From contig JAFSOC010000015.1 of assembly GCA_017447185.1 (NCBI GenBank), positions 1-64,000 on the forward strand: 64,000 nucleotides of DNA. The letters run 5' to 3'. Made by a program: the position numbers and the translations under genes. The DNA comes from Clostridia bacterium (GTDB lineage: Bacteria; Bacillota; Clostridia; Christensenellales; Aristaeellaceae). Shown here piece by piece: positions 1 through 64,000 of this stretch (position 1 is the first letter of the stretch; each line of letters starts with the position of its first letter). The notes under the pieces are model-generated. The model worked only from the letters and a program-made list of their open reading frames with translations. It was not told the DNA's origin and did no database searches.

Positions 1-74
1 ATACTTTTTCCTTCTTTGAAGTGTTCGTCAATGATTTTTAAAATTTGATCTTCTGACAATTTCCTTTTTCGCAT
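1..74 (-). CDS. 5' end of an IS-type transposase/HTH protein (runs off the window)
   Basis: Only the first 24 codons are present; the frame reads leftward off the window edge. The visible N terminus is very basic (MRKRK) followed by LSEDQILKIIDEHFKEGKS. This matches the usual start of IS3-family OrfA helix-turn-helix proteins, which begin like M-R-K-[RS]-[RK]-F-[ST]-E-E-Q-I-[IV]-x-I-L. The stretch is clearly poorer in GC than the genes to its right, which fits recent mobility. The upstream DNA folds into a hairpin covering its ribosome site. The OrfA assignment rests on a short similarity, and another small HTH protein is possible. Confidence 0.5.
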   Translation of the reverse strand, partial: MRKRKLSEDQILKIIDEHFKEGKS

Positions 75-82
75 ATAAGATT

Positions 83-131
83 GCTCCCTCCATGTGACAG
101 TTTTTGTTTTCCTGTCTTTCATAGAGGGAGC
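83..131 (-). promoter_or_regulatory. Hairpin sequestering the ribosome site of the transposase-like gene
   Basis: Arms 83-90 (GCTCCCTC) and 124-131 (GAGGGAGC) are perfectly complementary. They are extended inward by CATG/TCATAG pairing and by GACAG (96-100) with CTGTC (112-116). The GGAGGGAGC that would serve the gene starting at 74 lies in one arm. Many insertion sequences hide their start site this way when transcribed from outside; applying that here is inference. Confidence 0.5.
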
Positions 132-147
132 ATATCAAAATGGCCAG

Positions 148-196
148 CAAGAAAAAAATTTTTATTTTCCGTCTTTCAGCACGGAAAGACGGAAAA
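148..196 (-). terminator. Intrinsic terminator overlapping the 3' end of the 162-809 gene
   Basis: Perfect 13-bp stem, TTTTCCGTCTTTC (165-177) and GAAAGACGGAAAA (184-196), followed on the minus strand by TAAAAATTTTTTTC. The stem encodes the last residues of the gene and its stop codon. Confidence 0.75.
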
Positions 197-809
197 CGAC
201 GATCAGGAGAATGTAGCAGACGGTCTTGGGCAGCATCAGCATACCCAGGATCGGAACGGCGCTGGCGCCCACGGCCACAGGGATATAGAACAGGAAGGAC
301 AGAAGGACAAAGAGCCAGACCAGGCGGAAACGGCGGTTTTCATTCCGGGTGCCGTAATACAGCGCGCAGATCATCGCACCGAGGATAACAAAGGGGATGT
401 TCCGGATGATACCCCAGGTCATGTCGCTGCTGTTCTGCAGCCAGCCGTTCTGCGGGAAGGCGCACAGGACGACGCGGACGGCAGCAAGAATCCAGACAGC
501 CGCGGTCACGTTCCGGTTTGCCGGCTTCCCGTAATAGCCGAGCCAGATATCATACATCAGGACGTAGAACACCGTCATCGTCACGGACGTGATGAGTTTG
601 CCGATGCCCAGCGCCGCCGTGAAATCTGCGGCTACAAAATAGTTGAGCACCCGGGGAACCAGGTGGAAAGCATCGCCGCAGCCCAGGATCAGGGCGGCCA
701 GGCCCATCTGCTTTCCGGTGCGGGTTTTTGCTTTGGCCAGCATCACGCATCCGCTGGCGATGGCGAAAATCAGGTACAGGATATCAAATGCCGATTCTCC
801 GTATTTCAT
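162..809 (-). CDS. Polytopic membrane protein of unknown function (215 aa)
   Basis: Hydrophobic protein with about six or seven predicted membrane segments spread over its whole length (near residues 8-25, 33-50, 65-85, 100-117, 132-150, 165-185 and 188-208) and short charged loops. I see no catalytic motif and do not recognise a family. The start is supported by AAAGGA nine bases upstream. The gene lies 33 bp downstream of the secreted protein at 843-1595 on the same strand, so the two are probably co-transcribed. An intrinsic terminator is built into its 3' end. Confidence 0.75.
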   Translation of the reverse strand: MKYGESAFDILYLIFAIASGCVMLAKAKTRTGKQMGLAALILGCGDAFHLVPRVLNYFVAADFTAALGIGKLITSVTMTVFYVLMYDIWLGYYGKPANRNVTAAVWILAAVRVVLCAFPQNGWLQNSSDMTWGIIRNIPFVILGAMICALYYGTRNENRRFRLVWLFVLLSFLFYIPVAVGASAVPILGMLMLPKTVCYILLIVVFRLSVLKDGK

Positions 810-842
810 GGGGTTTTATCCTTTCTTCAGTTACCGGTGCTG

Positions 843-1595
843 TCATTCGGCGGCGGCCCTGACATCAACGGCGTTTTCCACTTCTCCGGTTTCCATATTC
901 ACATGGACGGTATACCGCGGCAGTCCGACATCGATCAGGGAGACGACCCAGCAGAGCTTTCCCCCGCATTCGCCGGGAGCGACAGCGGCGTCGCTGCAGA
1001 ATTTACCCTCCATATAATTCCGGACGTGGACGTAGGCGATCCGTGCCGCCTGCTCCGCGGAAACGGCAGCCCGGGCAGGATCGAAGCCTTCAGCCTCCTC
1101 CGGGTCGGCCACAAACAGGAGCAGGTCATCCACCAGGATTACGGTTCCCCGGACATCGAAGATGGGTTCGCCATAGCCGTGGGGGCCGTTTTTGATGACA
1201 ACCAGCCGGTCCTCCGTGACGCTGTCCGGCAGGAAATTGTAATTATACCCATCCAGGATGTATTTTTTCTGCAGCACCGGATCATAGACGGTCATCTCCG
1301 TGCGGACCATGCCGCTGCCGAACATCCGTGTGCTGCAGAAATCCACACAGCCGTCCCCCGTGACATCAAACCAGAGGTATAACGGGCGGGGATTCTCCGT
1401 GATCGGAAACCGGATTTCCGTGCCGTCCGGGATAAACCTGATCTGCTGCAGGATGATCTCTTCCGCACTGAACCCGTGGGCGGCAAGGTTTTCCTCCGCG
1501 GTCTGATTCTCCTCCGCTCCGGCGGCGGAAAGGCAGAGGACCCAGATCAGAATCCCGAGCCATCCGGCAATCTGCTTCAATCTTCTTCCGGTCAT
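843..1595 (-). CDS. Secreted protein of unknown function, PepSY-like C terminus
   Basis: 250 aa. Residues 1-27 form a signal peptide (basic start, hydrophobic run, AGAEE cleavage region). The body has alternating beta-rich segments and several acidic patches. The last 70 residues (ARIAYVHVRNYMEG ... RYTVHVNMETGEVENA) resemble PepSY-type domains, where a helix precedes strands ending in V-x-x-x-T-G-E-[VI]. This is a shape-level match only. AGGAGG lies eight bases upstream of the ATG. It is the likely first gene of a two-gene unit with the membrane protein at 162-809. Confidence 0.7.
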   Translation of the reverse strand: MTGRRLKQIAGWLGILIWVLCLSAAGAEENQTAEENLAAHGFSAEEIILQQIRFIPDGTEIRFPITENPRPLYLWFDVTGDGCVDFCSTRMFGSGMVRTEMTVYDPVLQKKYILDGYNYNFLPDSVTEDRLVVIKNGPHGYGEPIFDVRGTVILVDDLLLFVADPEEAEGFDPARAAVSAEQAARIAYVHVRNYMEGKFCSDAAVAPGECGGKLCWVVSLIDVGLPRYTVHVNMETGEVENAVDVRAAAE

Positions 1596-1671
1596 TGTTT
1601 CAGCCTCCTGGAATCATTACACATTATTCTATCATGAATGGACCGATTCGGGAAAGGGGAGCGCAGGACCC

Positions 1672-1700
1672 AAAGAAAAAGCAGGGCTTTCGCCCTGCTT
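1672..1700 (-). terminator. Terminator of the 1721-4900 gene
   Basis: Stem AGCAGGGC (1680-1687) / GCCCTGCT (1692-1699) with loop TTTC. On the minus strand it is followed by TTTTTCTTTG. It lies about 20 bp past the stop codon. Confidence 0.85.
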
Positions 1701-1720
1701 CATGTGTTTCACCTGTCCAA

Positions 1721-4700
1721 TCAGTAACCGATCTTGTCCAGCTTCACGAAGATTACCGGATGGGTTTTTCCGTCCTTGAAATACTTGTTGGTTTCGTATT
1801 CGCTCAGCTCGGTGATCTCGCCGTTCAGGATGCCGGCCATTTCGTCTTCCGTGAAGGCTTCCCTGGCGAAATCATCCGGAATGCTGTCAATGCCGCTGAT
1901 CAGGGCCAGCCGCGCATAACCGTTGCTGACGCTCATGCAGCGCCACTCGAGGTCTTCCTTCGTCTTGTCGCCGTCGAAGTCATAGTGGCCGTACCGGATG
2001 GTTTTGCCGTCTGCCTGGTGCGCCTTGCGGACAATCGTCGCGCTGATGGTTACGCCGCCGCCGCGCTTCACGATGACTGTCCAGGTGCCGTCGCCGTTGT
2101 CAATCAGTTCCGCCACATCGCCGGCATTCACGCCGGTGATCCTGTAGCCCTTCTTCGCGGAAACCGTCACGCCGATCTCGTCGCCTTCATGGGCGAGAAG
2201 CAGGTCATTGACCGAGTCATAGGTCACGCCGGTCAGGTCGATATTGCCGTTCTTGTTGTCTTCCACCTTGATGATGTACTGGATGTACTTGGCCAGTTCC
2301 CCCACCAGTTCCTCAGACGCTTCGGGGGAGAGGTATCCGCCGGTCAGCCGCCGGGTCTCAGCGTATTCCTGGCCATCTTCCGTCCAGTTCACATCCACGT
2401 CACTGGCCGAGATCTGCGCAGCCACCTGGAAGTATTCTCCGTCAGTGGGCTTGATTTCGTAGATCTTGATATCCGGGAGATCAGGAAGTTCGACGGTTTC
2501 ACTTTCGCTGATGTCCTGGCTCATCACCACCAGCAGCGGAATGCTGTCGCCTTTGGCACTGAGGGTGCCTTCGATGATCAGTTCACCGGTCGCTTTTTCG
2601 CCGGCTGCCGGGGCGCTGATTTCAACAACGCCGTCCCGGATGTCGCCAAATTCGAAATCTGCGAAGACTTTTTCTTTCGTTTCCTTCACAGCCTTTTCAT
2701 ATGCAGTGAGCTCTTCGTCATCGGCTTCTTCGTCTTCGGCGGCTTCTTTGTCCTCTTTCTTTTCTGTTTCGCTGTTATACACGTCGCCGCCGATCCGGAT
2801 GCTTGCGTTCGAGCCCATTTCAATCGCGGAATCCTTCTCAGAGGAAACGTTTCCGCAGACATTGATCTCGGTTTTACCGTAGGTGGAGATGGCTTCTTCA
2901 TCTTCAGCAGAAACATTTCCGCCAACGAAAACGGTGGATTCATCTTCAATGTATTCGAGCTCGCCGGTTTCCGGATCTGTGTATGTGCACGGTTTGGCGC
3001 TGATACCTTCGTTTGCGGTCACATCGCCGAGGACGGCCACCCCGGACTTCCCGGTAACATTTATGCCTGTTCCGCCCTCGGCTGTGACGTCCCCTTCAAC
3101 CGTAACCAAAGCAGTGGTCAGGGGCCAGTACCAGGTACCTTTTTCTTCATCGTACGCAGAACCCTGCGTCACCCGGATGCCTCTGTCACTGCCGTTCACA
3201 TTCTGGCTGACCGTCACGACCGAATTGCCGCTGGCCAGGATCGCTGTTCCAACATAGCGCGTTTCATCCTCGCCGTCTTCACCCTCGACGGTGATTGCAT
3301 AACCGGCGTTGACGGCTCCGTCGACATTCACGGTGGTTTCGTTCCGGGAGATCACGCCATATGTTTTACCGTTGACGTCTCCCCCCACCGTTACGCTGGC
3401 GTATCCTTCCACCACCACGCCGGTGCCATGCACGGCGCTCACATCGGCCATGACGGTGGTTTCGGAACGGTTGGGCCTTACTTCTTCGGAATCGCCGTAT
3501 ACATAATCATTCAGGGCAACCACACCGTAATTCGCGGATTCAACCTCTCCGCCAACGAAAACGGTGGATTTGCCGTTTGCAAAAATACCGGATCCCACCG
3601 GGTTGTCTGTGTCGAAGTCATGGCCCGCGTAAACAGCGCCGTCCACCTCTACAACCGCATTATCGTCTGTATCGACGCCGATGCTGTAGGCTTCCACGTA
3701 GCCGGCAGAAACTGTGCTGTCTTCAAAAGCCTGAATACCTTCGCCCTCGGCAGTATACACACCGCCGACCACGGAAACGGAGGATTTACCGGTGGCCTGG
3801 ATCGCATGTCCATCGCTTTCAAGGTCGCCGGCGACGGTAACATGGGCCTGATCTTCCGTGCTGATGCCCTTATCGTTCTCGGAGACGACATTTCCTCCCA
3901 CGGAAATATACGCATCACCGGTTGCGGTGATGGCAGTCTTGTTGCTCATGACATTGCCGCCAACCGTGATGTCCGCTTCGCTCTCCGCAACGATTCCCTG
4001 ACCGTGCCCGGCAGCGACATCGCCATCCACGGTGATCACAGACTCGTTGGGGATCGGAATATCTTCATACGTTTCCAAGTCCACGGTTGTTGTATCCGGG
4101 GTCACAATGCCGTCGTTTACGCTGTTCGCATCCCCGGAAACTTCCACCTTGCCGCTGCCGGTGGCCTTGATGGCCTGGCCCTTGTATTCAATCTTTTCTG
4201 TGCCGCCCGGGAAAACGGTTTTGTCCGCATAGCCGCCGTTCACATTTCCAAGCACCTCGATATGGGCGTTGTCTTCCGCAAGCACGCCTTCCGAGTAGCC
4301 CTTTACATTCTTGCCGACGATCACCAGACTGTCATCCTCTGCCTGGACGCCGGAGCCGATATGATAGGTCGTTTTCGATCCGTCAGGATCTTCGTAGGAA
4401 GCCTCCATGCCGCTTTCCACGGTGCCGGCGGCAACAACAGCGGATTCGCCGCCCGCATGGATACCGATGATGGCACTCGTTACATCACCGGTGGCAAATA
4501 CACTGGAAGTGTTTGTGATCATGGATTCTGTTTCTTTATCGTAGAAATTCGGCGTGGCGATGCCCATGGCAGTTTTTTCGCTGCCGACGTTTCCGTTCAC
4601 GGTGGCGGCGTTTTCCCCGCCCTCCATCCGGAGCTGACCTGCAACTTCACCGTTGACGGTCAGCATGGCACCGCTGGGCTCAAACACGATTTCATCTTTC

Positions 4701-4900
4701 ACGTCCCCGGTGATGGTATAGGTTTTACCATCCGGGTATTCTTCCAGTACGCCGGCGTCGTAGGCGCCTTCGTACAGCACATTGCCTTCCTGGTCTTCCA
4801 CAACAATGATCGGAGCCAGGCCCGTTTCGCCTTCCGCGAATACGAGGCCGCCGGTCAGGACCATCGATAAGGCAAGAATCAAAGCTAAAATTTTCTTCAC
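1721..4900 (-). CDS. Large secreted beta-helix-type repeat protein (1059 aa)
   Basis: GTG start preceded by AGGAGG at eight bases. A signal peptide covers residues 1-22 (MKKILALILALSMVLTGGL then VFAEGE). Residues about 60-690 consist of some two dozen degenerate repeats of about 20-25 residues with the pattern V-x-V-x-G-[ND/G]-V-x-[SA]-x-x-x-G-I-x-A-x-[GD]-x-[SA]-x-[VI]. Such spacing is typical of a right-handed parallel beta-helix. A Lys/Glu/Asp-rich linker follows (about 690-740). Next comes a folded region containing YIIKVEDNKNG and VIVKRGGGVTISA, then a unique C terminus. The same layout, including the YI[IV]KV...RGGG domain, recurs in the protein at 12004-15594, so the two are paralogues. 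I see no LPXTG, SLH or other anchor. Probably extracellular or cell-surface; function unknown. Confidence 0.85.
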   Translation of the reverse strand: MKKILALILALSMVLTGGLVFAEGETGLAPIIVVEDQEGNVLYEGAYDAGVLEEYPDGKTYTITGDVKDEIVFEPSGAMLTVNGEVAGQLRMEGGENAATVNGNVGSEKTAMGIATPNFYDKETESMITNTSSVFATGDVTSAIIGIHAGGESAVVAAGTVESGMEASYEDPDGSKTTYHIGSGVQAEDDSLVIVGKNVKGYSEGVLAEDNAHIEVLGNVNGGYADKTVFPGGTEKIEYKGQAIKATGSGKVEVSGDANSVNDGIVTPDTTTVDLETYEDIPIPNESVITVDGDVAAGHGQGIVAESEADITVGGNVMSNKTAITATGDAYISVGGNVVSENDKGISTEDQAHVTVAGDLESDGHAIQATGKSSVSVVGGVYTAEGEGIQAFEDSTVSAGYVEAYSIGVDTDDNAVVEVDGAVYAGHDFDTDNPVGSGIFANGKSTVFVGGEVESANYGVVALNDYVYGDSEEVRPNRSETTVMADVSAVHGTGVVVEGYASVTVGGDVNGKTYGVISRNETTVNVDGAVNAGYAITVEGEDGEDETRYVGTAILASGNSVVTVSQNVNGSDRGIRVTQGSAYDEEKGTWYWPLTTALVTVEGDVTAEGGTGINVTGKSGVAVLGDVTANEGISAKPCTYTDPETGELEYIEDESTVFVGGNVSAEDEEAISTYGKTEINVCGNVSSEKDSAIEMGSNASIRIGGDVYNSETEKKEDKEAAEDEEADDEELTAYEKAVKETKEKVFADFEFGDIRDGVVEISAPAAGEKATGELIIEGTLSAKGDSIPLLVVMSQDISESETVELPDLPDIKIYEIKPTDGEYFQVAAQISASDVDVNWTEDGQEYAETRRLTGGYLSPEASEELVGELAKYIQYIIKVEDNKNGNIDLTGVTYDSVNDLLLAHEGDEIGVTVSAKKGYRITGVNAGDVAELIDNGDGTWTVIVKRGGGVTISATIVRKAHQADGKTIRYGHYDFDGDKTKEDLEWRCMSVSNGYARLALISGIDSIPDDFAREAFTEDEMAGILNGEITELSEYETNKYFKDGKTHPVIFVKLDKIGY

Positions 4901-4962
4901 GTTTTTTTCCTCCTGTTTATTTGGGGTTGCCGGATTGTATGGATTTGTTTGGCAGATGAGTT

Positions 4963-4992
4963 ATATTAATGCGGATGGGGCTGATTTGTCAA
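4963..4992 (-). promoter_or_regulatory. Promoter of the 1721-4900 gene
   Basis: Minus-strand TTGACA (4987-4992), 18-bp spacer, TAATAT (4963-4968). It lies 62 bp upstream of the GTG start. Confidence 0.65.
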
Positions 4993-5043
4993 ATCCTTAA
5001 GATCATGGGAATCTGGAAATGCATTTTTATACTGTTCCTGTGA

Positions 5044-5073
5044 TTGCTGTCCCGGAGGGGAAGGTGATATAAT
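5044..5073 (+). promoter_or_regulatory. Promoter of the VOC gene
   Basis: TTGCTG (5044-5049), 18-bp spacer, TATAAT (5068-5073) with an extended TGA just before it. Confidence 0.65.
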
Positions 5074-5118
5074 AAGGCAGACTCACGCAAAGAAAAAAAT
5101 ATATACAGGAGGCGCACC

Positions 5119-5547
5119 GTGACACAGGGAATCGCACACGTAGCATTCAATGTAAAAGACATGGACAAAACCATCGCTTTCTATGAGAACACGCTGGGGT
5201 TCAAAAAAGCCTTCGACATCCAGCGCCCGGAGAACGGGGAACCGTGGATCGTATATGTTTACGGCGGGGGCGGACAGTTCATCGAGCTGTTCTACGGCGG
5301 GACAAAGGAAATCCCGTACAAAGATGAGAACATCGGGTTCTTCCATATCTGCGTCGCCGTGGATGATATCCAGGAAGCCTGGAAGAAGGTGCTGGAAACC
5401 GGAGCTCCCCAGGATGATCCGCCCAAGCAGGGTGCGGATTTCAACTGGCAATGCTGGACCCACGATCCGGACGGGAACAAGATTGAACTGATGCAGATCA
5501 GCAAGGACAGTCCCCAGATGAAATTCACCGAAAGCTGCAAAGGCTGA
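5119..5547 (+). CDS. VOC-superfamily (glyoxalase I-like) metalloprotein
   Basis: 142 aa, GTG start with AGGAGG six bases upstream. Two beta-alpha-beta-beta-beta modules, each opening with a histidine-bearing strand (IAHVAFNVKDMD and FFHICVAVDDI). The likely metal ligands of the glyoxalase I fold are present: His7, Glu56 (FIELF), His76 and Glu123 (NKIELMQ). The length is normal for lactoylglutathione-lyase-like proteins, which isomerise or detoxify 2-oxoaldehyde adducts. Clostridia often lack glutathione, so the true substrate is unknown. The gene is monocistronic, with its own promoter and a strong terminator. Confidence 0.85.
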   Translation: MTQGIAHVAFNVKDMDKTIAFYENTLGFKKAFDIQRPENGEPWIVYVYGGGGQFIELFYGGTKEIPYKDENIGFFHICVAVDDIQEAWKKVLETGAPQDDPPKQGADFNWQCWTHDPDGNKIELMQISKDSPQMKFTESCKG

Positions 5548-5560
5548 AGAAGCAAAAAAC

Positions 5561-5620
5561 GGAGTTGTCTCAAAATGATCTGAGAGGATCATAAGAGGCA
5601 ACTCCTTTGCTTTCTTTACT
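5561..5620 (+). terminator. Terminator between convergent genes
   Basis: GGAGTTGTCTC (5561-5571) pairs with GAGGCAACTCC (5595-5605), with one G-T wobble. TTTGCTTTCTTT follows. It serves the VOC gene and may also stop the leftward 5616-5849 gene. Confidence 0.85.
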
Positions 5621-5849
5621 GATTGTCTTTGCTTTCTTCCCTGGCTTTCCTCGAGAGGGTGAAGTAATAGGTAAAGATCTCCGCCACGGTGATCACTGCC
5701 AGGAAAATGAGGCTGAAGGTGCCGAAAAACGCATCCTTTGCGGGCTTATGATCAATGAGCATACTGAAGACCAGGGCATAAATCAGATAGGTGCACAGCC
5801 CGAAGAGTATTCCCCGCAGAATGGCATTTTTCAGGATTTCCTTATTCAT
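5616..5849 (-). CDS. Small two-helix membrane protein (77 aa)
   Basis: Two hydrophobic segments (about residues 14-33 and 43-63) are followed by a basic, charged tail ending SRKAREESKDNQ. No family was recognised. The stop codon sits just beyond the shared terminator at 5561-5620. It lies 90 bp downstream of the inositol-phosphatase gene on the same strand and could be co-transcribed with it. Confidence 0.6.
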   Translation of the reverse strand: MNKEILKNAILRGILFGLCTYLIYALVFSMLIDHKPAKDAFFGTFSLIFLAVITVAEIFTYYFTLSRKAREESKDNQ

Positions 5850-5939
5850 GGGCTTCTTTCATCCTCCCGTAATTTTTTGTATATCATAGCCTACAAAACG
5901 GCCCGGCGTCAAACCTGAAAATGCTCATACAGATGAGCC

Positions 5940-6710
5940 TTACAGGATGTTGCTGCGGAAAAGCTCCAGGGCTTTTTGCATGCAGAGGGGATTGGCAGCC
6001 AGGATGGCGGCGGAAAGATCGTAATCCATTTTGCCGCCTTCCAGGGGCATCTGTATTTCTCCGCCCGCTTCCTGCACGATGAGGCTGCCGGCGGCATAAT
6101 CCCAGGGTTTCAGCCGCAGCTCGAAGTAGATATCGTGCCTTCCGCAGGCCAGGTAAGCCAGGTCCATGGCCGCGGAGCCGCTCCGGCGGATATCCGCGCA
6201 CCGGTGGAGGAACGCACCGGCCAGTTTCATACTGGCATCCTCCAGCTCCTCATAGTAAGGCGCGGTTCCGACGGCCACCAGCGCAGTGTCAAACGGGGTG
6301 GCGGATACATGGATCGGGCGGCCGTTGAGAAAAGCGCCGCCGCCGGCTTCGGCATAAAACAGTTCCTTCGTGAAGGGCTGCCAGATCAGGCCGGTGACCG
6401 GCTTCCTGTCCCTGCACAGCGCAATGGACACCGCGGAAAGACGGTAATCATGGATCATGTTGGTGGTGCCGTCCAGGGGATCCACGATCCAGGTGGGAGC
6501 GTCCGTCAGGGCCTGGTTTTCCTTTTCCTCCCCGATAAACGCGGATCCGGGAAGCAGCTGTAAGAGCTTCTCCTCCAGGAAGGCCTGGACCTTACAGTCG
6601 ATGTTTGTGACATAGTTGGCGTGGCCTTTCTTGCTGACCACGTCCGTCAGCTCATCCTGGCGGAAAAACGCGCCTGCTTCCTGCGCAATCTGAATCAGCC
6701 TGTCTTTCAT
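5940..6710 (-). CDS. Inositol monophosphatase-family phosphatase
   Basis: 256 aa, the usual length for the IMPase/SuhB/CysQ superfamily. The metal-binding signatures are complete: GEE (Glu61-Glu62), DPLDGTTN (77-84) and KPWDYAAGSL with Asp204. These enzymes remove phosphate from inositol phosphates, 3'-phosphoadenosine phosphates or sugar phosphates using Mg2+, and they are cytosolic. Sequence alone does not settle the substrate. GGAGG lies six bases before the ATG. Divergent from the diguanylate cyclase at 6883. Confidence 0.9.
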   Translation of the reverse strand: MKDRLIQIAQEAGAFFRQDELTDVVSKKGHANYVTNIDCKVQAFLEEKLLQLLPGSAFIGEEKENQALTDAPTWIVDPLDGTTNMIHDYRLSAVSIALCRDRKPVTGLIWQPFTKELFYAEAGGGAFLNGRPIHVSATPFDTALVAVGTAPYYEELEDASMKLAGAFLHRCADIRRSGSAAMDLAYLACGRHDIYFELRLKPWDYAAGSLIVQEAGGEIQMPLEGGKMDYDLSAAILAANPLCMQKALELFRSNIL

Positions 6711-6812
6711 AGATATCCTCCGGTTTTAAATTACGGGGGTATCATAACACAATTAAACGGTGAAAAAAAGCTGCCCATCAGGGGCGAAAAAGGGCGGGAA
6801 TCCTCCGGAAAC

Positions 6813-6841
6813 TTGAAAAAAAGGGGGAAATATGGTATAAA
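6813..6841 (+). promoter_or_regulatory. Promoter of the 6883 diguanylate cyclase gene
   Basis: TTGAAA (6813-6818), 17-bp spacer, TATAAA (6836-6841). Transcription would begin near 6848, which excludes an upstream ATG at 6841 as the start. Confidence 0.7.
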
Positions 6842-6882
6842 TGCGGACTGTATCCGATATTTACATACTCCCGGAGGGAAAC

Positions 6883-8262
6883 ATGCAGACACCCGCAGAA
6901 GCCAGGAAAGGACTTTCTCTGAAAACCGTATCGATTCTGATGATGGCCGTTTCGCTGGTCATTACGGTTGTGCTGCTGATTACGGGTATCCAGACCTTCC
7001 GGAGCTTTGGAAACATGGAAAAATCGACCGAGGACTATATCAGCCTGGCGGAAGCCGCCAATGAGCTGATGGCAGCCTCGGACTACCTTACGGAAGAAGT
7101 GCAGTGCTACACGGTAATGGGCGACAGGACCCACCTGGACCGATACTTTGAGGAGGCGGACGTCACCCGCCGCAGGGAGCATGCCCTGGTGACCATGCAG
7201 GAGGCCCTGCCGCATTCTTCGGCCCTGGAGGAACTGAAACGGGGCATGATGGAATCCGTGTCCCTGATGGACCGGGAATTCTACGCCATGCGCCTGATGC
7301 TGGAAGCCCGGGGCGACACGGATATGCCGGAAGCGGTAAAGAATGTGGAACTGCGGGAAGGAGACAGCGCCCTTTCCGCGGAGGAAAAAATCGCCAAGGC
7401 CCGGAGCATGGTGCATGACGAGGCGTATTACACGAAGAAAAGCCGGATCCGGGTGAATATGGACCGGTGCATTGAAGCCCTGAAGAACGACACCCATGGC
7501 ACGCAGCAGGAAATGGAAGACAAAGCCCGGCGGGACCTGATCTGGATGGTGATCCTTGTGTTCACCCAGTCAGCCGCCATGATCACCATGATCTGGATGA
7601 CCACCCACCTGGGGGTGAATCCGGTGCTGCAGGCAGTGGAACATATCAAAAAGGACCAGAAGCTGCCGATCGTCGGGGCCTCTGAATTCCGCTACCTGGC
7701 CGGAACCTACAATGTGATGTACAACGCCTACAAGAAGAGCGTGGCGAACCTCAGCTTCAAGGCCTCCCACGACGAGCTCACCGGCGTTTACAACCGGGCG
7801 GGTTATGACCTGATTAAAACTTCCCTGGACATGAATTCCACCGCCCTGATGATCTTTGACGCGGACCAGTTCAAGCACATCAACGACCAGTACGGCCATG
7901 AAGCAGGGGATAAGACGCTGAAAAAGATCGCCGCGGTGCTCAAAAGGAACTTCCGCTCGGATGACTATATCTGCCGGATCGGCGGCGATGAATTCGTCGT
8001 GTTCATGGTGCATCCCACGGACCATCCGGAACGGCTGATCACGAAGAAAGTCAGGCGGATCAACCAGGAACTGAGTGAAGAGCAGGACGAACTGCCCCGG
8101 GTAACGCTCAGCGTCGGCGTTTCCTACCAGCCGGAAGGCGCGGATCCGGAAGAAATGTTCCGGCAGGCGGATGTTGCCCTCTATTACGTAAAGGAACACG
8201 GCCGGGACGGCTGCTGCTTCTATTCAGACGCACTGAAGGGGAAAACAAAGCCCCAGGCATAA
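6883..8262 (+). CDS. Membrane-bound diguanylate cyclase (GGDEF) with extracytoplasmic sensor
   Basis: 459 aa from the ATG at 6883, which has GGAGGG a few bases upstream. One membrane helix near residues 15-37 and a second near 210-235 flank a helical extracytoplasmic sensor region of about 170 residues (4HB/CHASE3-like by composition). The GGDEF domain occupies about 280-450. It has the intact GGDEF motif (367-371) and an RxxD inhibitory site (Arg358-Asp361) five residues before it. The enzyme should make c-di-GMP from two GTP and be subject to product inhibition. The next genes are an HPt protein and a permease-kinase, so the locus looks dedicated to signalling. Confidence 0.9.
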   Translation: MQTPAEARKGLSLKTVSILMMAVSLVITVVLLITGIQTFRSFGNMEKSTEDYISLAEAANELMAASDYLTEEVQCYTVMGDRTHLDRYFEEADVTRRREHALVTMQEALPHSSALEELKRGMMESVSLMDREFYAMRLMLEARGDTDMPEAVKNVELREGDSALSAEEKIAKARSMVHDEAYYTKKSRIRVNMDRCIEALKNDTHGTQQEMEDKARRDLIWMVILVFTQSAAMITMIWMTTHLGVNPVLQAVEHIKKDQKLPIVGASEFRYLAGTYNVMYNAYKKSVANLSFKASHDELTGVYNRAGYDLIKTSLDMNSTALMIFDADQFKHINDQYGHEAGDKTLKKIAAVLKRNFRSDDYICRIGGDEFVVFMVHPTDHPERLITKKVRRINQELSEEQDELPRVTLSVGVSYQPEGADPEEMFRQADVALYYVKEHGRDGCCFYSDALKGKTKPQA

Positions 8263-8340
8263 ATCATCTCTCAAAAAACCATACAAAGACAAGGAAAACG
8301 GCCATAAAAATTCTTTTCAAGCACTGGCTTTTTATGGTAA

Positions 8341-8346
8341 TATAAT
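8341..8346 (+). promoter_or_regulatory. -10 element upstream of the HPt gene, with a structured leader
   Basis: TATAAT at 8341-8346 preceded by ATGGTAA; the -35 is weak. The 120-nt leader can form GGCCCGCGGGCC followed by TTTTC (near 8378-8396), GGATGC/GCATCC (near 8416-8437) and an AGCC/GGCT hairpin just before the ribosome site. These may attenuate translation or transcription. Confidence 0.4.
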
Positions 8347-8473
8347 CTGTAATGTAAAAAGAAAGAATACCCATATGGCCCGCGGGCCTTTTCATTGGAT
8401 ATTCTGAGCAAAAAAACGGGATGCTTTTACACGCATCCGAGCCTTTATTTTCGGCTGAAAGGACTTTGCTTTT

Positions 8474-8848
8474 ATGACACTCCAGGAACTTTACGCAAGC
8501 GTCGGAGAAGATTACGAAGCGGCGATCCGCGTGATGCGGATGGACAAGCTGGTGGACAAGCATATCCGGCGGCTGCCGGGGAGCGGCGTGATGGAGCGCC
8601 TGAGCGCGGCGGGGGAAACCATGGACCCGACGGAGCTGTTTGAGGCGTCCCACGCCATGAAGGGCGTCTGCGGAAATCTTGGACTGGCCAATCTTTCCGC
8701 CGCGGTATCGGAGATCACAGAGGAATTCCGCCCGGGCAAAACGAGGAAGATGACGGACGCGGATGTGACTGAAAAACTGCAGTCGATTTCCGTCCGGTAC
8801 GCCGCAGTGGCGGAGGGCATCCGCAGCTATGAGGCATCAAACCCGTAA
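8474..8848 (+). CDS. Histidine phosphotransfer (HPt) protein
   Basis: 124 aa, all-helical, with the HPt signature H-A-M-K-G at residues 60-64 (phospho-accepting His60). AAAGGA lies ten bases before the ATG. HPt proteins carry phosphate from the receiver domain of a hybrid kinase to a response regulator. The next gene, 34 bp downstream, encodes a hybrid kinase ending in a receiver domain and no HPt of its own. This protein is therefore the obvious partner, and may also serve the other hybrid kinases in the window. Cytosolic. The terminal response regulator is not in the immediate neighbourhood. Confidence 0.88.
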   Translation: MTLQELYASVGEDYEAAIRVMRMDKLVDKHIRRLPGSGVMERLSAAGETMDPTELFEASHAMKGVCGNLGLANLSAAVSEITEEFRPGKTRKMTDADVTEKLQSISVRYAAVAEGIRSYEASNP

Positions 8849-8882
8849 GCAGGGGAAAAACCAACCGAAAGGGAAGACTGCG

Positions 8883-11801
8883 ATGAACAGCCAACCGAAC
8901 CAGGGGAAGCGGACCTTTACCCCCTATCTGACAGCCATCGGCGCGTGGGCGCTGGCTTTCGGCAGCAGTGTCGGATGGGGTTCCTTTGTCATGCCCGGGA
9001 ATACGTTCCTGCCCCTGGCCGGGCCGGTGGGCTCCGCCCTGGGCCTGGGCCTGGGCGCCATCGTGATTCTGATCATCGCCGCCAACTACCACTTCCTGAT
9101 GAACCGCTACCCGGATGCGGGCGGCACCTATACCTACACCAAGAAAAGCTTCGGATACGACCACGGTTTCCTCAGCGCCTGGTTCCTGATCCTGACCTAT
9201 GTGGCGATCATCTGGGCCAACGCCACGGCACTGCCCCTGATTGCCCGGACGCTGCTGGGGAACGTGTTCCAGTATGGATTCCATTACGAAATCGCGGGAT
9301 ACCACGTATACATGGGTGAACTGATCCTGGCCATCGGCGCGCTGGTGCTCGGCGCCCTGGTGTGCCTGCGGCGGAAGGCCGCGGAGCGGACCCAGATCGT
9401 GATGGCCATCCTGCTGTTTGCCGGCGTGGTGATCTGCTTCGTCGCAGCAGCCACCCGGCCGGGTGCAGCACCTATGGAGCCGGCCTTCTCCCCGCAGCAG
9501 ACCCCGCTGGGCGGCACCATCACCGTGTTTGCCCTGGCACCCTGGGCCTATGTGGGATTTGAATCCATCGCACATTCGGCGGGAGAGGCGAAGTTCAACC
9601 TGAAGCGCTCCTTCCGCATTATGGCCCTGGCGCTGATCGCCGCCGGCATCGCCTACGCGGTGCTGAACCTGCTGGCGGTAACGGCGCTGCCGGAAGGCGT
9701 CAGCAGCTGGACCGAATATACAGACAAGCTTGGAGAGCAGCAGGGTCTGGCATCCCAGCCCACCTTCTTCGGGGCCTTCAGTGCCCTGGGAACCACGGGC
9801 AGCGTGATCCTCGGCGTGGCCGCCCTCTGCGGCATCTTCACCGGTCTCATCGGAAACTACATCGCCCTGAGCCGGCTTCTGACCTCCCTGGCGGATGACA
9901 AGATGCTGCCCGGGAAGATCGGGGAGACGGACAGGAACCAGGTGCCGCGGAAAGCCATCCTCTGCATCCTGGCGGTGTCCGTTGTGCTGCCCTTCTTCGG
10001 CCGGACGGCCATCAGCTGGATCGTGGATGTGACCACGGTGGGCGCCACGATTGCCTACGCCTTCGCATCCGCCGCGGCCTGGAAGGAAGCCAGGGGACAG
10101 AAGAAAAAGCTGTTCATGGTCACCGGCGTTACCGGCATGATCGTGTCGCTGCTGTTCGCCCTGGAGTTCCTGGTGCCGAACATTGTATCCATCAAGACCC
10201 TGGCCACGGAATCCTACCTGATCCTGGCCGCCTGGGGAATCCTGGGCTTCGTCGTGTTCCGGATGATCCTGAAACGGGATACGGACAAGCGGCTGGGCCG
10301 GTCCACCATCGCCTGGGTTGTGCTGCTGGGGCTGATCATTTTCACCTCCAGCGTCTGGATGCACCAGACTACAAACGCGGCAATTGAAAAGTCCGCAGCC
10401 TCCATGCAGGGATACTACACAGCGGAACTGGAAAAAGCGGGGGTGGATATCGTCTCCGGCGCCACCCGGCCCGTTGGGGAATACCTGCGGGAAGGCATGC
10501 GGCCGGTGGACCGGACCCTGGGCGCCACCATCGTGATCCAGATCGTGCTGATCATCGGCGCGCTGCTGATCCTGTTTGACATTTACACCCATACCCAGAG
10601 GCGGGAGAGGAAAACGGAAGTTGAAAAGGCGGTGGCTGAGGACGCGAGCCGGGCGAAGACCAGCTTCCTGTCCAACATGAGCCACGAGATCCGTACTCCC
10701 ATGAACGCCATCATCGGCCTGGACAATATTGCCCTGCGGAATCCGGACCTGCAGCCGGAAACCAGGGAGCAGCTGGAGAAGATCGGCGCCAGCGCTAAGC
10801 ACCTGCTGGGCGTGATCAACGATATCCTGGACATGAGCCGGATCGAATCCGGAAGGATGACCCTGAAGAGCGAGGAGTTCGCCTTCCGGGAGCTGCTGGA
10901 GCAGGTGAACATCATGATCCATGGCCAGTGCGCCGACAAAGGGATCACGTATGAATGCAAGGTTCCGGAAAAAATGCGGGATTACTATGTGGGCGACGAC
11001 ATGAAGCTCAAGCAGGTGCTGATCAACATCCTGGGCAACGCGGTGAAATTCACGGACGCGCCGGGCAGGGTGATCCTGACGGTGGAGGAAACAGGAGCGG
11101 ACCTGGAGACCTGCACGCTGCGGTTTAAAATCAAGGATACGGGCATCGGAATGGATCCGGAGTTCATTCCGAAGATCTTCGATTCCTTCGCCCAGGAGCA
11201 TGACACGAGGACGAACCACTACGGCGGCAGCGGCCTGGGCATGGCCATCACCCGGAACCTGGTGGTGATGATGAACGGCGATATCCAGGTGGAAAGCCAA
11301 AAGGGCGTCGGTACGGAAATCACGGTGACCGTCACCCTGGGCCGCAGCGAACGGGTCTATGACGAAAAGGCCGAAACCCCGCAGGAAACGAATAAACACC
11401 TGCTTATCGGACGGCGGATCCTGATCGCGGAGGATGTGGAAGAGAACGCGGAGATCCTGGCAGACCTGCTGGAGCTGGAGGACATGGAATCGGATCGTGC
11501 GGAGAACGGCGAGGTTGCGGTGCGGATGTTTGCCGAGCAGCCGGAAGAATGGTATGACGCCATCCTGATGGACCTGCGGATGCCGGTGATGGACGGACTG
11601 GAAGCCGCCGCAGCCATCCGCGCGATGGAGCGGGAGGATGCGAAGCGGATCCCTATCATCGCCCTGACTGCCAATGCCTTCGACGAGGACGTGCAGCGCT
11701 CCCTGCAGGCGGGCATGAACGCCCACCTGAGCAAACCCATCGATTCGGATCACCTGCTCCGGGTCCTGGGAGAAATGGTCTACCAGGCGGAAGAAGAATA
11801 A
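8883..11801 (+). CDS. Amino-acid permease (APC) fused to a hybrid histidine kinase with receiver
   Basis: 972 aa from the ATG at 8883, chosen because it follows the HPt stop and has AAGGGA eight bases upstream. Residues about 10-440 form a 12-helix APC-superfamily permease. It opens with the helix-1 region (ALAFGSSVGWGSFVMPG) and includes GGTYTYTKKSFGYDHGFLSAW. One more helix (about 485-505), a short exposed loop (about 505-560) and a last helix (about 560-580) lead to the kinase. Kinase motifs: H-box SNMSHEIRTPMN (His601), N-box LINILGNAVKF, DTGIGMD and GSGLGMAITRNL. The receiver spans about 843-965, with phospho-acceptor Asp897 (LMDLRMPVMDG) and LSKPI. The simplest reading is a transport-coupled or transporter-derived amino-acid sensor, analogous to CbrA where an SSS-family symporter is fused to a kinase. 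Whether it still transports is unknown. Confidence 0.92.
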   Translation: MNSQPNQGKRTFTPYLTAIGAWALAFGSSVGWGSFVMPGNTFLPLAGPVGSALGLGLGAIVILIIAANYHFLMNRYPDAGGTYTYTKKSFGYDHGFLSAWFLILTYVAIIWANATALPLIARTLLGNVFQYGFHYEIAGYHVYMGELILAIGALVLGALVCLRRKAAERTQIVMAILLFAGVVICFVAAATRPGAAPMEPAFSPQQTPLGGTITVFALAPWAYVGFESIAHSAGEAKFNLKRSFRIMALALIAAGIAYAVLNLLAVTALPEGVSSWTEYTDKLGEQQGLASQPTFFGAFSALGTTGSVILGVAALCGIFTGLIGNYIALSRLLTSLADDKMLPGKIGETDRNQVPRKAILCILAVSVVLPFFGRTAISWIVDVTTVGATIAYAFASAAAWKEARGQKKKLFMVTGVTGMIVSLLFALEFLVPNIVSIKTLATESYLILAAWGILGFVVFRMILKRDTDKRLGRSTIAWVVLLGLIIFTSSVWMHQTTNAAIEKSAASMQGYYTAELEKAGVDIVSGATRPVGEYLREGMRPVDRTLGATIVIQIVLIIGALLILFDIYTHTQRRERKTEVEKAVAEDASRAKTSFLSNMSHEIRTPMNAIIGLDNIALRNPDLQPETREQLEKIGASAKHLLGVINDILDMSRIESGRMTLKSEEFAFRELLEQVNIMIHGQCADKGITYECKVPEKMRDYYVGDDMKLKQVLINILGNAVKFTDAPGRVILTVEETGADLETCTLRFKIKDTGIGMDPEFIPKIFDSFAQEHDTRTNHYGGSGLGMAITRNLVVMMNGDIQVESQKGVGTEITVTVTLGRSERVYDEKAETPQETNKHLLIGRRILIAEDVEENAEILADLLELEDMESDRAENGEVAVRMFAEQPEEWYDAILMDLRMPVMDGLEAAAAIRAMEREDAKRIPIIALTANAFDEDVQRSLQAGMNAHLSKPIDSDHLLRVLGEMVYQAEEE

Positions 11802-11823
11802 ACCTGAGAAGAGAAGCCATACA

Positions 11824-11850
11824 AAGCCGGTCAAAAAAGGCCGGCTTTTT
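11824..11850 (+). terminator. Terminator of the permease-kinase gene
   Basis: AAGCCGG (11824-11830) / CCGGCTT (11841-11847) followed by a T run and CTTCT. Confidence 0.8.
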
Positions 11851-11885
11851 CTTCTGCCACAACATGAAATCCATATGAAAAAAGA

Positions 11886-11900
11886 ACACAGTTTCTGTGT
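11886..11900. promoter_or_regulatory. Short perfect palindrome upstream of the second beta-helix gene
   Basis: ACACAG-TTT-CTGTGT lies about 25 bp upstream of an AT-rich -10-like stretch (TATGATAAAAT). Possible operator; no regulator is assigned. Confidence 0.3.
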
Positions 11901-12003
11901 ACAAACCGGACGGGAATATGATAAAATTACACGAAAAGTTGCCTGAAATAGAAAATAGTTACATCCCAACGACGGCTGAACAACCTTCAAAGGAGAATCG
12001 CTT

Positions 12004-15000
12004 ATGAAGAAGATGCAGAAACTGTTGGCCCTGATGCTTGTCCTGATGATGATTGCGGGCGCTTGCGGCGCGCTGGCGGAGGAAACCCAGGATCCGGTGG
12101 AACTGGGAGACCTGCAGCAGCTGAATATTTTTGGCGAGGCAGAAGAGGAAGTGCCCGTCGTGAATATCGAGTATGTGGACACGGATGGGAATAAAGACTA
12201 TAAATCCCTTGAGCAGGATGAAGCCACTATCACTGCCGGAGACATCGAGAAAACGGACAGCGAAAATTACGAACCTGCCCTGACCATTTCCGTAATAAAC
12301 GAGCAGGTGAGTGTCACCGCCGGCGATATTGTTTCAAACAATGACGGTGTGAACGTGGTCAATACCAACAGCGAGATCCAGGCAGAGGTGAACAGTGTCA
12401 CAGCCGAAGGCACGGGTGTGCGCGTGACCTCGGAAAACACGGCATGGGAAAACGGCGAGGAAAGTGACGAAGATACATTCAATGCATTCCTGGAAACAAA
12501 CGGAGAAAAAGCACACTTCTTTGACGGTGATTATGAAGAAGGGATATTTGACCGTTTCTACTGGGCAGAAGGCAGCGAAGAAGCTTTTATTGTCCATTAC
12601 GAATGGAATTCGGAACTGAAAGACTACGACCGTACTTTCCAGAAAACGGAAAGACCGAAGAGCGAAGGAACCACAAGCGTCACTGTGACTGAGGACGTTG
12701 AAGCCAGCGGACAAGAGCAGGATGCATTCGGTGTATATGCCGGCAGCAACCATGAGAATCAGGATATTTCTATTACAGTACAGGGCGACGTAACTGCGGA
12801 AGTGGAAGGAAAAGAAGCCTCCGCAACAGCAGTTCGGGTTGTGAGCGGAGACGCCTACAATGATATTCCGGGCGGCAAAGTTGTAGTGGAAGTAGACGGA
12901 ACCGCAGCTGCTTCCGGTGCTAAATATGGCAACTATGCTGTGGATGCCGAAAGCAACGGGAAAGACAGCACTGTTCTCGTGACAGTTGAAGAAGGCGCGG
13001 AGGGATCGGTCCGGGCTAAAGCCTCAGAAGGAGGCGAGACGAAAATCCGGATTGAAGATGGAATCACAGCGGAACGCAGTGCCATCGAAGCGCTGAGCGG
13101 GGAGATGATCGGTGAATACGGAGACGGCCTGATTAAAGGCGGAACGGTGACCGTTGAAGTGGAGGGCAATGTGACCTCCAAGGAATCGGATGCAATCAGT
13201 TCGTGGAATGTCGAAGGAGAAACGAATATTACCGTAGATGGCGCTGTCACAGCAGAGGGAAAAGGGACGGCCGTTGATCTTTCCAATAACGAAGGAGAAA
13301 CAACGGTAACCGTCACCGGCACTGTGACAGGCGGAATGGGAAGCGAAGACGGAGCCGGCGCGATCCATGCCGATAATTATGGCGGATCCACCACTGTCAA
13401 TGTGAAAGGCGATGTGAAGACGGCCGGCTATGCCGACGCAGTCATCGAAACAGAAAACGCTAAGGGAACAGTCAGTGTGGCTGTGGATGGAAATGTTACA
13501 AGCGCCAACGGCGACGCCATCCGGTCTGTCACCCACAATGAGGCAAAGACCGACCTGGAGATCGGCGGGGACATTTCCGCCACAGGCAAAAACGGTGCCA
13601 GGGCGCTTTCACTGGAAGTGGAAGAACTGGGTACCGTAACCGTCACGGTTTCAGGAGAAACCGTTTCAGCGAAAGGCCAGAAATCGGAAGGAGACGGCTT
13701 CACGGAGACCGTGGGTATCTCCATGACCAATAACGGCGGCAGCATCAATGCGATTGTGGACGCGGATGTCACCGCCTCCGGCGCGGATGAAAACACCGGT
13801 ATCATCCTTTGCACGAATCTGATTACGGGTTTTTCAACAGTCGGGGAACCGGTGGACCTGGGCATTGACATTACGAATTCGCAGTCCGCTTACTGGGGTG
13901 ACGGCTGGCTCGAAGATGGGGAATTCTTTGAGATCTGGGAATACAACGGTGAACTGTACAAAGAGGCAAAAGACGGAAAGTACCAGAAGATTGCGGTCAA
14001 CCAAACCTGCCCCGAAGGTACAATGGACCTGACGGTGACCGGCGATGTGACCGCGGATGACTATGGCGCTGTCCTGATGGTCGGCGAGGAGCAGACTGCC
14101 TCCATCATCGTGGATGGCACCCTGAAGGGCGATGAGGCGGCTGTCGTCATCAACAGTGATGATACAGTGATCAGCGAAAACGTGAATCTGACAGTCTGGA
14201 AGCTGGAAGCCGGAGATGAAAACGCTCCCCTGATCATTTCCTACGAAGAAAGTGAAACCGGCGAAAGAAAAGCGGTTGAGCAGGAGAAAGCGGAAAAGGC
14301 TGTTCACTATATTGTCAAGGTGATGGGAAACTGGGCTTCCACACTGGCTTTCAAGAACATCAAGACTTCCAGTACGGTGAAGGTCAAAGATAACGAATAC
14401 CATACCGCCCTGGAGGACGAAGATGTACAGCTGAAGATCGACCTGGCGGAAGGTGAAACCCTTGACGGCATCTACTACGATGAAGATACCCTGCTGACCG
14501 GTGAAAATCTGAAGCAGGACAGTGAAGGAAACTATCTGATCAGCATGCTCCGCGGCGGCGGTATGATGCTGGGCCTGAGAACCCACAAGCATGATTATTC
14601 AGTGTTCGTCGAAACGGTCGAGGAACCGACCTGTACAAAAGCAGGAACAGATCTGTACAAGTGCTCGATCTGCAGCGCGACACAGAAAAAGACCGTTCCC
14701 GCAACAGGAAAACACACCGAAGAAGTTATCCCGGGAAAGGAAGCAACGTGCAAAGAAACAGGCCTGACAGAAGGCAAGAAATGCGCTGTCTGCGGAGAGA
14801 TCCTGGTGGAGCAGAAAGAGATTGAGAAGAAAGCCCATACCGAAGCAACAATCCAGGGGAAGGAAGCAACGTGCAAAGAAACAGGCCTGACAGAAGGCAA
14901 GAAATGCGCTGTCTGCGGAGAGATCCTGATGGAGCAGCAAGAGATTGAGAAGAAAGCCCATACCGAAGCAACAATCCAGGGGAAGGAAGCAACGTGCAAA

Positions 15001-15594
15001 GAAACAGGCCTGACAGAAGGCAAGAAATGCTCTGTCTGCGGAGAGATCCTGGTGGAACAGAAAGAGATTGAGAAGAAAGATCATACCCCGGGGAAACCAG
15101 TAAAGGAGAAAGAAAAGCCTGCACAGGTTGGCAAGGCCGGGAGTTATGAAGAGGCTGTTTACTGCGAAACCTGTGGCATTGAACTCAGCAGGGAGACTGT
15201 GACAACCGCTACGCTGCCGAAAAAGGAATCTGAGGAAAACGGCAAATATGCAACTGCTGACAGCCTTGATGATATTGACATGCCAAAGGATGTAACCAGT
15301 GACGACGAGGATGTTGTCATTGAAAAACTGAGCAAGTGCTCCGATGCAATTAAGGCAACCGCTAGACAGGAACTGGCCAGTCTGAAGAGAGGCGGATATA
15401 CGATTGATTGCGGCTTCGGCGGGTGGTCCAAGTCCGGAAAAACTACGAACTGTACAATCAAACTTTCTGAGAAAGATGTGCCCAACGGAAGCCAGATTAT
15501 CGTCAACGGGGCTGCTGTTAATGCTGAATTGAAAGACGGCTACTATTATTTCCCGGTTAAACTGCCAGCGATAGTCTTTGTCGCACACAAGTAA
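12004..15594 (+). CDS. Large secreted beta-helix-type protein with CxxC tandem modules (1196 aa)
   Basis: AAAGGAG lies nine bases before the ATG. Signal peptide residues 1-25 (ends CGALAEE). Residues about 85-720 contain beta-helix-like repeats of the type [IV]-x-V-x-G-[DN]-V-[TS]-[AS]-x-x-x-x-G. A YIVKVMGN...MLRGGG domain (about 775-860) is shared with the 1721-4900 protein. From about 865 to 1060 come five modules starting with HDY or [KAD]HT and bearing C-x(6,12)-C-x2-C. Three of these are nearly identical 41-residue copies (KEATCKETGLTEGKKC-[AS]-VCGEILxEQ). The last 120 residues are unique. The Cys/His spacing suggests metal-stabilised or disulphide-stabilised small modules. Extracellular; function unknown. 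Confidence 0.85.
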   Translation: MKKMQKLLALMLVLMMIAGACGALAEETQDPVELGDLQQLNIFGEAEEEVPVVNIEYVDTDGNKDYKSLEQDEATITAGDIEKTDSENYEPALTISVINEQVSVTAGDIVSNNDGVNVVNTNSEIQAEVNSVTAEGTGVRVTSENTAWENGEESDEDTFNAFLETNGEKAHFFDGDYEEGIFDRFYWAEGSEEAFIVHYEWNSELKDYDRTFQKTERPKSEGTTSVTVTEDVEASGQEQDAFGVYAGSNHENQDISITVQGDVTAEVEGKEASATAVRVVSGDAYNDIPGGKVVVEVDGTAAASGAKYGNYAVDAESNGKDSTVLVTVEEGAEGSVRAKASEGGETKIRIEDGITAERSAIEALSGEMIGEYGDGLIKGGTVTVEVEGNVTSKESDAISSWNVEGETNITVDGAVTAEGKGTAVDLSNNEGETTVTVTGTVTGGMGSEDGAGAIHADNYGGSTTVNVKGDVKTAGYADAVIETENAKGTVSVAVDGNVTSANGDAIRSVTHNEAKTDLEIGGDISATGKNGARALSLEVEELGTVTVTVSGETVSAKGQKSEGDGFTETVGISMTNNGGSINAIVDADVTASGADENTGIILCTNLITGFSTVGEPVDLGIDITNSQSAYWGDGWLEDGEFFEIWEYNGELYKEAKDGKYQKIAVNQTCPEGTMDLTVTGDVTADDYGAVLMVGEEQTASIIVDGTLKGDEAAVVINSDDTVISENVNLTVWKLEAGDENAPLIISYEESETGERKAVEQEKAEKAVHYIVKVMGNWASTLAFKNIKTSSTVKVKDNEYHTALEDEDVQLKIDLAEGETLDGIYYDEDTLLTGENLKQDSEGNYLISMLRGGGMMLGLRTHKHDYSVFVETVEEPTCTKAGTDLYKCSICSATQKKTVPATGKHTEEVIPGKEATCKETGLTEGKKCAVCGEILVEQKEIEKKAHTEATIQGKEATCKETGLTEGKKCAVCGEILMEQQEIEKKAHTEATIQGKEATCKETGLTEGKKCSVCGEILVEQKEIEKKDHTPGKPVKEKEKPAQVGKAGSYEEAVYCETCGIELSRETVTTATLPKKESEENGKYATADSLDDIDMPKDVTSDDEDVVIEKLSKCSDAIKATARQELASLKRGGYTIDCGFGGWSKSGKTTNCTIKLSEKDVPNGSQIIVNGAAVNAELKDGYYYFPVKLPAIVFVAHK
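14737..15083 (+). repeat. Three 123-nt tandem repeats inside the 12004-15594 gene
   Basis: The motif AAGGAAGCAACGTGCAAAG recurs at 14737, 14860 and 14983, exactly 123 bp apart, and the copies differ at only a few bases. The near-identity implies recent expansion or gene conversion, so copy number may vary between strains. Confidence 0.9.
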
Positions 15595-15650
15595 AACACA
15601 ACCATAACGGAGGAAACCCTCCGGAAAACAGCCCGGGAAAGTGAGAGACA

Positions 15651-16178
15651 ATGGATAACCTGAATGACCTGATTCTGGTAGACCTGGACGACCGGGAAAC
15701 CGGGCGTGGGGAGAAGCTGGACGTGCACCGGCGCGGCCTGCTGCACCGGGCATTTTCCGTATTCCTGTTCGACGGCGATCGCCTGCTGATCCAGCAGCGG
15801 GCGGCAGGGAAATACCACAGCGCGCTGCTGTGGGCTAACACCTGCTGCTCCCACCCGCAGACCGGACAGGACCTGCGGGAAGAAGCGCAGCAGCGGCTTG
15901 CGGACGAGTGCGGAATTACCGGGGTATCCCTGCGGGAGGCCGGCAGCTTTGTCTACCGGGCAACCTTTCCGAACGGACTGACCGAATTTGAACTGGATCA
16001 TGTCTTTGTCGGAGAGTATGCGGGAGCATACAATCCGGATCCGGAGGAGATTGCGGAGCTCCGCTTCGTACCGCTGAAAGAACTGAAGCAGGATATGCTG
16101 GAGCATCCGGAAAAATACGCGGTCTGGTTCTTCACGGCCCTGGGCATCGCGGAACACGGTTTATCCGCTCCGGATTGA
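15651..16178 (+). CDS. idi: Isopentenyl-diphosphate delta-isomerase, type I (Nudix-fold)
   Basis: 175 aa. It has the family hallmarks: LDVHRRGLLHRAFSVFLF, LLIQQR, and the catalytic WANTCCSHP with Cys66 and metal-binding His68. The Nudix-like block EEAQQRLADECGI and a later acidic FELDHVF follow. It interconverts isopentenyl and dimethylallyl diphosphate in the cytosol for isoprenoid synthesis, using divalent metal. The length is normal. The Shine-Dalgarno is weak. A strong terminator follows. Monocistronic, convergent with the RiPP operon. Confidence 0.93.
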   Translation: MDNLNDLILVDLDDRETGRGEKLDVHRRGLLHRAFSVFLFDGDRLLIQQRAAGKYHSALLWANTCCSHPQTGQDLREEAQQRLADECGITGVSLREAGSFVYRATFPNGLTEFELDHVFVGEYAGAYNPDPEEIAELRFVPLKELKQDMLEHPEKYAVWFFTALGIAEHGLSAPD

Positions 16179-16216
16179 AAGATATTTCAATTCACCCCAT
16201 AAACAGGACACAAAGC

Positions 16217-16255
16217 AACGCCGGATGCGTGAGAACGCATCCGGCGTTTATTTCG
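16217..16255 (+). terminator. Terminator between idi and the RiPP precursor gene
   Basis: Perfect 13-bp stem ACGCCGGATGCGT (16218-16230) / ACGCATCCGGCGT (16235-16247) with a GAGA loop and TTATTTC after it. Confidence 0.9.
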
Positions 16256-16280
16256 AAAAAAGGCTGTCCTGCTGCTTTCA

Positions 16281-16697
16281 TCAGCTGTCCATATAGGGAT
16301 TGTGGCTCCTGTTGGATGTTATCAGGCACACATGGAAATGCTTGTCACACAGGTTCTGCTTCTTGCAGTAGATCTTGTGCTCCTCCTGCCAGTCATTTCC
16401 ATGCCAGGGGATCACACAGCCCAGTTCATGCCCGTCCGGTGCGGTTTCACCATCACCGAAAATACCGCCCGCAACGCGATCAAGCTGTTCCACCGGCACG
16501 GATGCCGGTTCACTCTGCCGGGCACGCATGGCTTTGATCTCTTCAATCGCCGCGTTCAGTTCACTCTCTGTGAAATCGAAGGAAAGGCCGCGTGCGATTT
16601 CCGCAACCTCTGCCGGGGTTTTCTCCCGGATCTGTTCGTGGAGTTTTTCATCTCCTTCCAGCATCTTCAGGAATTCGATTGCACTTTCTTTTGCCAT
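16281..16697 (-). CDS. Nif11-like leader peptide precursor (RiPP) with four-cysteine core
   Basis: 138 aa; AAAGGAG lies eight bases before the ATG. Residues 1-76 match the Nif11-like leader type: acidic helical start MAKESAIEFLKMLEGDEKL, an LSFDFTESELNAAI helix, and the ending LDRVAGG (Gly77-Gly78), the usual double-Gly cleavage site. The 60-residue tail is rich in His and aromatic residues and holds Cys94, Cys111, Cys117 and Cys124. It is the last gene of a minus-strand unit with a Fic protein (39 bp away) and a radical SAM/SPASM enzyme. The context argues for a modified secreted peptide. The actual modification is unknown and no exporter is in the window. Confidence 0.85.
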   Translation of the reverse strand: MAKESAIEFLKMLEGDEKLHEQIREKTPAEVAEIARGLSFDFTESELNAAIEEIKAMRARQSEPASVPVEQLDRVAGGIFGDGETAPDGHELGCVIPWHGNDWQEEHKIYCKKQNLCDKHFHVCLITSNRSHNPYMDS

Positions 16698-16736
16698 GGT
16701 TTTTGCTCCTTTCGTTGGTCCGTTCGGAATATTATC

Positions 16737-17498
16737 TCAGATCCTGTCCTGCAGGATGACTTCCAGTTTGTATTGCGCGATGCCGAGGATGCGCAGCAGC
16801 AGGCAGCTGAACCCGGAAAGGTCCTCCCGTCCGCTGTTCGTCCGGCTTTCCGCTTCAGAAAGCAGCTCCCGGTTTGCCTGCAGCCCCGCAAGGGAAGCAA
16901 GCAGGGTAGGCACGGAATAGAAACCGGACAGCAGCATACAGTACAGCATCCGCAGTGTACGCCCGTTCCCGTCACGGAAAGGATGAATCCTGCCGAAGAG
17001 GAAGTAGGCGGCTGCTGCCTTGATTTCACACGGAAGATCCTCATGGATAAAACGCAGCAGGCTTTCGGTTTCTTTCCGGATTATCACGGGTGATACCGTT
17101 TCCCAGCCGGGCCGGACGATTCCGGTGTTGCCGGAGAAGGGGATATGCTCTCCGTCCCGCCGGAAGCGCAGCGGTACTTCGCCGCAAGGAAATTCATCTC
17201 CCTCGGTCGCTTTTGTCCACAGGCGGAAGAGATCTTCCGCAGTCTGCGGCAGGGGAGTTCCCTCACGGAGACAGCGCAGGACGCGCTCCCTTTCCCGCAG
17301 ATCCCGGGAGGCTTCTCCGGATTTCCCTGTGACAGGACTGCACAGCAGTTCCCGGCTGGCAGCCGGGGAAAGAAGGGAACCCAGACGGCGCTCCCTCGCG
17401 CGTACAGCTTCCACTGTCTGCAGCCACTGACCGGTTGGCGTAAAGCAGCGGCCGTCCACACCGGTAACGATCGGCACCCCGATTTCCGCTCTGTTCAT
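16737..17498 (-). CDS. Fic-domain protein (predicted NMP/phosphate-transferring) in the RiPP operon
   Basis: 253 aa from the ATG that overlaps the radical SAM stop codon (ATGA), a sign of translational coupling; another in-frame ATG lies two codons upstream. The active-site loop is canonical, HPFRDGNGRTLR with catalytic His172 and Arg180, preceded by the usual FGRI helix end. Fic enzymes typically transfer AMP, or sometimes other phosphate-containing groups, to Ser/Thr/Tyr hydroxyls of proteins. I do not see a convincing (S/T)xxxE(G/N) inhibitory motif in the N-terminal half. The position between maturase and precursor suggests a second tailoring enzyme or a protective role. That is inference. 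Confidence 0.88.
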   Translation of the reverse strand: MNRAEIGVPIVTGVDGRCFTPTGQWLQTVEAVRARERRLGSLLSPAASRELLCSPVTGKSGEASRDLRERERVLRCLREGTPLPQTAEDLFRLWTKATEGDEFPCGEVPLRFRRDGEHIPFSGNTGIVRPGWETVSPVIIRKETESLLRFIHEDLPCEIKAAAAYFLFGRIHPFRDGNGRTLRMLYCMLLSGFYSVPTLLASLAGLQANRELLSEAESRTNSGREDLSGFSCLLLRILGIAQYKLEVILQDRI

Positions 17499-18958
17499 AG
17501 GCATTCAGGAAGCGCGTTTTCGGCTTTCAACTCCTGCACTTCCGCGGCGGAGGCCGGATGACGCTGCAGATAGCGTTCGAAAGCGGGATGGGCTGCCTCG
17601 CGGACGCGCTCCTCCCAGCCATTCCGGAAGAAGAAACAGGCATCCGGATCGACACCGCAGGGATTGTCCCCGGCAATCAGCGCGCTGTTGCGGCACCCGC
17701 CGGTGCACTGGTCCGCCCAGGCGCATGCGCGGCATTCATCGTTCCCATTACGCACATCGGCCACTGTCAGATAGCTCAGCTTCACATATTCCGAATCGGT
17801 GAGGATCTCCCGCAGGGGCCGGTTGAAAAGGCTGTCCAGCCGCCCGGCAATGCCGCAGTCGCACATTCCCTGGCACGGGGAAACAATTCCGTCCGCGCCG
17901 ATATAGAATACGCCGCCCAGGACGCCGCAGGCCAGCGTTTCCGCCGCTTCTTCCGCCGGGCATTCCCGATGATAAGCCACATGCCACTGCGGCATGCCGG
18001 GCGCATACATGAACGCTCCGGAGAGCATCAGGGAAAGCGGCGCGTCGTCCTCAAAGTATTCCGGAATATAATCACAGTACAGGGACAGTTCTTCTTCCTG
18101 CGTGAGCCTCAGCGCTTCCGCCTCGGGCCCTTGCCATTCTCCCAGGTCCATGATGGCAGCGCATTTAAGGCCGTTCACACCCAGGGAGGAAAGGAAACGG
18201 ACGGTTTCCCGCAGAGAGGAAGCATTCCTGCGATGCAGGCACATGGAAACAGAAACACCGTAGCCGCGCGCCTGCAGCAGCCGCAGCGCCTTTACGGTCC
18301 GTTCCTCTGCGCCGGGAACGCCCCGCAGGAAATCATGGCAGCCGATTCCGTCGAAGCTCAGCTGGAAACCGGGATGCACATGATGCTTCTCCAGCATGTC
18401 CAGGAACTTTTCGTCCACCAGCCAGCCGTTGGTGTAAATGGTTTCAAGCCCGATCTCCCGCTCGTTCAGCAGGTCAATAATTTCCGGCAGATCGCTGCGG
18501 ATCAGGGGTTCACCGCCGGTGATGCTCACATTGAACACACCGCATTCCGCCAGCTGATCCACGATACCTAGTATCTGCGCATGGGACGGGGAGCCGTGCT
18601 TCGCATGCGGTGCGGACATGAAGCAGTGGCGGCATTTCAGGTTGCACTCGCCGGTGACAGACCAGTGCGCTTCCCGGCGGTATCTGGCCGGGTAGGCGCG
18701 GTATTGCTGCACCTCCTGCAGGAAGTCCCACATACCGGCTTCCCGGACGATGCCTTCCCGGAGCATCTGGTCAAAAAAACGCTTCTGCCGATCCCCGCCG
18801 GCTGCAGGATCAATCTCCTGTACAGCATCGTAGCGCATCAGGAGCCGGTACAGGCTTTCCTCAAAGAAGGATGCCCTGCGTTTCACGGTATCGTAAACTC
18901 CGTAAGGCGCGCCGTGCCATCCGCGGAACCGGTACCGGCTGTCAAGAATATATTTCAT
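17495..18958 (-). CDS. Radical SAM/SPASM peptide maturase
   Basis: 487 aa from MKYILDSRYRF; AGGAG lies 13 bases upstream, so the in-frame ATG at 19015 cannot be excluded. Residues 1-95 look like a leader-recognition (RRE/PqqD-like) region. The radical SAM cluster motif is C-NLK-C-RH-C (Cys105, 109, 112), followed by ITGGEPL. The C-terminal SPASM part has ADGIVSPCQGMCDCG and CRACAWADQCTGGC plus two more cysteines, enough for two auxiliary Fe-S clusters. Such enzymes install thioether (sactionine-type) or carbon-carbon links in peptide cores. The four-cysteine precursor downstream is the expected substrate. First gene of a three-gene operon. Confidence 0.9.
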   Translation of the reverse strand: MKYILDSRYRFRGWHGAPYGVYDTVKRRASFFEESLYRLLMRYDAVQEIDPAAGGDRQKRFFDQMLREGIVREAGMWDFLQEVQQYRAYPARYRREAHWSVTGECNLKCRHCFMSAPHAKHGSPSHAQILGIVDQLAECGVFNVSITGGEPLIRSDLPEIIDLLNEREIGLETIYTNGWLVDEKFLDMLEKHHVHPGFQLSFDGIGCHDFLRGVPGAEERTVKALRLLQARGYGVSVSMCLHRRNASSLRETVRFLSSLGVNGLKCAAIMDLGEWQGPEAEALRLTQEEELSLYCDYIPEYFEDDAPLSLMLSGAFMYAPGMPQWHVAYHRECPAEEAAETLACGVLGGVFYIGADGIVSPCQGMCDCGIAGRLDSLFNRPLREILTDSEYVKLSYLTVADVRNGNDECRACAWADQCTGGCRNSALIAGDNPCGVDPDACFFFRNGWEERVREAAHPAFERYLQRHPASAAEVQELKAENALPECL

Positions 18959-19065
18959 AAATGGAACAGGTCTCCTGTGTGATTTCTGTTTTCTTCCGTC
19001 CGGAAAGCTTTTCATAACTCTGAGGATGGATGAATTCCTGTATATACATTGTCTGATTCATAAAA

Positions 19066-19094
19066 AGTATACGCAAAAAGTGCCTTAATTGCAA
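19066..19094 (-). promoter_or_regulatory. Promoter of the RiPP operon
   Basis: Minus-strand TTGCAA (19089-19094), 17-bp spacer, TATACT (19066-19071). Transcription would start near 19059, upstream of both possible start codons of the radical SAM gene. Confidence 0.65.
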
Positions 19095-19122
19095 TTCCTT
19101 CCGGCCTGGGAAATGCCTTCAA

Positions 19123-19152
19123 CTGACAGGAAGATTTTTCCATACGTATAAA
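19123..19152 (+). promoter_or_regulatory. Promoter of the acidic secreted protein
   Basis: CTGACA (19123-19128), 18-bp spacer, TATAAA (19147-19152). It diverges from the RiPP operon promoter about 50 bp away. It makes the ATG at 19156 an unlikely start. Confidence 0.55.
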
Positions 19153-19203
19153 TATATGACCCCACAGAATGAAGCGGTGGGGAAAAGAAAGAAGGCGAAA
19201 GGA

Positions 19204-20106
19204 ATGAAAAGGAAAACGATGCGTGCAAAGCTGGCGGCTATTCTGACAGCTCTCGTACTGGTGGGATCCGGTTCATTCTTTGGAAACACAAATCTCCTGA
19301 ATTCAATGGCACTGGCTGAAGAAGAAGTCGTGCTGCAGGAAACTGAAACGAAAGCAGAACCGGAAACCGAAACGCCTGAAACGGAGGCGGAGGAAGCCGG
19401 AGAAGCTGAACCGAAGGAAGAAACTCCGGAAACGGAGGAAGAAACGGAACCCACCGGGGAAGAAACAATTCCCGGAGAGGGTGAAGCGGCGGAAGAGCCT
19501 GCGGAAGCTGAAGAAGTGATTCCGGAGGAAGAAGCAGAAGCCGAACCGGAACCGGAACCGAAAACTCCTGAAACGGAGGACGGGGAGACCGCGGATCCGG
19601 AAGCAACCGTACCGGAGGAAGAAACTGAACCGCAGGAAGCGGAAAAAGCTGAAACGGAAGGCGAAGATGAAACCACTCCGGAAGAAGAGGCGGCAACCGA
19701 ACCGGAAGACAAAGCAGAAGATCCGTTCGACGGTGAAGATGAAGACGAAGAAGATACAGACCCGGACGATGAAGGTGTATGCATGATCTTCGACGACGAT
19801 GATCCGGGAACCATTACGGAAGAAATGATGGAGCTGCTGAACATTCCGGAAAAATTCTCCCAGGCTGAGTATACCGGCACCGCGGAAATCATGCTGGTGA
19901 ACGAAGGAATGCTGACCTACGGCGATGAGATCATCCTGAAAGCGGATGTCCGGGACGTGAATACAGACTACGTCCTGCTGTGGGAAGCCAATGATAACAA
20001 CGCCCAGGGCTGGTTCACCATCGGTGTCGGAGACGAATACAGATTCATCCTGGACCAGGAAAATCTGGAACGTGAATACCGTGTGGTGATTTACTCCGTC
20101 GCTTAA
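19204..20106 (+). CDS. Secreted, extremely Glu-rich low-complexity protein
   Basis: 300 aa from MKRKTMRAKL; GAAGG lies eight bases upstream. A signal peptide with a basic start and a hydrophobic run covers about residues 1-37 (ends MALAEEE). Residues about 40-200 are built almost only of Glu, Pro, Thr, Ala and Asp in E-T-E/P-E-T-E phrases, so they are disordered and strongly anionic. The C-terminal 100 residues form a compact, beta-rich domain (EYTGTAEIMLVNEG ... REYRVVIYS) resembling an Ig-like fold. No anchor motif. Possible roles include cation binding or surface spacing. It is divergent from the RiPP operon, but a link is unproven. Confidence 0.75.
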   Translation: MKRKTMRAKLAAILTALVLVGSGSFFGNTNLLNSMALAEEEVVLQETETKAEPETETPETEAEEAGEAEPKEETPETEEETEPTGEETIPGEGEAAEEPAEAEEVIPEEEAEAEPEPEPKTPETEDGETADPEATVPEEETEPQEAEKAETEGEDETTPEEEAATEPEDKAEDPFDGEDEDEEDTDPDDEGVCMIFDDDDPGTITEEMMELLNIPEKFSQAEYTGTAEIMLVNEGMLTYGDEIILKADVRDVNTDYVLLWEANDNNAQGWFTIGVGDEYRFILDQENLEREYRVVIYSVA

Positions 20107-20109
20107 GCG

Positions 20110-20144
20110 GCGCAAAAAAACTGACCTGAAAATTCAGATCAGTA
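20110..20144 (-). terminator. Terminator of the deformylase gene
   Basis: On the minus strand ACTGATCTGAA / TTCAGGTCAGT forms a hairpin followed by TTTTTTTG. It overlaps the stop codon of the 20134-20544 gene. Confidence 0.7.
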
Positions 20145-20544
20145 TTCCGTCGCAGTGATCGCATTCATGCTGGATGATCTGCGCCGGGAAGCCGGAAAAC
20201 GACCCCTTACGCATTTGGAAATTCTCATCCTGGAAGGAGACGGAGATCTCCTTCCAGCGTTTTGTTTTGCGCACGCCGGATAGGGACAGGCAGCCTTCTT
20301 CTGTTTCATATTCACCGCTTTTCCCGGTAATCCGCGGATTGACCATGACCATGGGGAAGGGCCCGTTGAAAAACACAATGATCCGCTTCCGTTCGCCGAT
20401 CATGTTGGCCGCCATCCCTACACAGCGGTCCCGGTTGGCCATCAGGGTATCCCTCAGATCTGTGATAATCTGCCGGTCGCCTTCGCCCGCCGCCTCAGAG
20501 GGCAGGGCCAGGAACAGCGGATCATGGATAATCGGTCGTATCAT
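20134..20544 (-). CDS. def: Peptide deformylase, short clostridial form
   Basis: 136 aa from MIRPIIHDPLF; GGAGAC lies nine bases upstream. The three deformylase motifs are present: CVGMAANMIG (41-50, a variant of GxGLAAxQ), EEGCLSLSG with metal ligand Cys85, and QHECDH with His126, catalytic Glu127 and His130. It removes the N-terminal formyl group from nascent proteins in the cytosol using Fe2+ or another metal. The very short C terminus ending GILI matches the compact deformylases common in Clostridia. Longer upstream in-frame codons are excluded by the promoter position and lack of a ribosome site. Confidence 0.9.
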   Translation of the reverse strand: MIRPIIHDPLFLALPSEAAGEGDRQIITDLRDTLMANRDRCVGMAANMIGERKRIIVFFNGPFPMVMVNPRITGKSGEYETEEGCLSLSGVRKTKRWKEISVSFQDENFQMRKGSFSGFPAQIIQHECDHCDGILI

Positions 20545-20664
20545 GTCATCTGTCTCCGTCTGCAGTTCAGGAAGCAAAATAAAAAACCGGGGAGCCCGAT
20601 AAAACAAATTACCTACCCCGCGGGAACCTACGAGCAAAGAAATCTCTACGTCGAAGGCAAAAGT

Positions 20665-20693
20665 ATAGTAATATGCCACTCCATCCCTGTCAA
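20665..20693 (-). promoter_or_regulatory. Promoter of the deformylase gene, with a long leader
   Basis: Minus-strand TTGACA (20688-20693), 17-bp spacer, TACTAT (20665-20670). The leader runs about 110 nt to the start codon. It contains a short CGGG/CCCG hairpin followed by TTTTTTATTTT, which could act as an attenuator. Confidence 0.65.
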
Positions 20694-20834
20694 GGGGGAT
20701 GTAACATTTTTTTCGTTTTTTTTTCAACAGTTTATTTCCAAAATACTGTAAAGATACGTCTTCATGTTCTCAAGTGACAATGAATGTGGTATGATCTAAA
20801 AAAGATTGGTAACAGACAGGAAGAGACCTGAAAG

Positions 20835-21020
20835 ATGACGACGAAGATTGATGTGGATCCGGAAGGCAGGGAAGAGCGGAAGAAAGAACTTTTCCGGACC
20901 CAGAAGCAGCTGCTGGATACCTTCCTGGAGCATGGGGCAATTTCCAAAGCACAGTACGACAAATCCCTGGGAGACCTGATCATCAAGATGGGAATCCGGG
21001 AAGAGGATATTGATTTATAA
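20835..21020 (+). CDS. Small charged helical protein (61 aa)
   Basis: Highly charged, soluble, mostly helical (EGREERKKELFRTQKQLLDTFLEHG). A C-terminal half, GAISKAQYDKSLGDLI, resembles SHOCT-like short oligomerisation helices. AGGAAGAG lies 10-15 bases upstream. It sits 43 bp upstream of the rhomboid gene on the same strand and probably shares its transcript. Function unknown. Confidence 0.65.
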   Translation: MTTKIDVDPEGREERKKELFRTQKQLLDTFLEHGAISKAQYDKSLGDLIIKMGIREEDIDL

Positions 21021-21063
21021 ACATCAGGAAAACAGCACATAAAAGGAGAAGGATCTCAGTCCT

Positions 21064-21807
21064 ATGGATCGCAGCAAAATCATCACCTGCAGAAAATGCG
21101 GGATGCCCCTGAAAAAGGGAACAAGGGTCTGTTCCTACTGCCAGAGCAGGACCGGGCATATTGCACGTGCTCCGAAGGAAAAACAGGAAGTCTCACGAAG
21201 GTTCTTCCGGATCCCATGGGCATCCGTTATCCTGATCCTCCTTAACCTTGCCGCAGCCATCTACAAACTGGCCGGCGGAGAAACACAGATCCTCTACAAA
21301 TACGGAATGCTGCAGGGAGCCCTGCAGCGCGGGGAATACCTCCGGTTCTTCCTGAACGGGTTTCTGCATGTGGATCAGGTCCATCTGGGCTGCAATATGT
21401 CGTCGCTGCTGATCTACGAATTCCTGTTTGAGAACCGGATTCCGAAATGGAAGTACGTGCTGATCTACCTCCTGTCCCTGGTAGGTGCATCCCTGCTGAT
21501 TAATTTCATCGGCGGAAAAGGCCTCCATATCGGTGCCAGCGGCGCCATCTGGGGCCTGATGACCGCCAACCTGATCTACTGCCTGGCAACGAGAAGAAAA
21601 TTCCTCTACCTGATCTATGCCATTGTAGCTGTAACAGGTAACGTGATTTCCACCTTCTCCTACGGCATCAGCTGGCAGGGCCACCTTGGCGGAGCCATCA
21701 CCGGCATCCTCCTGGGACTGTGCCTGTTTACAAAAGAAAGGAAAGCACAGCAAATACATATGGATCCCATAACAGAGCATCGGGCTTTGCAGGATTATGC
21801 GGGATAG
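21064..21807 (+). CDS. Rhomboid intramembrane serine protease with N-terminal zinc ribbon
   Basis: 247 aa. Residues 9-26 form a C-x2-C/C-x2-C zinc ribbon (CRKCG...CSYC). Six membrane segments follow. The rhomboid catalytic pair is present: Ser159 in IGASGAIWG and His207 in GHLGGAITG. The HxxxN-like oxyanion region reads HLGCNMSS. These proteases cleave single-pass membrane proteins within the bilayer. The zinc ribbon may bind nucleic acid or a partner, or tether the enzyme. The gene end overlaps the promoter of the following Nif11-like gene. Confidence 0.9.
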   Translation: MDRSKIITCRKCGMPLKKGTRVCSYCQSRTGHIARAPKEKQEVSRRFFRIPWASVILILLNLAAAIYKLAGGETQILYKYGMLQGALQRGEYLRFFLNGFLHVDQVHLGCNMSSLLIYEFLFENRIPKWKYVLIYLLSLVGASLLINFIGGKGLHIGASGAIWGLMTANLIYCLATRRKFLYLIYAIVAVTGNVISTFSYGISWQGHLGGAITGILLGLCLFTKERKAQQIHMDPITEHRALQDYAG

Positions 21808-21815
21808 AATATAAT
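21787..21815 (+). promoter_or_regulatory. Promoter of the second Nif11-like gene
   Basis: TTGCAG (21787-21792), 17-bp spacer, perfect TATAAT (21810-21815). The -35 lies inside the rhomboid gene. Confidence 0.75.
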
Positions 21816-21861
21816 AGCGGTATAAGAAATGTGACAGCTAAATACGGACAGGACGACAACC

Positions 21862-22224
21862 ATGGAAAAAATCACAAGGAAAGCATTCGAAGAGTTACTG
21901 GAAAAAGATGAAGCCCTGCAGGTGAAAGCAAACGAATTCATTGGTGACGGCGGCGCAGAAAAGGCGGTTGCCTTTGCTACCTCCCTGGGCTATGAACTGG
22001 ATCCTGCCGTGAAAGAGCAGGAAATCAGCCCGGATGAAATGGAAAATGTCGCAGGCGGTGGCCCTCAGGATCAGAGCATGTCGCCTGCAAAGCAAAAAAA
22101 GGTCATCTGCAAAAGGAAAGGCCACGACTGGGCTTTGGTAAAGCGCGAGAAAGGTATCTTCTGGGGGTACAACGCTTACTATCAGTGCAACCGGTGCGGC
22201 GCACAAAGAAAAGAATGGGAATAA
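21862..22224 (+). CDS. Nif11-like leader protein with zinc-ribbon-like tail
   Basis: 120 aa. Leader residues 1-67 follow the Nif11 pattern (MEKITRKAFEELLEKDEALQ, then a helix and ISPDEMENVAGGG). The putative cleavage site is Gly65-Gly66. The 54-residue tail contains Cys83, His88, Cys109 and Cys112 in the order C-x4-H ... YYQCNRCG. This looks like a one-zinc ribbon rather than a macrocyclised peptide core. No modification enzyme is adjacent; the nearest is the radical SAM operon 3 kb away. AGGA lies eight bases before the ATG. It may be an exported, metal-binding small protein or an orphan substrate. Confidence 0.8.
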   Translation: MEKITRKAFEELLEKDEALQVKANEFIGDGGAEKAVAFATSLGYELDPAVKEQEISPDEMENVAGGGPQDQSMSPAKQKKVICKRKGHDWALVKREKGIFWGYNAYYQCNRCGAQRKEWE

Positions 22225-22243
22225 CAGAAAAAACTAGTTTTTA

Positions 22244-22287
22244 TTCACACCAGTTCAGTAAAGTTCACATTAGTTCATGTTTTTTCA
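22244..22287 (+). promoter_or_regulatory. Five TTCA direct repeats at exact 10-bp spacing
   Basis: TTCA begins at 22244, 22254, 22264, 22274 and 22284. The three central units read AGTTCA. The array ends at the position of a -35 element; a TAAGAT -10 lies at 22303-22308 with no good -35 hexamer. This is the arrangement expected for binding of an activator on one face of the helix. Confidence 0.7.
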
Positions 22288-22314
22288 TACCCCCATATGT
22301 GGTAAGATTAAACT

Positions 22315-22445
22315 GTAGGAATGTGGAAGAGGATGCGAATTGACAGGGATCGGAGAACTGGACTAGGGCGATCCCCAGGGAAACGAGGTCTGGTAACTGG
22401 AGAAATAATAAAATCACTCCGGCTTTTTGCCGGAGTAGTTTTTTG
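22315..22445 (+). ncRNA. Candidate small structured RNA
   Basis: The region is bounded by a -10 element (TAAGAT, 22303-22308) behind the TTCA array and by an intrinsic terminator. It can form a 7-bp stem GGGATCG (22346-22352) / CGATCCC (22369-22375) with a 16-nt loop and further CCAG/CTGG pairing. It ends in a perfect 8-bp hairpin ACTCCGGC/GCCGGAGT followed by AGTTTTTT. No convincing ORF with a ribosome site lies within it. I could not match it to a named riboswitch or RNA family. Confidence 0.5.
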
Positions 22446-22452
22446 CGGATTT
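22416..22452 (+). terminator. Terminator of the candidate small RNA
   Basis: ACTCCGGC (22416-22423), loop TTTTT, GCCGGAGT (22429-22436), then AGTTTTTTGCGG. Confidence 0.85.
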
Positions 22453-22558
22453 TTAAGATGCCTGAAGAATTATTTTGATCCAGGGGTAAAAAACAGTATT
22501 TTTTTCACTCTTACTACTTGGAGGGATATTTTTATTCTCAAGAAAGGAGAGTGGCTAA

Positions 22559-22675
22559 ATGCCTATGGTGAACACACACAACACAACTTTTTCTTATTAT
22601 ATCAAATTAATATTTTACTATAGCAATATAGAACGCATAGTGAAATTGTATTCACTATATAGGAAAAAGATGTGA
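22559..22675 (+). CDS. AT-rich 38-aa basic microprotein
   Basis: ATG preceded by AAAGGAG at nine bases. The product starts MPMVNTHNTTFSYYIKLIFYY and ends with a Lys/Arg-rich tail. It is rich in Tyr, Ile and Lys and could form one amphipathic or membrane-associated helix. The DNA is far more AT-rich than the flanking genes, as is the whole stretch 22450-22680, which suggests foreign origin. It lies 110 bp past the small-RNA terminator. Possible toxin, signal peptide or chance ORF; only the ribosome site and island context support it. Confidence 0.4.
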   Translation: MPMVNTHNTTFSYYIKLIFYYSNIERIVKLYSLYRKKM

Positions 22676-22975
22676 TTCCTGTGACCTTGTGTCGCGAAGG
22701 GGGCTGTGGTTAATGTCAGGCTGTGCAAATCAGAACTCCTGCGCGCAGGGAAGATGTACTGAAAATGGCGTTGGCACCTTAAATTTTGGTGCACTCAAAA
22801 TCGTCGAAAGCAAGGAAAATCAAGGCTTGCGGCGATTTCTGGTGCACTCAAAAAGTGTGGAGGAGAAAGAAATGCCCTGTGTCACGAAGAAGGGGACTTG
22901 AAATTATTGACTGGACGGGCGAAAACGTATAGGATGAAATAAAGACTGTGAAAAAAATACGGAAGGTCGGGGCAA
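22676..22975. other. Intergenic region before the PTS genes
   Basis: No gene found. It contains the first copy of a stem-loop element (22773-22855) and a promoter: TTGACT (22907-22912), 17-bp spacer, TAGGAT (22930-22935). Confidence 0.6.
22773..22855 (+). repeat. GGTGCAC stem-loop element, copy 1
   Basis: Layout: GGCACC (22773), GGTGCAC (22788), an A-rich run, AAATCG, GCAAG, loop, CTTGC, CGATTT, and a second GGTGCAC (22841). The self-complementary GTGCAC ends plus the AAATCG/CGATTT and GCAAG/CTTGC arms make one long interrupted hairpin. The second copy (26993-27075) has identical spacings of 15 and 53 bp. Confidence 0.8.
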
Positions 22976-24835
22976 ATGAAATATCTTCAGAAACTGGGGA
23001 AGGCACTGATGCTGCCGGTGTCCGTGATGCCGATCTGCGGGCTGCTGATGGGGCTGGGATACCTGCTGTGCCCGGCGGCGATGCAGGGCGGAGAGGTCGT
23101 CGGGTTCTGGGCGGATGTGGGGTATTTCCTGATCCGGGCCGGCGGCGCGCTGATTGACCACATCGCGTGGCTGTTCGCCATCGGGGTCGGGATCGGCATG
23201 TCCGAAAACAACGACGGAACGGGCGCGATCGCGGCGCTGGTTTCCTGGCTGATGATCATTACACTGCTGAACACGGAAACGGTGCAGATCCTGTTCCCGG
23301 GGGCAACAGCGGAAGACGGCAGCCGGATCCTGGCATTCAGCAAGATCGAAAACCCGTTCATCGGCATCCTTTCGGGAATCATCGGATCCGTATGCTATAA
23401 CCGGTTCCACAAGACAAAGCTGCCGGACTGGCTGTCCTTTTTCAGCGGAAAGCGGGCGGTGGCAATCGTCGCAGGGCTTGCGTCCATCGTCGTCGCTTTT
23501 ATACTGCTGCTGGTATGGCCGCTGATCTTCTCCGGCCTGACAGCCCTCGGACACGGCATTGAACAGCTGGGACCGGCAGGCGCAGGACTGTATGCGTTCC
23601 TGAACCGGCTGCTGATCCCCTTCGGGCTGCACCACGCGCTGAACAACGTATTCTGGTTTGACACGATCGGGCTGGGGGACCTGACGCATTTCTGGGCCGG
23701 GGAAACCAGCGCCAATGTGACATGGAGCCTGGGCATGTATATGTCCGGATTCTTCCCCTGCATGATGTTCGGCGTGCCGGCCGCGGCGCTGGCGATGATC
23801 CGGAGCGCAAAACCGGAGCGGAAGAAAGCAGCCATGGGCATCCTGGTATCCAGCGCGCTGTGCGCCTTTGTATGCGGCGTTACGGAACCGTTCGAGTTTG
23901 CCTTCATGTTCCTTGCACCGGCGCTGTACGTGGCATATGCCCTGCTGTACGGCATTGTCAGCTTCGTCACGGTGATTACCGGATTCCGGGCCGGATTCAG
24001 TTTCTCCGCCGGGGTTACAGACCTGATCTTCTCCTCGACGATGCCAGCGGCCGCAAAAACCTGGCTGATTATCCCGCTGGGGGCCGGGGCCTTTGTGCTT
24101 TTCTACTTCGTATTCCGGTTCATGATCCGGAAATGGAACCTGAAAACACCGGGGCGCGAGGATACCGTGCCTGCGGAAGCAATTGCTGCCGCGGGCGGGA
24201 GCACGGGGAATAAATACACGGATATGGCGCGGACGATCCTGCGGGGACTGGGCGGGGCGGATAACCTGCTGTCCATCGACAACTGCATTACCCGGCTGCG
24301 GCTGGAGATCCGGGACATGGGGAAAGTGGACGAAAACGTGATCCGCGCCTCCGGAGCCGCCGGCGTGATCCGGCCCGGAAAGAACGCCCTGCAGATCGTG
24401 GTCGGGACCACGGTACAGTTCGTGGCGGACGAGATGAAAGCACTGTGCGGGCCGCAGGCCGCTGTGCCGGCGCCCGATGAAGGCCCCAAACCGGCCGCAC
24501 CGGCGCCGGCTCCCGGGAACTACCGGAAGGTGACGACACAGGACCTGATCTTCGGCGGGCCGGACGAATATCCGGGCGGGGACCAATTCGAATACGTCAT
24601 CACGGACAGGGTCGGGATCCATGCCCGGCCGGCTGGAGAAATCGTTAAGATTGCTAAACAGTTCGACTGCAAAGTGACCGCGGAAGCCGGCGGGAAGAGC
24701 GCTGCAGCGGACAGCGTGATCAGCCTCATGTCCCTGGGGGCAGCGGAAGGCGACCGGATTACATTCCGGGCGAGCGGACCGGAAGGGCAGATGGCGCTGA
24801 AAGCGATCTATCAATATGTGAAGGAGAATCTCTGA
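22976..24835 (+). CDS. PTS EIIC-EIIB-HPr fusion, glucose/N-acetylglucosamine family
   Basis: 619 aa; GGAAGG lies nine bases before the ATG. Residues 1-385 form the membrane EIIC domain of the Glc/NAG class (start KYLQKLGKALMLPVSVMP; FGLHHALNNVFWF; GVTEPFEF). EIIB spans about 405-495, with phosphocysteine Cys437 in IDNCITRLR. A Pro/Ala linker leads to an HPr domain (about 535-619) with phosphohistidine His549 in VGIHARPAGEIV and a serine-bearing SLMSLG region. It imports and phosphorylates a hexose or amino sugar, with NagE-like GlcNAc the better guess. The stop overlaps the next start (TGATG), coupling the two. Confidence 0.92.
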   Translation: MKYLQKLGKALMLPVSVMPICGLLMGLGYLLCPAAMQGGEVVGFWADVGYFLIRAGGALIDHIAWLFAIGVGIGMSENNDGTGAIAALVSWLMIITLLNTETVQILFPGATAEDGSRILAFSKIENPFIGILSGIIGSVCYNRFHKTKLPDWLSFFSGKRAVAIVAGLASIVVAFILLLVWPLIFSGLTALGHGIEQLGPAGAGLYAFLNRLLIPFGLHHALNNVFWFDTIGLGDLTHFWAGETSANVTWSLGMYMSGFFPCMMFGVPAAALAMIRSAKPERKKAAMGILVSSALCAFVCGVTEPFEFAFMFLAPALYVAYALLYGIVSFVTVITGFRAGFSFSAGVTDLIFSSTMPAAAKTWLIIPLGAGAFVLFYFVFRFMIRKWNLKTPGREDTVPAEAIAAAGGSTGNKYTDMARTILRGLGGADNLLSIDNCITRLRLEIRDMGKVDENVIRASGAAGVIRPGKNALQIVVGTTVQFVADEMKALCGPQAAVPAPDEGPKPAAPAPAPGNYRKVTTQDLIFGGPDEYPGGDQFEYVITDRVGIHARPAGEIVKIAKQFDCKVTAEAGGKSAAADSVISLMSLGAAEGDRITFRASGPEGQMALKAIYQYVKENL

Positions 24836-26823
24836 TGTCCCGATATGAATGCAGGACTGCACAGAAAGGATTCGCCGCGGGAAAGGCTTTTGTGATCCTT
24901 CCGGACCGGAAGGAAGCATACCGGCAGGGGAATCCCGCAGAGGAAAACGCCCGGCTGGAAGCCGCAGCGGCGGAAATGAACCGCACCCTGATGGCCGGAG
25001 AGAAACAGGCTGATCCGGCGGGAGCGGCCGTGATTGACGCGGAGATCCTGATCCTGGAGGATGAGGAGTTCCTCGGCGCGGCCCGGAAGGCAATCCGGGA
25101 GGAAGGCTTAAGTGCGCCGGAAGCGGTGAAGCAGGCGGCGGAGAAGCTGTGCGAAAAACTGATGGCAAGCGGACAGGACTATATCCGCCAGCGGTGCGAG
25201 GATGTGCGGGGACTGGCTGCGGGACTGACCGCGCTGATCACGGGTGAAGCGGAGATGCCGGCGGAACCCTGTATCCTGGCGGGGAGCGAACTGAGCCCCG
25301 GACAGATCACCATGATCGGGCAGGAAAAGATCCTGGGGATCCTGACGGAAACGGGATCGCCCACCTCCCACGTATCCGTGCTGGCGGGGAACTACGGGAT
25401 TCCGTATCTGTACGGGCTGGAAAACCTGACGGAAAAAGTGCGGACGCAGGATTACCTGATTCTCGATCCGGAGGGGGAAGGCGTCCTCGTGAACCCGCCG
25501 GAGGAAAAAAGACGGGAGGCGGAAGCCCGGCAGGCGGAGATCCGGGAGGCCCGGGAAAAACAGCAGAAGCAGGCAGCCGGGAAAAAGACACGGACGAAGA
25601 TCGACGCCAATATCTCCCGGGCGGAGGAAGCGGACGGACTGCCGGAGAAAGGCGCGGACGGGATCGGGCTGTTCCGGTCGGAACTGCTGTTCCTGAACGG
25701 GACGGAAGCGCCTGCGGAAGAAGAACAGTTTGCGGTATACCGGCACGCGGCGGAAGCAATGGCCGGCCGGGAAACCGTGATCCGGACGATGGATATCGGA
25801 TCGGACAAGCATGCGGCGTGGCTGGAGATTCCGGAAGAGATCAATCCGGCGCTGGGCCTGCGGGGCGTACGGGTATCCCTGGCGAACCGGGAACTGTTCC
25901 GGACGCAGCTGCGGGCGCTGCTCCGGGCCGCGGCATACGGAAATGTGAAGATTATGATCCCGATGATCGCGGCAGAATGGGAACTGGACGAAGTGCTGAA
26001 GGAGATCCAGGTTGCCGCTGAGGAACTGGAAAAGCGGGGAGAAAAATACCGGATTCCGGAGACCGGCGTGATGATTGAAACGCCGGCGGCGGTGATGATT
26101 GCCCCGAGACTGGCGGAGAAGGCGCGGTTTTTCAGCATCGGGACGAACGACCTGACGCAGTATACGCTGGCGGTGGACCGGGAAGCGCGGGGCATGGAAC
26201 AGTATAGCAACCCGATGCACGAGGCGGTGCTGCGGATGATCGCGCTGACGACGGAAGCGGCGCACGCGAAGCAGATCCCGGTTGCCGTATGCGGCGAGCT
26301 GGCCGGGAATCCCGAAGGGGCGGAACAGCTGATCCGGATCGGGGTGGACGAACTGTCCGTATCGCCGGCGAAGCTGGCGGCGGTGCGGGAGAGAGCAGCG
26401 GAGATCGAGGAGAGGATTGAGCGGGAAGCGCGGAAAGACAGGGACGAGGGAATCCGGTCCCCCGCAGAAGGGGAACTGGTGCCGATGGAAGAGATTCCGG
26501 ATCCTGTGTTCTCCGGCGGCGTGATGGGCGAATGCGTCGGGGTGATCCCGGCGGACGGAAAGATTTATGCGCCCGTCAGCGGTACCGTGACGACGGTGGC
26601 GGCGACGAAACATGCGGTGTCCCTGCGGAGGAACAACGGGGAGGAGATCCTGGTGCATGCGGGACTGGACACGGTACGGATGAACGGGGTAGGGTTCAGG
26701 GTGCATGTGCGTGAAGGAGAGAGCGTAAAGCAGGGGCAGCTGATCCTGGAGATGGAGACGGACCTGGTCCGCGAACGCGGGTTCAATCCGATGATCATCG
26801 TGGTACGGATCAAGAGCTTATGA
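24835..26823 (+). CDS. PTS Enzyme I-EIIA(Glc) fusion
   Basis: 662 aa. Residues 1-540 are Enzyme I: phosphohistidine His179 in GSPTSHVSVLAG, GIGLFRSELLF, MDIGSDK, and the PEP-site GTNDLTQYTLAVDR and VCGELAGN. Residues about 545-662 are EIIA of the glucose type (SPAEGELVPMEEIPDPVFSGG; phosphohistidine His608 in EILVHAGLDTV). Phosphate can pass from PEP to EI, to the HPr domain of the partner protein, to EIIA, to EIIB and on to the sugar. The two proteins therefore form a self-sufficient PTS. The Enzyme I part is slightly shorter than stand-alone Enzyme I (about 570 aa). Confidence 0.93.
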   Translation: MSRYECRTAQKGFAAGKAFVILPDRKEAYRQGNPAEENARLEAAAAEMNRTLMAGEKQADPAGAAVIDAEILILEDEEFLGAARKAIREEGLSAPEAVKQAAEKLCEKLMASGQDYIRQRCEDVRGLAAGLTALITGEAEMPAEPCILAGSELSPGQITMIGQEKILGILTETGSPTSHVSVLAGNYGIPYLYGLENLTEKVRTQDYLILDPEGEGVLVNPPEEKRREAEARQAEIREAREKQQKQAAGKKTRTKIDANISRAEEADGLPEKGADGIGLFRSELLFLNGTEAPAEEEQFAVYRHAAEAMAGRETVIRTMDIGSDKHAAWLEIPEEINPALGLRGVRVSLANRELFRTQLRALLRAAAYGNVKIMIPMIAAEWELDEVLKEIQVAAEELEKRGEKYRIPETGVMIETPAAVMIAPRLAEKARFFSIGTNDLTQYTLAVDREARGMEQYSNPMHEAVLRMIALTTEAAHAKQIPVAVCGELAGNPEGAEQLIRIGVDELSVSPAKLAAVRERAAEIEERIEREARKDRDEGIRSPAEGELVPMEEIPDPVFSGGVMGECVGVIPADGKIYAPVSGTVTTVAATKHAVSLRRNNGEEILVHAGLDTVRMNGVGFRVHVREGESVKQGQLILEMETDLVRERGFNPMIIVVRIKSL

Positions 26824-26887
26824 GATTCCCCGACTTTCGCTTCGCCACCTCGGGGCTGCCGCCCGTTTCTTACTTGAACCTGTTATT

Positions 26888-26954
26888 CTGCAGCAGAAAA
26901 CGCTGGGGGATCCTTTGATGTGATTCGCTTGCCCAGGATGACACGGTGGGGCTG
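26888..26954. repeat. Dispersed AGGATGACA-type repeat, copy A
   Basis: CTGCAGC...GGGGATCCTT...CAGGATGACACGGTGGGG matches 32872-32929 over about 60 bp with a short length difference in the middle. The ATCCT/AGGAT arms form a small hairpin. Confidence 0.7.
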
Positions 26955-26992
26955 TTCGGAGTTCCGGCTGCCTTCCGGGGGAAAATGATGCT

Positions 26993-27075
26993 GGCACCTA
27001 AAAAAATGGTGCACTAAAAATCGCGGGAAGCAAGGAATAAAAATGGTTTGCGGGTTTTTTGGTGCACTAAAAACC
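26993..27075 (+). repeat. GGTGCAC stem-loop element, copy 2
   Basis: GGCACC (26993), GGTGCAC (27008) and GGTGCAC (27061) have the same 15- and 53-bp spacings as copy 1. The inner arms differ in sequence but still pair (AAAAA/TTTTT, GCAAG with TTTGC through a G-T). It lies 134 bp before the next start codon, against 135 bp for copy 1. Confidence 0.8.
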
Positions 27076-27194
27076 CGAAGAGAAAACGGGGAATAGACAA
27101 CCGGATATACCGGGATGTATACTTTGAGTAGAAATTCAGCAAGGGAGAGCTGAAGCAGAATTTACACCGGCACAAGGAACGAGGTGAGACAGCC

Positions 27195-28649
27195 TTGATT
27201 GAGGCGATGGTCTATCTGGGCGCAGCCCTGATGGCATGGAACGTTTACCGGTATATCCGCTTTTCGCGGGAGGTAAGCGCGAAGGGCGGCATGGAACAGG
27301 AAACAAGGATCCTGAACCTTCCGATCCTCCTGCTGGTGCTGTTCCTTATCGGATACCTGCTGGTTGGAATCCTTGGTAAACCGGACCTGATCGTGGCCGG
27401 GATCCTGCTGGGCGGAAGCATCTTCGTATTCGTGATGCTGTTGCTGGTGCAGCGGATTACGCAAAGGATCCAGCAGAACGAGCAGATCCGGATGGAAATG
27501 GAGACGGCCAAGAAATCCAACGAGGCCAAGACAAGGTTCCTGTCCCAGATGAGCCACGACCTGCGGACGCCGCTGAACGCGATTATCGGATATACCACGC
27601 TGGCGGGACGGGAAAGCACATCCCCGGAGGAGATACAGGAGAACCTGAAGAAAATCGGGACTGCCGGACAACAGCTGCTGAATACGATCAACGACGTGCT
27701 GGAAATGAGCCGCATCGAGAGCGGAAAGATGGAGCTGGAGCCGGAGAGAACCTGCCTGGAGGAGCTGCTTGCGAACACGGAAGACCTGGTGAAACCCCAG
27801 ATGGACAGCAAGCAGATCCGGTTCAGCAAGGAATGGGAAAAAGCGGAGACATGGGTGATGTGCGACCGGGCGCAGCTGAGCCGGGCGCTGATGAACATGC
27901 TGAGCAACGCCTGCAAGTTCACACCGGAAGGCGGGAGCGTGCTGCTGGCCATGCGGCAGGCGGAGAAGGACGCGGAGAGCGTGACCTGCGACTTCATCGT
28001 GGAAGACACCGGGATCGGGATGAGTCCCGAGTTTGCGGAGAAGCTGTTCCTGCCGTTTGAGCGGGAATACACGAGCACGGTCAGCAAGGTGCAGGGCACC
28101 GGGCTGGGGATGACGATCACCAAGTGCTTCGTGGACAAGATGGGCGGTACCATCGATGTGAAGACGAAGAAGGGCGAGGGAACGAAGCTGACCATGCAGC
28201 TCCGGTTCCCGACAGCGCCGGCGGAAGAAGAGCACCCGGCGGAAAAAACAGAGGCACACCGCAAGGACTACTCCGGGATACGGCTGCTGCTGGCGGAGGA
28301 CAACACCATCAACCAAGAGATCGCCGTGACGCTGCTGGAGTACGAGGGATTCACGGTGGACTGCATCGGAGACGGGCAGGCTGCTGTGGAGGCCATCCGG
28401 CAGGCGGAGCCGGGAACCTACGCCGCTATCCTGATGGACATCCAGATGCCGGCGATGAACGGATACGAGGCGACGAGGGCCATCCGGGCACTGGAGGATC
28501 CGGAGAGGGCGAAGATCCCGATCCTGGCGCTGACGGCGGACGCCTTCCAGGAGGACCAGAAGGCGGCGCAGGAGGCGGGGATGCAGGGGCATATCGCCAA
28601 GCCGATCGACATGGAACAGTTGCTGGAGGCGCTGGAAAAGGTGCTGTAA
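27195..28649 (+). CDS. Membrane hybrid histidine kinase with receiver
   Basis: 484 aa from a TTG start with GAGGTGA seven bases upstream; an ATG lies four codons later. Three hydrophobic segments in residues 1-95 with almost no extracytoplasmic domain, then a coiled linker. Kinase core: MSHDLRTPLNAIIGY (His121), MNMLSNACKF, DTGIGMS and GTGLGMTITK. Receiver about 360-484 with Asp415 (LMDIQMPAMNG) and IAKPID. No DNA-binding output, so phosphate must pass to an HPt protein. The upstream element is shared with the PTS operon, which hints at joint control. Terminated by a strong hairpin. Confidence 0.92.
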   Translation: MIEAMVYLGAALMAWNVYRYIRFSREVSAKGGMEQETRILNLPILLLVLFLIGYLLVGILGKPDLIVAGILLGGSIFVFVMLLLVQRITQRIQQNEQIRMEMETAKKSNEAKTRFLSQMSHDLRTPLNAIIGYTTLAGRESTSPEEIQENLKKIGTAGQQLLNTINDVLEMSRIESGKMELEPERTCLEELLANTEDLVKPQMDSKQIRFSKEWEKAETWVMCDRAQLSRALMNMLSNACKFTPEGGSVLLAMRQAEKDAESVTCDFIVEDTGIGMSPEFAEKLFLPFEREYTSTVSKVQGTGLGMTITKCFVDKMGGTIDVKTKKGEGTKLTMQLRFPTAPAEEEHPAEKTEAHRKDYSGIRLLLAEDNTINQEIAVTLLEYEGFTVDCIGDGQAAVEAIRQAEPGTYAAILMDIQMPAMNGYEATRAIRALEDPERAKIPILALTADAFQEDQKAAQEAGMQGHIAKPIDMEQLLEALEKVL

Positions 28650-28655
28650 GCATAC

Positions 28656-28696
28656 AAAAAAACTTCCGGTTCGGAGTGAACCGGAAGTTTTCATAT
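28656..28696 (+). terminator. Bidirectional terminator after the 27195 kinase
   Basis: AAAACTTCCGGTTC (28659-28672) / GAACCGGAAGTTTT (28678-28691), loop GGAGT. It has T-rich ends on both strands. Confidence 0.85.
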
Positions 28697-28705
28697 GCCC
28701 TGGGA

Positions 28706-28828
28706 TTATGCTCTCCGGGCGGCGGCTTTGGATACATAGCAGACGATGGAGAAGAGGACCAGGACGATGCTGCCGGCGATGGCAAGGCAGCAAAGGACGC
28801 AAAGGATTTTCGCAAGTGCTGTGCCCAT
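28706..28828 (-). CDS. Single-pass membrane microprotein (40 aa)
   Basis: ATG with GGAGG nine bases upstream. The product starts MGTALAKILCVLCCLAIAG, continues as a hydrophobic helix with a four-cysteine N-terminal half, and ends in a basic tail (SKAAARRA), giving a typical N-out/C-in small membrane protein. It lies 106 bp downstream of the solute-binding lipoprotein on the same strand and just before a terminator. It may be the last gene of the kinase/binding-protein operon. No family recognised. Confidence 0.55.
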   Translation of the reverse strand: MGTALAKILCVLCCLAIAGSIVLVLFSIVCYVSKAAARRA

Positions 28829-28934
28829 AGGGGCCATCCTCCAATCATATTTGATGGCGCGAATTCTGCTGCGAAATCCTGTACATCATACAGACGGATA
28901 AGTCCTGTGTCAATCCTGAAAAGACGCGGCGGGA

Positions 28935-30236
28935 TTATTCGAAGGAGCCGTACTTTTTGATGGCTTCATCGATAGTGATTTCACCCTTGCCAACCTTGAA
29001 GGCGGCCACCCGGATCTGGACGGTCAGCGGATCCTTGACGCCGAGGACTTCGGGAGAGAAGGTGCGCTCCGCGGGGACCTTGCCGAAGGGGGCATAAATC
29101 GCGTCGAAGGACATGTCCTTGGTGGGGGTGGTGAGGCGCTTCACGGAAGCCATCTGGTTCAGTTCACCGGCGGAGATCAGGAAGCGCATGAACTCATTGG
29201 TCATATCCAGGTTCTCACAGCTCTTGTTGACGGAGAACTGGATGGAAGGACTGTCGAGGAAGTATCCGCCCTTGTCCGTGACGGGGATGGGCGCGTAGGA
29301 GTAGCTGAAGGGCGTCTTGGTGAAGGCTTCGGACTGGCTTTCGCGTTTCTTGGTGCCGGAAACGGTATCACCGGCGCAGATCATCATGGGAACATCGCCC
29401 TCGAAGAACCGGAGGATGACCTTGGTGTAGTTATCCTCGATCTTGTCGCATTCCGCGAGATCGACGCAGCCCTTGTCGATCAGTTGCTGTACAGCCTCCA
29501 GGGCGGCCTTCATATACTGGCCGGCGGCCGGATCCATGTCATTGGCCTGCTTGAGGGCATCCTTGTTTTCTGCCAGGGCGGCCACAAACATCGGATAGGC
29601 GATGGTGTACATGAGGCAGCTGGAGGACTTGAGGCTGTAGCCCATCATGGGGCTGGCATAGCCCTTGGACTTGAAGGCTTCGCAGACGGAAAGCAGCTCG
29701 GCCCAGGTGGTGGGGACGGAGAGGCTTTCCTTCTTAAACAGATCGTCGTTGATCAGCATGCCGTAGGTGCGGGAGAACACCGGCACCAGGCGGACATTGC
29801 CTTCCGCATCCTTGTTGATGAGGCCGGGGCGGAGGCAGTCCAGATCCAGCTTCAGGGCGGGATCGGAGAGATTCTCCATATGGGCGAAGACGGTATCATA
29901 CTGTTTGTTTCCGATCATTGAGGCATAGGAGAAGAAGATATTGGGCTTATCATTGCTCTCCAGCGCCGAGGCCAGGGTGTTGTTATAGTCGTCCAGCTTC
30001 ACATATTTCAGCTGCACATTGGGATAATGCACATTGAAGCGGTCAAACTCCGCCTCCAGGGCTTCGAAGTTATCATAGCTGCCGACCACGGTGATCTTGC
30101 AGCTGGTTTTCGTATCGAGGGCCGGCTTGAAGCCTTCAGCGGCCTTTTCCTCCGGCTTGGTATTATTGCCGGAGCCGCAGGCTGTCAGCAGCCCGCACAG
30201 ACAGATGGCCAGTACGATACAGAGCAGTTTTTTCAT
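28935..30236 (-). CDS. Extracellular solute-binding lipoprotein (ABC family 1 fold)
   Basis: 433 aa. A lipoprotein signal peptide ends in LLTAC with lipidated Cys20. The mature part shows the family 1 (sugar-type) binding-protein pattern: KITVVGSYDNFEALEAEFDR, YPNVQLKYV, YGMLINDDLFKK, PTTWAELLSVCEAFKSKG, and FFEGDVPMMICAG. No ABC permease or ATPase lies in the window. The start codon overlaps the stop of the hybrid kinase upstream (ATGA), with GGAGG ten bases before it. It is therefore most likely the ligand receptor of that kinase rather than, or as well as, a transporter subunit. Confidence 0.9.
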   Translation of the reverse strand: MKKLLCIVLAICLCGLLTACGSGNNTKPEEKAAEGFKPALDTKTSCKITVVGSYDNFEALEAEFDRFNVHYPNVQLKYVKLDDYNNTLASALESNDKPNIFFSYASMIGNKQYDTVFAHMENLSDPALKLDLDCLRPGLINKDAEGNVRLVPVFSRTYGMLINDDLFKKESLSVPTTWAELLSVCEAFKSKGYASPMMGYSLKSSSCLMYTIAYPMFVAALAENKDALKQANDMDPAAGQYMKAALEAVQQLIDKGCVDLAECDKIEDNYTKVILRFFEGDVPMMICAGDTVSGTKKRESQSEAFTKTPFSYSYAPIPVTDKGGYFLDSPSIQFSVNKSCENLDMTNEFMRFLISAGELNQMASVKRLTTPTKDMSFDAIYAPFGKVPAERTFSPEVLGVKDPLTVQIRVAAFKVGKGEITIDEAIKKYGSFE

Positions 30237-32773
30237 GATTTCTTTTCCTCCTTGATTCTGCGAATTTCCTTGACCACGAGCTTAATATCGATTGGCTTTG
30301 GAATATGACCGTTCATGCCGGCGTTCAGACACTCGGTGATATTCTCCGAGAAGGCATCGGCCGTCATGGCGATGATCGGGATGGAGGATGCCCAGGGATC
30401 CTCCAGGGCCCGGATCTTCCGGGTTGCATCCAGGCCGTTCATTTCCGGCATCTGGATATCCATAAAGATGAGGGTATAATCGCCCTCTTTCGCCTGCTGC
30501 ATCTTCTCCACGCAGACGCGTCCGTTTTCGGCACGCTCCGAGGTGATGCCGAACATGTCGAGCATGGAGGAAATGATCTCCCAGTTGACCTCGTTATCCT
30601 CGGCGATAAGGATGTTCAGGCCCGCAAGATCGGAATAATCATTCTCCGGTTCGACGGACGTGACTTCGTTGCCGAGAAGCGCGTTGATCTTATCATAGAG
30701 CTTGGAACGGAAGAGGGGCTTGCTGACAAAGCCGTTGGCGCCGGCCTGCTTTGCCTGTTCCTCGATCTCCGACCAGTCATAGGCGGAAATCAGGAGGATG
30801 GGCGTATCTGAACCCGCTTCCGTGCGGACGCGGCGGATGGTTTCGATGCCGTTGAGACCGGGCATCTGCCAGTCGATGATAACGATGTTGTAATCGCGGC
30901 CCGCGGCCCGCCGGCGCTCGATCATGTCAAGGGCTTCCAGCCCGCTGCCGGCACACTCGGCGGTGGCACCCAGGGACTCCAGGGCCTCCACGGCGGTCTG
31001 CAGGAGGATCTCATCGTCATCGACGATCAGGACATCCATCGGATCCAGCTTCATGTCATCCCGCTGACGGTCCGCAATGGGGAGATCAAGGGCGACGGTG
31101 AAAGTGGTACCCTGGCCCGGTGCGCTCTGGCAGTCGATGGTACCGCCCATGAGGTCCACCATCTTCTTGGTGATAGCCAGGCCGAGGCCGGTGCCCTGGA
31201 TGGTATTCACGCGGCTGTCCGTCTGGCGGGAGAAGGGCTGGTACATCTGGGCCATGAACTCCGGCGTCATGCCGATACCGGTATCGGACACGCGGTAGAA
31301 GAGGCGCACGCAGCCTTCCTTCGGGCTGTCCTCCTCACGCATATCCACGCTGACGCTGCCGCCGAGCTCCGTATACTTGATGGCATTGGAAAGGATATTG
31401 ATATACACCTGATTCAGCCGGAGCTGATCGGCGTAAAGATATTCGATTTTCATCTCGCTGGTGCGGAAATTGAAATCGATTTTCTTTTCCCGGACCATGG
31501 GCTGGGAGAGATTTACGAGATTCTCCACGGTCTCGACGATGGAGAAGGTGAGGGGGCTGAGGTTCAGCTTGCCGCTCTCGACCTTGGAGATATCCAGAAT
31601 ATCGTTGATCAGGGTCAGGAGGTGATTACTGGCCAGGCGGATCTTATGCAGGCATTCGGCCGTGGCTTCCTCATCGCCGGGATTCTTCTCCGCAATGGTG
31701 GTGAGACCGATGATGGCGTTCATCGGGGTACGGATATCATGGGACATGGTGGAGAGGAAATCGGTCTTTGCCCGGTTGGCTGCATCAGCCTCTTCGGCTG
31801 CGTGGTGCAGCCGCTTATTGAAGGTGAGGATGACGGCCAGGTCAAAGAGGAAGAGGATCAGGAGACCGGCGGAAACGACACCGATCAGGAGCCAGTCTTC
31901 CGTATTCACGTGCAGGTCCTTGACGGGCATGAAGCTGAGGAGCGTCCACCCGCCGCTGGTAACCACAGGTGTATAGGCGAGGATACATTCCTCACCGCGG
32001 GAATTATTCATCCGCAGGGAGCCGGTCTGGGAGGTGATTTTACCGAAGAGCTCCTGGGAGGAGGAAAGATCGATGGTATTGTAGGAACGGTAGAACTCAA
32101 AGAAGCTGGAATTCTTGAAGGAATGGCCCTTGATGATATAGTCGCCGTCGATATCGATGATGGAATATTCGGCGGTTTCAAACTCTTCCTGGGGGAAGAC
32201 CCATTTCTCCTCCAGCTCCGCCAGGGGAAGCACCCGGAGCAGGACTGCCTTCTTCGGCTCGCCGGTTTCCGCATCCCGAAGGGTCAGGAGATTGCAGAAG
32301 GCAAGGGACTGCTCACCGTTGATGGGATTGGTGTAGGCGCGGGAGATGTTGATGGAGGCGCCCAGGTTTTCGTTGATCCAGCCGGCATCGTTCAGGAGAT
32401 TCAGGCGGGAATAGGAAACGGAATAATCATCGGAAGTATCGTTATGCGCGCGGGTGGAGACGCCGGTGAGGGTCTCCAGATCCACAATATGCGCGGAAGC
32501 ATTGGGGAGCACATGGGAAGTGCGGATGAAAGAGATGGCTTCCTCCATGGTCATGTTGGTGCTGTTGATATAATGGGCCCAGACGTCACAGATGCGCTGC
32601 TCACCCTCGAGGTAATTCTGGGTGACATGCTCCATGGTGATGGTTGTGTTTTCGAAATGTTCGGTCTGGCGCCGGAGGGTAGCCTGGCTTACAGAGGACG
32701 AATAAAGGGTCACGAAGGTCAGCATGGCGATCATGAGGAAGACATTGATCACGATGACCCAGGTTTTTTTCAT
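30233..32773 (-). CDS. Hybrid histidine kinase with Cache-like sensor and two receivers
   Basis: 846 aa; AAGGAG lies seven bases before the ATG. Membrane helices at about 5-25 and 295-318 enclose a 270-residue extracytoplasmic double-Cache-like domain (YSIIDIDGDYIIKG; YTPVVTSGGWTLLSFMP). Kinase: MSHDIRTPMNAIIGL (His345), INILSNAIKY, DTGIGMT, GTGLGLAITKKM. Two receivers follow: LIVDDDE/IIDWQMPGLNG and LIAEDNE/FMDIQMPEMNG. No HPt or DNA-binding domain. It is translationally coupled to the solute-binding lipoprotein, which probably presents ligand to the sensor. The NusG-like gene lies upstream on the same strand. Confidence 0.92.
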   Translation of the reverse strand: MKKTWVIVINVFLMIAMLTFVTLYSSSVSQATLRRQTEHFENTTITMEHVTQNYLEGEQRICDVWAHYINSTNMTMEEAISFIRTSHVLPNASAHIVDLETLTGVSTRAHNDTSDDYSVSYSRLNLLNDAGWINENLGASINISRAYTNPINGEQSLAFCNLLTLRDAETGEPKKAVLLRVLPLAELEEKWVFPQEEFETAEYSIIDIDGDYIIKGHSFKNSSFFEFYRSYNTIDLSSSQELFGKITSQTGSLRMNNSRGEECILAYTPVVTSGGWTLLSFMPVKDLHVNTEDWLLIGVVSAGLLILFLFDLAVILTFNKRLHHAAEEADAANRAKTDFLSTMSHDIRTPMNAIIGLTTIAEKNPGDEEATAECLHKIRLASNHLLTLINDILDISKVESGKLNLSPLTFSIVETVENLVNLSQPMVREKKIDFNFRTSEMKIEYLYADQLRLNQVYINILSNAIKYTELGGSVSVDMREEDSPKEGCVRLFYRVSDTGIGMTPEFMAQMYQPFSRQTDSRVNTIQGTGLGLAITKKMVDLMGGTIDCQSAPGQGTTFTVALDLPIADRQRDDMKLDPMDVLIVDDDEILLQTAVEALESLGATAECAGSGLEALDMIERRRAAGRDYNIVIIDWQMPGLNGIETIRRVRTEAGSDTPILLISAYDWSEIEEQAKQAGANGFVSKPLFRSKLYDKINALLGNEVTSVEPENDYSDLAGLNILIAEDNEVNWEIISSMLDMFGITSERAENGRVCVEKMQQAKEGDYTLIFMDIQMPEMNGLDATRKIRALEDPWASSIPIIAMTADAFSENITECLNAGMNGHIPKPIDIKLVVKEIRRIKEEKKS

Positions 32774-32788
32774 GGCGGTGCTCCTTCG

Positions 32789-32835
32789 TTAGTGGTCAGT
32801 GTCTTATTTAGTGGTTAGTGGTTAGTGGCTAGTTG
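32789..32835. repeat. TTAGTGG heptamer tandem repeat
   Basis: Three perfect copies at 32808-32828, flanked by one copy at 32789 and degenerate copies (TCAGTGT, CTAGTTG). It lies directly upstream of the 30233-32773 kinase. Confidence 0.8.
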
Positions 32836-32871
32836 TTTGTGGTTATGGGGATCTTCGTTGGGTTTGCCATC

Positions 32872-32929
32872 CTGCAGCGGGAACCGTAAGGGGATCCTTC
32901 ACTGCGTTCAGGATGACACGGTGGGGTTG
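32872..32929. repeat. Dispersed AGGATGACA-type repeat, copy B
   Basis: CTGCAGCGGGAA...GGGGATCCTTCACTGCG then TTCAGGATGACACGG, homologous to 26888-26954. The ATCCT/AGGAT arms flank a short loop. Confidence 0.7.
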
Positions 32930-32959
32930 GCTGATGTTCCTGTTGCCGGTTGGGAAATT

Positions 32960-33730
32960 TTACATTAGCTGCTCTATTGCTTTTTGGAGTTTTTTGACTT
33001 TGGCTTCGAGCTGGGCTACTTTTTCCCGCAGGGCGGCGTTTTCCAGTTCGAGGGGGCTCAGGTCCGCATCCGCTCCTTCGGGCTTTACGGCAGGTTTGCG
33101 GCCTCTCTTGCCGGCGGGCTTCACGACCGACCTGGACGGGAGCTCCGTTCCGGCCTCCCGGGCCCAGCGGAGGATTGTCTGCCAGGGGACGCCGGCGTTT
33201 TTGGACGCGGCATGGGCGCCGACAGAGGCGGCATCGGCGAGAATCCTGCTGATCTGTTCCTGTGTATATTCCATATTCTTTTCTCCTTTATCCTTCTTCA
33301 CGGGCGGTTTCACTTCGGGCTTTTCCTCCTCCGGCGGGGGAGCGGACAGCTCCGCCGCACTGCGGACGGGGATCCAGTAGGCGCGCTTTTCACCCAGGAG
33401 GACGGCCTGGACCTTAACCCGATCGTCCTTCGCGGCGGCGATGCAATCCGCCAGCGCGGCGAGGGGGCCGGAAACGATATTGCCCTCCTCATCAATAAAA
33501 GAAGGATGGGAATCAGCCAGAGCTTCAATGACGCGCCACTCTTCCGGCGGGACGAGGATGGCCTTGCTCTCCTTACGGATGGTGAAGATATAGCCGGGGA
33601 CGACAAACCTGCGCACAGGGCGGGCACCGGCCTTCTGAGATTCGGCAGTGACGCAGGAGGGCAGGAAAGCACTGCTGTACTTCCTGATTTCGATACGTTC
33701 ACGGCCTTCTGTAACTTTGATACAGTACAT
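32960..33730 (-). CDS. NusG-like (NGN) protein with HTH and coiled-coil C terminus
   Basis: 256 aa from MYCIKVTEGRER; AGGGG lies nine bases upstream. Residues 1-75 match the NusG N-terminal domain of specialised paralogues such as LoaP/RfaH/UpxY, with the hallmark VVPGYIFTI. Residues about 80-130 (IVSGPLAALADCIAA...AVLLGEKRAYWIPV) look like a diverged KOW region. A Pro/Lys linker, an HTH-like segment (QEQISRILADAASVGAHAA...TILRWAREAG) and a leucine-zipper-like helix (LENAALREKVAQLEAKVKKL) follow. Paralogues of this kind bind RNA polymerase and suppress pausing or termination in chosen long operons. The genes next in line are the kinase and binding-protein operon. Confidence 0.75.
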   Translation of the reverse strand: MYCIKVTEGRERIEIRKYSSAFLPSCVTAESQKAGARPVRRFVVPGYIFTIRKESKAILVPPEEWRVIEALADSHPSFIDEEGNIVSGPLAALADCIAAAKDDRVKVQAVLLGEKRAYWIPVRSAAELSAPPPEEEKPEVKPPVKKDKGEKNMEYTQEQISRILADAASVGAHAASKNAGVPWQTILRWAREAGTELPSRSVVKPAGKRGRKPAVKPEGADADLSPLELENAALREKVAQLEAKVKKLQKAIEQLM

Positions 33731-33782
33731 AATAGATAACCCCTGTAATATGATTTTGTGAATTTGTATTTGAACCATAACC

Positions 33783-33811
33783 ATCATAACAGTTATTGCG
33801 CATAAATTCAA
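33783..33811 (-). promoter_or_regulatory. Promoter of the NusG-like gene
   Basis: Minus-strand TTGAAT (33806-33811), 17-bp spacer, TATGAT (33783-33788) with TGT just before it. Confidence 0.7.
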
Positions 33812-33885
33812 ATATAAATTACAAGGAATTTATACTTTTTTTCAAAATCTGTCACTTTTTGCTGTACGGAACCCACAAGATATGG

Positions 33886-33891
33886 TATAAT
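33886..33891 (+). promoter_or_regulatory. Extended -10 upstream of the double-Gly/LysM gene
   Basis: TATGG-TATAAT, the extended form seen elsewhere in the window. The -35 is poor. About 145 nt of leader precede the ATG. Confidence 0.55.
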
Positions 33892-34041
33892 AATAAAAAA
33901 AGATACACTTGACACAAATTATTTACAGGAAATGGAGGAAATATACTGCCACCAGTCCATAAGGCTGCGTATATACATGTGTCAGGTGAATCGCACCGGA
34001 CAAGTAACAAAAAATAAAAGGATTTGAGAGGAGATAACACA

Positions 34042-34293
34042 ATGGATACCAAAGAAATGAACGTCAATGAGCTGGAAGAAGTCGTCGGTGGCAAGGGCGG
34101 ATACAAGAAGCCCCCGGAACCCGTCATGGGCCTTGAAATTTACCAGATCCAGCGGGGAGACACCCTGACCCGGATCGCGCGGCGCTACGGCACCACCTGG
34201 ATGGAACTGAAGGACCTGAACCGTGACGTGATCAAGCGCGCGGGCGACATCACCTGGGGCTACTACATCTACGTACCGGCCCGCAATCGCTGA
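34042..34293 (+). CDS. Double-glycine leader peptide fused to a LysM domain
   Basis: 83 aa; GAGGAG lies eight bases before the ATG. Residues 1-17 (MDTKEMNVNELEEVVGG) have the form of a bacteriocin-type leader ending in Gly-Gly, without a hydrophobic Sec signal. Residues about 34-80 are a single LysM module (YQIQRGDTLTRIARRYG...WMELKDLNR...YYIYVPA), which binds peptidoglycan or chitin-type glycans. If cleaved after the double Gly and exported by a peptidase-containing ABC transporter, the product would be a secreted wall-binding microprotein. A strong terminator follows. Confidence 0.85.
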   Translation: MDTKEMNVNELEEVVGGKGGYKKPPEPVMGLEIYQIQRGDTLTRIARRYGTTWMELKDLNRDVIKRAGDITWGYYIYVPARNR

Positions 34294-34308
34294 GAAAAAA
34301 ATAAAAAA

Positions 34309-34342
34309 TGCTGGCGGCAAACAATTTGCCGCCGGCTTTTTT
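34309..34342 (+). terminator. Terminator of the LysM gene
   Basis: GCTGGCGGCAAA (34310-34321) / TTTGCCGCCGGC (34325-34336) followed by TTTTTTC. Confidence 0.9.
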
Positions 34343-34365
34343 CGGGCAGGGAAAGGAGAATCGTG

Positions 34366-34785
34366 ATGCAATACAAGCAGTCCGGAAATACATATATAGT
34401 CCGGCTCGACCTGGGCGAAGATATTATCGAAAGCCTGAAAAAGCTCTGCGAAGAGGAGCATATCTTCCTGGGCCGGGTGGAAGCGATCGGTGCGACGGAC
34501 AACGCTGTGATCGGCGTATACGACCTGGAAAAGAAAGAATATTATCCGGAAAAGATCACTACATTTATGGAGATTACCAGCCTGAACGGAAACATCACAT
34601 CCATGGACGGAAAACCGTACATTCATCTTCACGCGACGCTGGCGGACCAGAATCACGCGATGCACGGCGGCCATGTGCTGGAGATGAAGGTCGGAGCGAC
34701 CTGCGAGATGTTTGTCACCGTGCCGGAAGGAACGGTAAAGAGAAAAAGGGAAGAATCCCTCGGGATCAACCTCTGGGACTTCTGA
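34366..34785 (+). CDS. PPC (DUF296) domain protein
   Basis: 140-aa frame; the ATG has GGAG seven bases upstream. The whole length matches the PPC/DUF296 fold: YIVRLDLGEDIIESLKKLCEE, GRVEAIGATDNAVIGVYD, ITSLNGNIT, and PYIHLHATLADQNHAMHGGHV. The His residues of the last block form the metal site seen in bacterial homologues. Family members form trimers and are annotated as DNA-binding by analogy with plant AT-hook proteins; the bacterial role is unclear. Its stop codon abuts the stop of the convergent phosphoesterase. Confidence 0.88.
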   Translation: MQYKQSGNTYIVRLDLGEDIIESLKKLCEEEHIFLGRVEAIGATDNAVIGVYDLEKKEYYPEKITTFMEITSLNGNITSMDGKPYIHLHATLADQNHAMHGGHVLEMKVGATCEMFVTVPEGTVKRKREESLGINLWDF

Positions 34786-35478
34786 TTACCGGGAATAAAT
34801 GCCGGTCATGACTTCACGCTGGAAGGATTCTTTACGGGGCAGATCAGGATAAAGATCTGCCCTTTCTGCTGCCATTTTATTGTCATAGGGCACAGAAAGA
34901 ATCGTGATCCGCAGCGGGGCCGGCCCTTCTTCTCCCTCAAGGAGCAGCGCATGCGCCCTGGGCAGGCTGAGGTTGTTCCCGACGCTGCCGGTATTCAAGG
35001 CGTAACCACCCTCCAGCGGCCGGACAAAGGGCCGGTGGCTGTCCGCGCAGATCAAACCGCTGGCTTCCGGCCGGCCGTCATGGAACCTGAACCCTTCCCG
35101 GAGCTTTTCATCTGAATCATAGCTCAGGTACAGGGGATCCAGGAACCGGCCGTGGACCAGCCGGAAACGGATGCCGCTGATCTCGAGCTCATCCTCCAGG
35201 GGGAGGGAATTCAGCCAGTCAATCCGCTCCTGACCGAGCTGCTGAATAAAATACGCGTTAAAGTCCGGATACCGCACCATGTCGGTATCCCAGTTTCCAG
35301 CCAGCCAGTGGCGGCAATGGGTCCTGGCCCAGTCGCAGGTTTTGTCGCTCTCAGGGCCCTTTCCGACGGCGTCGCCCAGGAACCAGATGTCATCCGGACA
35401 GATCCGGTCCAGCTCCCGCTCCATCGCCTCGGTGGCGACCATATTTCCATGAAGGTCCGCCAGCAGAACAATCTTCAT
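34786..35478 (-). CDS. Calcineurin-like metallophosphoesterase (YfcE/MJ0936 type)
   Basis: 230 aa. Metal-site motifs in order: ADLHGN (Asp8, His10), FLGDAVGKG (Asp36), GNWD (Asn62), LVHG and ADSHRP. The usual GN-H-[DE] His is replaced by Trp, which also occurs in some members. Such enzymes hydrolyse phosphodiesters or phosphomonoesters with Mn/Fe/Ni; the physiological substrate is not evident. Cytosolic. A -10 element TATAAT lies on the minus strand at 35547-35552. Confidence 0.85.
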   Translation of the reverse strand: MKIVLLADLHGNMVATEAMERELDRICPDDIWFLGDAVGKGPESDKTCDWARTHCRHWLAGNWDTDMVRYPDFNAYFIQQLGQERIDWLNSLPLEDELEISGIRFRLVHGRFLDPLYLSYDSDEKLREGFRFHDGRPEASGLICADSHRPFVRPLEGGYALNTGSVGNNLSLPRAHALLLEGEEGPAPLRITILSVPYDNKMAAERADLYPDLPRKESFQREVMTGIYSR

Positions 35479-35586
35479 TTTCCAGCATCCTCCCTTTTTG
35501 CCGCCCGGCGCGGTCCGGCAGCGGCTTCATGCGCAAGGAATGGCTTATTATAGCACAGAAACCAGGCTGGATTGAGATGTTCATAA

Positions 35587-35626
35587 TGTCAAATATAATT
35601 GACAAACGTGTCGTGTATAGTATACA
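35587..35626 (+). promoter_or_regulatory. Promoter with palindromic operator for the XRE gene
   Basis: TTGACA (35599-35604), 16-bp spacer, TATACA (35621-35626). The -35 is the right half of a perfect inverted repeat TGTCAA-N6-TTGACA (35587-35604). Autoregulation by the encoded HTH protein is likely. Confidence 0.6.
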
Positions 35627-35650
35627 ATCCGGGAGAAGGGAAGTGGAAGT

Positions 35651-36151
35651 ATGGTGAATCTCAGGATTCGGGCGGCACGGAACGCCATGGGGATGACCCA
35701 GCAGGAGCTGGCGGACAGGGTTGGGGTCTCCCGGCAGACGATCAACGCCATTGAACAGGGGAGCTTCAATCCCACGATCCGGCTGTGCAGGGACATCTGC
35801 CGGGAGCTGGACCGGACACTGGACGAACTGTTTGGAGGGGAGGACATGATGATGTACTGCACCAATTGCCAGACGGCCTATGAAGAGGAGCGCTGCCCCT
35901 GCTGCGGCAGCCGGAAGGGACGGCCGGCGGCGCCGGAAGACATCTGCTTCCTTGCGGAAGAAGACAGCCTGCAGGCAGGGATCCTGGAGGATTTCCTGAA
36001 GCAGGAGGGGATTCCCGCGCTGAAAAAGAGTACCGTGGGCGCCGGGATGGCGATGAAGGCCGGAGCGATCTTCGAACGGTTCCGGTTCTACGTACGGTAC
36101 GAGCACCTGGAGAAGGCACGGGAGCTGCTGGAGGAGATCCGGAACAGCTGA
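35651..36151 (+). CDS. XRE regulator fused to zinc ribbon and DUF2007-like domain
   Basis: 166 aa. Residues 1-62 are a Cro/CI-type HTH (MTQQELADRVGVSRQTINAIEQG). Residues 70-85 form a C-x2-C/C-x2-C ribbon (Cys70, 73, 82, 85). Residues about 92-166 match the DUF2007-like putative signal-transducing fold (AEEDSLQAGILEDFLKQEGIPAL...RFYVRYEHLEKARELL). The pieces are known separately in Clostridia; their union suggests a DNA-binding sensor responsive to metal, redox or protein contact. Palindromic operator overlapping its own -35. Confidence 0.85.
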   Translation: MVNLRIRAARNAMGMTQQELADRVGVSRQTINAIEQGSFNPTIRLCRDICRELDRTLDELFGGEDMMMYCTNCQTAYEEERCPCCGSRKGRPAAPEDICFLAEEDSLQAGILEDFLKQEGIPALKKSTVGAGMAMKAGAIFERFRFYVRYEHLEKARELLEEIRNS

Positions 36152-36259
36152 CGGCACAAAGCGTGAACAGAAACAGGGGAAAAACCGCAAAGCAGGTCCC
36201 GGTTATGATATACTGAATTATTGGGACCCCACCAGTACTTTGTTGCGGGAGAAACGCGA

Positions 36260-38776
36260 ATGTTTACATGGAACATCCAGTTTGTATCCAGGAAGCGCCT
36301 GGCGGACACCCTGAACCAGCTGATGATCAGCGAGGAAGGGGACCGGAATATCCTGATCCGGATTCACACGGCGGTTCACACCGGCGAAGAAGCAGCGGAT
36401 CTGGCCGCGTTTATCAAGGGCATCCTGCCGGAAGCACAGATCCTGGGTACCAGCACGTCCGCGATCATCAGCGAGGGCAGGCTGATCCATGACCAGTGCC
36501 TGATCTCCGTGACCCAGATGGACGGGGGAAACGTGGAGACCTGCCGGATCCCACTGCAGGACGGCGAGGGCATGATTCCCGCGGAAAAGGCCTGCGCGCT
36601 GGCGGCGGAGCAGGTGCGGGAGGATACGAAGCTGCTGTTCGCTTTTGCGCCGGAAAGCTACCGGGACATTGAAAAGTTTGTCAATATCAGCAACGATAAG
36701 ATGCCGGGCGTGCAGATGCTGGGCGGCGTGACAGACTGGAACGACATTGTCGGCGGCACCGGATTCGTATTCGACGAAAAAGGCTGGTCCGGGGAGGAAA
36801 TGATTCTGGCGGCGCTGAGCGGCGGAGAGCTGGAATGCTGCGCCGGATACGCAACGGGAGTACAGGTCGTTGGGGGAACCCATGAAATCACCGAAGCAAA
36901 AGACAACCGGATCCTGGGGATCGACGGGAAGCCGGCGGCCGCCTTCATCTGCGAAGGGCTGGGCAAAGCAACCGCGAGCCCGGATATCGGGTTCTATTTC
37001 CCGCTGGCCTACAGCTTCGAGGGGGCGGACATCCCCTTCGTATACGGCTGCAAGGAGGATGACGGGCTCAACACCAACCATACCATCACGGCGGGACGGA
37101 AGATCCGCCGAGGATTCTTCTATGACCGGAAAATCATCGCCGACAACCGGTCCATGTTCAGCCGGATGGAAGGCTTCGAGAAGGGAGAGACGCTGTTCGG
37201 ATACTCCTGCCGGGACAGGTTCCGGATCTATCCCAACAGTGTGAACTGGGAGCTGTCTGCTTACCAGAACTCCAACTGCAGCGGATGCCTGACCCGGGGC
37301 GAGATCGGGGTAACGGAGGGACGGAAGGCCTTCACCAACTGCGCCTTCGCGGTGGCCGCAGCGGGAGAGAACCCGGAAACCCAGCAGATGAATCCCTATG
37401 TGTTCTCCCATACGGGGGTGCTGGCGGAGGACAACCAGCGGCTGATCGGCTTCCTGGCGGAGGCGGCGCTGAACGACAGCCAGGGAACGGACGCGGGGCT
37501 GCAGGAGAGCATGAAGGGCTTCGTGGAGAGCTGCCGGCAGATGCTGCTGTACACCGAAAAAGGAAGCGTGGCCAATGAAGCGGCGCTGCACATGGATATC
37601 CAGCTGGGAGGATACGACCGGGTATGCCTGATCGACGTGCCGGAACAGCGGACGATCCACGCCGCCTTTTCCGAACAGGAGATCGAGAAAACCCACAGCT
37701 ACTTCCTGTCCGAATGCTCAGCCTTCGCAGCACAGAAGAACTACCGGGTGTACCTGCTGCAGGAATGGCAGATGGCGGTGGCGGTGCCCGGCTACATGGT
37801 GTCGCTGGAGGAATTCACGGAGGACATGAAGGAACTGCAGAACCGGCTGTTCCAGCCAAAGGATGGCTGTATCCCGGTGGTATCTGTGTTCTGTGTGATC
37901 GACGAATGCATGTCGGAAAGCATGGACACGATCTACAACGCGGCCCGGCTGGAAATGATCCGGAAGAACCTGCTGTTCTACAGCTGCAACGGCAAGGAAG
38001 GGGAACTGGACGAGGAACGGATCCTGGAGAAGTACCGGATGGTGCATGTGATCAACGACGCGCTGTCCAACGACGCGGTGATCCCGTACTACCAGGGGAT
38101 ATTTGACAACGAAACGAAGTCGATCCACCACTACGAGGCGCTGATGCGGCTGAAGGACGTGAACGGGAAGGTCTATTCTCCCTACGCTTTCCTGGATGTG
38201 GCGAGGAGCTACGGCCTTCTGTACGACAAGCTGAACCGGGAGATGCTTCGGAAGGTGTTCGAAAAATTCCGGGACAGTGAAGGCAAATGCGTGAGCGTTA
38301 ACCTGGGGATGCGGGATATCCGGAACGAGGAGCTGACCCGCTACATCTACAGCTTCCTTTCCACGGCGCCGCACCCGGAGAACTTCATCTTCGAGATCCT
38401 GGAAAACGAGGACGTGGACGACTACGAAACGCTGCTGCGGTTCGTGGACAACATCCACAAGCTGGGCGGCAAGATCTCCATCGACGACTTCGGCAGCGGA
38501 TATTCCAACCTGCTGCACGTGATCAGTATCCCGAACGACTACCTGAAGATCGATGGATCCATCGTGAAGGAATGCACCGTGAATCCGGCATCCGAGGGCC
38601 TGGTGAAGATGATTTCCGGCTGGTACCGGGCCAGCGGGCAGAACGCCAAACTGATTGCGGAATACGTGGAAAACGAGGCCATCCAGAAGAAGCTGCTGGA
38701 ATACGGCATCGACTATTCACAGGGATACCTGTTCTCCAAGCCGGCGCCAGAGGTGCCGGAAAACGAAGAGAAATAA
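36260..38776 (+). CDS. FIST-sensor c-di-GMP phosphodiesterase (EAL)
   Basis: 838 aa from MFTWNIQF; GGGAG lies eight or nine bases upstream. Residues about 10-210 and 215-360 correspond to FIST N and C domains, thought to bind small ligands such as amino acids. A middle region (about 390-590) is of unclear type, perhaps a degenerate GGDEF-like fold. The EAL domain (about 600-825) has all the key residues: YEALMRL (Glu626), SVNLG, EILENED, DDFGSGYSN, LKIDGS, IAEYVE and QGYLFSKP. It should hydrolyse c-di-GMP to pGpG. Soluble. It is 21 bp upstream of the LacI-fold sensor and likely co-transcribed with it. Confidence 0.9.
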   Translation: MFTWNIQFVSRKRLADTLNQLMISEEGDRNILIRIHTAVHTGEEAADLAAFIKGILPEAQILGTSTSAIISEGRLIHDQCLISVTQMDGGNVETCRIPLQDGEGMIPAEKACALAAEQVREDTKLLFAFAPESYRDIEKFVNISNDKMPGVQMLGGVTDWNDIVGGTGFVFDEKGWSGEEMILAALSGGELECCAGYATGVQVVGGTHEITEAKDNRILGIDGKPAAAFICEGLGKATASPDIGFYFPLAYSFEGADIPFVYGCKEDDGLNTNHTITAGRKIRRGFFYDRKIIADNRSMFSRMEGFEKGETLFGYSCRDRFRIYPNSVNWELSAYQNSNCSGCLTRGEIGVTEGRKAFTNCAFAVAAAGENPETQQMNPYVFSHTGVLAEDNQRLIGFLAEAALNDSQGTDAGLQESMKGFVESCRQMLLYTEKGSVANEAALHMDIQLGGYDRVCLIDVPEQRTIHAAFSEQEIEKTHSYFLSECSAFAAQKNYRVYLLQEWQMAVAVPGYMVSLEEFTEDMKELQNRLFQPKDGCIPVVSVFCVIDECMSESMDTIYNAARLEMIRKNLLFYSCNGKEGELDEERILEKYRMVHVINDALSNDAVIPYYQGIFDNETKSIHHYEALMRLKDVNGKVYSPYAFLDVARSYGLLYDKLNREMLRKVFEKFRDSEGKCVSVNLGMRDIRNEELTRYIYSFLSTAPHPENFIFEILENEDVDDYETLLRFVDNIHKLGGKISIDDFGSGYSNLLHVISIPNDYLKIDGSIVKECTVNPASEGLVKMISGWYRASGQNAKLIAEYVENEAIQKKLLEYGIDYSQGYLFSKPAPEVPENEEK

Positions 38777-38797
38777 AACGAGACACGGAGGAAGCCG

Positions 38798-40525
38798 ATG
38801 AAAGTCAGCAGCAAACCCGTCCGCACGATCGGACTTATCCTGGAAGACGCGTTTACGGACTTCGCGGCGGATATCATCCACAGCGTTTCCTTCGCAGTGC
38901 GGGATATGAGGGGAATCCGGCTGGTGGTGATCCCCGGGCGGCAGGACGACAGCCGGGATCCCTATGACCGGATGCACCAGTACAAGATCCGGCACAACCA
39001 GATCTACATGATGAACGAGCAGTACCGGTTTGACGGGCTGCTGCTGACTTTCCCGAACCTGACGCGGATGCCGAAGGACATCTACCAGGGGATTCCGAAG
39101 GTATACCTGGCGACGGACCTGAAGAACGAGGTCACGGTCAACTACGACGACGAGATCGGCATCCGGGAAGCCATCGACTACCTGGTGAAGATCAAAGGCG
39201 TCACCCGGCTGTGCATGCTGGGGGGACGGGACGACAACACGGACGCCCAGAAGCGGAAGGCGATTTTCCGGCAGAGCCTGGAAGACAACGGGCTTATTTT
39301 CACCGAGGACCAGTACGAACCGGGGGACATGTCCATCTGGACCCAGAGGCCGGCGGAACGCCTGATGGAACGGAACCCGGACACCCAGGCGGTATTCTGC
39401 GTAAACGACGCAACTGCCTCCGGCCTGTACGACGTGCTGCGCCGGAAGGGACTGGAGCCGGGGAAAGACCTCTATGTATTCGGCTTTGACAACGGGCCGC
39501 TGGCCGCAGACCTGAATCCGCCGCTGGCCTCCGTGGGCGCCAGCGGAATGACGCTGGGGCAGAAGGCCGTGGAGATGCTGGTGCGCATGATGGACGGGGA
39601 GGATATCCCGGCGCAGAAAGTTCCGACGCACCTTTTCGGCAGGGAATCGCTGCCCTACGACATGTACGAATTCACGGCGCGGGAAATGCTGAGCTCGGAC
39701 AACTCCTTCATCGACCGGTTCTTCGATGACTGCTTCTACCGGTACCGGAACGAGGTGATCAGTCCCGGGGCGATCAACCTGAAGCGGCTGTTCCACGAGA
39801 TCCTGGCGCGGATGCTGAAATCCATGCGGAACCGGATTATGACAGAGGAGGAATTCGCGGAGATCTGCCGGATGATCGGGATCCTGTTTGACAATGGAGT
39901 GATGCTTTACACGGACCCGAACCGGTTCGTATATGACTTCAACCGGCTACAGGGGACGATGAACGAAAACCTGAAGGCCAGCAACGCGATCGCGCAAAAC
40001 AACCGGCTGTTCTCCATGATGAAGGACAGGGCCATCCAGTTCCACGGGGTGCAGAAGCGGATCAACAACGCCCGCTACAGCAACGGAAGAAACCGGATCC
40101 AGGACTTCATGACCTGGGCCACCAACTACGGAAAGCCCGGGGAAGAGGCGATGGAATACCTGATCGGGCAAATGGACCGGATCGGCCTGGGGAACGGGGC
40201 CATGTACCTGTACCGGGAGCCGATTGTATGCCCGGATGAAGGACCGGTTGCGCTGCCGGATACGATGCAGCTGCGGTGCGTAATACGGAACGATGAGCTG
40301 TTCAAGATCCCGGCGGAGAGAAGAGAATGCCCTGTTTCGGAGATCTACAACCGGGACGAGCTGCCGGATGCGGCGCTGGGATATGTATGTTACCCGCTGT
40401 TCTGCGGCAAATACCTGTTCGGCATGACGGTGGTGGCGTCTGACCTGAAGCTGTTTGAGATTGGCGAATTCCTGACGTTCCAGCTGAGCCGGTCGATCTT
40501 CATGAACTGGGTTACGGAAACGTAA
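38798..40525 (+). CDS. Cytosolic LacI-type sugar-binding-fold sensor without DNA-binding domain
   Basis: 575 aa; GGAGG lies six bases before the ATG. Residues about 9-290 follow the periplasmic-binding/LacI effector fold (RTIGLILEDAFTDFAADII; DGLLLTFPN; GIPKVYLATD; VFCVNDATASGLYDVLRRKG; VFGFDNGPLA). There is no HTH before it and no signal peptide. Residues about 300-575 are helical then GAF-like in appearance, with no GGDEF, kinase or HTH. Similar sensors in Clostridia usually end in GGDEF, so this copy may have lost its output. It may instead act by contact with the FIST-EAL protein encoded just upstream. Function inferred only from fold and context. Confidence 0.7.
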   Translation: MKVSSKPVRTIGLILEDAFTDFAADIIHSVSFAVRDMRGIRLVVIPGRQDDSRDPYDRMHQYKIRHNQIYMMNEQYRFDGLLLTFPNLTRMPKDIYQGIPKVYLATDLKNEVTVNYDDEIGIREAIDYLVKIKGVTRLCMLGGRDDNTDAQKRKAIFRQSLEDNGLIFTEDQYEPGDMSIWTQRPAERLMERNPDTQAVFCVNDATASGLYDVLRRKGLEPGKDLYVFGFDNGPLAADLNPPLASVGASGMTLGQKAVEMLVRMMDGEDIPAQKVPTHLFGRESLPYDMYEFTAREMLSSDNSFIDRFFDDCFYRYRNEVISPGAINLKRLFHEILARMLKSMRNRIMTEEEFAEICRMIGILFDNGVMLYTDPNRFVYDFNRLQGTMNENLKASNAIAQNNRLFSMMKDRAIQFHGVQKRINNARYSNGRNRIQDFMTWATNYGKPGEEAMEYLIGQMDRIGLGNGAMYLYREPIVCPDEGPVALPDTMQLRCVIRNDELFKIPAERRECPVSEIYNRDELPDAALGYVCYPLFCGKYLFGMTVVASDLKLFEIGEFLTFQLSRSIFMNWVTET

Positions 40526-40530
40526 GAAAA

Positions 40531-40556
40531 AAGACCCGCGGATGCGGGCCTTTTGA
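40531..40556 (+). terminator. Terminator after the LacI-fold sensor
   Basis: CCCGC (40535-40539), loop GGAT, GCGGG (40544-40548), then CCTTTTG. Short stem, moderate strength. Confidence 0.55.
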
Positions 40557-40632
40557 ATTGCATTTATCCGGATTTCGACTTATAATCGGATATCGACATA
40601 AAACCTGCAGACGGGAAAAGGGGTAAGGGACG

Positions 40633-42423
40633 ATGAAACGGATCCGGATTATCCTTGCGGTCCTCTTTTGCGCGCTGATCTGCGCGGGAGCAATAACCGC
40701 CGGCGCAGAAAGCAAATACGCAGGCATGACCGCGGAAGAAATAACCGCGCAGCTGACGCTGGCGCAGAAGGCAGCGCAGATGGTGCTGCCGGCCTGCTAC
40801 CACGTATTGCCGGATGAAATGCAGCGATTCTGCTACGGCGGGATTCTTTCCCAGGCCGCGAACCTGGACGACATGGAATGGCGCGAATACACCGCCATGT
40901 TCCAGCGGGCCGCGCTGGATTCGGACGCGGGGATTCCCTATATCTACGGCCAGGATGACGTGCACGGGGTGAATTACTGCATCGGGGCTGTTTATTTTCC
41001 CCACAACATCGGCCTGGGCGCGGCGGATGACGAGGACCTGATGTACCGGATCGGAAGGATCACGGCGGACGAGGCTAAACTGTGCCACATGCTGTGGAAC
41101 TACGCACCGGTGGTGGCCCAGTCTGTGGACATGCGGTGGGGCCGCACGTATGAAAGCTACGGCGCGGACCTGGACCGGATCACCCGGCTGAGCACCGCCT
41201 ACACCAAAGGCCTGCTGGACGGCGGCATCGTGGCCTGCCCGAAGCACTTCTTCGGGGACGGAAACGTGATCTTCGGCACGGGAGACAGCCGGGGCGAACC
41301 GAAACTGATCGACCGGGGACAGTCGGAACTGTCGGACGAAGAGATTGAAAAGCTGCTGGCGGTATACCAGGCGCAGGTGGACCTGGGCGTGCAGACGATC
41401 ATGGTCAGCTTCTCCTCACTGAACGGGGTGAAGATGCACGAGAACAAGGAATACATCGACCGGCTAAAGAATGAGATGGGCTTCAAGGGCTTCATCGTGG
41501 GCGACTGGGAAGGCGTGAGCCTGACGTCCCCGGGAACCTACATGGAGCAGGTGGCCGCCACGGTGAACGCCGGGGTGGACATGCTGATGGAAGCGGACCA
41601 TTTCCGGGAAGCCAAGACCTGCATCGAAGAAGGTGTGAAGCAGGGCCTGATTCCGGAAGAACGGGTGAACGACGCGGTGCGCCGGATCATCCAGGTGAAG
41701 ATGGACGCCGGGATCCTGGAGGATCCCCTGTGCGAAAACATCCAGACCGAACAGATCGCCGTCGGGTCCGGGGAATACAGGGCGGTGGCGGAAGAAGCGG
41801 TGGAAAAGAGCCTGGTGCTCCTGAAGAACGAAGGCGGCGTGCTGCCGCTGAAGAGCGGAACTGCGGTCTATATCACCGGTCCCGCGGCAGACCACGACCA
41901 GGCGCAGTGCGGCGGCTGGAGCGTGGGCTGGAACGGGAGCCCGGAGAAGAACATCAACGGCGTGACCTCCATCCTGGAAGGTTTCCGGCAGAAGGCGGAC
42001 GAATACGGGATCCGGGTGATCACAAAGGAAGCGGAAGCTTCTGAGGCGGATGTGGTGCTGCTGGCAGTCGGGGAAAAGGCGTACGCGGAATGGTACGGGG
42101 ATACGGATGATCCGGACTTGTGCGGACCTTTGGGCCTGTACGGCAACAAAGCCGCGATGGACAAGGCGAAGAGCTACGGGAAGCCGGTGGTGACCCTGAT
42201 CGTGGCGGGACGCCAGGTGCTGATCAGCGACTACATGGACCAGTGGGACGCGGCGGTGATGTGCTACCTGCCGGGCAGCGAAGGACAGGGAATCGCCAAC
42301 GTGCTGTGCGGCAGGAAACCGTTCACCGGAAAGCTGCCCAGCCCCTGGTACAGTTCCATGGACCAGCTGGGAACCGGGGAAAGCTGGCTGCCGATGGGAT
42401 ACGGACTGACAGCGGAAGAATAA
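40633..42423 (+). CDS. Secreted glycoside hydrolase family 3 (beta-glucosidase/exoglucanase type)
   Basis: 596 aa. Signal peptide residues 1-25 (ends AITAGAES). The GH3 (beta/alpha)8 domain spans about 35-370: QDDVHGVN, FPHNIGLGAA, CPKHFFGDG (substrate-binding Lys-His), and nucleophile Asp291 in FIVGDWEGV. The C-terminal alpha/beta sandwich (about 390-590) begins SLVLLKNEGGVLPL, and YAEWYGDTDD may carry the acid/base Glu. The architecture is closest to exo-1,3/1,4-beta-glucanases. It acts outside the membrane and releases glucose or short glucans. The GPH symporter follows 43 bp later, most likely to import the product. Confidence 0.92.
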   Translation: MKRIRIILAVLFCALICAGAITAGAESKYAGMTAEEITAQLTLAQKAAQMVLPACYHVLPDEMQRFCYGGILSQAANLDDMEWREYTAMFQRAALDSDAGIPYIYGQDDVHGVNYCIGAVYFPHNIGLGAADDEDLMYRIGRITADEAKLCHMLWNYAPVVAQSVDMRWGRTYESYGADLDRITRLSTAYTKGLLDGGIVACPKHFFGDGNVIFGTGDSRGEPKLIDRGQSELSDEEIEKLLAVYQAQVDLGVQTIMVSFSSLNGVKMHENKEYIDRLKNEMGFKGFIVGDWEGVSLTSPGTYMEQVAATVNAGVDMLMEADHFREAKTCIEEGVKQGLIPEERVNDAVRRIIQVKMDAGILEDPLCENIQTEQIAVGSGEYRAVAEEAVEKSLVLLKNEGGVLPLKSGTAVYITGPAADHDQAQCGGWSVGWNGSPEKNINGVTSILEGFRQKADEYGIRVITKEAEASEADVVLLAVGEKAYAEWYGDTDDPDLCGPLGLYGNKAAMDKAKSYGKPVVTLIVAGRQVLISDYMDQWDAAVMCYLPGSEGQGIANVLCGRKPFTGKLPSPWYSSMDQLGTGESWLPMGYGLTAEE

Positions 42424-42466
42424 GCAGCAAAGCAACCGGAAAATAAAGAAGAAAGGAGAACCGGAC

Positions 42467-43846
42467 ATGAAAAAGAGCCTGGGCGGGAAGATAGCCTTCG
42501 GTGTCGGCGGCGCCGTGAAGGACATGGCCTACACACTGTCGGCCTATTACCTGATGTACTATTACCAGAACGTGCTGGGACTGAGCCCCTCGTTCGTGGG
42601 AACGGTGCTGATGATTGCCCGGTTCTTTGACGCGCTGAACGACCCGATCATGGGAGTGCTGGTGGCGAAAACCCGATCCCGCTGGGGACGGTTCCGCCCG
42701 TGGATCTTCAGCGGCACTGTCCTGAACGCGTTTACACTCTACGCGCTGTTTGCCGCCCCGAAAATGCCGGAGACGGGCATCATGGTATGGTTCACGGTGG
42801 TGTACCTGCTGTGGGGCATTACATATACGATGCTGGATATTCCATACTGGTCCATGATTCCGGCGGCGGCGGAAACGATGTCCGACCGGGAGAAGATGGC
42901 GGTCATCGGCCGGACCTGCGCCGGTGTCGGCGGGGCCATTATGGCGGTATTCGCGCTGCTGGCAGTGGACAAGTTTGGCGGAGGGACCAACGACCGGGAA
43001 GGATTCCGCATCCTGGCACTGATCGTAAGCATCGCATTCCTGGCGGGCGAAATCTTCTGCTGCCTGCGGCTGAAGGAAAAACGGCCGGAGACAGCTGCGC
43101 CTTCCACCAGCGTGAAACAGATGTTCAAGGAGCTGTTCCACAACGACCAGACGCTCACCGTGTCCGGGATTATCGTGCTGGTAAACGTGGCCACCTATAT
43201 CACGACCAACCTGGTGATTTACTTCTTCAAATACGATTACGGCGGGGAAATGTGGGAGACCACCTACACACTGTTTATCGCCATCGGCAGCGTCTCGCTG
43301 GTGCTGGGAATGGTACTGGTTTATCCGCTGCTGCGGAGAAAAAAAGTTTCCAACGAAAAGATCTTCAAGGGCAGCGTGCTGACGGCGATCACCGGGTACC
43401 TGGTGCTGCTGGGAGTATGCCTGTCGGGAGCCTCCGGGAAGTTCATCCCGCTGGTCATCGCGGGGTGCATGGTATTCGTCGCCAACGGACTGCTGATGGT
43501 ACTGACCACCGTATTTCTGGCCAACTCCGTGGACTACGGGCAGCTGCGCACCCACCACCGGGATGAAAGCGTGACCTTCTCGATGCAGACCTTCGTGGTG
43601 AAAGCGGCTTCCGGCCTGGCAATCTTTATCACCGGCATGGGGCTGGACCTGATCGGCATGACCGGGGACGCGGAGGAGACCGGAGAAGTGATTCCCCAGA
43701 CGGCGGAGACGCTGACGGGCCTCCGGCTGATGCTGACGCTGCTGCCCATCCTGGGGCTGCTGATCGCGTTCTTCTGCTTCCGGAAATGGTTCAAGCTGAC
43801 GGACAAGCGGATGGAAGAAATCACACAGGAACTTGGAATCAAATAA
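42467..43846 (+). CDS. GPH-family (MelB-like) sugar:cation symporter
   Basis: 459 aa, about 12 membrane helices; AAAGGAG lies eight bases before the ATG. Family signatures are present: start KIAFGVGGAVKDMAYTLSAYYL, the helix 2-3 region ARFFDALNDPIMGVLVAKTRSRWGRFRPW split around conserved Asp and Arg residues, and a later YGQLRTHHRDESV. GPH proteins move glycosides, pentosides or hexuronides with Na+ or H+. It is the second gene of the GH3 unit, so beta-glucosides or glucose oligomers are the likely cargo. Terminator immediately downstream. Confidence 0.92.
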   Translation: MKKSLGGKIAFGVGGAVKDMAYTLSAYYLMYYYQNVLGLSPSFVGTVLMIARFFDALNDPIMGVLVAKTRSRWGRFRPWIFSGTVLNAFTLYALFAAPKMPETGIMVWFTVVYLLWGITYTMLDIPYWSMIPAAAETMSDREKMAVIGRTCAGVGGAIMAVFALLAVDKFGGGTNDREGFRILALIVSIAFLAGEIFCCLRLKEKRPETAAPSTSVKQMFKELFHNDQTLTVSGIIVLVNVATYITTNLVIYFFKYDYGGEMWETTYTLFIAIGSVSLVLGMVLVYPLLRRKKVSNEKIFKGSVLTAITGYLVLLGVCLSGASGKFIPLVIAGCMVFVANGLLMVLTTVFLANSVDYGQLRTHHRDESVTFSMQTFVVKAASGLAIFITGMGLDLIGMTGDAEETGEVIPQTAETLTGLRLMLTLLPILGLLIAFFCFRKWFKLTDKRMEEITQELGIK

Positions 43847-43880
43847 AAAAGGTGACAGGAGCGAATCCTGTCACTTTTGC
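43847..43880. terminator. Bidirectional terminator between symporter and pyrophosphatase
   Basis: GTGACAGGA (43852-43860) / TCCTGTCAC (43866-43874), loop GCGAA, with TTTTGCTTTT on the plus strand and TTTTTTATTT on the minus strand. Confidence 0.9.
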
Positions 43881-44935
43881 TTTTCTTCGAGAGCCCTGGT
43901 CAGGGGCGGGACAACTTTGGATTTGCGGGGTGCCTTTGGCTCAAAGATGAGGCTGCCGCTGCCGTCATAATCCGGGAAGGCCGCCCGGACGAGGGCCTCG
44001 GCACCGTCACCGCACCAGATCATGCGGGTCCTGTTTTCAGTGGAGACAAGGCAGAAAAGCATATCCATCTTGCTGGAGGCGTAGATCTTCGGGAATTCCG
44101 CCTCAATCCGCTCCGAGAGGGTCAGGATGCTCTCCTCCGAATCGGCGAAGACATCGCCGATGCCGAAGGTGTATTCACCCACGATGTATTCCTTGTAATC
44201 ATCATAGAAGATTTCGGTGAGGGTCATGCCGGTGTAGGCGGATTTAGCCGCTTTCATAGCATCGTAGAGACCGGCCACATCATCAACGGCGGCGATAGCG
44301 TTCAGGTCTGCATAAGCCTCCCGGTCCAGCTTCGTGACGTTCATACTGGTCATATTCTTGGTATCGGAGAGGAGGGCGAAGAGCATCGCCCGGGCCATCT
44401 CCCGGGAGATTTCCACATCACAGGCCTGATAGGCGCTCCAGACGATGGAAGCGGTGGCGCCGGCGGGGAGGGACCAGACGACGATGCGCTCCGTATTCCG
44501 GATATCGCCGATGCCGTGATGATCCACGACGCCGACGATGCGGGCGCTCCGCATGCCGTCCAGGGCCTGGGTATACTCGCTGTGGTCCACGAGGACGAAC
44601 TGTTTGCCCGCGGCGTCGGACAGGACCTCCGGCTGATCAATGCCGAAAAGATCCAGGGCATACTTCGTTTCCTGATTCACGGGGCCGGCAACCGCCGCCT
44701 TCGCGCTGATGCCCAGCTGCTGCAGGAGGCCGGCGTAGGCGATGGCGCTGCCCACGGTATCCGCATCCGGGCTCTTATGGCCGATGACGTAAGTGACCTG
44801 ATCCCCATAATCCACGGTGAGCAGGAGATCCGCGTGCACGGTGCGCTCCGGGGAAGCCGGCTCCTCCGCAGGGACGCCCGGGCAGACGGACACCAGCGCC
44901 AGAACCAGCAACAGGACTGAAAGCTTTTTCAGCAT
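43871..44935 (-). CDS. Exported family II (DHH) inorganic pyrophosphatase-like protein
   Basis: 354 aa. Residues 1-24 are a clear Sec signal peptide (MLKKLSVLLLVLALVSVCPG, then VPAEE). The DHH domain has GHKSPDADTVGSAIA (His53, Asp57, Asp59), VDHSE (Asp117, His118) and VDHHGIGD (138-145), the Mn/Co ligands of family II pyrophosphatases. The DHHA2 domain ends with a PRKSKVVPPL motif, matching the substrate-binding SRKKQVVPPL of PpaC. Family II enzymes are normally cytosolic. Export is the odd feature; the substrate outside could be PPi or another small phosphoanhydride. Confidence 0.88.
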   Translation of the reverse strand: MLKKLSVLLLVLALVSVCPGVPAEEPASPERTVHADLLLTVDYGDQVTYVIGHKSPDADTVGSAIAYAGLLQQLGISAKAAVAGPVNQETKYALDLFGIDQPEVLSDAAGKQFVLVDHSEYTQALDGMRSARIVGVVDHHGIGDIRNTERIVVWSLPAGATASIVWSAYQACDVEISREMARAMLFALLSDTKNMTSMNVTKLDREAYADLNAIAAVDDVAGLYDAMKAAKSAYTGMTLTEIFYDDYKEYIVGEYTFGIGDVFADSEESILTLSERIEAEFPKIYASSKMDMLFCLVSTENRTRMIWCGDGAEALVRAAFPDYDGSGSLIFEPKAPRKSKVVPPLTRALEEKQK

Positions 44936-44963
44936 GGCGGGAAACCTCCCAGAACCTTAATTT

Positions 44964-44992
44964 TGCGACAGTATAACATAAATCTGCGACAG
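44964..44992 (-). promoter_or_regulatory. Direct repeat TGCGACAG around the pyrophosphatase promoter
   Basis: TGCGACAG at 44964-44971 and 44985-44992, 21 bp apart (two helical turns). A minus-strand TATACT -10 (44970-44975) overlaps one copy. A regulator site is possible. Confidence 0.4.
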
Positions 44993-45082
44993 GAGGTGGT
45001 ATTTTTCCGGAATTTGTGTATAATGAATCAGACAGGAAAAATGAAATCCGGGAACCGCGATGCAGATTCGGGAGGAATATGG

Positions 45083-45088
45083 TATAAT
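45083..45088 (+). promoter_or_regulatory. Extended -10 for the 45142 gene
   Basis: ATATGG-TATAAT; the -35 is weak. A second TGTG-TATAAT lies at 45019-45024. Confidence 0.55.
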
Positions 45089-45141
45089 ACCGGCTGAGAA
45101 TTCTGAAATGGCCGGTGATTCCGGCTGACTGAGGAAAACGG

Positions 45142-45627
45142 ATGACTGAGTTGATTACCTACCGCCTGTCGGCCACGGGGATCTGGCAGTACGACTTCTG
45201 CCGGAACGGGGAAACGATCGGAAATGTTTCATCAGTGATCTCCACCCGGGAGCCGGCGCGGATCGAAGGACCGGAGATCTCCTGGTACAGCCGGTTCGAC
45301 CTGGACACGGAAATCGTGCCGGGGGTGAGCCGGAAGATCAAGGACAACCGGACCGGGGAAGAGATTTACCGGATCGTCTGGTGGCGGCCGAACGTATACG
45401 AAGTACGGACGCGGGAGCGGTCGATCCAGGCGGAGATCCGGAACGGAAGCTACCTGTTCGGCGTGCCGGAGATGCCTGTGACGGCGATGACGGAGCGCTG
45501 CAGCGGGGAGCCGCGGCTGGTGCGGGGCATGGAAGCGGAAATGTGGTTCCGCACGGTACTGTTTGAGCCGGTGAGCGACGCCTACCTTATGATGGCGCTG
45601 TCGTTTCCGGCACTGAGGTTTTGTTGA
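45142..45627 (+). CDS. Soluble beta-rich protein of unknown function (161 aa)
   Basis: Start supported by GAGG seven bases upstream. The sequence alternates short polar strands with charged turns (YRLSATGIWQYDFCRNGETIG; SRKIKDNRTGEEIYRIVWW; GMEAEMWFRTVLFEP). The W-x-Y-x-[FV] spacing and R-x-x-x-x-G-E-E-I-Y-R pattern recall tubby/LURP-one-type barrels, but the match is weak. No signal peptide. It is followed 44 bp later by a secreted SH3 protein. I do not recognise the family. Confidence 0.6.
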   Translation: MTELITYRLSATGIWQYDFCRNGETIGNVSSVISTREPARIEGPEISWYSRFDLDTEIVPGVSRKIKDNRTGEEIYRIVWWRPNVYEVRTRERSIQAEIRNGSYLFGVPEMPVTAMTERCSGEPRLVRGMEAEMWFRTVLFEPVSDAYLMMALSFPALRFC

Positions 45628-45671
45628 TTATATATTTTTATATATTCAAGAAATTGAGGAGGATTCTGTAC

Positions 45672-46568
45672 ATGAAAAAGCAAGCCAAGATTTTTGTAGC
45701 GCTGGTACTGGTCCTGGCGCTGACCGCTTCCCTGTTCTCTGCGGCATTCGCGGAGACCTACACCCAGTTCAAGGATAAACTACTTGAAGCGCCGAGGATT
45801 CTGTTCCAGCACAAGAAGACCGGCCTGAAGCTTGGCGACCTGCCGGTGTACACTGCGCCGACCCCGAACGCACTGCGCATGGCGAACAGCCGCGCGAAGA
45901 TCGACACGGACCGTGACTTCTACATGGCCGGCAAGACCTCGGACGGCTGGCTGATGGTCCGGTACGATCCCGGCAACGGCACGATCCGCACCGGCTATAT
46001 TCCCCCGCAGTACGTGCGGAAGGTGAAGGCCGGAAAGCTGAACTACTTCGTGAATATTCCCGTGGTGGCCGGCAGCCAGATCAACGTGACGGACGACCCC
46101 ATCGGCGGACGGAACTTCTTCCACACGATCCAGCAGGGTGAAAGCTTCACCATCCTGGCCAAGTACACCTACAACGGCACCTGGTGGTACATCGAGTGCA
46201 CAGTGGACGGCGGCAAGCCTGCCCGCGGTTTCATCGACCGCCAGGGATCGAAGATCCTTCCCGGCAGCAACGTGGATGACAACCTGAACCAGGAACCCGT
46301 GACTCTGGAGAACATCGGCGCTCCCAGCAAGTCTCCCTACGGACAGGAAAAGATCGGCGACATCATTATCGCCGGAACAGACAAGAGCTCCCGGAAGCTG
46401 GTATACAAGGACGCCAGCAAGAAGTCCACGCAGATCACCGTGGTTTATCCCACTGTCAGCTATCCCTACTACGGAACCACCACCGGCAGGAACGGCCATA
46501 CCTGGTACTACGTCTACGTAGAAGAAGACAGCATGTGGGGCTGGGTGGACAGCGAGTTTGTCCGGTAA
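45672..46568 (+). CDS. Secreted protein with bacterial SH3-like modules
   Basis: 298 aa from MKKQAKIFVAL; GAGGAGG lies nine bases upstream. Signal peptide residues 1-26 (ends SAAFAET). Three SH3b-like stretches: LPVYTAPTPNALRMANSRAK...GWLMVRYDPG...GYIPPQYV; then INVTDDPIGG...ESFTILAKYTYNGTWWYIEC; and a C-terminal KLVYKDASKKSTQITVV...GHTWYYVYVEEDS...GWVDSEFV. Such modules bind cell-wall peptides or mediate protein contacts outside the cell. No catalytic domain is attached. Strong terminator downstream. Confidence 0.8.
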   Translation: MKKQAKIFVALVLVLALTASLFSAAFAETYTQFKDKLLEAPRILFQHKKTGLKLGDLPVYTAPTPNALRMANSRAKIDTDRDFYMAGKTSDGWLMVRYDPGNGTIRTGYIPPQYVRKVKAGKLNYFVNIPVVAGSQINVTDDPIGGRNFFHTIQQGESFTILAKYTYNGTWWYIECTVDGGKPARGFIDRQGSKILPGSNVDDNLNQEPVTLENIGAPSKSPYGQEKIGDIIIAGTDKSSRKLVYKDASKKSTQITVVYPTVSYPYYGTTTGRNGHTWYYVYVEEDSMWGWVDSEFVR

Positions 46569-46579
46569 GCAAAAGCAAC

Positions 46580-46614
46580 ATCAAAAATGCTCCCTCAACG
46601 GGGAGCATTTTTAT
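46580..46614. terminator. Bidirectional terminator
   Basis: AAAAATGCTCCC (46583-46594) / GGGAGCATTTTT (46601-46612), loop TCAACG. It serves the SH3 gene and the convergent small gene. Confidence 0.9.
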
Positions 46615-46626
46615 ATGCGGCAGGGA

Positions 46627-46866
46627 TCAGATCTCGTCCCAGATGCTGAGGATCAGGGCGTCAAATTCCTCCCGGCCGAAAGCGGAACGGTAGACCAGAT
46701 ACAGAGAATCCGCAGCCTCCTGCATGGTTTTGCCCCGGCTCTTGAGCAGGGAACAGCGGGTCTTGATGGCCCCGCGCATATTGTGCAGCACGTCGTAATC
46801 ACTGCCGCCGTTGACTTCCTCCATCTGATCGGGGGTCAATTCCATCATTCCCGGATTCATGTTCAT
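46627..46866 (-). CDS. Double-glycine leader small protein (79 aa)
   Basis: ATG with AAAGGAG nine bases upstream; start MNMNPGMMELTPDQMEEVNGG. The leader end M-E-E-V-N-G-G (Gly20-Gly21) matches the double-Gly processing signal found in three other small proteins of this window. The tail of 58 residues is mostly helical with a single Cys and no obvious core repeat. It resembles Nif11-related or bacteriocin-type helical peptides, but no modification enzyme is adjacent. Likely an exported peptide of unknown role. Confidence 0.65.
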   Translation of the reverse strand: MNMNPGMMELTPDQMEEVNGGSDYDVLHNMRGAIKTRCSLLKSRGKTMQEAADSLYLVYRSAFGREEFDALILSIWDEI

Positions 46867-46890
46867 AAACGCACACTCCTTTTCATGAGG

Positions 46891-46920
46891 ATTATACTCC
46901 AAAGGTTTATACGCAGGCAA
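46891..46920 (-). promoter_or_regulatory. Promoter of the 46627-46866 gene
   Basis: Minus-strand TTGCCT (46915-46920), 18-bp spacer, TATAAT (46891-46896). Confidence 0.65.
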
Positions 46921-46935
46921 GATGGCCTGTGGCAG

Positions 46936-47502
46936 TCAGCCCGGCAGGCGGGCCAGCAGCAGGGGGCCGTTTTCCTTCAGCCAGTGATCCCAGTGGCGGT
47001 AATCCGGGAAAACCCGGAGAATTTCCGCGTAGAAGGCAGGGGAATGGTCCATATGCTTCCGGTGGCACAGCTCGTGGACCACGACGCTGTCCAGCACCTG
47101 GGGCGGAGCGAGGAGCAGGAGACAGTTGAAATTCAAATTGCCTTTGGCAGAGCAGCTGCCCCAGCGGGTGTGCTGCATGCGGAGGGTAATACGCCCGTAG
47201 GTGACGCCCAGGAGGGCTGCAAAATGGGCCGTGCGCTCCGGAAAAACCTCCCGGGCCTGGCGCAGGAGGATGCGCTGTTCCGCCTCCGTAAGAACGGGGA
47301 CGGAACGCTTTATTTCCTCCCGGACTTTTGCTCTGGCCAGGTGGGATTCCAGCCAGGAACGCTTCTGCTCCAGGAAACGGCGGATTTCTGCTTCGGAAAC
47401 GCGCAGGGGCGCGCGGACCAGCGGGCGGCCGTCCCGGATCTCCAGGCAGAGGGTCCTGCGGCGGGAGCGGATCACTTCAATGGGCAGACCTTCCAGATTC
47501 AT
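46936..47502 (-). CDS. YgjP-like (SprT/DUF45) zinc metallopeptidase
   Basis: 188 aa; GGAG lies nine bases before the ATG. Matches the YgjP/DUF45 family: start LPIEVIRSRRRTLCLEIRDG, RWGSCSAKGNLNFNCLLLL, then the zinc site VVHELCHRKHMDHSPAFY with HExxH. The C-terminal FPDYRHWDHWLK is also typical. Soluble predicted protease or peptide hydrolase; partners in other bacteria include restriction or helicase genes, none of which is present here. Confidence 0.88.
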   Translation of the reverse strand: MNLEGLPIEVIRSRRRTLCLEIRDGRPLVRAPLRVSEAEIRRFLEQKRSWLESHLARAKVREEIKRSVPVLTEAEQRILLRQAREVFPERTAHFAALLGVTYGRITLRMQHTRWGSCSAKGNLNFNCLLLLAPPQVLDSVVVHELCHRKHMDHSPAFYAEILRVFPDYRHWDHWLKENGPLLLARLPG

Positions 47503-47655
47503 TGCATCATACTCCGGATCAAAAATCTGGCAGTCATTTTATCACAGGACAAAAAATGAGACAAGCCGACGCAAAAGATGCATAGCGACCCGGGACAGGA
47601 ACCGGTATAATGCGTAAAGTGGAAAACTATTGACGGATGGGGCAGGAGAGAGCAG

Positions 47656-49266
47656 ATGAAAAAGCAGGGATCCGTTTTTCGCATTAACCAGGAAGGATTT
47701 GTTCCGGGACTTCCGATCCACGCAGTGCTACTGACCGACGGGGAAGTCCGGCTGAAGGACCCGGAAGGAAAGACTGTATATACCGTGCCGCATGGAGAAC
47801 TGCGGGAAGACGCCGCCTCCGGGGACCGGGTGCGGCTGGCTGAGATTCCGCCGCTTGCGGAAGGAAAATACACGCTGGAGAGCGGGGAGGAGCAGCGGGA
47901 ATTCGCAGTGCGGGCCCGGGGCTGGCGGGAGGTTTCCAACGCGCTGATCAAGGGACTGTATTTCCAGCGGTGCGGCTGCGCGCTGGAGAGCGCCCACGCG
48001 GGTGTATACCACCATCCGGCATGCCACACGGCGCCGGCGGTCGGCTGGGATGACCGGACCCTGGTGCGCCGGGTGCCGGGCGGATGGCACGACGCAGGGG
48101 ACTACGGTAAATACACCGGGCCGGGAGCGGTGACGGCGGCGCACATGATCTACGCCTGGAAGCTCTTTCCACAGGGATGCTCGGATGAACTGAACATTCC
48201 GGAAAGCGGCAACGGCCTTCCGGATATCCTGAATGAAGTGAAATATGAGCTGGACTGGCTGCTGGAGATGCAGCGCAGCGACGGCGCTTTTTACCACAAA
48301 CTGACGAAAGCCCAGTTCGCGCCTTTCATCATGCCGCAGGACGACCTGGAGACAGAGTACCTGATGCCGGTATCCCACTGCGCGACGGCGGCGGCCTGCG
48401 CCTGCATGGCGCTGGCAGCCAGGGTATGGCAGGGCTACAGTCCGGCCTTTGCCAACCGGGCGGTGCTGGCCGCGAAACGGGCCTGGGACTGGCTGCAGGC
48501 GCATCCGGACTTTGTACCGTACCGGAATCCGGAAGGCGTACGCACCGGATGGTACGGGGATATGAGCGACCGGGATGAGCGGTTCTGGGCCGCCTGCGAG
48601 CTGTATGCCGCCACCGGGGAGGAAAACTACCGGACGGAAGCGGAAAAGCTGTACGGGGAAGGACTGAACCTGACAGCCTTCGGATGGGCGGACGTGAGCG
48701 GCATGGGCGCATTGTGCTGCCTATTTGAACTGAAGGAAAAAGGCGGAGAGGTGCTTTACGGCCGGGTGAAGGAAGACTTCCTGCAAAGAAGCGAACAGAT
48801 TTTGCAATGGACGAAGGCATCCGGCTACGGCACCGCCCTGCCGGCGGACCGGTACGGATGGGGAAGCATCCTGCCGATCATGAGCGGCGCGATAGCCATG
48901 ATTATCAACTGGCTGCTGACGGGGAACGAGAAAATGCGGGACGGCGCGCTGCAGCAGTGGCACTATGCCCTGGGAATGAACGCGCTGGATCTGTGCTTCA
49001 TTACAGGATACGGCACGCACCGGGTGATGCACCCGCATCACCGGCCTTCGGGATCGGACGGGATTGAGGATCCGGTGCCCGGGCTGATCGCGGGCGGGCC
49101 GAACGGAAACCACAATTATCCGCAGACAAAAGAAAAACTGGAGGGCCTGCCGCCGGCCAAGTGCTACCTGGACGAACTGCCCTCCGCGGATACAAACGAG
49201 ATCGCAATTTACTGGAATTCACCGGCGATTTTTACCGGCGCATTCGTGAACCAGATTTCCACTTGA
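47656..49266 (+). CDS. Intracellular glycoside hydrolase family 9 (cellodextrinase/glucanase)
   Basis: 536 aa, AGGAG before the ATG, no signal peptide. Residues about 5-90 form an Ig-like N-terminal (CelD_N) domain (FRINQEGFVPGLPIHAVLL). The (alpha/alpha)6 catalytic domain has GGWHDAGDYGKY with base Asp146/Asp149, GYGTHRVMHPHHRPSGSDG, LIAGGPNGNH and the catalytic acid Glu515 in TNEIAIYWNSP. GH9 enzymes cut beta-1,4-glucans. The lack of a signal suggests it works on imported oligosaccharides, complementing the secreted GH3 and GPH symporter 4 kb upstream. The tRNA-Trp promoter overlaps its stop codon. Confidence 0.92.
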   Translation: MKKQGSVFRINQEGFVPGLPIHAVLLTDGEVRLKDPEGKTVYTVPHGELREDAASGDRVRLAEIPPLAEGKYTLESGEEQREFAVRARGWREVSNALIKGLYFQRCGCALESAHAGVYHHPACHTAPAVGWDDRTLVRRVPGGWHDAGDYGKYTGPGAVTAAHMIYAWKLFPQGCSDELNIPESGNGLPDILNEVKYELDWLLEMQRSDGAFYHKLTKAQFAPFIMPQDDLETEYLMPVSHCATAAACACMALAARVWQGYSPAFANRAVLAAKRAWDWLQAHPDFVPYRNPEGVRTGWYGDMSDRDERFWAACELYAATGEENYRTEAEKLYGEGLNLTAFGWADVSGMGALCCLFELKEKGGEVLYGRVKEDFLQRSEQILQWTKASGYGTALPADRYGWGSILPIMSGAIAMIINWLLTGNEKMRDGALQQWHYALGMNALDLCFITGYGTHRVMHPHHRPSGSDGIEDPVPGLIAGGPNGNHNYPQTKEKLEGLPPAKCYLDELPSADTNEIAIYWNSPAIFTGAFVNQIST

Positions 49267-49291
49267 CAAACCGGAATTGCCCCCGTATAAT
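49263..49291 (+). promoter_or_regulatory. Consensus promoter of tRNA-Trp
   Basis: TTGACA (49263-49268), 17-bp spacer, TATAAT (49286-49291): a full consensus, overlapping the GH9 stop codon. Confidence 0.9.
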
Positions 49292-49309
49292 CTTCACTGT
49301 TGCAGATAC

Positions 49310-49383
49310 AGGGGCATGGTGTAATGGTAACACGTGGGTCTCCAAAACCTTTGTTGAGGGTTCGAATCCTTCTGCCCCTGCCA
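49310..49383 (+). tRNA. trnW: tRNA-Trp (anticodon CCA)
   Basis: Acceptor arms AGGGGCA (49310-49316) and TGCCCCT (49373-49379), discriminator G and encoded CCA (49381-49383). D-arm GTGTAATGGTAACAC, anticodon CCA at 49342-49344 in loop CTCCAAA, and T-arm GAGGGTTCGAATCCTTC. The first anticodon-stem pair is a mismatch. Transcribed from its own consensus promoter. Confidence 0.93.
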
Positions 49384-49423
49384 AATAAGTACCTCCACTC
49401 CACGTGGAGGTACTTATTTGTTT
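49383..49423 (+). terminator. Terminator of tRNA-Trp
   Basis: A 16-bp stem, AAATAAGTACCTCCAC (49383-49398) / GTGGAGGTACTTATTT (49404-49419), loop TCCAC, then GTTTAG. Confidence 0.9.
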
Positions 49424-49429
49424 AGAACA

Positions 49430-49487
49430 GAGGATTCGAACGGGTCAGTAGTGAAGACAGCCTGGTGGGATGTCAAAGCTGACCCCG
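49430..49487. repeat. Structured element downstream of tRNA-Trp
   Basis: GAGGATTCGAAC, then GGGTCAG (49442-49448) / CTGACCC (49479-49485) enclosing GACAGCC / GGGATGTC (49456-49474). GGATTCGAAC is the reverse complement of the tRNA T-arm core. Similar GATTCGAAC...GACAG..TGGTGG elements occur near tRNA genes in other gut Firmicutes, from memory and unchecked. Confidence 0.5.
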
Positions 49488-49520
49488 CTTTTCCGCAAAA
49501 AAGGCGAATAGCAATATAGT

Positions 49521-50711
49521 TTATTTCACTACGGTCATATTGACCGTATCGAGCAGTTCCTGCAGCGATACTTTATTGATGGAATTGGAGTAAAGTCCCA
49601 GTCCCTGATGGATACCTTCCAGAAAGATCAGAAGCATCAGCGCGAAGGCGATGACCGGGATCGCCAGACTGAGGAGCTTATTCCTCGGAATCCGCGAGTA
49701 GGAATACAGCAAAACAAGCGGCGCCACAAATATCAGGGGAACAGATCCGCCAAAGCCCATGGCTATGCTGACCTCAGCATAATGCGATACGGTTTCAACT
49801 GAAGCTGAAGCCATGGATTCCAGATCCGGCGCATAGGTGACTGTAAGGACCAGCATTAAAATGAAGTCAATAATGGCCGCAACGACCAGAATGATTGAAA
49901 GGAAAACAGAAAACTGCAGGCTGTTCCGGTTCGTCTTCAGATAAGCCTGATACTCTGCATGGGTTTTTCCATACCGGCGGAAATGGCGTTCCCGCTTTTT
50001 GATATACAGCGCCAGCATCATAAACAACAGAAATGTTACGGGCGGTTTTACGGTCAGCAACGGATAGGTCCAGAGGGGCAGCTGAATTTTGCCGGCCGCA
50101 GCAAAACCTTTCAGGAGCATGGAGCATACTTCGTACGCAACCGGCAGGAGCGCAAACAGCCTGAAAAAAATCACCTTTTTACCGGTAAACACTTTTGGGG
50201 GCCTTGCGTTCAGGAAATACATGAACAGCGTACACAGGAACAGGTCAATGAACATGTTGAAGGATATGACCCCGCTGACCTGGAACTGCTGCAAAGCCGA
50301 CTCAATCATCGGAGCAACATTCTCCGGGTCCGAAACAAAGAGCCCCACCGAACCGACCACATACCGGCCGAACAGGAAAATTGAGCCCAGATAGATTGCC
50401 ACTGCGATGCCGCCGTTCCGGATCAGCTGCTTTTTATATCCCTCAGAGTTATTCAGGATTTTCGAAAAGTTGGCAATCAGCAGGAAGGGAAGGCTCAGGG
50501 ATCTGACATAATTCAGCACGTTGAGCAATCCGGCGGTACTCTCAGCCAATTCCGGCTTGATCTTTCCTCCGAGCTTAACCAGAAGGATCACGGTGACCAT
50601 CGTAATGCACAGCCAGCCCAAAGCCTGAAATCCCTGGTAGGAAATCGGTCCGCGGTAACGGATGTCTTCTTCCTTCAAAAGCTCATGCAGCTTGCGTCTC
50701 TTTTTTCCCAT
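49521..50711 (-). CDS. Polytopic membrane protein of unknown function (396 aa)
   Basis: Start at MGKKRRKLHELL; GAGG lies nine bases upstream. The basic N-terminal tail is followed by about nine to ten hydrophobic segments: near residues 30-50, 70-90, 102-122, 150-175, 180-200, 215-240, 285-310, 330-352 and 358-380. There is a charged cytoplasmic loop (KKRERHFRRYGKTHAEYQAYLKT, split between helices). No transporter or enzyme motif recognised. Base composition is more AT-rich than most neighbours. Monocistronic and convergent with the tRNA. Confidence 0.75.
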   Translation of the reverse strand: MGKKRRKLHELLKEEDIRYRGPISYQGFQALGWLCITMVTVILLVKLGGKIKPELAESTAGLLNVLNYVRSLSLPFLLIANFSKILNNSEGYKKQLIRNGGIAVAIYLGSIFLFGRYVVGSVGLFVSDPENVAPMIESALQQFQVSGVISFNMFIDLFLCTLFMYFLNARPPKVFTGKKVIFFRLFALLPVAYEVCSMLLKGFAAAGKIQLPLWTYPLLTVKPPVTFLLFMMLALYIKKRERHFRRYGKTHAEYQAYLKTNRNSLQFSVFLSIILVVAAIIDFILMLVLTVTYAPDLESMASASVETVSHYAEVSIAMGFGGSVPLIFVAPLVLLYSYSRIPRNKLLSLAIPVIAFALMLLIFLEGIHQGLGLYSNSINKVSLQELLDTVNMTVVK

Positions 50712-50857
50712 GTATGAGATCCTCTCGTCCTGCCATATGATCAGCCCGGAATGCCCCTGATCAGCGGTATTCCGGCGCACAGTATCCTTTAAAAATCATA
50801 ATGGGTTTCAGGGATTCTGTCAATTTCAGGATTGCCTGTTTCAGGGGGATGTCTGTA

Positions 50858-50887
50858 TTGACTTTGGAAAGAATTGTGATATATAAT
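50858..50887 (+). promoter_or_regulatory. Promoter of the amphipathic-repeat gene
   Basis: TTGACT (50858-50863), 18-bp spacer, TATAAT (50882-50887). Confidence 0.75.
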
Positions 50888-50940
50888 ATTTTATCATTTA
50901 ACCAGAAGAATAGTTTTCCGGAGACATTGGAGGAATTTTC

Positions 50941-51963
50941 ATGAGGAAACTGATTTGCCTGATGCTGGGAATAATCATGATCCTGGGGTGCTTTGGAAGC
51001 AGCCTGGCAGAAGGCGAGGATACACCTTTGTTCGTGCAGATCAAGGAAAACGTGACGGCGAAGGTCTATGCCAAACCCGGCGATGACGCTCCCGCTGATA
51101 CGCTGGCAGGCGGCAGGCTCTGCGGACTGCTGGACGAAACGAACGAAGCGGGAACCGTATGGTATAGCATCTTCTATCTGAACAACGCCAGGAAAGGCGC
51201 GACCGGGGCCGTCAAGGCGGAAGACGCGGAGAAGCTGGACCAGGATCAGCTGACAGCGCTGCTGGAGGATACCGGGAAGATCAACGAGGTTCTGGACCTG
51301 ATCGACGCGCTGAACGATTATGTCAGGATCCCGGACGCGGATGAAACAGAAACGGCTGGCACTGGAACGAATACGGACAATACGGCAGATCAACCGGCGA
51401 AGACGGGCTTGAAGCAGTTCTACGCAAACGCCATGGAAAAACTGCAGAATGTGTTTGACAGCCTGAAAAGCATCGATCTGTCCAAGATGAAGGATGTTGC
51501 CAAGGATATGGGCGAGAAGGCAAAAGAGGCCGGGAAAGACCTGATTGACAAGGTAAAGGATATCAACCTGAAGGATAAGCTGGACGACGTCAGGGACAAG
51601 ATCCAGGAGGTCGACCTGAAGGAAAAGCTGGATGACGTCAAAGACAAACTGAAGGATATCGACGTGAAGGACAAGCTGGAGAACCTGAAGGACAAGATGG
51701 ACGACGTCAAGGACAAGATGAAGGATATCCTGGAAGACAGCGGCATGAAGGATAAACTCGACGACCTGAAAGACAAAATCAAGGATATTGACCTGAAGGA
51801 TATAATCTCTGACCTGAAGGACAAACTGGAAGGAACCCGCCTGGACAGAATGATTGACGGTATCGGCGATGTCATCAGGGAACTGAAAGACAAGGACAGC
51901 AGCCTGCGGGACGCGCTCAGCGACGTGAAGGATGAACTGAAGGAACTGGTCGCCGGAGACTGA
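50941..51963 (+). CDS. Secreted protein with SH3-like head and long amphipathic Lys/Asp repeat helix
   Basis: 340 aa; GGAGG lies seven bases before the ATG. Signal peptide about 1-23 (ends SSLAEGE). Residues about 28-95 look SH3b-like (FVQIKENVTAKVYAKPGDD...GTVWYSIFYL). A Thr/Asn-rich spacer follows. From about 165 to 335 the protein is an almost unbroken run of 7- and 11-residue units of the type [LM]-K-D-K-[LM]-[KD]-D-[IV]-[DK], as in LEA or apolipoprotein-like helices. These helices are amphipathic and usually lie on membranes or bundle together. No wall anchor seen. A lipid- or surface-binding role is inferred from composition only. Confidence 0.8.
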   Translation: MRKLICLMLGIIMILGCFGSSLAEGEDTPLFVQIKENVTAKVYAKPGDDAPADTLAGGRLCGLLDETNEAGTVWYSIFYLNNARKGATGAVKAEDAEKLDQDQLTALLEDTGKINEVLDLIDALNDYVRIPDADETETAGTGTNTDNTADQPAKTGLKQFYANAMEKLQNVFDSLKSIDLSKMKDVAKDMGEKAKEAGKDLIDKVKDINLKDKLDDVRDKIQEVDLKEKLDDVKDKLKDIDVKDKLENLKDKMDDVKDKMKDILEDSGMKDKLDDLKDKIKDIDLKDIISDLKDKLEGTRLDRMIDGIGDVIRELKDKDSSLRDALSDVKDELKELVAGD

Positions 51964-52058
51964 GACGGGGACCTTTTAAAGATTGACAGAAAAAATGACG
52001 CTGATCTGATTTGATTATTCGGAAAACAGCACAATTTACGATACAGGAGGGACTCATT

Positions 52059-52358
52059 ATGATGCAAATGTTCTGTACGGTATGCGGACTCAGACTCGGC
52101 CCCACGGCACCGGAAAAATGCCCGCAGTGCAACAGCAAGGGCCCGTTCGAAGAGAAGGAATGAGAAGAGGTTCAGCCGGTTGCCGGACCGCAGAGCGCCC
52201 GCTATTGCACGAAGTGCGGCTATATCCTCATCTCCAGCTATATGCCGGACAGATGCCCGGTGTGCGGTGAGCCCGGCGAAAACTTCGGGTACGGCACGGT
52301 GAGCATTACTCCCTGCGAGAAGTCGGATCCGAAATTCCCGGATGAGCGGCGCTGGTGA
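52059..52358 (+). pseudogene. Double zinc-ribbon protein interrupted by an in-frame TGA
   Basis: Starts at an ATG with AGGAGG eight bases upstream. The first 34 codons encode a ribbon, FCTVCG...KCPQCN, then TGA at 52161-52163. The same frame continues for 64 codons with a second ribbon, YCTKCG...RCPVCG, and ends at TGA (52356-52358). The reading frame and composition are coherent across the stop, so an original 99-residue two-ribbon protein is likely. The 34-aa part could still be made as a single-ribbon microprotein. The TGA is not at a redox position, so selenocysteine is unlikely. Confidence 0.65.
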
Positions 52359-52403
52359 CCGTGACGGCCGGCCGGGATTCCATCTGCAGTAAACATACGG
52401 AAT

Positions 52404-52434
52404 GAACCCTCACCGCGGTGGGGGTTCTTCCTTT
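52404..52434 (+). terminator. Terminator after the broken zinc-ribbon gene
   Basis: GAACCCTCACC / GGTGGGGGTTC (about 52404-52427) with TTCCTTT after it. Confidence 0.65.
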
Positions 52435-52530
52435 GAGAAAACCTTTTGCAATAAAAGAGCAAAAAAACAATCCTGCGGTTTTTCTTTTCCAACCGGTGTG
52501 GTATGATCAAGGGCATATGGGGATGGCCGA

Positions 52531-52806
52531 ATGACATCGCTGGCCAATATCCTGGTGTTTGTTCCGTTTACGCTGACAAACGAGAAAACGGACTCAATCT
52601 TTTTCCTGGTTACAACCGTACTGTACATTTTCGGCCTGTAGGGCATTTTCCGCAAATGCGGGCTGCCGGGCTGGCAGGATGTGATTCCCTGCCTGCGGGA
52701 GATCCGGCTGGGCGAAGCTTCCGGCATGGAAAAGGAAGGGCGGATCGCCGGGGCGATCCAGGCCGCCGCCGTGCTGCTGGAGTTCATTGACAAGGACAAA
52801 CGTTAA
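52531..52806 (+). pseudogene. Small membrane protein gene interrupted by an in-frame TAG
   Basis: A TGTGG-TATGAT extended -10 lies about 25 bp upstream. Codons 1-36 encode a hydrophobic N terminus (MTSLANILVFVPFTLTNEKT ... LYIFGL), followed by TAG at 52639-52641. The same frame then runs 55 codons (GIFRKCGLPGWQDVIPCLRE ... IDKDKR) to TAA. The K-C-G-L-P-G-W block resembles small membrane proteins with a K-A-G-x-P-G-W signature, so both halves belong together. Its 3' end overlaps the convergent TlpA-like gene by 4 bp. Confidence 0.6.
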
Positions 52807-54098
52807 TCCTTTTTGACCCGCAGGATCCATTCCCCGTATTCACGGGCAGTATACATCTCATAAGTCTCATCATAACTGAATCCTTCCGGAACATCTATGA
52901 TCTGGACATGATAGACATCCGGCGTGCCGTTGAAGGTGACGATTCCCTGGTCATCGGATTCCTTCGGAACACAGGCCACGTCCGTACAGAAATTCACCGT
53001 GACTTCCGGGACGGGACGGTTGTCCTGGTCCACGATATGCACGATGTAGGCCTGCAGCGTGCTATCCGCCTTTGCTTTGTTATCCACGTAATCCCAGGTG
53101 ACGGTATAACCTTGCTCCACACTGTCCTCCACCAGCTGCTCAATCCCGAATTCATTCCGGAACAGGATGACGGAGGCATATTCTCCCATATCGTATTCAG
53201 GAAGGGCCCGGTTGAACAGTTGGACATGGAAGTAAAGCTGGTCATCGTCTTCATGAGGCATGAGCTGCTCATAGAAATAGGCACCGCGCGCCGGATCCAG
53301 CAGGTCCTGGACAACCGGCGTTTTTTCAGTGACCGGGTCGTCATAGGCGATGTTGGCGACATCATCCGTCGCCGTGAGATCAATCCGCAGGCGGACAGAA
53401 TCCGCCGGAATGAGATAGCCGGTAAAGGTGTCCCCGTTTTCGCTGGCACGCAGTTCTACGGTCTCGTAATCCCCGCCGTCCGGATAGATCGCCTGGGTCG
53501 CGTAGACAGGGAAGGACCGGGTGGAGGCATCCCGGGGAGAAGATTTCATCGCTTTCGTTTCCGTATAGCTGTCTCCCAGAATGGCGTCCAGCACAAGTTC
53601 CAGCTCGAGCGCGTCATAGAAGGCGCCGTAACTGCAGTATACGGAATTGCCGAAGCGGTCCACGACATGGGTGCAGGGGACGGCCACCCCGTAATCGGAG
53701 GTATACAGTTTGCGCCCTTCATCGCGCCCCATGGGGAGGGTGAGCTTCATTTCACTGCGGTAGGCCGCGATGGTTTCCAGCGTATCCTTATCCTCCACGC
53801 TCAGGGCGATAAAGGCAACCTTGTCACGGTATTTTTCATACGCCTCCTCCAGGAAGGGGAACTCGTTGCGGCAGGGACCGCACCAGGTGGCCCAGAGGTT
53901 GATCACCACGGCCTGACGGTCCTTCAGGGCTCCGGAGAGGGTGAAGGTATTGCCATCCGTATCCGTGGCGGTGAAATCCGGGAAGGGCTTGCCCAGGAAA
54001 GCAAAGTCCTCCGCGGAGGCGGGGGATGCGCACAGCAGGGCGGCGATCAGCGCCATGCAGGCGACAAGGGACAACAGCCGGCAAAAAGATTTCTTCAC
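52803..54098 (-). CDS. Exported TlpA/ResA-like thioredoxin with C-terminal Ig-like domain
   Basis: 431 aa from a GTG start with AAAGGA nine bases upstream, giving MKKSFCRLLSL. Signal peptide about 1-29 (ends SPASAED). The thioredoxin-like domain (about 32-165) has FLGKPFPDFTATDTDGN, NLWATWCGPC (redox Cys73/Cys76) and a later VPCTHVVDRFG. Residues about 180-330 are a beta-rich unknown region. Residues about 340-431 look like a CnaB/Ig-type module (VPEVTVNFCTDVAC...GIVTFNGTPDVYHVQI). Presumably an extracytoplasmic thiol reductase or isomerase. It lies 34 bp downstream of a LytS-type kinase and is probably in its operon. Confidence 0.88.
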   Translation of the reverse strand: MKKSFCRLLSLVACMALIAALLCASPASAEDFAFLGKPFPDFTATDTDGNTFTLSGALKDRQAVVINLWATWCGPCRNEFPFLEEAYEKYRDKVAFIALSVEDKDTLETIAAYRSEMKLTLPMGRDEGRKLYTSDYGVAVPCTHVVDRFGNSVYCSYGAFYDALELELVLDAILGDSYTETKAMKSSPRDASTRSFPVYATQAIYPDGGDYETVELRASENGDTFTGYLIPADSVRLRIDLTATDDVANIAYDDPVTEKTPVVQDLLDPARGAYFYEQLMPHEDDDQLYFHVQLFNRALPEYDMGEYASVILFRNEFGIEQLVEDSVEQGYTVTWDYVDNKAKADSTLQAYIVHIVDQDNRPVPEVTVNFCTDVACVPKESDDQGIVTFNGTPDVYHVQIIDVPEGFSYDETYEMYTAREYGEWILRVKKD

Positions 54099-54132
54099 GG
54101 TACATCGTCCTTTCAAAAATAATATTGAACAA

Positions 54133-55893
54133 TCAATCAGTGAGGGATTCCGGTGCGCGGGAGGCGGGAATCCGGATCCAGGCGACGGTACCGCCGCCGG
54201 GCCGGGAGCCGATCTCCAGAGTGCCGCCGCACATGAATGCCAGGCGCTCCCGGACGTTCTGCAGGCCTACATGGGCCGCATCATCCCCAGCCGGGGTGAA
54301 ACCGGGGCCGTTGTCTTCCACCGTTACCTCAGCGCCGCCTTCCACAGCCCGGGAGGTGATGATGATTTTCCCGGGAGTATGGCCTTTGGCGACGCCGTAC
54401 TTCACGGCGTTTTCCACCAGGGGCTGCAGCGTCAGCGGAGGAAGACGGAAGGCGACATAATCCGTATCATAGACCACCACCAGGCTGTCGCCGTACAGCA
54501 CGGTTTCCACGGCAAGATAGGCCCGGGTATGCTGGAGTTCATTGGTGAAAGCCGTAAGCTCCGCGGAAGCGATGGCGGTGAAGTTACCCTGGAGGTAGGT
54601 GGAGAAATCTTCCACCACCCGGGCTGCCTGATCCGGATTTTCCCGGCAGAGCAGGTAGATGGAGGACAAGGTGTTATAGATAAAGTGAGGCTGAATCTGA
54701 TTGATCATGGAGCGGACCCGCTCCTCGTGCAGTTCCTCCTCCTTCTTGCGGAGCATTCGCTCGCGCAGTACCGCTTTCCGGGCAAACCCGAAGCCATGGA
54801 AGAAAAGCCGAAGGATCAGCCAGATGAGGAAGAAGGGGGCGGCCTGCATGGAACCGGTGAGCAGGTAGATCAGGAGATCCGCACCCATGGTCAGGAAAAA
54901 GGGAAGCGCCCACATCCACTCCGACAGAGGGGCCTTCCGGCACAGGAGCAGGACCAGATGCGTCAGGGCGACGGCAATACCGAACCAGATCACAATATCG
55001 TGCAGCTCCATGACACCGGCGATCTGGAGTGCGGTGAAGACGATCACCGCCGCGGCGGACAGGATAAAGCAGACATAGGTAGGACGGCGCTGCTGCTCAT
55101 TGCGCAGGAGTGACATCATACACAGGGTGAAGACCAACATCAGGAGGTAGCAGAAGGTTCCCGCGTACCAGATCTCCTTATTGAAGGTCAAATAATCAAA
55201 CAGCAGAGTGATGACGGGCAGGCCGCTGATTTTCCAGAGCGCCGCCAGGACCGTGGTCAGGCCGACGGTAAACACCAGCTGCTTTTCACGCCTGTCCACC
55301 GGAATAAACAGGATTATCACCGCGAGAATCAGCCCGGCCATGACTGCCATGCAGCCCAGGAGCAGGAGAAACCCGTCCCGGGGCAGCACGATCTGGGTGA
55401 GGAGCGTGTCGCGGCTGATGAGCATAAACTCCAGCTCTTCCGCCTGCAGGCGCCCGAAGACCGGCGTCAGGACGAGGCGGACGGTTTTACCGGAAAACTC
55501 CGGACGCATGGGGATGCTAAGCCAGTATTTACCGGGCGTTTTCCCGATGGATGCATTCCCCTCCGGCCCGGAAGTGAAAGTAAAACTGCTCCCGTCCACG
55601 AAGAAGGAGGCCCAGGTATGATGCAGGAAAGCCGTCAGGTGCAGGCCGGAGAGGCCGGAAGCGGGCAGATCCGGCAGGGTGAAGGTATAGACATAGCAGG
55701 TACCGGAGGAATCAGGGGCCGGCGCTTCGGTCACCTGATCCGGCTTCAGCACATAGAAGGGAGAGACCGAGGCGGCCCGCCGCGGGGATTCGGAATTGGT
55801 ATGGATCAGCACCAGGGCAAGCACGCACAGGATCAGCATGGCCGCCGTCACCAGCGCGGCGGGATGAAATTTCCGCATCCATTGACTTTTCAT
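54133..55893 (-). CDS. LytS/YpdA-type sensor histidine kinase with 7TMR-DISM-like input
   Basis: 586 aa from MKSQWMRKFHP; the start overlaps the stop of the regulator upstream (ATGA). One N-terminal helix, a beta-rich extracytoplasmic domain (about 35-190) and seven membrane segments (about 195-400) resemble 7TM-DISM receptors. The kinase is of the HisKA_7TM/LytS class: MINQIQPHFIYNTLSSIY with the phospho-His in QPHF, then LQPLVENAVKYG and DNGPGF in the ATP domain. It is transcribed between a regulator with a receiver domain and a TlpA-like protein, so it probably reports an envelope or redox cue. Confidence 0.9.
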   Translation of the reverse strand: MKSQWMRKFHPAALVTAAMLILCVLALVLIHTNSESPRRAASVSPFYVLKPDQVTEAPAPDSSGTCYVYTFTLPDLPASGLSGLHLTAFLHHTWASFFVDGSSFTFTSGPEGNASIGKTPGKYWLSIPMRPEFSGKTVRLVLTPVFGRLQAEELEFMLISRDTLLTQIVLPRDGFLLLLGCMAVMAGLILAVIILFIPVDRREKQLVFTVGLTTVLAALWKISGLPVITLLFDYLTFNKEIWYAGTFCYLLMLVFTLCMMSLLRNEQQRRPTYVCFILSAAAVIVFTALQIAGVMELHDIVIWFGIAVALTHLVLLLCRKAPLSEWMWALPFFLTMGADLLIYLLTGSMQAAPFFLIWLILRLFFHGFGFARKAVLRERMLRKKEEELHEERVRSMINQIQPHFIYNTLSSIYLLCRENPDQAARVVEDFSTYLQGNFTAIASAELTAFTNELQHTRAYLAVETVLYGDSLVVVYDTDYVAFRLPPLTLQPLVENAVKYGVAKGHTPGKIIITSRAVEGGAEVTVEDNGPGFTPAGDDAAHVGLQNVRERLAFMCGGTLEIGSRPGGGTVAWIRIPASRAPESLTD

Positions 55894-56489
55894 TCGTTCA
55901 ACCCCCGGACCGGAAACCGCAGATGGCCGATTTCGTGATGGATTTTCTCCGGCGTCAGCGGCTTGAGAATATAGCCGCTGCAATGATCCGACAGGGCGGA
56001 TTCCATATATTCGGGATGGGAGGTGAGGAAAATGATATTGATGCGCGGATTGATCTCCATCAGCTCCCGAGCCAGGGAAAGCCCGTCCCCGCCGCTGCGG
56101 AGCTCAATATCCAGGAAAGCGACAGAAACCTTATTCTCCCGGGCAAAGCAAACAGCTTCGGACACGGCGGTAAAACCGGCAACTTCCGCCGCAGGGAGCT
56201 CCTGGCGCAGCATGCGGACAAAGCCGTTGAGCAGCAGCTGCATGTCGTCCACCACGAGAATGACAGGGGATTTCCGCTCTCCCCGCAGTTCATCAAGGAA
56301 AACGGTGGTGTCAATATCCAGGAAATCCGCCAGGCGGGCGAGCATGTTGAGATCGGGCAGCCGGTTTCCGGCTTCCCAGTTGGCCACGGTACTCCGGGTC
56401 ACATTCAGCCGGTCGGCCAGCTGTGCCTGGGTGATGCCGCGGGATTCCCGAAGCTCCTTAATTCTGTTCCCGAGCAGTTCTGCTTTCAT
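55890..56489 (-). CDS. Response regulator with N-terminal XRE HTH and C-terminal receiver
   Basis: 199 aa; AAAGGAG lies nine bases before the ATG. Residues 1-62 are a Cro/CI-type HTH (GITQAQLADRLNVTRSTVANWEAG). Residues 75-195 are a receiver: VVDDMQ (Asp81, Asp82), phospho-acceptor Asp127 (VAFLDIEL), and ILKPLTPEKI with the conserved Lys. LytS-type kinases usually pair with LytTR-class regulators that carry the receiver first. Here both the DNA-binding type and the domain order are different. First gene of a three-gene operon. Confidence 0.9.
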   Translation of the reverse strand: MKAELLGNRIKELRESRGITQAQLADRLNVTRSTVANWEAGNRLPDLNMLARLADFLDIDTTVFLDELRGERKSPVILVVDDMQLLLNGFVRMLRQELPAAEVAGFTAVSEAVCFARENKVSVAFLDIELRSGGDGLSLARELMEINPRINIIFLTSHPEYMESALSDHCSGYILKPLTPEKIHHEIGHLRFPVRGLNE

Positions 56490-56826
56490 GACGGATTACT
56501 CCTTTGTGAGACATGTCCTCCAAAACATAATATGGGTCAGGCAGCGGATGGTCAATGTGTTTTTTCCATTTTAACCAGTTTTTGCCGAAAAAAATATTTT
56601 CCTTTTTAGTGTTTCTTTTTGTGACGTTTTATATACCAGTCGCCAAAATAAATGTATAAAATGATGTCTATATGTATACATAAGCAGAGACAGCGAGCGA
56701 ATGACGCACTATTCGGGGAAATGGGAAGGGGAGTCGAAAATCAGCTACCTGGAAGGTGTTGTTGATTAAGAAACCGTAAAACAGCCGGGTTCCATACGGA
56801 ACCCGGGTGTTTATTGCTCCTGCAGA
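56490..56826. other. AT-rich intergenic region
   Basis: No gene I can support. It contains a TATGTATACATA palindrome (about 56670-56684), AT-rich -10-like sequences, and the terminator hairpin at 56785-56812. Short frames near 56650-56770 lack ribosome sites. Confidence 0.5.
56781..56814. terminator. Terminator beside the YdcF-like gene
   Basis: CCGGGTTCC (56785-56793) / GGAACCCGG (56798-56806), loop ATAC. TGTTTATT follows on the plus strand and CTGTTTTAC on the minus strand. Confidence 0.75.
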
Positions 56827-57687
56827 TCAGTCGAGGGGCGGAAGCTCATGGATATCGTAGGTGTCATAATAGATTTCAAAGGCGGTTTCAATATCGCCGG
56901 AAAGCTCGATCAGCGCCCCGGCCTGGAACATGACGGAAAGTGAACCGGTGGGGGCGGGCCAGGCTGCATTGGAGACCACGGTCATGACCTCTTTTCCGGC
57001 CTCCTCCGCCAGGATGGTGGCTTCTGCGCCGAAGAGCAGGGTGCCGGTGGCAATATGATAATCGCTGGAGATGATCGCCAACTGCCGTACCCGGGGATAC
57101 TTTCCGGACAGGATCTGCCAGGTGTAAACAGCGTTCTGCGCGGTGGTCAGGGAGCGATCCTCCACGATGACCCGCTGCGGATCGATGCCGTTTTCAATCA
57201 GCCATTTCGCCATTTCGCCGGCTTCTGTGGCCTCCGGGTTTCCGGACGCGGTGCCGCCGCCGGTGCAGACGAGGAGGGCATTGGGATATTTTTCCGCGCA
57301 GGCTTTGGCAACGGTCAGCCTTTCAATGAGTTCATTCTTCATGGTGCCATTGGCGTTCAGCTGGAAACCAAGGATCACCAGACACAGCTCATCGGTGTCC
57401 GGCAGCCCGTCGGGCAGGATGTTTTCATGAATTTCAAGATCTGTATTAACATTCTTCCAGAGCTGCAGGATGCTTTCCCATTTCGCTCCCGCGACAGGAT
57501 CGGCCGCTTTCAGGTCCTCCAGAAGCTCCGCGGTTTTCCCATCCGCCTCGCTGCCGTAGGTGGCGTAATAAACAACCAGCTGCCGGATCATCTCCGGGAC
57601 GCTGAGAGATGCCGGGACGGCGTTTTCCGCCAGGGCGGGAGCAGCCATCAACAGGACAGCGAGCAGCAGGGATACTATTCGTTTCAT
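56827..57687 (-). CDS. Exported YdcF/SanA-like (DUF218) protein
   Basis: 286 aa; AGGAGG lies six bases before the ATG. Signal peptide about 1-20 (ends PALAENA). An N-terminal helical region of about 80 residues precedes the DUF218 core: LCLVILGFQLNANGTM, ELIERLTVAKACAEKYPNALLVCTGGGTA, EAGEMAKWLIENGI, RVIVEDRSLTTAQNAVYTW, and LAIISSDYHIATG. Members act in envelope biogenesis or bind nucleotide-like ligands; the precise reaction is unknown. It lies downstream of another small secreted protein gene. Confidence 0.88.
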   Translation of the reverse strand: MKRIVSLLLAVLLMAAPALAENAVPASLSVPEMIRQLVVYYATYGSEADGKTAELLEDLKAADPVAGAKWESILQLWKNVNTDLEIHENILPDGLPDTDELCLVILGFQLNANGTMKNELIERLTVAKACAEKYPNALLVCTGGGTASGNPEATEAGEMAKWLIENGIDPQRVIVEDRSLTTAQNAVYTWQILSGKYPRVRQLAIISSDYHIATGTLLFGAEATILAEEAGKEVMTVVSNAAWPAPTGSLSVMFQAGALIELSGDIETAFEIYYDTYDIHELPPLD

Positions 57688-57777
57688 GGGCTTTCCTCCT
57701 GTGACAGTGAGTTGAAAAGGAGATTTACCATACCAGAATCCGGTCTTCCGGCGCGATATACATGGGCATGCCTTCGG

Positions 57778-58413
57778 TTACGGAATGTCCACCGGGATGG
57801 CTTCAAGGCCGTAGGGCTGCAGGGCAGCCTGCAGGGCTGTCTGGGATTCCGTGTCCGCCGCATCCAGGGCAATGAACATGCCGGAAGCCTGGTGCCAGCT
57901 GTAGGTAACCATGACCGGAACGCCTTTTTTGAAAATGAAGAGGTAAGAAACAGGCTCTTCCTCCTCCAGGGAGGGATTGTTCACCAGGGCCTGCAGGGCA
58001 CTGACAACCGACAGGACTTCCACACCCTGTTTTGCGTTGAGCTGCGCAAGGAGGGCTGTGCCGCTGACCCGGAGGAAAACCTGTTCCTGCAAGGCGGGGG
58101 ACAGGGCATTCAGCTGATCCAGCTCCTCATCTGTCATGAGAGATTTCATCCATTCCCGCGGATCCTGCTGATACAGGCGGTAAACCGCGACGGGCGTATC
58201 GTAATCGCCGGTGTTGAACATGGTGGACAGCAGATCCAGCAGGTTATCACCGGTCAGGAAGAGCTGCAGATACCCCCTGTTCTGCACCATTTCGCTGAGC
58301 AGGCCTGTGACCCTGAGGCCTATGCCGTAATAATCGGGGCTCTCAGCACCGGCAGCCGCACCAACGGACAGCAGGAGCGCAAGCGCAAGAAGAAAGGAAA
58401 GGATCTTTTTCAT
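57778..58413 (-). CDS. Small secreted protein of unknown function (211 aa)
   Basis: AAAGGAG lies ten bases before the ATG. Signal peptide about 1-23 (ends AAAGAES). The mature part is largely helical (DELDQLNALSPALQEQVFLRVSG split by short loops) with a C-terminal beta hairpin (VSYLFIFKKGVPVMVTYSW). No known domain recognised. It is 90 bp upstream of the YdcF-like gene on the same strand, so co-transcription is likely. A coherent alternative frame just past its stop is noted in the findings. Confidence 0.7.
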   Translation of the reverse strand: MKKILSFLLALALLLSVGAAAGAESPDYYGIGLRVTGLLSEMVQNRGYLQLFLTGDNLLDLLSTMFNTGDYDTPVAVYRLYQQDPREWMKSLMTDEELDQLNALSPALQEQVFLRVSGTALLAQLNAKQGVEVLSVVSALQALVNNPSLEEEEPVSYLFIFKKGVPVMVTYSWHQASGMFIALDAADTESQTALQAALQPYGLEAIPVDIP

Positions 58414-58532
58414 TATCCGTGTCTCCTTTATATCGATTTCTGTTTCCTATAACAGAATACGATTTTTTTCGGGAGGATTCAACTGTGAATTTTCAATCGC
58501 GGCAGGAGAACGGAACTCCAACGGGCCCGTGG

Positions 58533-58561
58533 TTTACAAGTGCTGAATATTATGGTAGAAT
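58533..58561 (+). promoter_or_regulatory. Promoter of the 58629 membrane protein
   Basis: TTTACA (58533-58538), 17-bp spacer, TAGAAT (58556-58561) with an extended TGG before it. Confidence 0.7.
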
Positions 58562-58628
58562 TACACAGTTTTGTACCCAGTAACAAGACAAGTAACAAAA
58601 GAACAGAGGAAAGAAGGAAAACAAACCC

Positions 58629-59279
58629 ATGAGATTCCCGAATGCTTACAGAGGTATCAAAAAGATCTGGATTGCCGAGCTGCTGATGCTGCTGGCCACG
58701 ATCCTGAGCATTGTGATCATTGTGATTCCTGCCGTCAACGGCGTAAATCTCAGCGTTGAACAGAACCTGAGCCAGGCGTACTATGCCCCCACGATAGCCA
58801 GCCTGGCCCTGACCGTCGCGTTTGTGGGACTGGTCGCGTTCTTCCTGAACCTGCTGGGTGTGATCGTCGCCCGCGTGGATGATGAGAACTTCCGCATCGC
58901 CCTGTACGTAACCATTCTGGGCATTGCGGCCAGCATTGTAAGCGCGATCTGGACCAACAACCAGCGGCTGACCGACTGGATGGACATCGCCATCACGATC
59001 TGCAGCCTGTTCGCTTCCTTCTATATCCTGACCGGTATTGCCAGCCTGGCCGGCAAATTCGGGGATGAAGAAACCAGGAAGGTGGTGCTGAAGGCCCGCC
59101 TCTGGCTCGAAGGTTCCTTCTGCCTGACGGCGATCCTGAAGTTCATCACGGTCGTTTTCCGGATCGAGAACGAGACGCTGCTGCTGGTTCTCGGCATTGG
59201 TGCCCTGGTGGTGGAAATCATCTCCTACATCCTGTACCTGATGGCCCTGAAGCGCGGCAAGAACATGCTGGCCAAGTAA
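58629..59279 (+). CDS. Six-helix membrane protein of unknown function (216 aa)
   Basis: Hydrophobic segments near residues 12-33, 55-82, 88-108, 117-140, 152-175 and 180-203 are separated by short polar loops. The N-terminal RFPNAYRGIKKIW and C-terminal KRGKNMLAK are basic, so both ends are probably cytoplasmic. No motif recognised. Own promoter and a strong terminator; monocistronic. Confidence 0.75.
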   Translation: MRFPNAYRGIKKIWIAELLMLLATILSIVIIVIPAVNGVNLSVEQNLSQAYYAPTIASLALTVAFVGLVAFFLNLLGVIVARVDDENFRIALYVTILGIAASIVSAIWTNNQRLTDWMDIAITICSLFASFYILTGIASLAGKFGDEETRKVVLKARLWLEGSFCLTAILKFITVVFRIENETLLLVLGIGALVVEIISYILYLMALKRGKNMLAK

Positions 59280-59297
59280 GACAGCACGAACCCATTC

Positions 59298-59325
59298 AGC
59301 CCGGTCTTCGGACCGGGCTTTTTCG
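59298..59325 (+). terminator. Terminator with UUCG tetraloop
   Basis: AGCCCGGTC (59298-59306), loop TTCG, GACCGGGCT (59311-59319), then TTTTTCG. Confidence 0.9.
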
Positions 59326-59399
59326 TTTACAATCCCGCCGCAAAATGATATAATGAAACATCAACAAACAAACGTATAGCAACGAGAGGAGATCCTTCC

Positions 59400-59900
59400 A
59401 TGAAAAAGCTGATATCCCTCTCCACGTACGTGACTTTCCTCTATAACGGGGAAGCTGTATTTGCCAACGTATATGACGGCCCCGGCGAAGAGGCCCTGCT
59501 GGCAAAGTACTATGAGAAAAAAGCCGAAAACACAAAGCGCAGCCGGAAAATTTCCGAATTCACCTACCGGGAGCTGAGCATGGTGCTGGATTACTGCTAC
59601 GGCCTGAAAGATTCGCACCGCATCAGCAGTTTTGAAAAGTATTTTGATGAAACCGGACTGGAAGAGCGGCTGCTGGCTGAGGATGCCGTCAAATCCTCCA
59701 AAGCGATGTACGAACTGATGCGGCTGTATCTGGCGGACGGCACGATGCTCCGGATCTCCGGGTACCGCAGACTGGGTCTGATGATCAACGGCGCGGTGTA
59801 CGATATCGATAAGGGCGTGGAGCCGGATTATCCCATTTCCACGCTGGAGCGCTTCTTTGACCGGAAGGCGCTGACGGAATATATCGACAGCCTGTACTGA
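59400..59900 (+). CDS. S41-peptidase paralogue lacking the catalytic core (166 aa)
   Basis: Begins MKKLISLS, like the signal peptide of the next gene, with GAGGAG before the ATG, but the hydrophobic run is cut short. Residues about 55-110 (YRELSMVLDYCYGLKDSH) match YAELCMVFDYMYGLKDAH in the S41 protein at 60479-62152. Residues about 118-166 (GAVYDIDKGVEPDYPIS...RKALTEYIDSLY) match its last 45 residues. Everything between them, including the serine active site, is missing. It looks like an internally deleted duplicate. Intact frame and ribosome site mean it may still be made, perhaps cytoplasmic. Confidence 0.75.
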   Translation: MKKLISLSTYVTFLYNGEAVFANVYDGPGEEALLAKYYEKKAENTKRSRKISEFTYRELSMVLDYCYGLKDSHRISSFEKYFDETGLEERLLAEDAVKSSKAMYELMRLYLADGTMLRISGYRRLGLMINGAVYDIDKGVEPDYPISTLERFFDRKALTEYIDSLY

Positions 59901-59952
59901 AAATAGAACGAAGGCCCCACAGCGGAGCCTTAAAGAGAGGAGATGCAAACCT

Positions 59953-60354
59953 ATGAAAAAACTGATATCACTGATCCTGATCCTGTGCCTGGCGGCAGGC
60001 ATTGCGCCGGCCTTTGGCGAAAGCGCCGCGGCGGAAGATGAAAACATCCCGGGAATCCTCGGAGGGTGGACAATTGTTCCATGTGAGGCGCAGGAACTCC
60101 CGGAAGACGCGATGACCGCCTTCCGGACGGCGACGGAAACCATGGACAGCGCTCAGTATATCCCGGTCGCGCTGCTGGCGACCCAGCCGGTGGCCGGCAT
60201 CAACTACTGCATCCTCTGCCAGATTGTTCCCGTGGTTCCGGATCCTGAACCCGGATGGGCGCTGGTATACATCTATGCCGACCTGCAGGGGAACGCAGAA
60301 ATCATGAATGTCTATGAGCTATATATTGACCGGCATAGCACGCCGAAGGAATAA
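59953..60354 (+). CDS. Secreted cystatin-like protein (133 aa)
   Basis: AGGAG precedes the ATG. Signal peptide about 1-22 (MKKLISLILILCLAAGIAPA, then FGES). The mature part has the three elements of the cystatin inhibitory wedge in the right order: an N-terminal Gly pair (ILGGW, 37-38), Q-x-V-x-G as QPVAG (78-82) in the context TQPVAGINYCI, and a C-terminal hairpin with Pro-Gly-Trp (100-102). Eukaryotic stefins read TQVVAGTNYYI at the second element. Between them lies one long helix (DAMTAFRTATETMD). Likely a secreted inhibitor of cysteine proteases, or a cystatin-fold protein with another role. It sits between two S41-family genes. Confidence 0.7.
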   Translation: MKKLISLILILCLAAGIAPAFGESAAAEDENIPGILGGWTIVPCEAQELPEDAMTAFRTATETMDSAQYIPVALLATQPVAGINYCILCQIVPVVPDPEPGWALVYIYADLQGNAEIMNVYELYIDRHSTPKE

Positions 60355-60478
60355 GCAGGAAAAAGTCAGATGACAAAAGATATGTATACAAGATAAAAAA
60401 TGAAAGAGAGGAAATCAACATTAAAAATGGATTGCTCTGATTCTCTGTCTGTGCCTTGCGGCCGGCGCCGTTCCTGCG

Positions 60479-62152
60479 ATGACGGAGGAAGTGCCCGACA
60501 TTAAATACAGCGAGGTACCCTTCTATTTCCTGGACACGGAGAAAACGGGGGACTTGAACGTGTTTTTTATCGGTGATTCCGACGTGCCATATGTCTCCCT
60601 GGCGGACTGGACAGAGATCCTGACGATGGTCATGAAGGTAGCCTATATGGACATGGGGCTCAGCTTCAGACTGAAATACACACCGGAAGGCCAAACCGGA
60701 ATCCTGACACGGGAAGACAACTATACCATGGTTGTCGACTGCGAAAAGGATACGATCACGTTCCTGGACTATGATGCTTTCCTCCGTCCGGAAGAAAACC
60801 GGAACCTGGTAGACATGCTGACCGCCGCAGATTCCACGGATGAAAAGCCGACGCTCTTCCACCGTATCGCTGAATTCAGCAATGACCGCTACGGCAAGGA
60901 ACTGGTGCTGGAAGCGGGTAAATACGGTATCGACCTGGTTATGGCACGGAATGTCTGCATGGTTCCCCTGATGACCCTTGTGGATTTTACAATCAGCGGA
61001 AAGGGAATGATCGCATCCTACACCAAGGACAAGGTGATTATCGCGACCAGCTCGCAGCTGGAAGATGAGAATAACCAGATCACCGTGATGGGCGAGCTGT
61101 TCCGGTCCGGCGAGCAGGGACCTGTCAGCACAGCGGCAGCAGATTACAACTATGCCGAACTTTGTATGGTTTTCGACTATATGTACGGGCTGAAAGATGC
61201 GCACGGGTTCACTTCCTTTGACGCACTGGTGGACGAGCTGGGCTTGCGCGACGCCCTGAAGAATACCGAACCGGAAGTGTCGGACGTAGCCCTGCGGAAA
61301 CTGATTGCGCAGGATCTGAATGACCAGCACAGCGCAGTGAGCATGCTTTCCTACCGGATTGACGAGAAGATATTAGAAAAACTGAAGGAAGAGGGACCGA
61401 GCGGATTCTCCGGCCGGGCGTTTACACAGCATCAGAATGACTACAAGAAAGCGCGGGAAACGTTCTATCCCGGAGGGGTTCCTGTATATGAAGAGGTGGG
61501 GAATACCGCCTATATCACCTTCGATGAGTTTATCAAAGAAAAGGAAAAAACATATTACTACAGCAATGCGCCGACAGAGAACGAAAAAGACACAATCGGC
61601 ATTATGCTGTATGCCTATTCCCAGATTATGCGTGAAGGCAGCCCCGTCGAGAATGTGGTGCTGGACCTGTCCAACAACATCGGCGGTTCGGCGGAAGCAG
61701 CGGCTGCTGTGCTGGGTGCTTTCCTGGGTGACGGCTATATCAGCGTGAAGAATACAATGACCGGAGCGATTTCCACCGCGGTGTTCAACGTGGATATGAA
61801 CCTGGACCACCGGTTCGACGAGGAGGACTTCGGTTTGCTGGGGAAGAAGCTCTTCTGCCTGACTTCTCCGGTCAGCTTCTCCTGCGGCAACCTGGTGTCC
61901 AGCGTATTCAAAAACTCCCACCGGGTGCCCCTGATCGGCGATACGTCCGGCGGCGGAAGCTGCATGGTTCTCCCGCTGGCCAATCTGGTGGGTACCGTAT
62001 TCCAGATTTCCAGTCCGTTCCGTATTTCCTTCAACAAGAACGGTTCCTTCTACGATACGGACCTGGGGGTGGAGCCGGATTTCCCGATCGTGAACGAGGT
62101 TTTCCTCTATGACCGCCCGGCCCTGACCGAATACATCAATAACCTGAAGTAA
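60479..62152 (+). CDS. S41-family (C-terminal processing) peptidase with damaged 5' end
   Basis: 557 aa from the first in-frame ATG. The frame is open back to 60425 and there encodes a signal-peptide-like IALILCLCLAAGAVPA, but no start codon lies in front of it. GAGAGG sits where a start near 60420 would be expected, and ATT-AAAAA-TGG looks like a degraded ATG-AAA-AAA-TGG. Residues about 340-540 are the S41 domain: NVVLDLSNNIGGSAEA, LTSPVSFSCGN with predicted catalytic Ser468, and GDTSGGGSC. The C terminus is GVEPDFPIV...RPALTEYINNLK. An extracytoplasmic protease by family; export may be impaired in this strain. Confidence 0.8.
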   Translation: MTEEVPDIKYSEVPFYFLDTEKTGDLNVFFIGDSDVPYVSLADWTEILTMVMKVAYMDMGLSFRLKYTPEGQTGILTREDNYTMVVDCEKDTITFLDYDAFLRPEENRNLVDMLTAADSTDEKPTLFHRIAEFSNDRYGKELVLEAGKYGIDLVMARNVCMVPLMTLVDFTISGKGMIASYTKDKVIIATSSQLEDENNQITVMGELFRSGEQGPVSTAAADYNYAELCMVFDYMYGLKDAHGFTSFDALVDELGLRDALKNTEPEVSDVALRKLIAQDLNDQHSAVSMLSYRIDEKILEKLKEEGPSGFSGRAFTQHQNDYKKARETFYPGGVPVYEEVGNTAYITFDEFIKEKEKTYYYSNAPTENEKDTIGIMLYAYSQIMREGSPVENVVLDLSNNIGGSAEAAAAVLGAFLGDGYISVKNTMTGAISTAVFNVDMNLDHRFDEEDFGLLGKKLFCLTSPVSFSCGNLVSSVFKNSHRVPLIGDTSGGGSCMVLPLANLVGTVFQISSPFRISFNKNGSFYDTDLGVEPDFPIVNEVFLYDRPALTEYINNLK

Positions 62153-62170
62153 ACCACTGAAAGGGATCCT

Positions 62171-62749
62171 ATGCAGCAGGAGACTTTGATTTCCAGAGCG
62201 GTTGAATATATTCGCTCTCTGTTCGAAGGCAACAGCGACGGCCACGATTTTGACCATTCCATGCGGGTTTACCGCACCGCCATGGTGATCGCGGATACGG
62301 AACCGGCTTGCGACAGACAGACGGTGGCGCTGGCAGCGCTGCTCCATGACACGGATGACGCAAAGCTGTTTGCCACGGAGCATAATGAAAACGCCAGAAA
62401 ATTCCTGGCGAAGGAAAAGATCAGCGAAGAGGCGGCGGACAGGATCTGCGCGGCCATCAACGCCGTTTCCTTCAGCAAAAACCGGGGGAAGCGGCCAGAG
62501 ACCCTGGAAGCAATGATTGTACAGGACGCGGACCGGCTGGACGCCATCGGGGCCGTCGGGATCGCCCGGACCTTTGCCTACGGGGGAAAACACAGCCGCT
62601 CCCTGGATGCGTCCATCCAGCATTTTGACGACAAACTGCTGCTGCTGAAAGACCTGATGAACACGCCCAAAGCCAGGGAAATGGCGGGGGAACGACACCG
62701 GTTCATGGAACAGTTCATCTGCGAATGGCAAAAGGAGACCGGACAATAA
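62171..62749 (+). CDS. HD-domain phosphohydrolase (YedJ-like)
   Basis: 192 aa; AAAGGG lies several bases before the ATG. HD motifs in order: GHDFDHSMRV (His25/His29), ALLHDTDD (His59-Asp60) and VQDADRLDAIGAVGIARTF with the late Asp. These are the metal ligands of HD phosphohydrolases acting on nucleotides or related phosphoesters. Length is normal for this subfamily. It starts 18 bp after the S41 stop and is probably co-transcribed with it. A long hairpin lies just past the stop. Confidence 0.9.
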   Translation: MQQETLISRAVEYIRSLFEGNSDGHDFDHSMRVYRTAMVIADTEPACDRQTVALAALLHDTDDAKLFATEHNENARKFLAKEKISEEAADRICAAINAVSFSKNRGKRPETLEAMIVQDADRLDAIGAVGIARTFAYGGKHSRSLDASIQHFDDKLLLLKDLMNTPKAREMAGERHRFMEQFICEWQKETGQ

Positions 62750-62751
62750 AA

Positions 62752-62784
62752 CAACGGGCCGGGGGATATTCCCCCGGCCCGTTG
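62752..62784. terminator. Long hairpin between the convergent HD and GGDEF genes
   Basis: CAACGGGCCGGGGG / CCCCCGGCCCGTTG, 14 bp with a six-base loop. No T run follows, so termination is plausible rather than certain. Confidence 0.55.
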
Positions 62785-62820
62785 CATGTATTCCGTCCAC
62801 ATTGCTCATGGAAAGCGATC

Positions 62821-63939
62821 CTATACGGAGGGCTGCGGTTCGGCCTTCCGGCGATCGTGGCCGCCAAACTCGGCGGAATGGGTACGTGACTTGGTAATAT
62901 AGAGTGCCTTGTCAGCCCGGGAAATCAGGTCAAAAAGGTCCTCTGCATTCTCAGGATTACCCTGGGCATTCCCAATGGACAGGGATACCTTTACGCCGTA
63001 CTTCTCCTGCGTAAAATCATAGGTATCGGAGCCATAGTTCTTTTCCGGCGGTTTATGGGTCAGGACCAGGAATTCATCCCCACCATATCGGTAATAATAC
63101 CCACCGGGGAACATGTGCGGCAGGGTTTCGCTGACATCCCGCAGGATTGTGTCGCCTGCGATATGCCCGTACCGATCATTGAGTTCCTTGAAGTAATTGA
63201 TATCGATCATATAAGCTGTCGTGTTCCGACCTTTCATCCGGAAGGCATCCGCGTCGAGCGCCAGGCGGTTCTGCAGGCCGGTGAGCCCATCCCTGCGGCT
63301 GGCAGTTTGCAGAGCTTTATTGGCCTCCAGCAGCTGCATCCTGTTTGTCGAAACACGGATCTGGACATGGCAGCGGATCGCATTGGAAGCGATGGAGGCC
63401 AGCGCGAGCAAGGCCAGATTCAGCACTTCCAGATCTGCGGCCCCGTTATAGAGATACAGGGGGATAAAGAGGCCGGCGAAGGACGCGCTGATCAGCAGGC
63501 ATCCGATCCATGGCCTGAAAATGATAAAACAGATCATCACCAGGTTGACCGCATAGAAAGTCAGCATCTGATCGCCCCGGCAGTAATGGCGGTAGTCTAC
63601 AAAAATCGCCCAGACGGTAAACGCTGTGAAGAAAAAGATTTTGAAAAGAAAGAAACGGTCGTGCGGCAGGTCCTTCTTCCGCAGCATGCGCAGGGAAAGA
63701 AAGGAACTGAAACCGCAAAGTACGATACAGTAACTGACGCAGACCAGGCTGATGACTGCGTTATGGTCCATATGCCCGATGTGGGTGGAAAGGAAAATGA
63801 TCAGCATTACAACTTCAAAAAGCAGGCAGATCAGAGAGATCACATGGATACTGTTAAGGCTCCGCCGATCAATATCCGCCTGTACTTTTTTATCAATGGA
63901 AGGGTTCATAAACCGAATGAATTTCCGAATCAGTTTCAT
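62821..63939 (-). CDS. Membrane diguanylate cyclase (GGDEF) without I-site
   Basis: 372 aa; GAGG lies five bases before the ATG. Six membrane helices (about residues 32-52, 62-82, 97-112, 125-142, 145-162 and 168-188) form an integral N-terminal sensor. A coiled linker (LLEANKALQTASRRDGLTGLQNR) leads to GGDEF (YGGDEFLVLTH, about 290-300). The position where an RxxD inhibitory site would stand reads differently, so product inhibition is probably absent, unlike the cyclase at 6883. It should make c-di-GMP. Convergent with the HD gene. Confidence 0.9.
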   Translation of the reverse strand: MKLIRKFIRFMNPSIDKKVQADIDRRSLNSIHVISLICLLFEVVMLIIFLSTHIGHMDHNAVISLVCVSYCIVLCGFSSFLSLRMLRKKDLPHDRFFLFKIFFFTAFTVWAIFVDYRHYCRGDQMLTFYAVNLVMICFIIFRPWIGCLLISASFAGLFIPLYLYNGAADLEVLNLALLALASIASNAIRCHVQIRVSTNRMQLLEANKALQTASRRDGLTGLQNRLALDADAFRMKGRNTTAYMIDINYFKELNDRYGHIAGDTILRDVSETLPHMFPGGYYYRYGGDEFLVLTHKPPEKNYGSDTYDFTQEKYGVKVSLSIGNAQGNPENAEDLFDLISRADKALYITKSRTHSAEFGGHDRRKAEPQPSV

Positions 63940-64000
63940 AATATCCTCAATTTATTACAGAATGATATCAAAGGCCCAGGTCAAAATGCAGCGGCTTTTT

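Follow-up and report, generated by a model that had tools for sequence, protein, structure and literature searches.

A probable RiPP biosynthesis cassette that joins a Fic-family enzyme to a radical SAM/SPASM maturase and a Nif11-type precursor in a Clostridia bacterium

Organization of the locus

The window, the 64,000-nucleotide stretch of Clostridia bacterium DNA analyzed here, contains three adjacent genes on the minus strand, which ORF calling places in the order radical SAM/SPASM peptide maturase (17495–19015, 506 aa), Fic-family enzyme (16737–17504, 255 aa) and Nif11-type RiPP precursor (16281–16697, 138 aa). The maturase and Fic genes meet at ...TGCCTATGAACAG, where the TGA stop of the first overlaps the ATG of the second (ATGA), and a second in-frame ATG lies 6 bases upstream of the stop-overlapping one. 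Between the Fic stop and the precursor ATG are 39 bp (16698–16736) with the ribosome-binding-like sequence AAAGGAG inside, and an intrinsic-terminator-like hairpin (16248–16217, minus strand; 14 pairs, 9 G-C) stands 3' of the precursor gene; terminator-like hairpins number eight in the region and 3.2 in shuffles. These particulars agree with the initial annotation, which had described three minus-strand genes in this order, the ATGA overlap, the 39 bp spacing, and a Nif11 leader ending in VAGG with a 60-residue, four-Cys core; the ORFs and their Pfam domains fall at the coordinates it gave. It had also placed the genes under one promoter, with which the gene spacing is consistent; the weak sigma-70-like match upstream of the maturase (19094–19066, minus strand; 9 of 12 positions) is no better than chance, there being two such matches in the region for a shuffle average of 1.6, so the case for a single promoter comes from gene spacing. 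The G+C content of the triad is unremarkable (0.586, mean 0.560, z 0.84).

The precursor scores above the cut-offs of Pfam Nif11 (43.7 bits, cut-off 23.8) and of the NCBIfam Nif11 leader family TIGR03798 (35.6 bits, cut-off 32.3), and is the sole match to Nif11 (PF07862) in its own genome at E 0.001. Its leader (residues 1–78; 16464–16697, minus strand) ends in a double-glycine site, with VAGG at residues 75–78. Because the two glycines are residues 77–78 of 138, the core is 60 residues long (residues 79–138; 16284–16463, minus strand), with cysteines at 94, 111, 117 and 124 and a C-terminal MDS.

The maturase

The maturase exceeds the Pfam cut-offs for Radical_SAM (72.3 bits, cut-off 29.5) and SPASM (22.3 bits, cut-off 21.5), and its start, when aligned with relatives, is Met20 at window base 18958. 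The radical SAM CX3CX2C motif (C124, C128, C131) is invariant in all 38 aligned sequences. The seven-Cys SPASM pattern is CX9-15GX4C ... CX2CX5CX3C ... C, and the corresponding residues of the window maturase (C363-x12-G376-x4-C381, C428-x2-C431-x5-C437-x3-C441 and C460) are likewise invariant in 38 of 38; a Pfam SPASM match at E up to 1 is present in 37. The AlphaFold model (pLDDT 90.6) aligns with SkfB, SuiB, anSMEcpe and 5wgg, which we take to be CteB, and the structural alignments span the N-terminal part, covering model residues 21–463 and 27–453 with SuiB and SkfB. A profile of the N-terminal region built from 20 sequences found no RRE (PqqD-like) domain among PDB sequences.

In its Cys motifs, domain order and fold the enzyme is thus like the SPASM maturases SkfB, SuiB and CteB and the NCBIfam nif11-class maturases. 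It differs from the nif11-class families in falling below their cut-offs and in forming a separate clade: the score for nif11-class maturase 3 (TIGR04103) is 77.5 bits for a cut-off of 725. NCBIfam gave matches to 81 families, and the enzyme stays below the curated cut-off of every one of the 25 listed, the best score being 96.4 bits for a cut-off of 400. Many members of the maturase clade come from ruminant gut according to their record descriptions.

The Fic enzyme

The second gene matches Pfam Fic (43.8 bits, cut-off 24) and its Fic motif, HPFRDGNGRTLR at residues 174–185, fits HxFx[DE]GNxRxxR. A structural model was built from four sequences, and the best of five models has a mean pLDDT of 75.4, the others ranging from 44 to 59; with it, the 50 Foldseek matches listed are all Fic-family proteins, led by 4rgl (TMq 0.63, rmsd 7.2). 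The fold and the HPFxDGNGRxxR motif are shared with SoFic and other Fic adenylyltransferases, from which the window enzyme differs in being encoded within a RiPP cassette and in scoring 28.7 bits against the SoFic equivalog, whose cut-off is 550.

Self-inhibited class II Fic enzymes of the SoFic type carry an inhibitory [ST]xxxE[GN] motif, and in class I toxin-antitoxin pairs the same motif lies in a small antitoxin encoded beside Fic. Such a motif is absent from any shared position in the window enzyme and its relatives; it occurs at residue 97 in the window (TKATEG), at residue 2 in one relative (locus L081), at 32 and 158 in the distant relative L161, and nowhere in the L080 or L085 enzymes. 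It is also missing from the precursors of all four cassettes described below, and the other neighbor of Fic is the maturase; a toxin-antitoxin pair was therefore rejected as the leading idea. PADLOC matched Fic to SoFic (40.5 bits) and to PDC-S04 and PDC-S24 (22–27 bits), the maturase to pVip models (51, 43.8 and 24.9 bits) and the precursor to Cas4 (19.1 and 17.1 bits). The Fic matches reach no further than the motif region, and those of the maturase no further than a portion of the radical SAM core; we put all of these hits down to superfamily resemblance or chance.

Conservation and phylogeny of the cassette

The same gene order recurs in three further genomes: L081 (genome G473, from sheep omasum), L080 (G640) and L085 (a Solobacterium sp. 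from sheep duodenum), the habitats being those of the record descriptions. In each, a precursor homologue directly follows Fic, and in all four triads the Fic start codon shares bases with the maturase stop or lies a few bases ahead of it, as ATGA in the window, as GTGA in L081 and L080, and in L085 as an ATG within the maturase end together with TTGA. The window, L081 and L080 retain the complete Fic motif. That of L085 (HSFRDGNGHLLR) has Pro changed to Ser and the first motif Arg changed to His, which makes the activity of this enzyme less certain; the catalytic His, the Asp, the Gly-Asn and the last Arg are retained in all five aligned Fic sequences (the four triads and L161).

The triad is rare, occurring in three of 308 family genomes (its own included) and in one MAG outside that set. 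A two-sequence Fic profile matched six of the 308 at E 1e-8. In the window's own genome, G473 and G640 the match is of 500–579 bits and lies each time between such a maturase and a Nif11 precursor; the G587 protein (L161) is nearly full-length and divergent (about 149–150 bits), its neighbors including neither a maturase nor a Nif11 match, and the matches at L078 and L079 are confined to the motif region. At wider ranks, 391 genomes of the class were sampled, and the 390 others yielded no Fic of this kind at E 1e-15; in the order, 83 of 396 genomes sampled show a full or partial match, the only full-length one being the window's own. Another distant relative, L173 (62 bits), has no maturase nearby as judged by eye from its ORFs. 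Among 40 other genomes sampled from the genus, three carry a maturase of the clade (833–848 bits) and none of these three has a Fic match at E 1e-8.

Maturase relatives were sought with a maturase-alignment scan, using two short peptide patterns, of 84,980 species, each represented by a single genome; it confirmed 165 relatives, of which the best 80 were kept, in 79 loci, L081, L080 and L085 among them. In a maximum likelihood tree of 71 maturases the four Fic-linked enzymes form one clade (ultrafast bootstrap 95, SH-aLRT 82), which is recovered in 94% of 200 bootstrap trees, and the Fic label requires a single change. The nearest rows in the tree (L082, L083, L084 and L105) have no Fic beside the maturase, and we suggest that Fic was, most simply, gained once within the maturase clade, since the Fic-linked maturases are a single clade with Fic-less nearest rows. 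In the wider clade, no Fic was found by profile or canonical motif in the available DNA of 34 of 38 loci, several of which are on contigs that end near the maturase; Nif11-type ORFs are present in 25 of the 34.

Of 18 gene pairs, 15 give rough dN/dS values of 0.12–0.41; in the remaining three dS is saturated, and in others it comes close to saturation. These values and the recurrence of the order in three other genomes argue that the cassette is more than a chance arrangement. The initial annotation had proposed a candidate new RiPP system, to be checked by looking for the same three-gene order in relatives and refuted if Fic were not conserved beside the maturase. The comparison did not refute it: the order is found with its coupling kept in three other genomes, and the four maturases are one supported clade.

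As to the setting of the cassette, a plasmid-borne element was considered and set aside, there being no maturase relative in 72,556 plasmid records at E 1e-30, and so was a viral origin, 28 pattern matches in viral contigs having yielded no confirmed Fic relative. In a comparison aimed at empty sites, the flanking isopentenyl-diphosphate isomerase gene has matches in four of the 40 other genus genomes (E 1e-30); 15-kb stretches were taken from two of these four, and the other window flank genes tested have no match at E 1e-8 in the stretches compared.

The core peptide and its tail

All four Fic-linked precursors share the C-x16-C-x5-C-x6-C spacing and the C-terminal MDS. For comparison we collected 112 distinct Nif11-type ORFs (profile matches at E 1e-3, fragments included, at least two of them cut by a contig end, and with the loci that repeat other contigs, L047–L050, L075–L077, L160 and L161, left out). 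An MDS ending is present in four, which are the four Fic-linked precursors, and in none of the other 108; the motif FxVC is present in the same four and in one other (L116). The Fic-less relatives have either related cores (e.g. GEDAPDGHEMGC...WC...YYC) or other cores, and their precursors can stand in arrays of as many as 12. The window and L085 precursors are identical at 11/21 positions of the tail, 13/36 of the rest of the core and 31/78 of the leader.

No Ser, Thr or Tyr other than the C-terminal Ser138 aligns across all four cores, and this, with the conservation of the tail relative to L085, makes Ser138 the best candidate modification site. It is not the sole candidate: each core has a Ser or Thr 2–3 residues past Cys124, though not in one alignment column, and these residues would come next. 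As the four loci belong to one clade, the association of tail and Fic may reflect shared ancestry instead of the matching of an enzyme to its substrate, and common descent does account for part of it.

Export and leader removal

The initial annotation had reported that no exporter or protease is linked to the genes. Locally this stands; the genome does encode an NHLM pair in trans, on another contig (C7), where ABC1 with its C39 peptidase (911.7 bits, cut-off 853.3) is followed by ABC2 (736 bits, cut-off 709.4). ABC2 exceeds its cut-off in all six genomes tested, among them the other three Fic-linked genomes (G473, G640 and G670), in the last only when neighboring in-frame pieces are added, and in L050 (G402) exporter genes lie near the maturase and its precursors. 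The NHLM C39 peptidase would be expected to remove the leader after VAGG. For Nif11 precursors, Haft et al. (2010; PMC2887384) point to the Gly-Gly motif and to genes for modification and export that can lie far away.

A proposed pathway

We are confident that the triad is a RiPP biosynthesis cassette. The radical SAM/SPASM enzyme, perhaps using its N-terminal domain, would recognize the Nif11 leader and introduce crosslinks at cysteines of the four-Cys core. The Fic protein, co-translated with it, would tailor the peptide further by moving AMP, some other nucleotide or phosphate from an NTP onto a hydroxyl of the core, the likeliest acceptor being the C-terminal Ser of the MDS tail, and the trans-encoded NHLM C39-peptidase/ABC pair would then cut after VAGG and export the product. 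The normal reaction of Fic enzymes is the attachment of a nucleotide to a protein, and the peptide may accordingly be tagged with a nucleotide or with phosphate, although the usual Fic targets are folded proteins. As a whole, the reading in which the maturase crosslinks the core, Fic tailors the peptide and NHLM exports it is our leading one, and we give it about an even chance; one point against it is that the majority of the clade's maturases have no Fic partner. Action of Fic at the C-terminal Ser in particular is a tentative proposal.

Other roles for the Fic enzyme

Fic could serve self-protection, nucleotidylating the cellular target of the product or an essential protein in the producer and leaving the peptide untouched. 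Neither of the other two genes of the triad could be an immunity gene, the coupling of Fic with the pathway is conserved, and precedents are known: topoisomerases are among the proteins that Fic enzymes modify, and EF-Tu is the target of Doc, a relative of Fic. If the role were immunity, however, there would be no reason to expect the MDS tail to track the presence of Fic, and we consider this role rather unlikely.

That an ordinary toxin or housekeeping AMPylator became fixed between the RiPP genes by chance, with no functional relation to them, seems improbable. Fic proteins are common, as the 83 order genomes with at least a partial match illustrate, and the distant relatives L161 and L173 stand without a maturase; yet order and overlap have been kept even though the L085 maturase is only 57–59% identical to the other Fic-linked maturases, all three family genomes with a Fic of at least 500 bits have it in the cassette, and the four precursors lack the antitoxin motif.

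Regulation of the maturase, or of another pathway protein, by nucleotidylation would fit the overlap of Fic start and maturase stop in all four loci, but the Fic-less maturases of the clade are similar (49–62% identical to that of the window) and apparently work without Fic, so that we think this decidedly improbable. A weak or inactive Fic that assists the maturase as a scaffold, for example by binding the core tail, could account for the motif changes in L085 and L161 but is very improbable given the catalytic residues kept in all five aligned sequences and the full motif of three triads.

Relation to known systems and significance

The preferred reading, a crosslinked core that is tailored by Fic and exported by the NHLM pair, can be set beside three kinds of known system. 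Nif11-leader (N11P) RiPPs, in the available text of their description (PMC2887384), have a long leader ending in Gly-Gly and a variable, Cys-rich core, as in the window, and possibly distant modification and export genes, comparable to the window's trans-encoded exporter pair; that text does not name radical SAM or Fic, and it speaks of heterocycles and lanthionines.

Microcin C bears AMP on the C-terminus of a ribosomal peptide, and a nucleotidylated window core would be a product of the same kind. MccB, however, belongs to the ThiF superfamily; it adenylates MccA at the C-terminus, with a rearrangement through the C-terminal Asn (PMC13255007). No ThiF domain was found in the three window proteins with Pfam at E up to 0.1, and the window enzyme is a Fic protein and not a ThiF/MccB homologue, so its route would differ from that of microcin C.

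Lasso-peptide kinases offer a further likeness to the proposed Fic reaction, the nucleotide-dependent tagging of the C-terminal Ser of a RiPP; in paeninodin they reportedly phosphorylate this residue. These kinases are unrelated to the window Fic and act on a different peptide class.

The precursor class, maturase superfamily and exporter are thus known, and what is new, within the literature searched, is the Fic partner: searches of open-licence PubMed Central papers, judged by title and the opening of the abstract, listed none on a Fic tailoring enzyme in a RiPP pathway. Should Fic indeed act on the peptide, no earlier case of a Fic enzyme tailoring a RiPP would be known within the scope of those searches; and because a candidate substrate is encoded beside it, this Fic enzyme offers a substrate that can be tested directly. 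The product probably plays a part in competition between gut bacteria. We offer as speculation the fuller scheme in which Fic AMPylates the C-terminal Ser of the crosslinked peptide and the secreted conjugate acts as a microcin C-like Trojan-horse inhibitor of gut competitors, a scheme that we hold to be possible but doubtful. Modification of the peptide by Fic, if real, would in itself bring nucleotidylation, and a large enzyme family that performs it, into RiPP chemistry, and would add to the route of microcin C another, unrelated way of making products like it.

Other peptides and proteins in the window

A second Nif11-like peptide is encoded on the plus strand (21862-22224), with a leader ending in VAGGG and a zinc-ribbon-like core, CKRKGHDW...YYQCNRCGAQRKEWE; its score of 21.3 bits against the NCBIfam Nif11 leader family TIGR03798 lies below the cut-off of 32.3 bits. 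A rhomboid-family gene is located immediately upstream, and no modifying enzyme directly adjoins the peptide gene in the window. The plus-strand gene at 12004-15594 encodes a protein of 1196 aa that begins with a signal-like stretch and carries, near its C-terminus, three near-identical repeats containing CxxCG.

Maturase loci in other genomes

Several maturase paralogues, including L183, L186 and L187 (genomes G525, G531 and G533, respectively) and further matches from the maturase searches, have at least one in-frame stop, often TGA, within the matched stretch, which may reflect decayed copies or assembly errors. Maturases of the clade are also present at loci L105, L109, L113 and L117, from MAGs whose titles name Coriobacteriaceae, Coriobacteriales or Atopobiaceae (Actinomycetota); this suggests inter-phylum transfer or binning errors.

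Maturase loci L086, L087, L088, L095 and L121 include precursors with RDWxxxGCAATVE...CW cores, ending in paired CPKC or CPNC-type motifs in L087, L088 and L121, and a GG-leader peptide of L063 (5358-5765) ends in CTYCG; these may represent a separate kind of core. At two loci a single maturase gene is followed by a long array of diverse Nif11-type precursor ORFs, 12 in L100 and 10 in L089, an organization resembling pathways in which one enzyme acts on many substrates.
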